Source: a beta proteobacterium AAP51
GTDB taxonomy: Bacteria > Pseudomonadota > Gammaproteobacteria > Burkholderiales > Burkholderiaceae_C
Assembly (NCBI GenBank): GCA_001295905.1
Contig: LJHT01000030.1
Span: 1 to 39,482 of the forward strand
Length of the DNA stretch: 39,482 nt
Reading direction: 5' to 3'
Shown: positions 1-39,482 of the stretch, piece after piece
Numbering within the stretch: position 1 is the stretch's first letter
Layout of the letters: every line of letters starts with the position of its first letter
Notes under the pieces: model-generated
What the model saw: the letters and a program-made list of their open reading frames with translations, nothing else
Databases searched by the model: none
Told to the model about the DNA's origin: nothing
Translations under genes and position numbers: made by a program

Positions 1-1
1 G

Positions 2-469
2 CCGCTGCCGCCTCCGCTGCGGCGCGCCGGCCGCCGCGCCCCGGCCGGGCCGGCCGACCTGGCCCTGCGCCTGCTGCTGCGCCACAGCGACTGGTGGGAG
101 CGCCTCTCCGCCGCCGACCACGACCTCTTGCACGCCCTGGGCGGCACACATGGCGAGGCCGTGGCCTGGCTGGAGCGCCAGCTCACCGAACACGGGCCAC
201 AGACCTGGGCGGCCCTCGACGGCCTGCTGGCCGAAGAAACCTGGGCCGACCTCGCGCGCGGCTGGGTCGCCACGGCCGCTGCCGACGAAGAGCAGGGCTT
301 CGAGGACCTGCAGCGCGTGCTGCAGCGGCTGTGGATCGAGCGCCTGGGGCAGCAGGCGCAGGCGCTGGTGGAGGCCGGTGCCACGGCGGCCGAGGACCTG
401 CAGCGCCTGCGTGCGCTGCACGAGCAGATTGGCCGCCTGAAAGCCGCGCTCGCAAGCACGGGCGGGTGA
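2..469 (+). CDS. dnaG: DNA primase DnaG, C-terminal part (5' end outside window)
   Basis: This is the tail of an open frame that enters from the left edge and stops at TGA 467-469, about 155 codons. The visible part is helical and rich in Ala, Leu and Glu, with WWERLSAADHDLLHAL early and a QRLRALHEQIGRLKAAL-type helix at the end. This fits the C-terminal helicase-binding domain of DnaG, which docks on DnaB at the replication fork. The zinc-finger and TOPRIM domains would lie upstream and cannot be seen. The call leans on position directly before rpoD, the usual macromolecular-synthesis order in proteobacteria; the domain itself is poorly conserved. Confidence 0.82.
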   Translation, partial: PLPPPLRRAGRRAPAGPADLALRLLLRHSDWWERLSAADHDLLHALGGTHGEAVAWLERQLTEHGPQTWAALDGLLAEETWADLARGWVATAAADEEQGFEDLQRVLQRLWIERLGQQAQALVEAGATAAEDLQRLRALHEQIGRLKAALASTGG

Positions 470-514
470 GCCTTCCAGGGGCCGGCGAAGCCTGCGTTTC
501 CGAGGGTGGCTGGG

Positions 515-520
515 TATAAT
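515..520 (+). promoter_or_regulatory. Putative sigma-70 -10 box for rpoD (TATAAT)
   Basis: A perfect TATAAT lies in the dnaG-rpoD gap, within GGGTATAATCC. No good -35 hexamer is present at 16-18 bases upstream; the nearest candidate starts near 493 (TGCGTT). It would give rpoD its own transcript with a leader of roughly 265 bases. Confidence 0.5.
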
Positions 521-789
521 CCGCGGTTTGTCGCGCCGGCTGCCTGCCGCGCCCAGCCAAGCCTCATGGAACCACAGGGCGTCAAGGCGCATCGAGACCC
601 CGGCGCCCTTGTTTCAACTGTCGAACTTGCCGTTGAACCTGCCGTAGACCCTGTCGCAGGTGCGGCCGCCGACATCGCCACCACTGCACACCGCTTCATC
701 GGTGCGCTGCTGTCGGCCTTGTTGCTGGCCCGATCGACGGACGGGTGGCCCGCCCCGCGACAACTGCCCCTCACGCACCAAGGAAACGC
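521..789 (+). other. Long rpoD leader, no gene recognised
   Basis: The dnaG-rpoD gap (470-789) is 320 bases long. Downstream of the TATAAT at 515-520 I see no convincing ORF, tRNA or terminator. The short frames crossing it have no homology that I recognise. A Shine-Dalgarno-like AAGGAA sits about six bases before the rpoD ATG. Heat-shock or stringent-response elements could be here but none is recognisable by eye. Confidence 0.4.
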
Positions 790-3156
<2,367 letters not shown>

Positions 3157-3176
3157 ACCACAGGCGGCGCCCGTCC

Positions 3177-4139
3177 ATGACGCGCATCTCGGACCGCACG
3201 GTGCTGTTCGCCGACTTGCGCGGCAGCACCGGGCTCTACGAGACCCTGGGCAACGCCGAGGCCACTTCGGTGGTGACGCACTGCGTGAACGCGCTGAGCG
3301 CGCCCGTGGCCGGCAACGAAGGCCATGTGGTGAAGACGCTGGGCGACGGGCTCATGGCCGTGTTCGACCTGCCTGCCACCGCGGTGCAGGCCGCGCTGCA
3401 GATGCAGGACGTGCTGGACGGCATGGTCAGCCGCGGCAGCGAACGCGGCGCTTCATCGGGCCTGCGCAACCTGCGCCTGCAGGTGGCGCTGGCGCGCGGC
3501 GAGGTGGTCGAGATGGCCGGCGATTGTTTCGGTGACGCCGTGAACGTGGCCGCACGCCTGCTCGACCACGCCGGCGACAGCGAAACGCTGGTCACCGCCG
3601 ATGTCATGGCCGGACTGGGGGCCGAGATGAAGGCCCGCTTCCGCAGCCTGGACCGCCTGGTGCTGCGCGGCCGTGTGGAACCAGTGCAGGTCTTCGTGAT
3701 GGGCGGCCGGCGCGGCAGCGGCGTGGACGTGGCGCAGACGCAGTTCGGCGGCGACATCACCGAGGTGCGCGAGCCCGACGGCCTGCGCCTGATGTGGGGC
3801 GGCCAGCATCGCGTCTTCAGCGCCGTGCAGATGCCGGTGGTGCTGGGCCGCAGCCCGCAGGTGGCGTTCTGCGTGGACGACGCGCGCGTCTCGCGTTCGC
3901 ACGCCCGGCTGGACTGGCACAGCGGCAGCTTCCAGCTCACCGACCTGTCCTACAACGGCACCTACGTGCGCTTCAACGACGGCGAGATCGTCAGCCTGCG
4001 CCGGGGCGGCTGCACGCTGCATGGCAGCGGCAGCATCGGCCTGGGCGGTTCACCGGCCGACCCCGCCTCGGCCTGCGTCAGCTTCGACGTGCTGCGCCTG
4101 GCCGACACACAGCCCCAGCCGCTGCTGCCCTTGCGCTGA
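3177..4139 (+). CDS. Class III adenylate cyclase with C-terminal FHA domain
   Basis: A soluble 320-residue protein. Residues 5-175 form a class III nucleotide cyclase domain. The metal-binding aspartates are D13 (FADLRGST) and D57 (KTLGDG); the adenine-selecting pair is K53 and D116; the transition-state residues are N123 and R127 (VNVAARL). With the complete set present I infer an active homodimeric adenylate cyclase making cAMP. Residues about 205-300 form an FHA domain with GR at 224-225, SRSH at 239-242 and NG at 260-261, the signature that binds phosphothreonine peptides. No membrane segment is seen. It starts 20 bases after rpoD, in the same direction, with a weak ribosome site, and may be co-transcribed. 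What phosphoprotein it senses is unknown. Confidence 0.9.
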   Translation: MTRISDRTVLFADLRGSTGLYETLGNAEATSVVTHCVNALSAPVAGNEGHVVKTLGDGLMAVFDLPATAVQAALQMQDVLDGMVSRGSERGASSGLRNLRLQVALARGEVVEMAGDCFGDAVNVAARLLDHAGDSETLVTADVMAGLGAEMKARFRSLDRLVLRGRVEPVQVFVMGGRRGSGVDVAQTQFGGDITEVREPDGLRLMWGGQHRVFSAVQMPVVLGRSPQVAFCVDDARVSRSHARLDWHSGSFQLTDLSYNGTYVRFNDGEIVSLRRGGCTLHGSGSIGLGGSPADPASACVSFDVLRLADTQPQPLLPLR

Positions 4140-4200
4140 GCGGCCAGCGCTGCGGCGATTTCCCCCCTATCCTCGCCTGCCCCGGTTCCTGCCCTTGCCC

Positions 4201-4590
4201 ATGCGCGTGCTTTACGTCGACGACGACCGCATCAACAGCCTGCTCTTCGCCGAAGCCTGCCGCTTTGCCAGCGGGGTTGAGATCGAAACCGCCGCCACGG
4301 GCGCCGAGGCGCTGGAAATGGCGCCCCGCTGGGCACCGCAGGTGCTGGTGATAGACCTGCACCTGCCCGACACCAACGGCTACGCCCTGCTGCCCGCGTT
4401 GCGCGCCGCGCTGCACGCACCTGCCCTGCCCGCCTACCTGTGCACCGCCGACGACCCGGCGCTGGTGGCCGAACCCGCGCGCGCGGCCGGCTTCAATGGC
4501 TGCTGGCCCAAGCCGGTGGACGTGCAGGTCATCCTGGCCGAGTTGGCGCGCCATGGCGCAGCTCCCGGCACCGAGGCACCCTCTGCATGA
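4201..4590 (+). CDS. Single-domain response regulator (CheY-like receiver)
   Basis: A 129-residue stand-alone receiver domain. The acidic pocket is D7-D9 (VDDD), the phosphoacceptor is D52 (VIDLHLPDTNG), the switch Thr is about T82 (CTADD) and the conserved Lys is about K103 (WPKPVD). All catalytic positions are intact, so it should accept phosphate from a histidine kinase. There is no output domain, and no kinase lies nearby. The start at ATG 4201 puts the receiver at the very N-terminus. It follows the cyclase-FHA gene by 61 bases and its stop overlaps the hemH start (ATGA), so it is translated with hemH. A partnership with the cyclase is inference from adjacency. Confidence 0.9.
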   Translation: MRVLYVDDDRINSLLFAEACRFASGVEIETAATGAEALEMAPRWAPQVLVIDLHLPDTNGYALLPALRAALHAPALPAYLCTADDPALVAEPARAAGFNGCWPKPVDVQVILAELARHGAAPGTEAPSA

Positions 4591-5681
4591 GCTTTCGCAC
4601 CGAACCTTCATTCCGGCATGGCCAGGCTGCGCGCACCGCGGTGTTGCTGGTGAACCTGGGCACCCCCGACGAGCCCACCGCACCCGCGCTGCGCCGCTAC
4701 CTGGCCGAGTTCCTGAGCGACCCGCGCGTGATCGAGATTCCCAAGCTCGTCTGGTGGTTCATCCTGCACGGCTTCATCCTGCGCACACGGCCGGCGGCCT
4801 CGGCGGCCAAGTACGCCAGCGTATGGACGCCCGAGGGTTCGCCGCTGGCGGTGTGGACGCAGCGCCAGGCCGCCGCCCTGGCCACGCTGCTGCACGAAGC
4901 CGGGCACGGTGTGGTGGTGCGCCACGCCATGCGCTACGGCAACCCTTCCGTGGCCAGCGTGATGGATCAGCTGCGCAGCGAAGGCGCCACCCGCGTGCTG
5001 GTGCTGCCGCTGTACCCGCAGTACGCCGCCGCCACCACCGCCAGCGTGGGCGACGCCGTGATGCGCTGGGCCCTGGCCGCCCGCCGCACGCCCGAGCTGC
5101 GCTTCGTCGGCGAGTACCACGCCGAACCCGCCTACATCGAAGCGCTGGCGCAACGCGTGGAGGCCTCCTGGGCCGAACACGGTCGGGGTGAGAAGCTCGT
5201 GCTCAGCTTCCACGGCGTGCCGGAACGCACGCTGCACCTCGGCGACCCCTACCACTGCCAGTGCCACGTCACAGCCCGCCACTTGGGGCAGCGCCTGGGG
5301 CTGAACAAGGACCAGCTCGTCGTCACGTTCCAAAGCCGCTTCGGCAAGGCGAAGTGGCTGGAGCCCTACACCGAACCCACGCTGGTGGCCATGGCCCAGA
5401 AGGGCGTCAAGCGCGTGGACGTGGCCTGCCCCGGCTTCGTGGCCGACTGCCTGGAAACGCTGGAAGAAATCAACCAGGAAGCGCGCGAAGCCTTCCTGCA
5501 CGCAGGCGGCGAGCAGTTCCGCTACGTGCCTTGTGTCAACGACTCGCCGGTGTTCGTACAGGCGCTGGCCGATGTGGCCTTGCGCCACCTGCAGGGCTGG
5601 CCCACGCGGGCACAGCCCCAACAGGCTGCCGAACTGGCGGCGCAGCGTGAACGCGCGCTGGCCCTGGGCGCCAAGGACTGA
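4587..5681 (+). CDS. hemH: Ferrochelatase HemH
   Basis: Ferrochelatase inserts ferrous iron into protoporphyrin IX, the last step of protoheme synthesis. The protein is 364 residues, the usual bacterial length. It opens with VLLVNLGTPDEPT, typical of the family, and has the catalytic His in LSFHGVPERT (H209) and the conserved Glu in GFVADCLETLEE (E290), plus the FQSRFGKAKWLEPYT block. The ATG at 4587 overlaps the stop of the response regulator gene by four bases, indicating translational coupling. An Hsp15-type gene follows after six bases. Confidence 0.97.
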   Translation: MSFRTEPSFRHGQAARTAVLLVNLGTPDEPTAPALRRYLAEFLSDPRVIEIPKLVWWFILHGFILRTRPAASAAKYASVWTPEGSPLAVWTQRQAAALATLLHEAGHGVVVRHAMRYGNPSVASVMDQLRSEGATRVLVLPLYPQYAAATTASVGDAVMRWALAARRTPELRFVGEYHAEPAYIEALAQRVEASWAEHGRGEKLVLSFHGVPERTLHLGDPYHCQCHVTARHLGQRLGLNKDQLVVTFQSRFGKAKWLEPYTEPTLVAMAQKGVKRVDVACPGFVADCLETLEEINQEAREAFLHAGGEQFRYVPCVNDSPVFVQALADVALRHLQGWPTRAQPQQAAELAAQRERALALGAKD

Positions 5682-5687
5682 CGCTGC

Positions 5688-6110
5688 GTGAACGAGGCCG
5701 CCGACCGTGTGCGCCTGGACAAATGGCTGTGGGCCGCGCGCTTCTACAAGACGCGCGGCCTGGCGGCCGAAGACATCGGCCGCGGCCGCGTCAGCGTCAA
5801 CGGGCAGGTGGCCAAGGCCTCGCGCGAGCTGAAGCCGGGCGACGTGCTGCAGTGGCGGCAAGACGCCGTGCAGCGCACCGTGGTGGTGAAGGGCCTCAGC
5901 CAGATGCGCGGGCCGGCGCCGCAGGCGCAGCTGCTGTACGAGGAAACGCCGGAGAGTATCGCCGTCCGTGCCCGCGCCGCCGAGGCCCGACGCCTGGGCA
6001 CCGAGCCGGCAGCCAGCATCGAGCAAGGCCGCCCCACCAAGCGCAACCGGCGCGACCTGGTCGATTGGCAGCGCTGGAGCGCCAGCCTCGACGACAGCCC
6101 TGGGCGCTGA
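5688..6110 (+). CDS. hslR: Hsp15-type S4 domain RNA-binding protein
   Basis: A 140-residue protein with an N-terminal S4 RNA-binding domain (RLDKWLWAARFYKTRGLAAE, then GRVSVNGQVAK) and a basic C-terminal tail (RPTKRNRRDL). It resembles the heat-shock protein Hsp15/HslR, which binds free 50S subunits carrying a nascent chain and helps recycle stalled ribosomes. The start is GTG at 5688, six bases after hemH, placing the S4 motif at the N-terminus. The TGA stop (6108-6110) is also the start of an 82-bp repeated element. It sits just before grpE-dnaK-dnaJ, which suits a heat-shock role. Confidence 0.9.
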   Translation: MNEAADRVRLDKWLWAARFYKTRGLAAEDIGRGRVSVNGQVAKASRELKPGDVLQWRQDAVQRTVVVKGLSQMRGPAPQAQLLYEETPESIAVRARAAEARRLGTEPAASIEQGRPTKRNRRDLVDWQRWSASLDDSPGR

Positions 6111-6188
6111 GCCCGCACGTGCAAGGCCGGAAGGCCTTGCGCGGCTGGCGAAGGCCGAACGGCGATTTCACGCCGGACGGCTGAGCCC
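6107..6188 (+). repeat. 82-bp two-hairpin intergenic element, copy 1
   Basis: This stretch matches 12951-13032 on the opposite strand without gaps at 75 of 82 positions. It begins with CTGAGCCCGC, whose TGA is the stop codon of the S4 gene, and ends with GGCTGAGCCC. Hairpin 1 at 6121-6140 is a perfect 8-bp stem with a GGAA loop. Hairpin 2 at 6155-6180 has 10-base arms with ATTTCA as loop and a two-base internal mismatch. No U-run follows, so it is not a standard terminator. It ends six bases before the sigma-32-like -35 box of grpE. Confidence 0.9.
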
Positions 6189-6194
6189 CCGCCC

Positions 6195-6222
6195 CTTGAA
6201 AAGCGCGCGGCCGACCCCACCG
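6195..6222 (+). promoter_or_regulatory. Sigma-32-like heat-shock promoter for grpE
   Basis: CTTGAAA at 6195-6201 and CCCCACCG starting at 6215 are separated by 13 bases. This closely fits the RpoH consensus (CTTGAAA, 11-16 bases, CCCCATNT). It lies about 25 bases before the grpE start, so the leader would be short. Confidence 0.75.
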
Positions 6223-6247
6223 TCCGAGCAGGCTTTCCACGAACACC

Positions 6248-6781
6248 ATGAACGAGACACCGAACCACGCCACCCCCCTTGACGACGCCACCGCCAGCGC
6301 GGGCGGAGCTGCTGCCCCGACGCCCACGCTGGAAGACCAGCTGGCCGCCCTGCAGGCCCAGCTGACCGAGGCCAACGACAGCTTCCTGCGCGCCAAGGCC
6401 GAAGCCGAGAACACGCGGCGCCGTGCCGAGGAAGAGGTGAGCAAGGCGCGCAAGTTCGCTGTGGAAGCCTTCGCCGAAAGCCTGCTGCCGGTGAAGGACA
6501 GCCTGGAGGCCGCCATCGCCATCCAGAACGCCACCAACGAGCAACTGCTCGAAGGCACGCATGCCACGCTGCGCCAGCTGAGCGCGGCGCTGGAGCGCAA
6601 CAAGGTGATGGCCATCAACCCGCCGGCCGGCACCAAGTTCGACCCGCACCAGCACCAGGCCATCAGCGTGGTGCCGGCCGAGCAGGACGCCAACACGGTG
6701 GTGATGGTGCTGCAGCGCGGCTACCTCATCGCCGACCGCGTGCTGCGCCCCGCCCTCGTGACCGTGGCCGCGCCGAAATAA
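6248..6781 (+). CDS. grpE: Nucleotide exchange factor GrpE
   Basis: GrpE releases ADP from DnaK and so resets the Hsp70 cycle. The protein is 177 residues. An N-terminal disordered stretch is followed by a long coiled coil (about 27-75, with [13 protein letters not shown]), then [12 protein letters not shown] and the C-terminal beta domain containing [10 protein letters not shown] and [18 protein letters not shown]. These are the family signatures. The start at ATG 6248 follows a sigma-32-like promoter. dnaK begins 89 bases downstream with its own promoter-like sequence. Confidence 0.97.
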
Positions 6782-6802
6782 GACGACCCACAAGCTGGCC
6801 CC

Positions 6803-6830
6803 CTTGAAAGCCAGCGAGTTATCCACAACT
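6803..6830 (+). promoter_or_regulatory. Sigma-32-like promoter for dnaK
   Basis: CTTGAAA at 6803-6809 is a perfect RpoH -35 element. The -10 part is weaker: ATCCACAACT lies about 12-13 bases downstream, where CCCCATNT is expected. Together with the site upstream of grpE it implies that grpE and dnaK-dnaJ can be induced separately. Confidence 0.6.
6819..6827 (+). promoter_or_regulatory. Perfect DnaA-box sequence in the dnaK promoter
   Basis: TTATCCACA is identical to the strongest E. coli DnaA box. It overlaps the presumed -10 region of the dnaK heat-shock promoter. A 9-mer this AT-rich is not expected often in DNA of this composition, but a single box could still be chance. Confidence 0.4.
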
Positions 6831-6870
6831 CCAGAACAACCGAATTCCACTCTCTACGGAGCCAAAGACC

Positions 6871-8826
6871 ATGGGCAAGATCATCGGCATCGACCTCGGC
6901 ACCACGAACTCGTGCGTGGCCGTGATGGAAGGCAACACCACCAAGGTGATCGAGAACAGCGAAGGTGCACGCACCACGCCGTCGATCATTGCGTACCAGG
7001 AAGACGGTGAGATCCTGGTCGGTGCCAGCGCCAAGCGCCAGAGCGTCACCAACCCGAAGAACACGGTCTACGCGTCCAAGCGCCTGATCGGCCGCAAGTT
7101 CACGGAAAAGGAAGTGCAGAAGGACATCGACCTGATGCCCTACAAGATCGCAGCGGCCGACAACGGCGACGCCTGGATCGAGGTGCGCGGCAAGAAGCTG
7201 GCGCCGCCGCAGATCAGCGCCGAAGTGCTGCGCAAGATGAAGAAGACCGCCGAGGACTACCTCGGTGAAGAGGTGACGGAAGCCGTGATCACGGTGCCCG
7301 CCTACTTCAACGATGCACAGCGCCAGGCCACCAAGGACGCGGGCCGCATCGCCGGCCTGGAAGTCAAGCGCATCATCAACGAGCCCACCGCCGCGGCCCT
7401 GGCCTTCGGCCTGGACAAGCACGGCAAGGGCGACCGCAAGATCGCCGTCTTCGACCTGGGCGGCGGCACCTTCGATATCAGCATCATCGAGATCGCCGAT
7501 GTCGATGGCGAGAAGCAGTTCGAGGTGCTCTCCACGAACGGCGACACCTTCCTGGGCGGTGAAGACTTCGACCAGCGCATCATCGATTACATCGTCACCG
7601 AGTTCAAAAAGGAACAAGGCGTCGACCTGACGAAAGACGTGCTGGCCCTGCAGCGCCTGAAGGAAGCGGCCGAGAAGGCGAAGATCGAGCTGTCGAATTC
7701 GACGCAGACCGACGTCAACCTGCCCTACATCACCGCCGACGCCTCGGGCCCCAAGCACCTGAACATCAAGCTCACCCGCGCCAAGCTCGAAAGCCTGGTG
7801 GACGAGCTCATCCAGCGCACCATCGAGCCCTGCAAGATCGCCGTGAAGGACGCCGGCGTGAAGCTGGGCGACATCGATGACGTCATCCTCGTGGGCGGCA
7901 TGACGCGCATGCCCAAGGTGCAGGAGAAGGTCAAAGAGTTCTTCGGCAAGGAACCGCGCAAGGACGTGAACCCCGACGAGGCCGTGGCCGTGGGTGCCGC
8001 CATCCAGGGCCAGGTGCTGGGTGGCGAGCGCAAGGACGTGCTGCTGCTGGACGTCACCCCGCTGAGCCTGGGCATTGAAACGCTCGGCGGCGTGATGACG
8101 AAGATGATCAAGAAGAACACGACCATCCCGACCAAGTTCAGCCAGACCTTCAGCACGGCGGATGACAACCAGCCGGCCGTGACCATCAAGGTCTTCCAGG
8201 GCGAACGTGAGCTGGCCGTGGGCAACAAGAGCCTGGGCGAGTTCAACCTCGAAGGCATTCCGCCGGCACCGCGCGGCCTGCCGCAGATCGAGGTGACCTT
8301 CGACATTGACGCCAACGGCATCCTGCACGTGGGCGCGAAGGACAAGGCCACGGGCAAGGAAAACAAGATCACCATCAAAGCGAACTCGGGCCTGAGCGAG
8401 GCCGAGATCGAGAAGATGGTGAAGGACGCCGAGGCCAACGCCGCCGACGACGCCAAGAAGCTGGAACTGGTGCAGGCGCGCAATGCCGCCGACGGCATGC
8501 TGCACAGCGTGAAGAAGAGCCTGGGTGAGCATGGTGACAAGCTCGACGCGGGCGAGAAGGAGAAGATCGAAGCCGCGCTGAAAGACGTGGAAGAAGCGTT
8601 GAAGGGCGACGACAAGGCCACCATCGAGGCCAAGACCGAAGCGCTGATGACGGCCAGCCAGAAGTTGGGCGAGAAGGTCTACGCCGAGACCCAGGCTGCT
8701 GCGGCCGCCGCAGGTGCCGCCGCCGGCCCCGACGTGAGCGGTGGCCCCGAAGCCGCCCCCGGCAAGGCCAGCAAGGCGAACGACGACGACGTCGTCGACG
8801 CCGACTTCAAGGAAGTCAAGAAGTGA
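6871..8826 (+). CDS. dnaK: Chaperone DnaK (Hsp70)
   Basis: DnaK is the ATP-driven Hsp70 chaperone that works with DnaJ and GrpE in the cytosol. It is 651 residues, the standard length. The N-terminus [20 protein letters not shown] is the phosphate-1 loop. [11 protein letters not shown] and [13 protein letters not shown] are the other ATPase signatures. The linker [16 protein letters not shown] leads into the substrate-binding domain, followed by the helical lid and the acidic tail ending [14 protein letters not shown] ribosome site precedes ATG 6871. Confidence 0.99.
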
Positions 8827-8830
8827 TCAA

Positions 8831-8854
8831 CCGTCAGGCCTGCGGGCCTGACGG
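8831..8854 (+). terminator. Hairpin in the dnaK-dnaJ gap
   Basis: A perfect 10-bp inverted repeat (CCGTCAGGCC / GGCCTGACGG) with a TGCG loop begins four bases after the dnaK stop. There is no U-run, so it is more likely an mRNA-stabilising or partial-termination structure that makes dnaJ less abundant than dnaK. Confidence 0.55.
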
Positions 8855-8935
8855 ATCGGCACGCCGCGTGCGAGTGCTGGGCCTGAGCCCGGTTCTCCCC
8901 GCGGCGGTTTCGCTTCCACGCAGCTGAGAGTTTCC

Positions 8936-10078
8936 ATGGCAAAGCGCGATTTCTACGACGTGCTGGGCGTTCCGAAGAACGCCAGTGACGACGACATCAA
9001 GAAGGCCTACCGCCGCCTGGCGGCCAAGCACCACCCCGACCGCCACCAGGGCGACGAGGCCAAGGCCGCCGAAGAGAAGTTCAAGGAGGCCAAGGAGGCC
9101 TACGAGATGCTCTCCGACCCGCAGAAGCGGGCCGCCTACGACCAGCACGGCCACGCCGGCGTCGACCCCAACATGGCCGGCCGCGGCGGCCCCGGCGGCG
9201 AAGGCTTCGGTGGCTTCGCGGAAGCCTTCGGCGACATCTTCGGCGACATCTTCGGCGGCCAGGGCGGCCGGCGTGGCGGCGGCGGGCAGCAGGTCTACCG
9301 TGGCAACGACCTCAGCTACGCGATGGAAATCACGCTGGAGGAAGCCGCCTTCGGCAAGGAGACGCAGATCCGCGTGCCCAGCTGGGACACCTGCGACACC
9401 TGCAAGGGCAGCGGCGCCAAGCCCGGCACCAGCGCCAAGACCTGCACCACCTGCAACGGCGCGGGCACGGTGCACATGCGCCAGGGCTTCTTCAGCATCC
9501 AGCAGACCTGCCCGCACTGCCAGGGCAGCGGCAAGATCATTCCCGAGCCCTGCACCACCTGCAACGGCCAGGGCAAGATCAAGAAGCAGAAGACGCTGGA
9601 GGTGAAGATCCCCGCCGGCATCAACGAAGGCATGCGCATCCGCAGCGCCGGCAACGGCGAGCCCGGCACCAATGGCGGCCCGGCGGGCGACCTGTACATC
9701 GAGATCCGCGTCAAGCAGCACGAGATCTTCGAACGTGACGGCGACGACCTGCACTGCACCGTGCCCGTGGGCCTGACCACCGCGGCGCTGGGCGGCACCA
9801 TCGAAGTGCCGGGCCTGGCCAGCAAGGCCGAGATCGAGCTGCCCGAGGGCACGCAGCACGGCAAGACCTTCCGCCTGCGCGGCAAGGGCGTCAAGGGCCT
9901 GCGCAGCAGCTACCCCGGCGACCTGTACTGCCACGTGAGCGTGGAAACGCCGGTGAAGCTGACCGAACACCAGCGCAAGCTGCTCAAGGAACTGGATGAC
10001 AGCTTCAGAAAGAGCGGCGACCGCCACTCGCCCAACTCGAAGAGCTGGACCGACAAGGTGAAAGACCTTTTCAAGTAA
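8936..10078 (+). CDS. dnaJ: Co-chaperone DnaJ (Hsp40)
   Basis: DnaJ delivers clients to DnaK and stimulates its ATPase. The protein is 380 residues, a full type I Hsp40. The J domain (1-70) has HPD at 33-35. A Gly/Phe-rich linker follows ([20 protein letters not shown]). Four CxxCxGxG zinc repeats are present ([32 protein letters not shown]). The C-terminal substrate-binding domains end at VKDLFK. Start ATG 8936 gives the canonical [12 protein letters not shown]-terminus. Confidence 0.99.
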
Positions 10079-10104
10079 GGCCGCCGGGCGCCGATAGCCA
10101 GGGG

Positions 10105-11778
10105 ATGATCGACCGCGACATCCACCTGGCACGCGCCCTGCTCGTCGAAGGCAACCCGCTGCTGCGCAGCGTGGCCTCGGCGCAACTGCGCGACACCGGG
10201 GTGGGCCATGTCACGGCCATCAACCGGGTGAAAGATGCCCGCCTGCTGCTGGAGCGCGAGCACTTCGACATCGTGCTGTGCAACCGCGAGTTCGAGGACA
10301 GCGACTATTCCGGCCAGGACCTGCTGGACGAGCTGCGGCGCGAAAAGCTGCTGCCCCACAGCACGGTGTTCCTGATGGTCACCTCGCAGGCCAGCTACCA
10401 CCAGGTGGTGGAGGCTGCCGAGTCGGCGCTGGACGGCTTCCTGCTGCGCCCCTACACCGCCGCCACGCTGGGCAGCAAGCTGCTGGAGGCACGCAACCGC
10501 AAGCGCGAACTCGGCGCGGTGCTGCGCGCGCTGGACGCTGGTGAATCGCAGGTGGCGCTGGTGCATGCCGTGAAGCGCTTCCAGGAACAGCAGCCCTACT
10601 GGGCTTACTGCGGACGCCTGGCCGCCGAGCTGATGATGACGATGCAGCGGCCTGACGACGCGCAGAAGCTCTTCGAGCACCTGGTGAAGGCCAAGCCCAC
10701 CGCCACCTGGGCGCACCTGGGCGTGGCGCGCGCGCAGGCCGCGCTGGGCGACAACCCGGCCGCGCGGCGCACGGTGCAGGCTGCGCTGGCGCAAGACCCG
10801 AACTCCGCCGACGCGCACGACCTGATGGGCCGGCTGTGGGTGGAACAGTGCGACTTCGAAGCCGCGCTGAACGAGTACCGCAGTGCTGCCAACCTCACAC
10901 CCGGTTGCCTGCTGCGCAACCAGCACGCCGGCGCCCTGGCCTTCTACCAGGGGCAGGCCGACGATGCGCTGAAGTTCCTGGAACGCACCCTGGGCATGGG
11001 CGCGCAGAGCAAGCTCTTCGACCCCTTGAGCCTGCTGCTGATCGCCATGCTGCGCTTCGACCGCAATGACGCAACGCAGGTGGCCGCCATGCGGGAACAG
11101 CTGCGCCGCCACCTGGGGCGACAGCCTGATTCACTGCGGCTGGCGCGTTTCCTGAAGGCGGCCGATGTACTGGCGGCGCTGCTGACGCCCCAGCCAGAGA
11201 GCGCGCTGCCGCTGCTGCGCGAAGGCCTGGACACCGTGGGCCATGACGACTTCGACCTCGAAGCCGCCAACATCGCGCTGTCGCTGTGGGAGCGTGTGCC
11301 TGCGCAGCTGCGGCCCGCTGCCGACCACGAGGCGCTGCTGGAGCGCGTGGCCTTGCGTTTCTGCACCAGCAAGGCCGTGGGTGAAGTGCTGTGTGCGGCG
11401 GCACGCCGGGCCGAAGAGGCCGTGGCCGTCATCCGCCGCTGCCAGGCCCGGTTGCTGGCCACTTCGGAAAAGGCGATGGAGCTGGCCCTGAAAGGCGAGC
11501 CGGCGCAAGCCGTGCAGCTGCTGCTGGAAGAAGGCGAAAAGACACTCAATGCCAAGCAGCTGGAGATGGCCACGCTGCTGGCACGCAAACATGCGGCAGC
11601 CGTGCCAGACGCCGAGACCCTGGCCGCCCGCGCCACGGCCCTCGTGCGCCGCACGGTGCAGGCAGGCGGGCACATCGCCGGTATTCAGCGTTCGGGCCGT
11701 TCACCCGGCGGCCTGCAGTTGCGCGGCCAGGCCCAGCCCGTGCCCGAAGCGCCCTTGAGCCACGACCTGCCGGCCTAG
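10105..11778 (+). CDS. Pseudo-receiver domain protein with TPR repeats
   Basis: A 557-residue soluble protein. Residues 8-130 fold like a response-regulator receiver, but the key positions are altered: the acidic pair is replaced by E15-G16-N17, the phosphoacceptor position is N60 (VLCNREFED) and the conserved Lys is R115 (LLRPYTA), while the switch Thr (T93) remains. I infer that it cannot be phosphorylated normally. From about 140 onward it is all-helical with TPR-type repeats (AHLGVARAQAALGDNPAA, AHDLMGRLWVEQCDFEAALNEY). Such receiver-TPR proteins occur in related bacteria, with no function that I know. It starts 26 bases after dnaJ and its stop overlaps the convergent radical SAM gene by four bases. 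Confidence 0.8.
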   Translation: MIDRDIHLARALLVEGNPLLRSVASAQLRDTGVGHVTAINRVKDARLLLEREHFDIVLCNREFEDSDYSGQDLLDELRREKLLPHSTVFLMVTSQASYHQVVEAAESALDGFLLRPYTAATLGSKLLEARNRKRELGAVLRALDAGESQVALVHAVKRFQEQQPYWAYCGRLAAELMMTMQRPDDAQKLFEHLVKAKPTATWAHLGVARAQAALGDNPAARRTVQAALAQDPNSADAHDLMGRLWVEQCDFEAALNEYRSAANLTPGCLLRNQHAGALAFYQGQADDALKFLERTLGMGAQSKLFDPLSLLLIAMLRFDRNDATQVAAMREQLRRHLGRQPDSLRLARFLKAADVLAALLTPQPESALPLLREGLDTVGHDDFDLEAANIALSLWERVPAQLRPAADHEALLERVALRFCTSKAVGEVLCAAARRAEEAVAVIRRCQARLLATSEKAMELALKGEPAQAVQLLLEEGEKTLNAKQLEMATLLARKHAAAVPDAETLAARATALVRRTVQAGGHIAGIQRSGRSPGGLQLRGQAQPVPEAPLSHDLPA

Positions 11779-12908
11779 AAGAGCTGCCCCTGCCCAGCCC
11801 AGGCCGAAGGGCGGCGAAAGCACGTGACGTCCAGTTCCACCCGGCGGCGGCTCAGGCCCAGGCGCTGGCAGGCCTTGTGCACGCGCTGTCGCAGCAGTTC
11901 GGCCCACAGGCCCTGCCCGGTCATGCGGGTGCCGAAGCGGCTGTCGTTGTCTTTCCCGCCGCGCATCTCGCGCACGCGCGCCATGATGCGCGCCGCGCGT
12001 TCCGGCACGTGCTGCTCCAGCCATTGCTGGAACAGCGGGTTCACCTCCCAAGGCAGGCGCAGCACGATGCTGAAGGCCGAGCTCGCGCCGGCCGCACGCG
12101 CAGCTTCGAGAATGCGCTCGATCTCGGGCTCGTTCAGGAAGGGAATCACCGGCGAGACACTCACCCCCACCGGAATGCCGGCCCGCGCCAGGGTTTCGAT
12201 GGTGCGCAGCCGCCGCTGCGGCGAGGCGGCGCGCGGCTCCAGCTTGCGGGCCAGCGCAGGTTCCAGCGTCGTCAGCGAAACGTACACCGCCGCCAAGCCC
12301 TGCGCCGCCATCGGCGCGATGAGGTCGACATCACGCTCGACCAGGCTGCTCTTGGTGATGATGGAAAACGGGTGCCGCGTTTCCGCCAGCACCTCGATGA
12401 CGGAACGCGTGATGCGCAGCCGCCGCTCGGCCGGCTGGTAGGCGTCGGTCACGGAGCCGATGTTCAGCTGGCCCGGCGTGTAGCTGCGCGCAGCCAGCGC
12501 CTCGCGCAGGCGCTCGGCAGCGTTCACCTTGGCGATGATGCGTGTTTCGAAGTCCAGGCCCGGCGACAGGTTCAGGTAGCTGTGGCTGGGCCGCGCGTAG
12601 CAGTAGATGCAGCCGTGTTCACAGCCGCGGTAGGGGTTGATGGAGAGGTCGAAGCCGATGTCGGGAGAGTCGTTGCCCGACAGGATGCCGCGCACGTTTT
12701 CTTCGATCACCTGCGTGGCGGGCGCCAGCTGTTCGGCCCGCGCCGCCTGCTCCAGCGTGCCCCAGCCGTCGTCGAAATCGGCGCGGGTTTCGCTGCTGAA
12801 ACGGTGCTCCAGTGCCCAGGCCGTGCCCCGGCCTTTCTGGGCGGCTGCGGCGGCCTGGCGGGGCACGAACACCAGGGTGGCGGCGGGTGGGGTGTGGGCG
12901 GTGGGCAT
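11775..12908 (-). CDS. PA0069-type radical SAM protein (SplB-related)
   Basis: A 377-residue radical SAM enzyme with the CX3CX2C iron-sulfur motif at C96, C100 and C103 (GCEHGCIYC), preceded by NPYRGC as in the spore photoproduct lyase-like/PA0069 group. GRGT near 26-29 is typical of that group, supporting the ATG at 12908. The reaction is unknown; DNA-lesion repair is suggested by the SplB relationship and by a LexA box at the start codon. No ribosome site is visible before the ATG, so the mRNA may be leaderless. It lies 120 bases downstream of dnaB in the same direction, with an 82-bp repeat between. Its stop codon overlaps the convergent TPR gene (CTAG). Confidence 0.85.
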   Translation of the reverse strand: MPTAHTPPAATLVFVPRQAAAAAQKGRGTAWALEHRFSSETRADFDDGWGTLEQAARAEQLAPATQVIEENVRGILSGNDSPDIGFDLSINPYRGCEHGCIYCYARPSHSYLNLSPGLDFETRIIAKVNAAERLREALAARSYTPGQLNIGSVTDAYQPAERRLRITRSVIEVLAETRHPFSIITKSSLVERDVDLIAPMAAQGLAAVYVSLTTLEPALARKLEPRAASPQRRLRTIETLARAGIPVGVSVSPVIPFLNEPEIERILEAARAAGASSAFSIVLRLPWEVNPLFQQWLEQHVPERAARIMARVREMRGGKDNDSRFGTRMTGQGLWAELLRQRVHKACQRLGLSRRRVELDVTCFRRPSAWAGQGQLF

Positions 12909-12927
12909 ACTGTTAATCTATACAGTA
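12908..12927 (-). promoter_or_regulatory. LexA (SOS) box at the radical SAM gene
   Basis: The sequence has perfect CTGT-N8-ACAG arms and extends to TACTGT...ACAGTA, with an AT-rich centre, matching the gammaproteobacterial LexA consensus almost throughout. The last A of the box is the A of the ATG of the radical SAM gene. A TATAGA inside the box (minus strand) could be the -10 element, with TTGCAG about 15 bases further upstream as a weak -35. Confidence 0.85.
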
Positions 12928-12950
12928 TCGCCCGCGCCTGCAAGCATGAA

Positions 12951-13032
12951 GAGCTCAGCCGCACGGCGTGAAATCGCCGTGCGGCCTTCGCCAGCCGTGC
13001 AAGGCCTTCCGGCCTCGCACGCGCGGGCTCAG
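12951..13032 (-). repeat. 82-bp two-hairpin intergenic element, copy 2
   Basis: This is the second copy of the element at 6107-6188, inverted, with seven substitutions and no gaps. On the minus strand it starts at CTGAGCCCGC, whose TGA is the dnaB stop codon. Hairpin 2 (12959-12984) is here a perfect 10-bp stem around ATTTCA. Hairpin 1 (12999-13018) has one G-U pair. It ends 23 bases before the LexA box. Confidence 0.9.
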
Positions 13033-14441
13033 TATTCGTCGCCGCCCGTGCTGCCTGGCGCCAGGTTCTCGAAGCGTGTCAGCGGCTTCAGGAAGGCCAG
13101 CTTCACCGTGCCCACCGGGCCGTTGCGCTGCTTGCCGATGATGATCTCGGTGACGCCCGGCTCCTTGCTGTTTTCCTTGTTGTAGTAGTCGTCGCGGTAG
13201 ATGAACATGATGATGTCGGCATCTTGTTCGATGGCGCCCGATTCGCGCAGGTCACTCATCATCGGCCGCTTGTCGGTGCGCGTTTCCACGCTGCGGTTCA
13301 GCTGCGACAGCGCAATCACCGGGCACTGCAGTTCCTTGGCCAGCGCCTTCAGCCCGCGGCTGATCTCGCCGATTTCGGTGGCGCGGTTCTCGTCACTGCC
13401 GCTGCTGCCGCTCATCAGCTGCAGGTAGTCGATGACGATCAGGCCCAGCGTGCCGAACTGGCGCGCCATGCGCCGGGCGCGGGCGCGCAGTTCGCTGCTG
13501 GTGAGGCCGGCGGTTTCGTCGATGTAGAGCTGCACCTGGCCCAGCCGCTCGACCGCGTCGGTCAGCCTTTCCCACTCGCCGCCATCCAGGCGGCCCGTGC
13601 GCAGGTTCTGCTGGTTGATGCGGCCCAGGCTGCCCACCACGCGCAGCGCCAGCTGCGCCGCACCCATTTCCATCGAGAACACCAGCACCGGCAGGCCTTC
13701 CTGCACCGCCACGTGCTCGGCGATGTTCAGCGCGAAGGCGGTCTTGCCCATCGAGGGGCGGGCGGCCAGCACGATGAGGTCGCCCTTCTGCAGGCCGGCG
13801 GTCATGCGGTCGAGGTCGTAGAAGCCGGTGCGCACGCCGGTCACTTCCTCGGCGCCGTTGTCGTGCAGTTCCTGCACGCGGTCGATGAGGTCGACCACCA
13901 GCTTGTTGATGCCCTGGAAGCCCTGCTTCTGGCGCGAGCCTTCTTCGCCGATCTTGAAGATCTTGCTCTCGGCTTCGTCCAGCACGGTGCTGACCTGCCG
14001 CCCCTGCGGGTTGAAGGCGTTGGTGGCGATCTCGTCGCTGGCCGCGATCAGTTTGCGCAGGATGCTGCGCTCGCGAACGATCTCGGCGTAGCGCCGCATG
14101 TTGGCCGCGCTGGGCACGCTCTGCGCCAGCGCATTCAGGTAGGCCAGGCCGCCCACGTCTTGCGCCTTGCCCAGGCTCTGCAGCTGCTCGAACACGGTGA
14201 TCACGTCGGCCGGCTTGCTTTGCGACACCAGCGCCCCGATGGCCGCATAGATGAGCCGGTGCTCGTGGCGGTAGAAGTCGCTGTCGGTCAGCAGGTCGCC
14301 GGCGCGGTCCCAGGCCAGGTTGTCCAGCAACAGGCCGCCCAGCACGCTTTGTTCGGCTTCCACCGAATGGGGCGGCACGCGCAGGCGCGCCACTTCCTCG
14401 TCGCGGGGCAAGGCATCACGGGCACCGATCAAAGCTGACAT
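13029..14441 (-). CDS. dnaB: Replicative DNA helicase DnaB
   Basis: DnaB is the hexameric 5'-3' helicase of the replication fork. It is 470 residues. The N-terminal primase-interacting domain carries VPPHSVEAEQSVLGGLLLD. The RecA-like domain has Walker A ARPSMGKTAFAL (Lys about 233), Walker B LIVIDYLQLM, and SQLNRSVE with RPMMSDLRESGAIEQDAD, all conserved. No intein is present. It follows rplI after a terminator and begins at ATG 14441. Its stop codon lies inside an 82-bp repeat. The upstream gap has two near-matches to DnaA boxes, one mismatch each. Confidence 0.98.
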   Translation of the reverse strand: MSALIGARDALPRDEEVARLRVPPHSVEAEQSVLGGLLLDNLAWDRAGDLLTDSDFYRHEHRLIYAAIGALVSQSKPADVITVFEQLQSLGKAQDVGGLAYLNALAQSVPSAANMRRYAEIVRERSILRKLIAASDEIATNAFNPQGRQVSTVLDEAESKIFKIGEEGSRQKQGFQGINKLVVDLIDRVQELHDNGAEEVTGVRTGFYDLDRMTAGLQKGDLIVLAARPSMGKTAFALNIAEHVAVQEGLPVLVFSMEMGAAQLALRVVGSLGRINQQNLRTGRLDGGEWERLTDAVERLGQVQLYIDETAGLTSSELRARARRMARQFGTLGLIVIDYLQLMSGSSGSDENRATEIGEISRGLKALAKELQCPVIALSQLNRSVETRTDKRPMMSDLRESGAIEQDADIIMFIYRDDYYNKENSKEPGVTEIIIGKQRNGPVGTVKLAFLKPLTRFENLAPGSTGGDEY

Positions 14442-14529
14442 CTTGATGAAGGCAAGGCTGTGGACAAGGCTGTGGAAGAAGCGGGGGCGGCGCTGTATGC
14501 AGTGTGCACAAAGTGCGGCCCTGAAATGC

Positions 14530-14553
14530 AGAAGGCCGGCAGAGCCGGCCTTC
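14530..14553 (-). terminator. Rho-independent-like terminator after rplI
   Basis: A strong hairpin (GAAGGCCGGC / GCCGGCCTTC with a three-base loop) lies about 27 bases downstream of the rplI stop on the minus strand. It is followed by TGCATTTC, a weak T-rich tail. It separates the ribosomal-protein operon from dnaB. Confidence 0.75.
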
Positions 14554-14580
14554 CGAAGACTGCGTGCAGCTTACGCTGGA

Positions 14581-15033
14581 TCAGTCGGCTTGCGCAACCA
14601 CGTGCACGGTGATCTCGACCACCACGTCGCCGTGCGGCGCCACCGAAACCGGGTGCTCGCCCACGGTCTTCAGCGGGCCGTTGGGCATGCGCACCTGCGC
14701 CTTGGCGATGGCCGTGCCGGCCTTCGTCAGCGCTTCGGCGATGTCGGCGTTGGTGACGCTGCCGAACAGTCGGCCGTCGACGCCGGCCTTCTGCGCGATG
14801 CGCACGGTCTTGCCGGTGAGGGCTTCGCCCACGGCCTGGGCGGCCGCCAGCTTGGCCGCAGCGGCCTTTTCCAGTTCGGCGCGGCGGCCTTCGAATTCCT
14901 TGATGGCCGCTTCGGTGGCACGGCGTGCCAGCTTCTGCGGAATCAGGAAGTTGCGGGCATAGCCCTGCTTGACCTTGACGACGTCGCCCAGGTTGCCGAG
15001 CTTGGCCACCTTATCGAGAAGAATGATTTGCAT
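14581..15033 (-). CDS. rplI: 50S ribosomal protein L9
   Basis: L9 binds 23S rRNA near the L1 stalk and helps keep reading frame. It is 150 residues. The N-terminal domain has [32 protein letters not shown], here cited only as the family pattern LGNLGDVV...GYARNFLIP; then the long linker helix and the C-terminal domain with [16 protein letters not shown]. It follows rpsR by 11 bases with a GAGGAG ribosome site and ends the rpsF-priB-rpsR-rplI operon. Confidence 0.98.
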
Positions 15034-15044
15034 GGGGTGGCTCC

Positions 15045-15335
15045 TCAGACCTTGTGCTGGTCAGAGTAAGGCAGCATCGCCAGGTAGCGCGCGCGCTTGA
15101 TGGCGGTGGTGAGTTGGCGCTGGTAGAAAGCGCGCGTGCCGGTCAGGCGGGCCGGCGTGATCTTGCCGTTCTCGCCGATGAAATCGCGCAGCACGTCGAT
15201 TTCCTTGTAGTCGATCTCCTCGACCTTGGCGACGGTGAAGCGGCAGAAACGCTTGCGGCGGAACAGCAGCGACTGGTTGTTGCGCTTGGGGCGCTTGTCC
15301 TTGGAAAAACGACCTTTACCACGTGGCGGGGGCAT
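15045..15335 (-). CDS. rpsR: 30S ribosomal protein S18
   Basis: S18 sits on the 30S platform with S6. It is 96 residues, with a basic start ([16 protein letters not shown]), the [10 protein letters not shown] block, the core [19 protein letters not shown] and [20 protein letters not shown], and a short tail. It begins two bases after the priB stop, so the two are translationally coupled. Confidence 0.98.
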
Positions 15336-15337
15336 AG

Positions 15338-15673
15338 TCAGCTCCTACTTGAATTCTGTTGAACGGGTTCCGGGGCGCCTGCATCGACAGGCTCGACCGA
15401 GGTGATGTGAAACAGCAGACCGCGTCCGTTGCGTGCGCTGGTGATGAAGCCGGCGTAGAGCCCTGCACTTCCCAACTCAGCCTTCAGCAGACCTTGTGTC
15501 ACCGCCCCGATGGCCACCGCGCGCATCTCCATCGAGACCTTGCGGGGCTGGCCGTCTTCCATCAGCTGCGATTCGTGCTTCAAGCCCAGATCGAGCGCCG
15601 GAAGGCCGGCCGGGGTGTAACGCAGGGCCGCCCGCTCCACCAGCGTGGCTGTCAGCAGCAACCTGTTCACCAC
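15338..15673 (-). CDS. priB: Primosomal replication protein N (PriB)
   Basis: PriB is a single-stranded-DNA-binding OB-fold protein that helps PriA reload DnaB at stalled forks. It is about 111 residues, with [22 protein letters not shown] and [20 protein letters not shown], typical of the betaproteobacterial form. The start is GTG at 15673 (or the adjacent GTG at 15670). Its location between rpsF and rpsR is the conserved one. Confidence 0.93.
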
Positions 15674-15716
15674 AGGCCACGCCCTTCAGCCGGCCGGCGG
15701 CAGACGCCGCGCACTG

Positions 15717-16079
15717 TCAGGCCGAAGCCTCCTGGCGTTCCTTGCGGGCTTCTTCGCGCTCCACCGCCTTCATCATGATGGACGGGGCGGTTTCGGCCTT
15801 CGCCTTGCCCACGGTCATGTGACGCAGCACGGCGTCGTTGAAGCGGAAGCCGGTCTCGAGCTCGGTCAGCGTTTCGATGCCGCACTCGATGTTCAGGCAC
15901 AGGTAGTGCGCCTTCACCAGTTTCTGGATCATGTAGGCCAGCTGGCGCCGACCCCAGTCTTCCACGCGGTGCACCTTGCCACCGCCAGAGGTGACCAGGG
16001 TCTTGTAGCGTTCCAGCATGGCCGGAACCTGTTCGCTTTGATCCGGGTGGATCAGCAGAACGATCTCGTAGTGACGCAT
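15717..16079 (-). CDS. rpsF: 30S ribosomal protein S6
   Basis: S6 pairs with S18 on the 30S subunit. It is 120 residues starting [18 protein letters not shown], with the [14 protein letters not shown] block and the [11 protein letters not shown] segment, and a charged C-terminal tail ([11 protein letters not shown]). The ATG at 16079 has an AAGGAG site at correct spacing; the frame is open for another 39 codons upstream but that part shows no similarity and lacks a ribosome site. It is the first gene of the operon. Confidence 0.97.
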
Positions 16080-16110
16080 GAATACTCCTTGTGGATTCCG
16101 GCCTAAGGCG

Positions 16111-16132
16111 CAGGTTCTCTGCAGGTTCTCTG
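16111..16132 (-). repeat. 11-bp perfect tandem repeat in the rpsF leader
   Basis: CAGGTTCTCTG occurs twice in immediate succession (plus strand), about 30-50 bases before the rpsF start. It could be a recent slippage duplication in the S6/S18 leader or a paired protein-binding site. Confidence 0.7.
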
Positions 16133-16207
16133 CCAGGGCTGGGGGTGGAAGCTGCCCCGATGCGTCAACATGACGGGTGCAGCAAGGAAAGCCCACGAGT
16201 GTAGCAC

Positions 16208-16224
16208 CAGGCCCACCGGGCCTG
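16208..16224 (-). terminator. Short hairpin after the symporter gene
   Basis: A 7-bp stem with a three-base loop (CAGGCCC ACC GGGCCTG) starts a few bases after the symporter stop codon at 16231. It has no U-run. On the minus strand TACACT follows just downstream (16198-16203) and may be the -10 box of rpsF. Confidence 0.45.
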
Positions 16225-16230
16225 CCAGCT

Positions 16231-18339
16231 TCACTGAGCTTGGCGTTCCTCGGGGCCCGGGAAGCGCATGCGGTCCACCAGCGCCAACTGCTGCGCCGTG
16301 GGGCCGCGGGTCAGGCGGCTGACGACCAGCATCACCAGCAGCCCGGCCGGCACCCCGAAGACGCCGGCCGCGATGGGCTCCACGCCGAACCAGGCGCTCT
16401 CGGCCAGCGGGCGTTCGATGCCGAAGGCCCGGCGCAGCAGCGGCAGGTTGTGCACCATGTACCAGACCGTGACGCCCAGGCCGGTGAGCATGCCGGCCAC
16501 CACGCCTGCATGGTTGGCCCGGCGCCAGAAGATGCCCAGCACCAGCGCCGGGAAAAAAGCCGCCGCCGCCAACGAAAACGCGGCCGAGACGAACTGCAGG
16601 ATGTCGGTGATCTTCAGCGCCGCGATGAGCGCGGCCGCGAAGGCCACCGCCATCACCAGCACCTTCGAGGCGATGACACGCCGCGCCGAACTGGCGCGCG
16701 GGTGCAGGCTGCGGAAGTAGACGTCGTGCGACAGCGCGTTGGCGATGGTCAGCAGCAGGCCGTCGGCCGTGCTCAGGGCCGCGGCCAGACCGCCGGCCGC
16801 CACTAGGCAGGTCACCCAGTACGGCAGCCCGCCGATCTCCGGCGCGGCCAGCACGATGATGTCGCCGGACAGGCGCAGTTCGCCCAGCTGCAGGAGACCG
16901 TCACCGTTGATGTCGCGCACCGAGACCAGGTTGGGGTCCAGCCGCGTCCAGCGGTTCACCCACTGCGGCAGGTGGTCGATGGGCAGGCCGACCACGTTGT
17001 GCAGCACTTCGAACTTCACCAATACCGCGAGCACGGGCGCGCTGATGTACAGCAGCACGATGAAGAGCAGCGTCCAGCCGACCGAGCGCCGCGCCTGCGA
17101 GGCCGAGGGTGTGGTGTAGAAGCGCGTCAGCACATGCGGCAAGGCGGCCGTGCCCATCATCAGGCAGAGCATCAACGCTATGAAATCAATGCGGGCGTTG
17201 TCGTAGCGGGCCTGGGCCTGGGCATCGCCCGCGGGGTCGCCAGCGGCGAAGGCCAGGGTCTGCGGCGGCATGCCGCCCAAGGGCCGGGCCCCGGCCAGCG
17301 CGGCGTCGCGTTCGCGCTCGTACAGGGCCCGGGCCTGGGCTTCGGTGCGCGGGCGCTGGGCGAACTCGCGCTCGGCACGCTGGATGCGCGCCAGGGGTGC
17401 GTTCTCGGCGCGCAGCTGCGCGATGTGCTGCCTTTGCGCGGCCTCGTCCTGCGCCATCGCGGCAGGCACGTCCTTCAGCTTGGCCTCGGCCACCGCCGCG
17501 CGCTGGCGCAGGCGTTCGATGACATCGCGCTCCACGGGGTCGGCCACCAGCGCGGCTTCGCGCGCGGCCACCTGCTGGAGCTGCTGGCTGTAGCTCATGA
17601 GCGGCATCACGCTGCCGGTCTGCTTCACCGACAGCCACACCAGCGGCACGAGGTAGGCCACGATGAGCACCAAGTACTGCGCCACCTGCGTCCAGGTGAC
17701 GGCCCGCATGCCGCCCAGGAAGCTGCACACCAGCACGCCGCCCAGCCCCACGAAGATGCCCAGCTCGAAACCGAAGCCGGTGAGGTGCGAGGTGATGAGC
17801 CCCACACCGTAGATCTGCACCACCAGGTAAACGAAAGACACCGCCACCGTGGCCATCGCACCTATCAGGCGTGGCAGGCTGCCGCCGTAGCGGGCGTCCA
17901 GGAAGTCGGGCACGGTGTACTGGCCGAAACGGCGCAGGTAGGGCGCCAGCAGCACCGCCACCAGCACGTAACCGCCCGTCCAGCCCAGGATGTAGGCCAG
18001 CCCGGCCTGGCCCTGCAGGTACAGCACACCGGCCGTGCCCAGGAAGGAAGCGGCCGACATCCAGTCGGCCGCCGTGGCCAGGCCATTGAACAGCGCCGGC
18101 ACGCGGCGGCCGGCGACGAAGTACTCGGCCTCGCTGGAAGTGCGGCAGATGAAGCCGATGCCAGCATAGGCCGCCACGGTCAGCACCAGGAAGCTGGCGC
18201 CCAGCCAGCTGCGCGGCGCGCCGGCCTTCTCGGCCGCGGCCATCAGCGCCATCAGCGCAAAGAAGCCCAGCATGAACAGCGCATAGCGCAGCAGCAGCAC
18301 GCGTGTGAACCGGCGTGCAGCCAGATCGGCGGGGCCCAT
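16231..18339 (-). CDS. Sodium:solute symporter, VC_2705/ActP-like, large subunit
   Basis: A 702-residue inner-membrane transporter of the solute:sodium symporter family, most like the acetate-permease-related group that pairs with a DUF4212 protein. Family motifs include [14 protein letters not shown] and, later, [24 protein letters not shown]. Many hydrophobic helices are visible. Between about 247 and 383 there is a charged, Ala/Glu/Arg-rich, coiled-coil-like insert in a loop after the seventh or so helix. An EF-hand-like motif [12 protein letters not shown] starts at D476. Substrate is not determined; a small carboxylate is plausible. The start at ATG 18339 lies nine bases after the DUF4212 gene. 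Confidence 0.88.
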
Positions 18340-18348
18340 GCTGGCGCT

Positions 18349-18642
18349 TCAGCCCTGCTCGGGCACGGTGGCTGGGCCTCCGGGCGCGGCGGCCGTCCGG
18401 GCCAGCAGGCTGGCTTCCAGGCGATCCATCACGCCCACATACAAGGCGATGAGTGCGATGTAGACCAGCAGCGCACCTTCCGACGCCAGCCAGTAGCCGA
18501 GCGGAAAGCCGAGGAAGCTGTAGCGGTCGAGTTCGCGCGCGAACCAGGGCACGGCCAGGGTGACCAGCAGCCATACCCCCAGCAGGCCCAGCGTGCAGCG
18601 CCGGGTCTTCAGCCAGAAGGTGTAGCGGGCCTGTTCATGCAT
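18349..18642 (-). CDS. DUF4212 small symporter subunit
   Basis: A 97-residue protein with two hydrophobic helices (about 16-34 and 50-70), beginning HEQARYTFWLKTRR. It matches the DUF4212 family, the small partner encoded just before VC_2705-type symporters. Nine bases separate it from the large subunit. No promoter is obvious in the 88-base gap to the zinc operon end. Confidence 0.85.
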   Translation of the reverse strand: MHEQARYTFWLKTRRCTLGLLGVWLLVTLAVPWFARELDRYSFLGFPLGYWLASEGALLVYIALIALYVGVMDRLEASLLARTAAAPGGPATVPEQG

Positions 18643-18730
18643 GCGCGGATTCTGGCCCAGGCCGCCCCGCGACTGGCCCTGGGGCCTGCCCGGGGGACAG
18701 CCTGGCCGGCGGTGATGCCGGCAGCGCGCT

Positions 18731-19258
18731 TCAGCGCTTCAAGGCCACGCTGTTGGCCGGGCGCCGCAGCGTGGCCTTGCCCTGCCCTTGCGGGCCGGCG
18801 GTCTGCACGTCGATGCGGCGCATGCGCTTGTAGGCCTTGAACAAGCCCAGCTGCAGCGTACGCAGCTCCTGGGGCTGGGTGCAGGTGTAGACGTAGCTGG
18901 CGTCAAGGTCGGCATGCCCGTCGGCCGGCTTCGCGCCGGCCTCCAGCACCGGTGCCACCACCTCAGCCTTGCTCAACGCACAGCCGGCCGCCGCGTCGGC
19001 CACGAACAGCGGGCCGGGCGCGCGCAACTGGGCCAGCACGGCGGCGGCGGCCTTGCGTTCGGCCTCGGTGCGCGGCGCGCGTTCGAAACCCAGCAGGCTG
19101 TCCAGCGGCGTGCGCATCTCGATGTTGAGCGTGGCGCCGTCCACCGCCACGTCGAGCTTCACGACACCGTGTTCATGGGCCTTGCCGGCCCATGCGCCGT
19201 GGCTGACCAGCCAAAGGGTGCCCAGCAGGGCGCAGCGGGTACGTGTGCTTGCGTTCAT
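18731..19258 (-). CDS. DUF2796/ZrgA-family periplasmic zinc-binding protein
   Basis: A 175-residue exported protein with a signal peptide (about 1-24, ending SHGAWA), followed by KAHEHGVVKLDVAVDG, the conserved start of DUF2796. Family members (ZrgA) assist zinc uptake in the periplasm. The His-rich stretch seen in many relatives is absent; only HEHG and single His residues remain. Two Cys (CALSK and YTCTQ) could form a disulfide. AAGGAGC precedes ATG 19258. It is the last gene of the zinc operon. Confidence 0.85.
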   Translation of the reverse strand: MNASTRTRCALLGTLWLVSHGAWAGKAHEHGVVKLDVAVDGATLNIEMRTPLDSLLGFERAPRTEAERKAAAAVLAQLRAPGPLFVADAAAGCALSKAEVVAPVLEAGAKPADGHADLDASYVYTCTQPQELRTLQLGLFKAYKRMRRIDVQTAGPQGQGKATLRRPANSVALKR

Positions 19259-19293
19259 GGGTGCTCCTTGCGTTCGAAAGGAATGGGCCTGGT

Positions 19294-20208
19294 TCAGCCT
19301 TGCCAGGCTGCGGCCAGGGTGCGGGTGTTGTGCTCGATGAGCTTCAGGTAGCTGGGTGCCGGCCCCGCGGCTTGCGACAAGGCATCGGAATACAGCGTGC
19401 CGCCCAGGCGCGCGCCGGTCTCGCGCGCGATCTGCGAAACCAGGCGCGGGTCGCTGATGTTCTCGATGAAGACCGTGCGCACGCCTTCGCGCTTGATCTG
19501 CCGGATGAGGCGCGCCACCGCCGCGGCCGAGGGTTCGCTGTGGGTGCTCCAACCCTGGGCGGTGAAGAAGTCCACGCCATAGGCATCGGCGTAGTAGCCG
19601 AAGGCGCCGTGCGAGGTGATGACCCGGCGCTGCTCGCGCGGCACGGGCGCCAGCCAGGCCCGCACCTGCTGCTCGAGGGCGCGCAGCCGGGCCTGGTAAT
19701 CGTCGTGCCGAGCCGCCAGCACCGCCTGCTGCTGCGGCCAGCGCTGCACGAAGGCGGCATGCAGGTTCGCGGCATAGCGCTGCGCCATCGCCAGGTCTTG
19801 CCAGGCGTGCGGGTCGGTGCGGCCGCTGGCCTTGCGAGCCTGGATGCCGGCGGTGGCCACGACCACGGGGCCGCGGTAGCCCGAGACCTTCACCATGCGT
19901 TCCATCCAGCCCTCGAAACCCAGGCCGTTGATGAGCACGAGTTCGGCCTCGGCCAGGCGGCGCCCGTCGGCCGGGCGCGGCTCGTAGACATGCGCGTCGG
20001 CATCGGCGCCCACCAGCGCGTGCACCTGGGCACCGGGCGGCGCCAGTTCGCGGGCCATGTCGGCCAGGATGGAGAAGCTGGCCACGATGCGGGGGGCATC
20101 GGCGGCCGGCAAGGCCGGCGCAGGGCCAGGCGCAGATGCTGCGGCAGCCCGGGCAGGCAGCCAGGCAGCGCAGCCCAGAGCCAGGGCAAGACGGCGGTTC
20201 AGAAGCAT
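19294..20208 (-). CDS. Zinc ABC transporter substrate-binding protein (ZnuA-like)
   Basis: A 304-residue cluster A-I periplasmic binding protein with a signal peptide (about 1-23). Predicted metal ligands are H73 (DADAHVYEP), H134 (TDPHAW), H200 (ITSHGAFGYY) and D275 (LYSDAL). Three His plus Asp suits zinc rather than manganese, where a Glu replaces the third His. The His-rich loop of E. coli ZnuA is missing. It starts three bases after the permease stop. It delivers metal to the permease encoded upstream. Confidence 0.9.
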   Translation of the reverse strand: MLLNRRLALALGCAAWLPARAAAASAPGPAPALPAADAPRIVASFSILADMARELAPPGAQVHALVGADADAHVYEPRPADGRRLAEAELVLINGLGFEGWMERMVKVSGYRGPVVVATAGIQARKASGRTDPHAWQDLAMAQRYAANLHAAFVQRWPQQQAVLAARHDDYQARLRALEQQVRAWLAPVPREQRRVITSHGAFGYYADAYGVDFFTAQGWSTHSEPSAAAVARLIRQIKREGVRTVFIENISDPRLVSQIARETGARLGGTLYSDALSQAAGPAPSYLKLIEHNTRTLAAAWQG

Positions 20209-20211
20209 GGT

Positions 20212-21090
20212 TCAACCGGTGAGATGGGAGGTGGACAGGAAGCGCCGCGTGACGATGCCGTCGTGGCGGCCGAAGAGCACGGAAACGATGTAGGCCAGGC
20301 CGCAGGTCAGCACGATGCAGGGGCCCGAGGGCAGTTCGGCGTGGTAGCTGACCAGCAGCCCCGCCACGCCGCTGCAGGCGCCCAGGGCCACCGCCAGCGC
20401 GGCCATCGCGGGCAGGCTGGCCACCCAGAAGCGGGCGGCCGCGGCCGGCAGCATCATCAAACCCACGGCCATCAAGGTGCCCAGGGCCTGGAAAGCACTG
20501 ACGAGGTTGGCCACCAGCAGCACCAGCAGCAGCATGTGCACGGCGCTGCCCGGGCCGCCCACGCTGCGCAGGAAGCCGGGGTCCAGGCTTTCCATCACCA
20601 AGGGGCGGTACATCAGGGCCAAGGCCCACAGCGTGAGGCTGGCCACCACTGCCATCTGCAGCAGCGCGACATCGTCGACGGCCAGCACACTGCCGAACAG
20701 CAGGTGCATCAGGTCGACCTGGCTGCCGCGCAGCGACACCAGCAAGACGCCCAAGGCCAGCGCGATGAGGTAGAAGGCCGCGAAGCTGGCGTCTTCACGC
20801 TGCGGCGTGGCCCGCGTGACGAAGCCTGCGGCCAGCGCCACGGCCAGCGCGGCCACGAAGCCACCCAGGCTCATGGCCGGCAGCGAAAGCCCGGCCAGCA
20901 GAAAGCCGGCCGCCGCCCCCGGCAGCACGGCGTGCGCCATGGCGTCGCCCACCAGGCTCATGCGGCGCAGCACCAGCACGCAGCCGATGGGCGCACAGCC
21001 CAGCGCCAGCGCCAGCGTGCCCACGAGCGCGCGGCGCATGAACTCGAACTCCACGAAAGGCAGCACCAGCGCCGCCAGCCACGCGCTCAT
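20212..21090 (-). CDS. Zinc ABC transporter permease (ZnuB-like)
   Basis: A 292-residue inner-membrane permease of the ABC-3 family. FEFMRRALVGTLALALGCAPIG, SLVGDAMAHAVLPG and DLMHLLFGSVLAV are characteristic. Several hydrophobic helices span the chain. The ATG at 21090 overlaps the stop of the ATPase gene (ATGA), which decides against the start 15 bases upstream at 21105. The N-terminal extension of the latter has no separate ribosome site. Confidence 0.92.
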   Translation of the reverse strand: MSAWLAALVLPFVEFEFMRRALVGTLALALGCAPIGCVLVLRRMSLVGDAMAHAVLPGAAAGFLLAGLSLPAMSLGGFVAALAVALAAGFVTRATPQREDASFAAFYLIALALGVLLVSLRGSQVDLMHLLFGSVLAVDDVALLQMAVVASLTLWALALMYRPLVMESLDPGFLRSVGGPGSAVHMLLLVLLVANLVSAFQALGTLMAVGLMMLPAAAARFWVASLPAMAALAVALGACSGVAGLLVSYHAELPSGPCIVLTCGLAYIVSVLFGRHDGIVTRRFLSTSHLTG

Positions 21091-21830
21091 GCCCGTTCGC
21101 GGCACACAGGCGCCGCCTCGTTCCAGGCTTCGGCCATCTGCCGGGCCTTGAAGAGGTGCCGCGCCTGCAACACCTCGGCCGTGGGGCCCCAGGCCACGCG
21201 CTCGCGGGCCAGCAGCAGCACTTCCTCGAAATGCGCGCGCACCTGCTCCAGGTCGTGCAGCACCGCAATGACGGTGCGTGCCTCGTTCTTCCAGCGCTGC
21301 AGCAGGGCCAGCAAGTCGGCCGTGGTGCGGGCGTCGATGGCGTTGAAGGGTTCGTCGAGCAGGATGACTTGCGCGTCCTGCAGCAGCACACGCGCGAACA
21401 GCACGCGCTGGGCCTGCCCGGCCGAGAGTTCACCCAGCCAGCGGCGCTGGAAGCCCGCCAGGCCCACGGCCGCCAGGGCCTCGTCGATGGCTTCGAGCTG
21501 GCGTGCCTGCACCGCGCCCCAGTTGCCGATCTGCGCCCACAGGCCCATGGCCACGAACTCCTGCACCCGCACGGGGAAGCTGCGGTCCAGCGAACTGGCC
21601 TGCGGCAGGTAGGCCAGCCGCTGCCGCGCGTCGCGTTCGATGCGGCCTTCCACGTCGCCGGCGCTGCCGGCCAGCGCCATCAGCAGGCTGCTCTTGCCGG
21701 CGCCGTTCGGGCCGACGACGGCCGTCAGGGCACCCCGGCGAAAGTGGCCCGTGAGGTGGTGCACCGCCGGGTGGCCGCGGTACGAGACGGTGAGGTCGTG
21801 CAGGCGGATGACCGCCGCATCGGCCGTCAT
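21087..21830 (-). CDS. Zinc ABC transporter ATP-binding protein (ZnuC-like)
   Basis: A 247-residue ABC ATPase. Walker A is GPNGAGKSS, the Q-loop is in YLPQASSLDR, the signature is LSAGQAQRVLFAR (LSAGQ instead of LSGGQ) and Walker B is VILLDEPFNAID, followed by the switch His in VLHDLEQV. It powers the permease encoded downstream. The ATG at 21830 overlaps the stop of a 29-codon membrane ORF (ATGA); an in-frame upstream start at 21857 is possible but would overlap that ORF. Confidence 0.92.
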   Translation of the reverse strand: MTADAAVIRLHDLTVSYRGHPAVHHLTGHFRRGALTAVVGPNGAGKSSLLMALAGSAGDVEGRIERDARQRLAYLPQASSLDRSFPVRVQEFVAMGLWAQIGNWGAVQARQLEAIDEALAAVGLAGFQRRWLGELSAGQAQRVLFARVLLQDAQVILLDEPFNAIDARTTADLLALLQRWKNEARTVIAVLHDLEQVRAHFEEVLLLARERVAWGPTAEVLQARHLFKARQMAEAWNEAAPVCRERA

Positions 21831-21916
21831 GTCAGGGCCCAGGCCACGGCCAGCCACAGCGCCACCACCGCCACCGTGGCCCAGGCCAGGCGCGCCTTGA
21901 CGCCGGCCATCAGCAT
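21827..21916 (-). CDS. Putative 29-residue single-helix membrane protein
   Basis: A short frame from ATG 21916 (or ATG 21910) to TGA 21827 encodes a basic start (MLMAGVKAR) followed by one hydrophobic helix (LAWATVAVVALWLAVAWAL). The stop overlaps the ATG of the zinc ATPase gene by four bases, the same ATGA coupling used between the ATPase and permease genes. The hydrophobic composition and coupling make it a credible gene. The ribosome site is weak. Function unknown; a small accessory subunit of the transporter, or simply a translation-coupling peptide, is inferred. Confidence 0.5.
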   Translation of the reverse strand: MLMAGVKARLAWATVAVVALWLAVAWALT

Positions 21917-21977
21917 GCTGCGCCCCAGCGGCGGGCGCACACGCCCGCCCGTTCAGCCCGCGGCCGTGAGGGCGACG

Positions 21978-22397
21978 CTAGCGGCGGCCGCTGGCCGCTG
22001 CCGCGCGTGGCGGACGCAAGGGGCCGGGCGGCTTGCAGTCCTTGCAGCGCCCGTAGAGCGTGAGATCGTGGTCTTCCACCGTGAAACCCGAAGGCGCCAG
22101 CCGCGACAGATCGCCCGGGCAGGCGTGCACGTCGAACACACGCTGGCATTGCCGGCACTGAAAGTGGTGGTGGTGCTGATGACCCACCAGTTCGAACCGC
22201 GGGTTCTCGCCCGGCAGCGTCACGGCCTGCAACTCGCCTTCTTCCGTCAGCGCCTTCAGGTTGCGGTAGACCGTGGCGATGCCCAGCCCCGGCACGGCCT
22301 GCTGGGCCGCGTTCAGCACTTCCTGTGGCAGCAGAGGCCGCTCGGCCTGGGCGATGGCGTCGCGGATGGCGCTGCGTTGGCGGGTGTTGCGTTCCAT
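21978..22397 (-). CDS. zur: Fur-family zinc-responsive repressor (Zur)
   Basis: A 139-residue Fur-family regulator. The winged-helix DNA-binding part has VPGLGIATVYRNLKALTEEGE. The dimerisation part has HQHHHHFQCRQCQRVFDV; C81xxC84 and C118xxC121 form the structural zinc site. A Pro/Arg-rich tail follows. The choice of Zur over Fur or PerR rests on its place at the head of a zinc uptake operon. It probably represses its own operon through the palindrome at 22436-22451. Confidence 0.88.
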   Translation of the reverse strand: MERNTRQRSAIRDAIAQAERPLLPQEVLNAAQQAVPGLGIATVYRNLKALTEEGELQAVTLPGENPRFELVGHQHHHHFQCRQCQRVFDVHACPGDLSRLAPSGFTVEDHDLTLYGRCKDCKPPGPLRPPRAAAASGRR

Positions 22398-22435
22398 GCA
22401 TCGAGGTTAGCGGATTCGGAGTCACGCTCTGATGA

Positions 22436-22451
22436 TAATGCACTACCATTA
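22436..22451. promoter_or_regulatory. Candidate Zur operator between zur and the divergent gene
   Basis: TAATG and CATTA are perfect inverted arms around a six-base centre. The site lies 39 bases before zur and 51 bases before the ATG of the divergent gene, the only dyad of note in the gap. On the minus strand it overlaps a TATCAT that could be the zur -10 box. It is AT-rich, unlike its surroundings. It resembles the general form of Zur sites but not the full E. coli consensus. Confidence 0.5.
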
Positions 22452-22502
22452 CTGAAAGGTCTCTTGCCGGCCCTGCCCGCGCAAGTGCAAGTTCAAAAGC
22501 CC

Positions 22503-23390
22503 ATGCCCGTGCCGCGCCCCAACGTTTTTCCCGAGGCCGGAAGCGCCGAGTCGGCCGCCGACGCCAGCGCCCTGCCTCCCGGCAAGGCCACCCGCAAGGC
22601 AGCCTTGCTGCTGGCGGGCACGGGGGGCTCCAGGGCCGCCGTGGGCGAGGTCGAGGCGCTCGGCCGCCGCCTGAAGGAAACCGGGCTGGTGGCGCGCGTG
22701 GCCTTCGCCTTCGCGGCGGGCGGCGCGCCCAGCCTGCACACCGCACTGCGAGGCCTGGCCGACAAGGGCGTGGACGAAGTGCTGCTGCTGCCCCTCTTGG
22801 TGCCGATGGAACCCGGCCTGCGTGTGTGGGTGGGCCGCTCGGTGCAGCGCTGGCGCGCGGCCGCGCCTGAACTGCGCTGGCCCCTGGTGCGGCTGGCGCC
22901 ACCACCCAGCGACACACTCGGCATCAAGGAAGTGCTGCGCGAGATGCTGGGCCAGGCCGAAGAGGCCGCGCCGATGGGCGAAAGCGCCTTGTTTGCCTCG
23001 GACGCTTCTCTGGTGCCCGCCCAACACTGGCGGGTGCTGGTCTGCCAGGGCCTGGCCTGCAACAGCGCCGGCGCGCCCGCCGTGTGGAACCAGCTGCGAC
23101 TGGAAGAAGACCGGCTGGCCCTGCGCACGCGAGGCCGTGGTGTCACGGCCTGCACCACCGGCTGCCTGGGGCCCTGCAGCCTGGCGCCGGTGTTGCAGGT
23201 GTACCCGGACGGGCAGTTCTACGGCGGTGTCGACGAAGCCGGCCTGCGCCGCATCGTGCATGAACACCTGCTGGGGGGCCAGGTGGTCGAGGAACTGGCC
23301 TATGCGCCCAACGGCCGCAAGCAGCGCCTGCGCGCACGCACGTGGCGTGCGGCTGCGCCGAACGTGGCAGCCGCGAAAGCCGAGGCCTGA
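22503..23390 (+). CDS. Degenerate CbiX-like domain fused to a thioredoxin-like [2Fe-2S] ferredoxin
   Basis: A protein of about 295 residues. Residues 30-160 resemble the CbiX/SirB chelatase fold (AALLLAGTGGSR, then LHTALRGLADKGVDEVLLLP). The GHGS catalytic His position reads GTGG, and the second His region reads VPMEPGLR, so both metal-inserting His residues seem lost. Residues 175-260 form a ferredoxin domain with C181, C186, C217, C221 and C225 (VCQGLACNS, CTTGCLGPCS). Start ATG 22503 is conservative; TTG 22464 with GAAAGG upstream is an alternative in the same frame. It diverges from zur across a shared palindrome, so a zinc-linked role is inferred. Confidence 0.75.
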   Translation: MPVPRPNVFPEAGSAESAADASALPPGKATRKAALLLAGTGGSRAAVGEVEALGRRLKETGLVARVAFAFAAGGAPSLHTALRGLADKGVDEVLLLPLLVPMEPGLRVWVGRSVQRWRAAAPELRWPLVRLAPPPSDTLGIKEVLREMLGQAEEAAPMGESALFASDASLVPAQHWRVLVCQGLACNSAGAPAVWNQLRLEEDRLALRTRGRGVTACTTGCLGPCSLAPVLQVYPDGQFYGGVDEAGLRRIVHEHLLGGQVVEELAYAPNGRKQRLRARTWRAAAPNVAAAKAEA

Positions 23391-23396
23391 GAAAAC

Positions 23397-23426
23397 AAAA
23401 ACCCGGTGTCCGTGGGACACCGGGTT
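23397..23426. terminator. Bidirectional terminator between the ferredoxin gene and tRNA-Pro
   Basis: A 12-bp perfect stem (AACCCGGTGTCC on the minus strand) with a three-base loop is followed on the minus strand by TTTGTTTTC, a clear U-run, terminating tRNA-Pro. On the plus strand it ends with TCTGTCT and serves the convergent gene. Confidence 0.9.
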
Positions 23427-23438
23427 CTGTCTAAACAA

Positions 23439-23515
23439 TGGTCGGGGTGGCGGGATTCGAACTCGCGACCCCTTGCACCCCATGCAAGTGCGCTACCAGG
23501 CTGCGCTACACCCCG
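23439..23515 (-). tRNA. proL: tRNA-Pro (anticodon GGG)
   Basis: A 77-base tRNA with CCA encoded. The acceptor stem is CGGGGTG / CACCCCG, the D arm has AGCGCAGCCTGGTAGCGC, the anticodon stem CTTGC/GCAAG encloses ATGGGGT with anticodon GGG, and the T arm has GTTCGAATC. It reads CCC and CCU codons. It closes the ihfA-merR block. Confidence 0.97.
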
Positions 23516-23527
23516 ACTGAGCCTCGC

Positions 23528-23533
23528 AGTATA
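23528..23533 (-). promoter_or_regulatory. Putative -10 box of tRNA-Pro (TATACT)
   Basis: TATACT on the minus strand lies 12 bases before the mature tRNA end. The -35 region is weak. A 7-bp dyad (23534-23554) overlaps the spacer and the merR stop codon. Confidence 0.4.
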
Positions 23534-23548
23534 GCCTGAGCCGAGGCC

Positions 23549-23995
23549 TCAGGCCGAAAGCAGTTCGCGTATCGACAACAGCTCTGCGCGCAGCTGCGCG
23601 GCGGGCAAGGCCACGGTGGCACCAGCGATCTCTTGCGGACCTGGCAGATGCTGCTCAAGGCCGGCCGATAACTTCGGTTCGATGGCAGCGCCAGCGCGTT
23701 CGCTGGTGGCCTCGGTCTCGTCGGGCTCGGCCACCGGTGGCAGCGCGTCCGAGAGCCGGTTGCGCGCCCCGCTGATGGTGAAACCCTGGTCGTAGAGCAG
23801 GTCGCGGATGCGCCGCACGAGCAGCACTTCATGGTGCTGGTAGTAGCGGCGGTTGCCCCGGCGCTTCATGGGTTTGAGCTGCGTGAACTCTTGCTCCCAG
23901 TAGCGCAGCACATACGGCTTCACCCCGCACAGCTCGCTCACCTCACCGATGGTGAAGTAGCGCTTGGCTGGTATCGAGGGCAGAGCTTTCTCCAT
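23549..23995 (-). CDS. MerR-family transcriptional regulator
   Basis: A 148-residue regulator. The N-terminal MerR helix-turn-helix reads RYFTIGEVSELCGVKPYVLRYWEQEF, followed by GNRRYYQHHEVLLVRRIRDLLYDQGFTISGARNRL. The remainder (about 85-148) is a Pro/Ala/Glu-rich tail with a final helix and no metal-binding Cys cluster, so the ligand is unknown. It is the conserved neighbour of ihfA in Burkholderiales. The ATG at 23995 is preferred over an upstream TTG at 24007. Confidence 0.88.
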   Translation of the reverse strand: MEKALPSIPAKRYFTIGEVSELCGVKPYVLRYWEQEFTQLKPMKRRGNRRYYQHHEVLLVRRIRDLLYDQGFTISGARNRLSDALPPVAEPDETEATSERAGAAIEPKLSAGLEQHLPGPQEIAGATVALPAAQLRAELLSIRELLSA

Positions 23996-24029
23996 TGAAA
24001 TCAACAAGATCCGTGGGGAAAGCTAGACT

Positions 24030-24395
24030 CTACTCGAACTCCCCTTCAGCAGGCGTGTCGCCTTGCACCAGCGATTTCAGCTTGTGGCTGGCGTGGAATG
24101 TGACCACGTTGCGGGCCTTGATGGGGATGCTTTCGCCGGTGCGCGGGTTGCGCCCGGGCCGGGGTGCCTTGCGCCGGATGTTGAAGTTGCCGTAGCCCGA
24201 CAGCTTCACGTCATGGCCTTCGACCAGCGTGCGGTGCACGATCTCGAAGAAGGCCTCGACCATGTCCTTGCTCTCGCGCTTGTTCAGCCCGAGGCGGTCG
24301 AACAGGAGCTCGGCAAGTTCGGCCTTGGTCAGCGTGGGCGTCTCCAGCGACGACAGGATGACGGGGCTGCGGGGGCGGTCTTCTTCAGGGTCCAT
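24030..24395 (-). CDS. ihfA: Integration host factor alpha subunit
   Basis: IhfA, with IhfB, bends DNA at specific sites in replication, recombination and transcription. It is 121 residues, with [25 protein letters not shown] start, VKLSGYGNF and the DNA-intercalating arm [14 protein letters not shown], then [14 protein letters not shown]. About 20 extra residues at the N-terminus ([11 protein letters not shown]) lack similarity; a later alternative start cannot be excluded. It follows pheT by 15 bases, the usual proteobacterial order. Confidence 0.96.
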
Positions 24396-24410
24396 GGGCG
24401 ATGTTCTCCG

Positions 24411-26867
24411 TCAGCCGCGCAGCCGCGCGCCGAAAGCCTGGTTCGCACGGGCCAAGGCGGCGGCCACCGCGGCTTCGATGCGTTCTTCGTTCATGGTGCT
24501 GCTGTCGTCGCGCAGTTCCAGCCGCACGGCCAGGCTGCGCTCGCCGGGCTGCAGCCCAGCCACGGGCTGCGCCGGCTTGTAGATGTCGAACAGCGTGGCG
24601 TTGCGCACCAGGCCTTCGGGGTCGGCCTGCAGTTGCGCCATCAAGGCGCCATGGGAGACTTCGTCGCGGACGACGAGCGCCAGGTCGCGCTGCACCGACT
24701 GCTGGCGCGAAACGGGCTGGAAGACCGGCACGGGCTGGGCCAGCACAGCGTCGAGCGCCAGTTCGAACAGCACCGGGGCCTGGCCTTGGTAGCTGGGCAG
24801 CTCATAGGCCTGGCGCCACTTCGGATGCAACTCACCGATGTGCCCGACCACCTGCCCACCCAGGCTGATGCTGGCACTGCGGCCCGGGTGCAGCGCCGGG
24901 TGAACGGCGGGGCCGAACTCGGGCCGCTGCGGGGCCAGCAGGGCTTCGATGTCGCCCTTCACGTCGAAGAAGTCGGCGCCCTGCTCTTTCGCGCCCCACT
25001 GGAGTGGCAGCGCATTTCCCCAAACCAGGCCGCCCACGCGCATCGGCTGGTTCACGCCGGCCACGCTGAGCGCACCGTCGGTCGCCGCCGCATCACGCAT
25101 GAACACGCGGCCGATCTCGAACACGCGCACGCGCGGCGCCTTGCGCGCCAGGTTGTTGCGCAGCGCCTGCACCAGGCTGCCCATCAGGCTGGAACGCATC
25201 ACCGCCAGCGGCGCGGCGATGGGGTTGAGCACGCGGATGGGGTCGGTGTTGCCGGCCAGCTCACGCTCCCAACGCTCTTCGACGAAGCTGAAGTTGATGG
25301 TTTCCTGATAGTCCAGCGCGGCCAGGGCGCGGCGCACCGCATGCGCACTGCGCTGCGCTTCACGCCGCACACGCGGCGTCACGGGCGCGATGGGCGCGGT
25401 CATCGGCAGGCTGTTGAAGCCCACCACGCGCGCCACTTCCTCGATCAGGTCTTCCTCGATCTGCAGGTCGAAACGCCAGCTCGGCGGCGTGACGGTGAAC
25501 ACGCCGCCGGCCTCGCTGTGCGCCAGACCCAGCCGCGTGAAGACATCGGCGCACTGCGCGCTGCTCACGGGCATGCCGATGACCTGCGCCGCACGCGCCA
25601 CGCGCATCGTCACGGGCTTGCACTCGGGCAGACCCAGCACCTGGTCGGTGACCGGGCCGCAGGCGGTGGCCGGCGTGCCGCAGATGTCGAGGATCAGCTG
25701 CGTGATGCGCTCGATGTGTTCGACCGTGCCCTGCGGGTCGACGCCGCGCTCGAAGCGGTGGCCCGCATCGGTGCTGAAGTTGTAGCGGCGCGAACGCCCG
25801 GCCACGGCCTCGGGCCACCAGAAGGCGGCTTCCACGTAAACGTTCTGCGTGCCGTCGTTCACCGCGGTGGCGTCGCCGCCCATGATGCCGGCGAGTGATT
25901 CGACGCCCTGCGCATCGGCGATCACGCCCACCTTTTCGTCCAGCGCGATGGTGTTGCCGTTGAGCAGCTTGAGCTGCTCACCTTCACGGCCCCAGCGCAC
26001 CACGAGCTTCTCGTGGATCTTGTCGAGGTCGAAGATGTGCGAGGGCCGGCCGTACTCGAACATCACGTAGTTCGAGATGTCCACCAGCGCCGAGACGCTG
26101 CGCTGGCCGCAGCGGGCCAGGCGGTCGACCATCCAGGCGGGCGTCTTGGCCTGGGTGTTGACGCCCAGAACCACGCGGCCCGAGAAGCGGCCACACAGGT
26201 CGGCGGCCTGCACCTCCACCGGCAGCACGTGGTCGCTGCGCGGCTGCACCGGCGGAAAGGCCGGCTGGCGCAGCGGCGCGCCGGTGAGCGCGGACACTTC
26301 GCGCGCCACGCCGAAGACGCTGAGGCCGTGGCCCAGGTTGGGCGTGAGCTTTAGCGTGAAAAGGTGGTCGTCGAGCTTCAGCCACTGGCGGATGTCGGTG
26401 CCCACGGGCGCATCGGCCGCCAACTCCAGCAAGCCGCCGTGGTCGTCTGCGATCTTCAGCTCACGGGCCGAGCACAGCATGCCGCGGCTCTCCACACCAC
26501 GCAGTTTGCCCACGCCGATCTTGAAGGGCTTGCCATCCGCTTTTTCGCCGTCAGCAGGCGGCAGCTCGGCGCCCACGGTCGCCAGCGGCACCTTGATGCC
26601 CACACGGGCGTTGGGCGCGCCACAGACGATCTGCAGCGGGCCGTCTTTCGAGAAGGCGCCGGCATCCACGTTGCACACGCGCAGGCGGTCGGCCTGCGGG
26701 TGCTGCTCGGCGGTGAGGATCTCGGCCACCACGATGCCGTGGAAAGGCGGCGCCACCGGGCGCACCTCTTCCACTTCCATGCCAGACATGGTCAGCAGAT
26801 CGGCCAGTTCTTGCGTGTTCAGCGGCGGGTTGCAGAACTCGCGCAGCCAGGATTCGGGGAATTGCAT
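24411..26867 (-). CDS. pheT: Phenylalanine-tRNA ligase beta subunit
   Basis: PheT forms the alpha2-beta2 PheRS with PheS; it edits mischarged Tyr and binds tRNA-Phe. It is 818 residues. The N-terminus MQFPESWLREFCNPPL is typical, then an EMAP-like tRNA-binding domain with AEILTAEQHPQADRLRVCNVDAG, the B3/B4 editing region with NYVMFEYGRPSHIFDLD, the B5 domain, and the C-terminal ferredoxin-like anticodon-binding domain (SRQQSVQRDLALVV). It starts two bases after the pheS stop. Confidence 0.98.
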   Translation of the reverse strand: MQFPESWLREFCNPPLNTQELADLLTMSGMEVEEVRPVAPPFHGIVVAEILTAEQHPQADRLRVCNVDAGAFSKDGPLQIVCGAPNARVGIKVPLATVGAELPPADGEKADGKPFKIGVGKLRGVESRGMLCSARELKIADDHGGLLELAADAPVGTDIRQWLKLDDHLFTLKLTPNLGHGLSVFGVAREVSALTGAPLRQPAFPPVQPRSDHVLPVEVQAADLCGRFSGRVVLGVNTQAKTPAWMVDRLARCGQRSVSALVDISNYVMFEYGRPSHIFDLDKIHEKLVVRWGREGEQLKLLNGNTIALDEKVGVIADAQGVESLAGIMGGDATAVNDGTQNVYVEAAFWWPEAVAGRSRRYNFSTDAGHRFERGVDPQGTVEHIERITQLILDICGTPATACGPVTDQVLGLPECKPVTMRVARAAQVIGMPVSSAQCADVFTRLGLAHSEAGGVFTVTPPSWRFDLQIEEDLIEEVARVVGFNSLPMTAPIAPVTPRVRREAQRSAHAVRRALAALDYQETINFSFVEERWERELAGNTDPIRVLNPIAAPLAVMRSSLMGSLVQALRNNLARKAPRVRVFEIGRVFMRDAAATDGALSVAGVNQPMRVGGLVWGNALPLQWGAKEQGADFFDVKGDIEALLAPQRPEFGPAVHPALHPGRSASISLGGQVVGHIGELHPKWRQAYELPSYQGQAPVLFELALDAVLAQPVPVFQPVSRQQSVQRDLALVVRDEVSHGALMAQLQADPEGLVRNATLFDIYKPAQPVAGLQPGERSLAVRLELRDDSSTMNEERIEAAVAAALARANQAFGARLRG

Positions 26868-26869
26868 GG

Positions 26870-27925
26870 TCAGTTGAACTGCGAGAGGAAGCGAAGGTCG
26901 CCATCGAACATCAGGCGCAGGTCGTCGATGCCGTAGCGCAGCATCGCGAAGCGGTCGGCGCCGATGCCGAAGGCGAAGCCGATGTGCGCTTCAGGGTCGA
27001 GCCCGAAGTTGCGCACCACGTTCGGGTGCACCTGGCCGCTGCCGGCCACTTCCAGCCAGCGGCCGGCCAAGGGGCCGCTGCCGAAGCGGATGTCGATCTC
27101 GGCGCTGGGCTCGGTGAAGGGGAAGAAGCTCGGGCGGAAGCGCACGTCGAAGTCGTCGGTCTCGAAGAACTCGCGCACGAGTGAGGCGAAGACGACCTTC
27201 AGGTCCTTGAAGCTGACGTTCGCGCCCAGCCACAGGCCCTCGATCTGATGGAACATGGGCGAGTGCGTGGCGTCGCTGTCGACGCGGTACACACGGCCCG
27301 GCGCGATGACACGGATCTCCGGCATTGGCAGGCCCTGCGCCGCCAGCACGGCATGCTGCTTGGCGTGGGCCTGGGCGTAACGCACCTGCATCGGGCTGGT
27401 GTGCGGGCGCAGGCAGAGCCAGCGGCCCTGCGCGTCCTTCATGTCGACGTAGAAGGTGTCCTGCATCGAGCGCGCCGGGTGGTTCTCCGGGTTGTTCAGC
27501 GCGGTGAAGCTCATCCAGTCGGTCTCGATCTCGGGGCCTTCGGCGACATCGAAACCCATGCTGCCGAAGATGGCCTCGATGCGCTCGATGGTGCGGCTGA
27601 CCGGGTGCAGCCCGCCCATGCCGCGCCCGCGGCCGGGCAAGGTGACGTCCAGCGCCTCGGCACGCAGCTGCGCCTGCAACTCGGCCTCGGCCAGCGCGTC
27701 ACGGCGCGCCTGCAGCGCGGCTTCGATGGCGGCCTTGGCCTGGTTGATCTCGGCGCCGCGGGTCTTCTTCTGTTCGGGCGAAAGCGCACCCAGGCCCTTG
27801 AGCAACTCGGTGAGGCGGCCGCTCTTGCCCAGGAAGCGGGCCTTGGCATCTTCCAGCGCCGCGCCCTGGGTGGCAGCGGCGAAGTCGGCCTGCGCCGCCT
27901 GCACGAGGGTGTCGAGATCGTTCAT
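26870..27925 (-). CDS. pheS: Phenylalanine-tRNA ligase alpha subunit
   Basis: PheS carries the class II catalytic core that charges tRNA-Phe. It is 351 residues. The N-terminal coiled coil is followed by [19 protein letters not shown], motif 2 ([19 protein letters not shown]) and [18 protein letters not shown] as motif 3. Start ATG 27925. The frame is open for 11 more codons upstream, but these come from the U-tract of the preceding terminator and are not taken as coding. Confidence 0.97.
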
Positions 27926-27931
27926 CGCTGG

Positions 27932-27970
27932 GAAAAAGGAAAAAAAAGGCCGCCACAAGGTGACGGCCTT
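27932..27970 (-). terminator. Rho-independent terminator between rplT and pheS
   Basis: On the minus strand an 11-bp stem (AAGGCCGTCAC / GTGGCGGCCTT, one G-U pair) with a CTT loop is followed by TTTTTCCTTTTT. It ends just before the pheS ATG. A smaller dyad (GGCACC/GGTGCC) lies upstream near 27988-28003. No Phe-rich leader peptide precedes the hairpin. Confidence 0.85.
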
Positions 27971-28015
27971 AGAGAGCTTGAAAGGCAGCCGGCACCGGGG
28001 TGCCAGCGGCGGGGA

Positions 28016-28372
28016 TCAAGCCAGCTGAGCCTTCACCTTCTCGACGATGCTGCCAAAGGCAGCCGGGTCGTGGATGGCCATGTCCGACAGCACCTTGCGG
28101 TCGATGTCGATGCCGGCCTTCTTCAGACCGGCCATGAACTTGCTGTAGGTCAGACCCAGGCCACGGCTGGCCGCGTTGATACGCGCAATCCACAGCTGAC
28201 GGAACACACGCTTGCGTGTGCGACGGTCACGGTAGGCGTACTGGCCGGCCTTCATCACCGCCTGCTTGGCGATGCGGAAGACGTTCTTGCGACGGCCGCG
28301 GAAGCCCTTGGCGAGCTTCAGGATCTTTTTGTGGCGGGCGTGTGCGGTGACACCACGTTTGACGCGAGGCAT
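28016..28372 (-). CDS. rplT: 50S ribosomal protein L20
   Basis: L20 is an early 23S-binding assembly protein and translational repressor of its operon. It is 118 residues: [60 protein letters not shown], then the globular C-terminal half. It follows rpmI by 33 bases. Confidence 0.98.
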
Positions 28373-28405
28373 TCAATATCTCCTTGTGCGTACGTTGAAG
28401 TGGGT

Positions 28406-28609
28406 CTACAGACCGGCCATCGGCAGCATCTTGGCGATGCTGCCCAGGTCGCTCTCGTGCACGTTGGCCGGGCCGCGCAGGTCGCGCTTGCGGCTGGTGC
28501 TCTTCTTCGTGAGGATGTGGCGCTTGAACGCCTGACCGCGCTTGACGGTACCACCCGGACGCACGCGGAACCGCTTCTTGGCGCCGCTCTTGGTCTTCAT
28601 CTTGGGCAT
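28406..28609 (-). CDS. rpmI: 50S ribosomal protein L35
   Basis: L35 is 67 residues: [34 protein letters not shown] and RKRDLRG, fully typical. The ATG at 28609 has AAGGAG at good spacing; the frame runs 17 codons further upstream without similarity. It lies between infC and rplT. Confidence 0.97.
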
Positions 28610-28632
28610 GACTGCTCCTTCTTCATTTGCTG

Positions 28633-28675
28633 CTGCAGGCGGCACCGGGTTGGGGTGCACTTGCGAGGCCTGCAG
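28633..28675 (-). promoter_or_regulatory. Long hairpin in the infC-rpmI gap, possible L20 control site
   Basis: An 8-bp outer stem (CTGCAGGC 28633-28640 / GCCTGCAG 28668-28675) encloses a 5-bp inner stem (GCACC 28642-28646 / GGTGC 28654-28658) with an asymmetric nine-base bulge. It lies 24 bases before the rpmI start. In E. coli L20 represses this operon from a structure in the same interval; equivalence here is inference. Confidence 0.4.
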
Positions 28676-28752
28676 CCGCTTCTTTTCGCTGCCGCGGTGA
28701 CCAGACCGCGACCACGAAACTCTGAATCTCTAACTTCCGCGTGACGCTTGCG

Positions 28753-29301
28753 TCACTTCCGTTTCGGCGCCAGCACCATGATCATCTGGCGGCCTTCGAG
28801 CTTGGGCATGTGCTCCACCATCGCCACATCGGCCAGCTCGTCGCGGATGCGTTCCAGCATGCGCATGCCGATGTCCTGGTGGGTGATCTCGCGGCCGCGG
28901 AAGCGCAGCGTGACCTTGCCCTTGTCGCCGTCTTCGGCAATGAAGCGCCGCAGGTTGCGCATCTTGATGGCGTAGTCGCCGTCGTCGGTGCCCGGGCGGA
29001 ACTTCACTTCCTTGATCTCGATGACCTTCTGCTTGCTCTTGGCTTCAGCGGCCTTCTTCTGCTCTTGGTACTTGAACTTGCCGTAGTCCATGAGCCTGCA
29101 CACCGGGGGGTCGGCGGTGGCAGCGATCTCCACCAGGTCGACATCCAGTTCCCCTGCCATGCGCAACGCTTCCATCGTGCTGACGATGCCGAGCGGTTCG
29201 TTTTCGACCCCGTTCAGGCGCACCTGCGGCGCCATGATTTCCCGGTTCAGACGGTGCTTGCGCTCCGCGTTGGGCACGCGGCGGTCCATGAAGGTAGCGA
29301 T
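28753..29301 (-). CDS. infC: Translation initiation factor IF-3, probable AUC start
   Basis: IF-3 binds 30S, blocks premature 50S joining and rejects non-AUG starts. The body has [27 protein letters not shown] N-domain, the linker [22 protein letters not shown] region and the C-domain [21 protein letters not shown]. Counting from ATC 29301 it is 182 residues. AGGAG (29310-29314) is eight bases before ATC, ideal spacing, but 20 bases before the first ATG (29289). E. coli infC uses AUU for self-regulation, so an AUC start here is likely. If ATG 29289 is used the protein is 178 residues. Confidence 0.95.
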
Positions 29302-29370
29302 GGTTCCAGCTCCTGTTGCAACCCGAAGGCAGGCGGGCCACAGAAAAAACGAAAGCGCACCCGGTGGCGG

Positions 29371-31278
29371 CTATACCTTGGCAGCGATGTCGCTGGTGAT
29401 CTTCGCCTGGAAGTCTGCCAGCGCCATCACACCCAGGTCTTGATTGCCTCGGGCGCGCACGGCAACGGCCCCGTTTGCCTTCTCCTTGTCGCCAACGACC
29501 AGGATGAACGGGACCTTCTGCATCGAATGCTCGCGAATCTTATAGTTTATCTTCTCGTTGCGCAAATCGACGGAGACTCTAACTCCTTGTTTTTGCAGCG
29601 ATTTCGCCACGCTTGCCGCGTAATCGGCCTGCGCGTCGGTGATCGAGGCCACCACCACCTGGGTGGGCGCCAGCCAAGCCGGCAGCGCGCCAGCGTGCTG
29701 CTCGATAAGGATGCCGATGAAGCGCTCCAGGCTGCCCACGATGGCGCGGTGCAGCATGATGGGGCGGTGGCGGGCGCCGTCTTCGCCCACGTAGTCGGCG
29801 TCCAGGCGCTCGGGCAGGTTGGGGTCGACCTGGATCGTGCCGCACTGCCAGGGGCGGCCCAGGGCGTCCTTGAGCGTGTACTCGATCTTCGGGCCGTAGA
29901 AGGCGCCCTCGCCCGGCAGGTACTCGAACTCGCAGCCGGCGGCACGCAGGCCGTCGGCCAGCGCGGCTTCGGCGCGGTCCCAGCTCTCTTCGGTGCCGAT
30001 GCGCTTCTCAGGCCGCGTCGAGAGCTTGTAGATGATGTTGCTGAAGCCGAAGTCCTTGTAGACCTGCTGCAGCAGCCGCGTGAAGGCCACCACCTCGCCC
30101 TGGATCTGGTCTTCGGTGCAGAAGATGTGGCCGTCGTCCTGCGTGAAGGCGCGCACGCGCATGATGCCGTGCAGGCCGCCGGTGGGCTCGTTGCGGTGGC
30201 ACTGGCCGAACTCGCCGAAGCGCAGCGGCAGATCGCGGTAGCTCTTGATGCCCTGCTTGAAGATCAGGATGTGGCCGGGGCAGTTCATCGGCTTGAGCGC
30301 GTACTCGCGCTTCTCCGACTCGGTCACGAACATGTTTTCGCGGTACTTGTCCCAGTGACCGGTTTTCTCCCACAGGCCCTGGTCGAGGATCTGCGGGCCC
30401 TTCACTTCCTGGTAGCCGTTGTCGCGGTAGACACGGCGCATGTACTGCTCCACCTCCTGCCAGAGCGTCCAGCCCTTGGGGTGCCAGAACACGGTGCCGG
30501 GGCTGTGCTCGTCGAGGTGGAAGAGGTCGAGTTCGCGGCCGAGCTTGCGGTGGTCGCGCTTCTCGGCTTCTTCCAGCATCGTCAGGTACTGCTGCAGGGC
30601 TTCCTTGCTGGCCCAGGCCGTGCCGTAGATGCGCTGCAGTTGCTCGTTGTTCTGGTCGCCGCGCCAGTAGGCGCCGGCCACCTTCATCAGCTTGAAGTGC
30701 TTCAGGCGGCCGGTGCTGGGCACGTGCGGGCCGCGGCAGAGGTCCTCGAAGCCGCCTTCGCGGTAGAGGCTGACGTCTTCACCCGCCGGGATGCTGCCGA
30801 TGATCTCGGCCTTGTAGTGCTCGCCCAGGCCGTTGAAGTAATCAACAGCCTCGTCGCGCGGCAGCACACGGCGCTGCACGGGCTCGTTCTTGGCCGCGAG
30901 TTCGCTCATGCGTTTCTCGATGGCCGCCAGGTCTTCCGGCGTGAAGGGGCGCTTGTAGGCGAAGTCGTAATAGAAGCCGTTTTCGATGACCGGGCCGATG
31001 GTCACCTGCGCCTCGGGGAAGAGCTCCTTCACCGCGTAGGCCAGCAGGTGCGCCGTGCTGTGGCGGATGATCTCCAGGCCGTCGGCATCTTTCTCGGTGA
31101 CGATGGCCAGAGCCGCATCGGCCTCGATGCGGTGGCTGGTGTCCACCAGCTGGCCGTCCACCTTGCCGGCCAGGGCAGCCTTGGCCAGGCCGGCGCCGAT
31201 GCTGGCGGCCACCTCGGCCACCGTGAGCGCTTGCGGGTACTCGCGGCGCGAGCCGTCGGGCAAGGTGATCGTGATCAT
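29371..31278 (-). CDS. thrS: Threonine-tRNA ligase
   Basis: ThrS charges tRNA-Thr and hydrolyses Ser-tRNA-Thr. It is 635 residues. The order is the TGS domain ([29 protein letters not shown] start), the editing domain with [17 protein letters not shown], the class II core with zinc ligands in [22 protein letters not shown] and [10 protein letters not shown], and the anticodon-binding domain. Start ATG 31278 follows TGGAGC. Expression is probably set by a Thr-codon attenuator upstream (31300-31421). infC follows, completing thrS-infC-rpmI-rplT. Confidence 0.98.
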
Positions 31279-31299
31279 GGTCTCGAAGCTCCAGAAACG

Positions 31300-31325
31300 A
31301 AAAAAGCGCGGTGGGCGCCGCGCTT
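31300..31325 (-). terminator. Attenuator terminator in the thrS leader
   Basis: On the minus strand an 8-bp stem AAGCGCGG / CCGCGCTT with loop CGCCCA is followed directly by TTTTTTCG. It lies between the leader peptide and thrS. Its 5' arm can pair instead with 31363-31370, forming an antiterminator. Confidence 0.88.
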
Positions 31326-31408
31326 GTCTTCAGGGGGTGGGGAAATCAGATGAAGGCGTGACAGCGCGGCCGACTAGCTCTCGGTGGTGGTGAACCGGGT
31401 AGTCCGCG
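31317..31408 (-). promoter_or_regulatory. Antiterminator and pause hairpins of the thrS attenuator
   Basis: Three mutually exclusive pairings can be traced. Segment 1 (31400-31408, CGCGGACTA on the minus strand, inside the Thr codons) pairs with segment 2 (31365-31376, TAGTC..CCGCG). Segment 2 (31363-31370, GCCGCGCT) pairs perfectly with segment 3 (31317-31324, AGCGCGGC). Segment 3 is the 5' arm of the terminator. A ribosome stalled on Thr codons would cover segment 1, free segment 2 and prevent termination. Confidence 0.75.
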
Positions 31409-31421
31409 GTGTCATAACCAT
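31374..31421 (-). CDS. Threonine-rich leader peptide of thrS
   Basis: A 15-codon frame MVMTPRTTRFTTTES with stop TAG at 31374-31376. Six of its codons are Thr (ACA, ACT and four ACC), three of them consecutive near the end. AAAGG lies four bases before the first ATG and ten before the second (31415). It sits after the patatin gene and before a terminator hairpin, the arrangement of a ribosome-mediated attenuation leader such as thrL. It is expected to have no function as a peptide. Confidence 0.85.
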   Translation of the reverse strand: MVMTPRTTRFTTTES

Positions 31422-31460
31422 GCTGCCTTTCTCTGCCCTTGTTCGTTGAAAACAGCCCGC

Positions 31461-31466
31461 AGTGTA
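31461..31466 (-). promoter_or_regulatory. Putative -10 box for the thrS leader transcript
   Basis: TACACT on the minus strand lies about 40 bases before the leader peptide start, in the gap after the patatin gene. The -35 would fall inside the end of that gene and is not clear. Confidence 0.35.
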
Positions 31467-31473
31467 ACGCGCC

Positions 31474-32583
31474 TCAGCGCAGCGGCTGGGCCTCGACAGG
31501 CCGCCCGTCGCGCACCAGTTCCGCGAATTCATCGGCCAGGCGCTGGCTTTCGGCCAGGGCCTGGCGCCACAGGCGCTGGCGGCTCGCATGGTCTTGGCCG
31601 TAGCGCTTGAAGTCGCTGCGGTCGGGCAGCTTGCCGCCGGGCAGGCGCCGCACCCATTCCGGTCTGGGTGACAGCAGCACCAGGTTGTCCAGCGCCGGGC
31701 TGGCCAGGTGGCGGCGCTTCCAGGCCTTGTCCAGCCACCCGGGCACCACCTGCGCGCCGAAGTGCGGGTACAGCACCAGGCCGTCAGCCATCTCGGCGTA
31801 GGGCAGGTGCAGGTGGTAGTCGGTGATGCCGCCGTCGAAGTAGGTGCCTTCGGGGCCGCCCGGCACGTCCTGCACGGCTTCCAGCCAGAAGGGGATGGTG
31901 CAGCTGGCCAGCACGGCCGGGCTCAGGTTGGCAGCGGTCAGCGCCACCTGGCGGGTGGGGAAGTCGCTCAGCGCGAAGGGCAGCGGCTCGCGCGGGTCGC
32001 TGAACACCACCCGCTCCATCCAGCCGCCCAGGGCCCGGCGCGAAGCCGCGTTGGCGGCGAAGGCGGCCAGCCAGCCCAGCGGCATCTTCAGGCGGCCCGG
32101 GCGGTGCAGCAGGCGGCGGCCCCGGCTGGTGAAGACATGCAGCCGGTAGCGCGGGTGCGCCAGCAAAAGGGCTGCCTGACTGCCCAGGCGTTCTTGCAGC
32201 TTCGCGCTGAACACCTGGCTCACCACGCGCGCGGTGGGCGGCTTGCCGGGGGCGCTGGGGTAGCTTTGCGTGATGTAGTCCTCGGCCAGCTGCGCCAGCG
32301 CCGCGTCGGGGTCGGCCGTGCAGGCAGCCGCCATGCGCCAGGCGCCGATGCTGGCGCCCAGCAGGTGCACGCTGGGGGCTGAAGCAGCACCCGGGCCTGG
32401 CAGCGTGCCGCCCGTCAACCAGGGGCCGAAGATGTAGCGGTCCAGCGGAATCAGGCACAGGCCCTTGGCGCCACCGGCTGCGGCCGGCACCACGCGCACA
32501 TCGGCCGGCTGCAGGCCGCGCTGGCGAAGCACTTCGCGGGCGCGCGGGCCGGCGTGCACGGCCAGGGCCTGCAGCGCGGCCAT
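31474..32583 (-). CDS. Patatin-like phospholipase family protein
   Basis: A 369-residue protein with the patatin catalytic dyad: the nucleophile S78 in GASIG and the Asp D250 in YFDGG. The Gly-rich AAAGGAKGL near 35-42 should form the oxyanion hole. No clear signal peptide is seen, so it is probably cytosolic. Members hydrolyse acyl esters of phospholipids; substrate unknown. It starts two bases after the TonB-dependent receptor stop, so the two are likely co-translated, an unusual pairing. Confidence 0.85.
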   Translation of the reverse strand: MAALQALAVHAGPRAREVLRQRGLQPADVRVVPAAAGGAKGLCLIPLDRYIFGPWLTGGTLPGPGAASAPSVHLLGASIGAWRMAAACTADPDAALAQLAEDYITQSYPSAPGKPPTARVVSQVFSAKLQERLGSQAALLLAHPRYRLHVFTSRGRRLLHRPGRLKMPLGWLAAFAANAASRRALGGWMERVVFSDPREPLPFALSDFPTRQVALTAANLSPAVLASCTIPFWLEAVQDVPGGPEGTYFDGGITDYHLHLPYAEMADGLVLYPHFGAQVVPGWLDKAWKRRHLASPALDNLVLLSPRPEWVRRLPGGKLPDRSDFKRYGQDHASRQRLWRQALAESQRLADEFAELVRDGRPVEAQPLR

Positions 32584-32585
32584 GC

Positions 32586-34870
32586 TCAGAACCTCAGCAC
32601 GGCATGGGCCGTGAGCTGCGTCACCGTGCTGCGGCGCGAGCTGGAGCCGGCGGTGAAGCCGTCCAGATCGGCCACGCTGCTGCGCGACACGGCATCAATG
32701 GGCAACAGGTTGTTGCCCGCCAGCCGCAGCTGCAGCTGCGCGTCCACGCGCCAGGCGATGAAAGCGTCCAGCCGCCGGTCGGCGCCGCGCCAGATGCGCT
32801 GGCGGTCGGTCTGCGCGGTGGAAAACGAAGGCGTCATCGTGAAGTTGGCGCCGTAGGAAAACCCGCTGCGCGCCACCCGGTTGTCGAAGCCCAGCGTGGC
32901 CTGCCAGGGCGGCTGGCCTTCCAGCCGCGCGTTGGGGTCGTCGATCTGCTCGACCGCCGAGCGGTACAAGGACACCGAGGCGCGCAGTTGCAGCGCCGAA
33001 GCCGGCCCGGGCCAGCCAGACAGCAGTTCGCGCGCCCGGCCTTTCAGTTCGACCTCCAGCCCCGTGCTGCGCGCCTGACCGATGTTCGAAGGCCTGGACA
33101 CCCAGCGAGGCACCGGCGCCTCGGGCACGGTTTCCAGCGCGATGCGACGCCGGATCAGGCCGTCGATCTGGCGATGGAACACCCCCACACTGAACACGCC
33201 GCCGGCCGGCAGCTGGGTTTCGAAGGCCAGCTCGAAGGCCGTGGCCTTCTCGGGCTGCAGCGCGGGGTTGCCGGCGCTGTCGGCGGCCAGGGGCGTGTTG
33301 GGCAGGTCGCGCTCGTAGTTGCCGTTCAGGCTGTAGCGCGTGAGCAGCAGCGCGGCCTCGGGCACGCGCAGGCTTTGCGAAGCACTGGCGCGCAGCACGC
33401 GCCGGCCCTGGGTGTCGAAGGCCCGGCGCACGTGCACCAAGGGCAAGAGCGCGCCGTGGCTGGCCTGCACTTCTTCGCCCAGGCCCTGCACGGTGCTGCG
33501 GTTGCGCTCACCGCGCACACCGGCCACCACCGACCAGTGCACGCCAGGCTGCCATTCGTCTTGTGCGTAGAGCACCTGGCGCTCGACCTCCACCACGAAG
33601 GGGCTGCCCAGGCTGCCTCGAATGCGCTCTTGCGCGCCGCTGCCGAAGTCTTCGAAGAGGCGGCGCAGTTCTCTCCGGTGGCGGTGCTCCACCTCCCACC
33701 CGGCCAGCAGCGTGTGCGTGTCGCCGATGGGCTGGCGCCAGCGGCCCGACTGGCTGTAGCGCCGCTCGCGCTGGCTGTTGAGGTTGTCGCGCAGCGCGAT
33801 GCCGGCGCCTTGCGTGGGGCGCCCTTCCCACGCGCCCCATGAACGCGACAGGCTGCCCTGCGCGCTGCCCTTGATCTCCAGCCGGCTTCCATCGGCCTGC
33901 TTGTGCACCCACTGCCCCTGCAGGCGCTGCATCTCCCAGGTGCCGCGCGTGGCCGAACGTTCGCTGGCGTAGGTGGCGGGCGTGCCTTCCAGCACCTCGG
34001 TGCTGCGCCGGGTGAGGTTGCGCGACTCGTTGCGCTGCAGGAAGAGCTGGGCGCTCAGCGCGTCGGCCTCGCTCAGCTTCCAGTCGAGCCGCGGCGTGAA
34101 GTTCACGCCACCGCCGCGCCATTCGTCCTGCGAACTCACGCGGTCTTCGCGCCGCGAGCTGCCCGTCGGCCGGGAAACGCGCTGCACCACACCTTCACCC
34201 GCATTGGCCGAGGTGTAGGCTGTCAAGGGCAGCTGGAAACCGAGGGCGCCGATGCGGTCGCCCCAGCTCAGCGTGTGGTTGGTCTGCGGGGCCAGCGCGC
34301 GGTAACCCAGTGCCGAACGCAGTTCGCGCGTGCGCAGCTTCGGCGCGCTGCGCAGGATGACGTTGATGCTGCCGGCCACGCCGCCGTTCTCGGCCGTGGG
34401 GCCCTTGATGACCTCGATGCGCTCGATGTCGCCGGGCGCCAGCTGGTCGAGGCTGAAGCCCGGCGGCGCCGGCTCGCCGTTCAGCAGGATGAGCGTGTAG
34501 CCGCCACCCAGGCCACGCAGGCGCGGCGTGTCGCCATCCAGCGTGATGCCGGGCAGGCGCTGCAGCACGTCCAGCACGCTGGTGTCGCCGTGCTGGTCGA
34601 GCTCTTCGCGGCCCACCACCAGCATGCCCAGCGTGGCGTTGCGGCGCTGCTCGGCTTCGTCAGGCCCGCGTCCTTCGACGACGATGCGCTGCGTGGGCGC
34701 TGTGGGTTCCGGAGCTGCAGGCGCTGCCGGCGATGTCGCCGCAGGCAAGGCGGGCGCTGAGGCCGCTGGCGCAGCCGCAGCGGCCGCCGGCTGCGCCCCG
34801 GCCGGCACCGCGCACAGCCCGCCGGCCACAGCCCCGCAGGCCAGGGCCCAAGGCCGTGCGCCTGCCAGGC

Positions 34871-34874
<4 letters not shown>
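32586..34874 (-). CDS. TonB-dependent outer-membrane receptor
   Basis: A 762-residue outer-membrane receptor. A signal peptide (about 1-27, ending PAGAQ) is followed by a Pro/Ala-rich linker, then the plug domain ([24 protein letters not shown], [34 protein letters not shown]) and a beta-barrel with aromatic girdle strands, ending in F as outer-membrane proteins do. Ligand unknown; there is no nearby siderophore, heme or cobalamin gene. The start is TTG at 34874, overlapping the tex stop (TTGA); no ATG or GTG lies upstream in frame and it gives a proper signal peptide. Confidence 0.9.
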
Positions 34875-37216
<2,342 letters not shown>

Positions 37217-37267
37217 TTCACACGGGCCTGCACGGGCAGGCGCCCAGGGAAAACGAGGGTGCGCAGT

Positions 37268-38536
37268 TTAAGCGGCAGCCTGGGCCCGGCCTGCCGCACC
37301 CGCGGCACCCGGGGTGCCCGCCAGCCACGCCGCTGCACCCTGCCCCGCCGCCTGGCCACTGGCCATGCAGGCCGTCAGCAGGTAGCCGCCGGTGGGCGCT
37401 TCCCAGTCGAGCATTTCGCCGGCGCAGAACACGCCCGGCAGCGCGCGCAGCATCAGGCCGGCGTCCAGCGCCTCGAAAGGCACGCCGCCGGCGGTGCTGA
37501 TGGCCTCGGCGATGGGGCGCGCCGCCTGCACGCGCACCGGCAGCGCCTTGATGGCGGCGGCGAGCTTCAGCGGGTCGGCCTGATCAGGCTTGGGCACGGT
37601 TTCCCACAGCAGGCCGGCCTTCACGCCTTCCAGCTTGAGCCGTGTCTTCAGGTGCGTGGACAGCGATCGTGGCCCGCGCGGGTGCGCCAGTTCGGCCTGC
37701 ACCCAGGCCAGGCTGCGCTGGGGCAGCAGGTCGAGGTGGAAGGTGGCCGAGCCTTCGCGGGCGATGGCCTCGCGCAGGCGGGCCGAGGCGGCGTACACCA
37801 GGCTGCCTTCCACCCCACCGGCCGTGACCACACATTCGCCGGCCTGCTGCCAACCGTCGAACGACAAGGCCACGCCTTTCAAGGGCTGGCCGGCATGACG
37901 GCTGGCGAAGTGCTCGCTCCAGCCCACGTCGAAACCGCAGTTCGAGGGCCGCAGCGGCGCCAGGGCCACGCCGCGCGCGGCCAGCAGCGGCACCCAGGCG
38001 CCATTGCTGCCCAGCTGCGGCCAGCTGGCACCCCCCAGCGCCAGCACGGTGGCGGTGGCCTGCACCTGCACCTCGCCACTGGGCGCAGCCAGCCTCAGCA
38101 CGCCCGGGTGGCCTTCGGCCCAGCCCAACCAGCGGTGGCGCATGTGGAAACGCACGCCGCGTTCACGCAAGCGGTGCAGCCAGGCGCGCAGCAGCGGCGC
38201 AGCCTTCAGGTCGGTGGGGAAGACGCGGCCCGAACTGCCGACGAAGGTGCTCACGCCCAGTTGCTGGGCCCAGGCGCGCAAGGCCTGGTTGTCGAAGGCC
38301 TGCAGCAAGGGGCGCAGCGCCGAAGAGCGTTCGGCATAGCGCCCGACGAAGGGTTCGAAGGCTTCGCTGTGCGTGAGGTTCAGGCCACCCTTGCCTGCCA
38401 GCAGGAACTTGCGGCCCACCGAAGGCATGGCATCGAACACCTCCACGCGGCGGCCGCTTCCGGTCAGGGTCTCGGCCGCCATCAGGCCGGCCGGGCCACC
38501 GCCGATGACGGCGACATCCATCTCTAAAGGACTCAT
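37268..38536 (-). CDS. BaiN/HI0933-like flavoprotein (NAD(P)/FAD-dependent oxidoreductase)
   Basis: A 422-residue flavoprotein of the HI0933-like family (TIGR03862 type). The FAD-binding Rossmann motif is VIGGGPAGLMAAE (about 9-21), followed by GRKFLLAGKGGLNLTH, the family signature, VLALGGASWPQLGSNG, and the C-terminal FCAGEMLDWEAPTGGYLL. The redox partner and substrate are unknown. It is 51 bases upstream of tex in the same direction and may head the flavoprotein-tex-TBDR-patatin cluster. A 6-bp hairpin (37226-37241) lies in the gap. Confidence 0.9.
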   Translation of the reverse strand: MSPLEMDVAVIGGGPAGLMAAETLTGSGRRVEVFDAMPSVGRKFLLAGKGGLNLTHSEAFEPFVGRYAERSSALRPLLQAFDNQALRAWAQQLGVSTFVGSSGRVFPTDLKAAPLLRAWLHRLRERGVRFHMRHRWLGWAEGHPGVLRLAAPSGEVQVQATATVLALGGASWPQLGSNGAWVPLLAARGVALAPLRPSNCGFDVGWSEHFASRHAGQPLKGVALSFDGWQQAGECVVTAGGVEGSLVYAASARLREAIAREGSATFHLDLLPQRSLAWVQAELAHPRGPRSLSTHLKTRLKLEGVKAGLLWETVPKPDQADPLKLAAAIKALPVRVQAARPIAEAISTAGGVPFEALDAGLMLRALPGVFCAGEMLDWEAPTGGYLLTACMASGQAAGQGAAAWLAGTPGAAGAAGRAQAAA

Positions 38537-38610
38537 CGCCGCATCGTAGCGGCTGGGCCCGCAGCGCCCTGGCGGCGCAAATGAGCGCTGGAGGTCGCAG
38601 GAGGGACCAC

Positions 38611-38632
38611 GGGCCGGCGCAGGCGCCGGCCC
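38611..38632 (-). terminator. GC-rich hairpin after the PEP-CTERM gene
   Basis: A perfect 10-bp stem (GGGCCGGCGC / GCGCCGGCCC) with a two-base loop lies 26 bases downstream of the PEP-CTERM stop on the minus strand. No U-run follows; termination is likely from stem strength or assisted. Confidence 0.6.
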
Positions 38633-38657
38633 GTCTCTTACACGTGAAGCGCTGGCT

Positions 38658-39317
38658 TCAGACCGCGGCCGCCGACAGCGGCTGGGCTTCGGCCTGCTTG
38701 CGGCGGCGCGCCGTCAGCCAGCCCACCAGCGCCAGCCCGGCCAGCAGCGTGGCGTAGGTGGCGGGCTCGGGCACCGCGGTCACGGGGATGGTGGCCGCCG
38801 TGCCGATTTCCAGGCCCGTGAGGTTGGGCAGGCCGAACAGCGCCGTCAGCGCGCCGGCACCCGCGCTGGTGAGCGCCAGGTTGAACGGCGACAGCGGGTT
38901 GCTGCCGAAGCTCAGGTTGAACAGCGGCACCGCGCCCAGGGCGGTGGTGCCCACGGAAGCCTGGCCGGTGAGCGTGAGCGCCACGGTGTCGATGACGAAG
39001 TCCGTCAGGTTCAACGTGGTGCCGCCGCTGCTGAGCGACAGCCCGCTGCCGTCGTGTTCGATGCTGCCGGCGAAGGTGGCGGTGTTCAGGCTGCCGCCCG
39101 TGACCGGGAAGAACACCAGCGGCGTGCCGGTCGAACCCGGCGAGAACTGCGCGCTGCCGAGGATGCCCACGCTGACACCCGCGCCCGTGAGGGTCGGTGC
39201 CGAGGTGAGCGTGACGCCCGTGATCCCACCCACGATGGGCAGGGCCTGGGCCTGGACCGAAGACACGCCGAGGCTGGCCGCAAGGGCCAGGCCGGCGGTA
39301 AGTGCCGAGATTTTCAT
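38658..39317 (-). CDS. PEP-CTERM sorting domain exported protein
   Basis: A 219-residue secreted protein. A signal peptide (about 1-25, KISALTAGLALAASLGVSSVQA) is followed by a low-complexity Gly/Thr/Ser/Leu-rich beta-type body. The C-terminus has the PEP motif at about 183-185 (VPEPAT), a hydrophobic helix (LLAGLALVGWLTA) and a basic tail (RRRKQ), the tripartite exosortase sorting signal. Exosortase would cleave it for surface or extracellular-matrix release; no exosortase gene is in the window. ATG 39317 is chosen because the signal peptide starts there; an in-frame upstream start exists but lacks sense. Role of the body is not recognised. Confidence 0.88.
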   Translation of the reverse strand: MKISALTAGLALAASLGVSSVQAQALPIVGGITGVTLTSAPTLTGAGVSVGILGSAQFSPGSTGTPLVFFPVTGGSLNTATFAGSIEHDGSGLSLSSGGTTLNLTDFVIDTVALTLTGQASVGTTALGAVPLFNLSFGSNPLSPFNLALTSAGAGALTALFGLPNLTGLEIGTAATIPVTAVPEPATYATLLAGLALVGWLTARRRKQAEAQPLSAAAV

Positions 39318-39424
39318 CGCAAGTACTCCGATTGAAGGAAGGACACCCTGACCGGCGAACCCACCACGGCGCCAAGGGCTACTTGGCTGTTCGCAGCGCG
39401 ACCGATCAGTCACAGAACATACAG

Positions 39425-39451
39425 GACTGTCGGACTTTGGGTGTGACAGTC
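39425..39451. promoter_or_regulatory. Inverted repeat upstream of the PEP-CTERM gene, candidate operator
   Basis: GACTGTC and GACAGTC are perfect inverted 7-bp arms with 13 bases between, so their centres are 20 bases apart, close to two helical turns. The dyad lies about 110 bases before the PEP-CTERM start, where an activator or repressor could bind. The regulator is unknown, and no sigma-54 motif was convincing nearby. Confidence 0.4.
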
Positions 39452-39482
39452 AGCAGCGACGAGCACCCCGCAGGTGGGGGGG

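Follow-up and report, generated by a model that had tools for sequence, protein, structure and literature searches.

The analyzed window, i.e. the whole stretch of DNA studied, is contig LJHT01000030.1 (positions 1-39,482; 39,482 nucleotides) of beta proteobacterium AAP51 (GCA_001295905.1). On its minus strand, a patatin-like gene is followed by a 52-nt gap, a short leader ORF, a terminator match and thrS, whose product carries the TGS, tRNA_SAD, tRNA-synt_2b and HGTP_anticodon domains (Pfam) and shares 61-85% identity with its ThrS relatives (Table 1). The genes thrS, infC, rpmI, rplT, pheS and pheT (24411-31278; pheS and pheT assigned by eye on the basis of their translations) all run in the same direction, and therefore read-through of a thrS attenuator could also reach infC-rpmI-rplT. 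A strong terminator match (27946-27970; 11-bp stem and T-run) is located between rplT and pheS, and no Phe-rich leader ORF was seen ahead of it. The start codon of infC may be the non-standard ATC at 29299-29301 (in the IF3 frame, with AGGAG 8 nt upstream), rather than the ATG at 29289; rare start codons are typical of IF3.

Table 1. Coordinates of the thrS leader elements and neighbouring genes in the window.
Feature	Position	Strand	Evidence
thrS, threonyl-tRNA synthetase, 635 aa, regulated gene	29371..31278	-	ORF call and Pfam
Predicted intrinsic terminator, 3:4 stem, 6-nt loop	31300..31325	-	sequence scan (31325-31304); consensus fold of relatives
Region 3 GACAAGCGCGGC, predicted antiterminator partner of region 2	31317..31328	-	terminator scan, duplex energy, alignment, permutations
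Region 2 GGCCGCGCTGTCA, 2 nt past the stop codon, predicted partner of region 1 or 3	31359..31371	-	duplex energy, alignment, permutations
Leader ORF MVMTPRTTRFTTTES, 15 codons, six Thr	31374..31421	-	sequence; Thr-containing leaders in relatives
Thr codons of the leader ORF	31412-31410, 31403-31401, 31400-31398, 31391-31383	-	sequence
Region 1 TGACACCGCGGACTA, within the leader ORF, predicted partner of region 2	31400..31414	-	folding; duplex energy
Shine-Dalgarno-like GAGAAAGG of the leader ORF	31426..31433	-	sequence
Candidate -10 hexamer TACACT, near match, 51 nt before the second ATG	31461..31466	-	site of TANAAT in relatives
Patatin-like gene, upstream neighbour	31474-32583	-	ORF call and Pfam

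According to the original prediction, a 15-codon leader ORF with six Thr codons, an intrinsic terminator before thrS and three overlapping stems (1:2, 2:3 and 3:4, with a perfect 8-bp match in 2:3) precede the gene. All of these were recovered in the window sequence: the ORF on the minus strand (31421..31374), the terminator as an intrinsic-terminator match found by scan, and each of the three stems. The leader ORF reads ATG GTT ATG ACA CCG CGG ACT ACC CGG TTC ACC ACC ACC GAG AGC TAG and its Thr codons comprise one ACA, one ACT and four ACC. Its first ATG lies 4 nt from the end of GAGAAAGG, and a second in-frame ATG (31415) is the one common to all 22 leaders of the alignment described below (A1), in which a (G)AAAGG Shine-Dalgarno-like motif was found in 21/22 rows, the remaining row being cut by a contig end. 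The two Thr codons that open the leader are rare ones, as among the 117 Thr codons of six window genes ACA occurs in 4/117 and ACT in 0/117. In passages of PMC1183508, which treat the theory of codon choice in attenuation, leader codon choice is tied to the isoacceptor whose reading responds most to limitation, and this principle may account for the use of ACA and ACT here. The E. coli thrL leader has eight ACC codons (same passages), whereas the first two Thr codons of the block shared by the window and its relatives are ACA and, mostly, ACT.

The terminator match consists of AAGCGCGG-CGCCCA-CCGCGCTT followed by TTTT, with six consecutive T residues (two of them in the stem), and AAGCGCGG, located within region 3, doubles as the 5' arm of the terminator. 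In the predicted antiterminator, GCCGCGCT (31370-31363) pairs perfectly over 8 bp with AGCGCGGC (31324-31317), which takes in most of this 5' arm, and the helix is extended beyond a 1-nt bulge. The calculated energy of the 2:3 duplex is -22.3 kcal/mol (p 0.010 when region 2 was shuffled 300 times) and that of the 1:2 duplex in the window is -22.8 kcal/mol (p 0.007). The 126-nt leader folds with -41.8 kcal/mol (z -3.56; 0/200 dinucleotide shuffles as low), while its shortened forms stand out less from the shuffles (z -1.1 to -2.0). For a transcript that lacks region 1 and has yet to reach region 4, the 2:3 hairpin is predicted (31313-31390; -20.4 kcal/mol, z -1.25). With region 1 removed and region 4 present, the terminator is the minimum-energy fold, and thus antitermination would have to be kinetic, i.e. 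co-transcriptional, as in the classical model.

The first comparative set comprised the best 80 of 580 confirmed thrS loci. Among these best 80, the leader block (up to 3 mismatches) was present ahead of thrS in 27, and a terminator match, irrespective of a Thr leader, was found in 63 (within a distance limit of 130 nt, except for L047, 215 nt). Alignment A1 was built of 22 leaders picked because they have the block, with 3 mismatches to GACACCGCGGACTAC at most (L007 was admitted with a looser pattern). All 22 retain the terminator stem (alignment and consensus fold), and GGTTATGACACCGCG (31405-31419) is identical across them, including the third positions of codons such as ACA and CCG and the GGTT that precedes the shared ATG, an invariance that is partly by choice, since the rows were selected for part of the block. 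The GGT ahead of the block was outside the selection pattern, and in the wider set GCGTT also occurs at this site (L046, L211 and L239). Downstream of MTPRT, the peptides differ in sequence and length (e.g. MTPRTTTTTPTRV, MTPRTTTAGERGLRGC and MTPRTTPQGFSGFFFFEGNGR), and region 2 of the relatives is mostly placed directly past the stop codon. Counter-cases are L011, L019, L023, L024 and L051, whose leaders have only two Thr codons each, and L020, in which both the start codon and the Thr run are lost.

The exact 18-mer GGTTATGACACCGCGNAC occurs in 23/300 genomes of the order, once in each (its backward control gave 0 among the matches listed), and in 9/9 sampled members of the window's family. 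In all 9 of the 23 genomes with a listed thrS position, it shares the strand of thrS and precedes the gene by about 100-180 nt. The covariance model R1 gave one strong full-length match in the window's own genome, the next one (E 0.004) being a partial terminator match. Its matches in 205/300 genomes are unsuitable as a measure of prevalence, as many cover only the terminator end, while full-length matches (1-140) with E below 1e-9 were obtained in at least 42/300 genomes.

The GGTT of GGTTATGACACCGCG is not accounted for by pairing of region 1. Across the leaders of A1, nucleotide-level conservation of the block exceeds the need of the peptide alone, which favours an alternative in which thrS is autoregulated by ThrS bound to a tRNA-Thr-like operator in the leader, the conserved block being that operator, as in E. 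coli, where ThrS binds its own mRNA and blocks translation. E. coli ThrS autoregulation is also named in PMC2965389, in whose main-text passages thrS is not named. However, such an operator would not explain why Thr runs, an antiterminator and a terminator are there, no mimic of an anticodon arm was seen by eye in the leader, and we regard this alternative as very unlikely. Dual control, by attenuation and by ThrS binding, may exist.

Attenuation entails pairing of region 2 with region 3, and in A1 88.4% of the 2:3 cells are paired compared with 84.9% in shuffles (5/500 as high) and with 50% or less for slid partners. Column pair 88:155 of the 2:3 helix (n=22) is GC in 7, UA in 7, AU in 1, GU in 1 and unpaired in 6 leaders, so both sides change; as column 155 is in the terminator loop, outside the stem, the terminator cannot explain this pair. 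For three of five whole-structure measures on A1, few shuffles were as high (5/500, 17/500 and 3/500), and no excess was found for pairs with a change on both sides (500/500 shuffles as high) or for further pair types (197/500). With the partner slid by +2, both-sided changes were counted in 9 cells, compared with 8 for the true 2:3, at only 49.4% paired.

Specificity of the 2:3 pairing was assessed with permutations in which region 3 was swapped between loci (the tree being ignored, apart from the restricted versions). A locus's own region 3 was matched by 25/20,000 permutations in 31 loci and by 0/20,000 in 67 loci. The latter set consists of the window, 29 of the best-80 loci and 37 of the 149 upstream regions introduced below, the 37 being chosen by eye for a Thr-like leader and a terminator ahead of any pairing computation on them; L013, a near-duplicate of L010, was left out, and some of the automatically picked ORFs are too long (e.g. 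L135, L141 and L168). Swaps confined to loci with the same terminator core gave 6/20,000, and a set of 21 loci, one from each family with the window added, gave 36/20,000. Within single cores, the numbers of permutations as good, each of 20,000, were 221 for GCGCGG (29 loci), 1,472 for GTGCGG (18 loci) and 2,050 for ACGCGG (8 loci). When loci were taken singly against shuffles of region 2, p<0.05 was reached in 10/31 (Fisher p 2.6e-9). In some relatives, the best helix is wholly different in sequence (e.g. GCTAGTCG/CGGCTAGT in L029 and L033, or TCGAGG/CCTCGA in L041 and L164). The start of the 2:3 helix, counted from the first stop-codon base, has a median of +4 nt and is reached by +13 in 61/67 loci (searched from -9 to about +32).

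For 1:2, pairing was no better than with swapped loci in the 31 loci (6,284/20,000; Fisher p 0.23) or within the same core (2,753/20,000), whereas 156/20,000 permutations were as good in the mixed 67-locus set and 843/20,000 with one locus per family. Taken singly against shuffles, p<0.05 was reached in 2/31 loci. Cross-species sequence support for the predicted 1:2 pairing is weak.

ThrS was found in 157/160 genomes of the GTDB order, and 149 thrS upstream regions from 50 families were examined, the window's own being excluded (7/157 ThrS genomes were left out). A terminator match was present in 114/149 regions, of which 113, from 42 families, were long enough for a Thr-run test (L199 was left out for its length). 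In this test, the Thr count within 6-codon stretches of short ORFs before the terminator was compared with that in 200 shuffled sets. At least 4 Thr in 6 codons were found in 19/113 regions (11 families; shuffled sets: mean 0.18, maximum 2) and at least 3 in 36/113 (mean 3.2, maximum 8). The other 19 amino acids combined reached 4 in 6 codons once in the 113 regions. At the lower level, the next amino acids were Val (24/113; shuffles 5.0), whose raised count probably comes from readings of tRNA-Val genes, and Arg (19/113; shuffles 15.6). The Thr run is kept in otherwise unlike peptides, e.g. MFKRTTTTRISR, MSFRTTTTGTLNLG and MPRTRTTTGFFSRRG, and the idea of a Thr-rich leader as a chance ORF was rejected, as Thr runs are far above the shuffled sets. 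ORFs starting with MTTVIQGG (L006, L017 and L122) look like the tail of an upstream gene, and those of the MVGVVGSSP type look like readings of the tRNA gene. Of the 42 families with a tested terminator, 18 have one or more loci reaching 3 Thr in 6 codons and the other 24 have none.

In the neighbouring material, 5/7 Xanthomonadales-type thrS loci have a short Thr-containing ORF after a common TGCGACATG start, with the peptides MSTTSSQR, MATTRFHC, MSTTPI, MSTTTAHR and MSTINV (L066, L068, L069, L081 and L083). In L066, L068 and L069, a terminator match lies between this ORF and thrS. These ORFs may be a further, separate Thr leader belonging to a different order.

The Thr-codon and stem conservation anticipated by the original prediction therefore holds for part of the relatives (the block in 27 of the best 80 loci, the Thr runs and the 2:3 pairing); others are without a Thr run, and for 1:2 the conservation is weak. 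The families lacking a Thr run are compatible with a different reading, namely that the hairpin is a plain terminator of the upstream unit (the patatin-like gene here, tRNA-Val in many relatives) and the Thr-rich ORF a product of chance. This is also favoured by the same-strand tRNA gene found upstream of thrS in 105/149 regions (L120-L268; 103 tRNA-Val and 2 tRNA-Asp), an arrangement that suggests an ancestral tRNA-Val - leader - thrS transcription unit; no such gene was found in the window or in three sampled members of its family within the stretch read. Against a plain upstream terminator stand the number of Thr runs, which greatly exceeds that in shuffles, and the coevolution of region 2 with region 3, a terminator-loop base included. 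The upstream gene moreover ends clear of the leader ORF, and in window-type leaders a -10-like hexamer is mostly located between the two: TANAAT occurs 45-60 nt ahead of the shared ATG in 16/20 leaders (the A1 rows without L007 and L016), compared with 1.2% of shuffles. The window is one of the 4/20 misses and carries the near match TACACT at that place, which makes the upstream-terminator reading slightly likelier and attenuation slightly less so; a sigma-70 scan gave no promoter over threshold. Overall, the upstream-terminator reading was rejected, and we assign only a small probability to it.

Control by a T-box, or by some other aptamer that senses a tRNA or a metabolite, was also considered, as many aminoacyl-tRNA synthetase genes of Firmicutes are under T-boxes (passages of PMC1262725). 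The leader, however, is about 120 nt long, and most of it belongs to the ORF and to pairing regions that overlap. A search of Rfam (4227 families, including T-box and Thr_leader) gave no leader match at the gathering score, and permissive settings added just three, all far below their respective gathering scores. A T-box or other Rfam family was rejected owing to this absence of a match, and the probability left to such an aptamer is practically negligible.

In the E. coli thr operon attenuator (thrL), whose Rfam family is presumably Thr_leader, a leader peptide with Thr codons, alternative hairpins and an intrinsic terminator are combined. The window leader likewise has Thr codons, alternative pairings and an intrinsic-terminator match, but thrL controls the biosynthetic thrABC and not thrS. 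The E. coli pheST attenuator is similar in that aminoacyl-tRNA synthetase genes are attenuated (passages of PMC1262725 and of PMC4082710, where pheST attenuation is cited), and differs in the amino acid (Phe, not Thr), gene and lineage. Classical attenuators are also described at trpS and leuS in Streptomyces, besides pheST in gammaproteobacteria (passages of PMC1262725). The E. coli thrS operator acts on the same gene as the window's leader, but there ThrS itself is the regulator (passages of PMC2965389), a mode other than leader-peptide attenuation.

The closest precedent is Streptomyces lividans, in which a Thr-dependent leader peptide, thrL, has been proposed before thrS (passages of PMC8079986). 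That element is actinobacterial, encodes MKRVRPFLETTPGFVPAR with two Thr, is leaderless and has no clear Rho-independent terminator, and antiterminator conservation, which is present for the window leader, does not figure in the same passages. Attenuator motifs based on Rfam covered his, leu, thr and trp at the time of PMC3766115 (passages), and thrS is not mentioned in the passages of PMC4833913. The kind of mechanism is already known (thrABC, pheST). A comparative survey of proteobacterial attenuators is reportedly that of Vitreschak et al. 2004. In the literature searched, which comprised the main text of Naville and Gautheret 2010, where 'thrS' does not occur, but neither its tables nor that survey, no Thr leader of a betaproteobacterial thrS was found, which does not prove its absence from print. 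The original description of such control as little or not described stands in so far as no betaproteobacterial report was found there, and has to be narrowed in view of the two-Thr thrL already proposed before S. lividans thrS (passages of PMC8079986). The betaproteobacterial thrS attenuator is well supported, and undescribed within the literature searched.

The original reading of the thrS leader as an attenuator is supported, since Thr codons, terminator and antiterminator recur across the order and 2:3 coevolves. Reckoned from the sequence with the generally known size of the ribosome footprint, stalling at any one of the six Thr codons would place the ribosome over all or part of region 1 and keep region 2 accessible, whereas a ribosome that has arrived at the stop codon would sit on region 2, a geometry that matches classical attenuation. 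Judging from its sequence and that of its relatives, the thrS leader is very probably a classical ribosome-mediated transcription attenuator that would sense charged tRNA-Thr, and we infer ribosome stalling, termination and induction by Thr limitation from its anatomy and evolution. RNA polymerase would start upstream of the mini-ORF, with a ribosome following. With ample charged tRNA-Thr, the ribosome would run on to the stop codon and mask region 2, so that the 3:4 terminator forms before thrS. With too little of it, the ribosome would be held up at the Thr codons, on top of region 1, and the exposed region 2 would pair with region 3 as this is transcribed, letting the polymerase continue into thrS. 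If the leader is not translated, the 1:2 stem would be made and transcription would end at the terminator. The outcome would likely be more ThrS enzyme when charged tRNA-Thr runs short.

We tentatively put forward a wider scenario, which is possible, though on the doubtful side: Thr-codon attenuation may be the ancestral control of thrS in betaproteobacteria (GTDB order Burkholderiales), in place of the E. coli ThrS operator or the Firmicutes T-box. It may have arisen in a tRNA-Val - leader - thrS unit, and in the window's family it may have gained its own promoter; the nearly fixed RNA block GGTTATGACACCGCG carried there, with its rare Thr codons, may have a second regulatory role beyond region 1. 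The covariance model and the set of leader mini-ORFs are usable in annotation. As thrS is known to be controlled by ThrS autoregulation in E. coli and by T-boxes in Firmicutes, a third mode operating across the order would mean that one gene is regulated in three unrelated ways, which would make it a clean case of the replacement of regulation.
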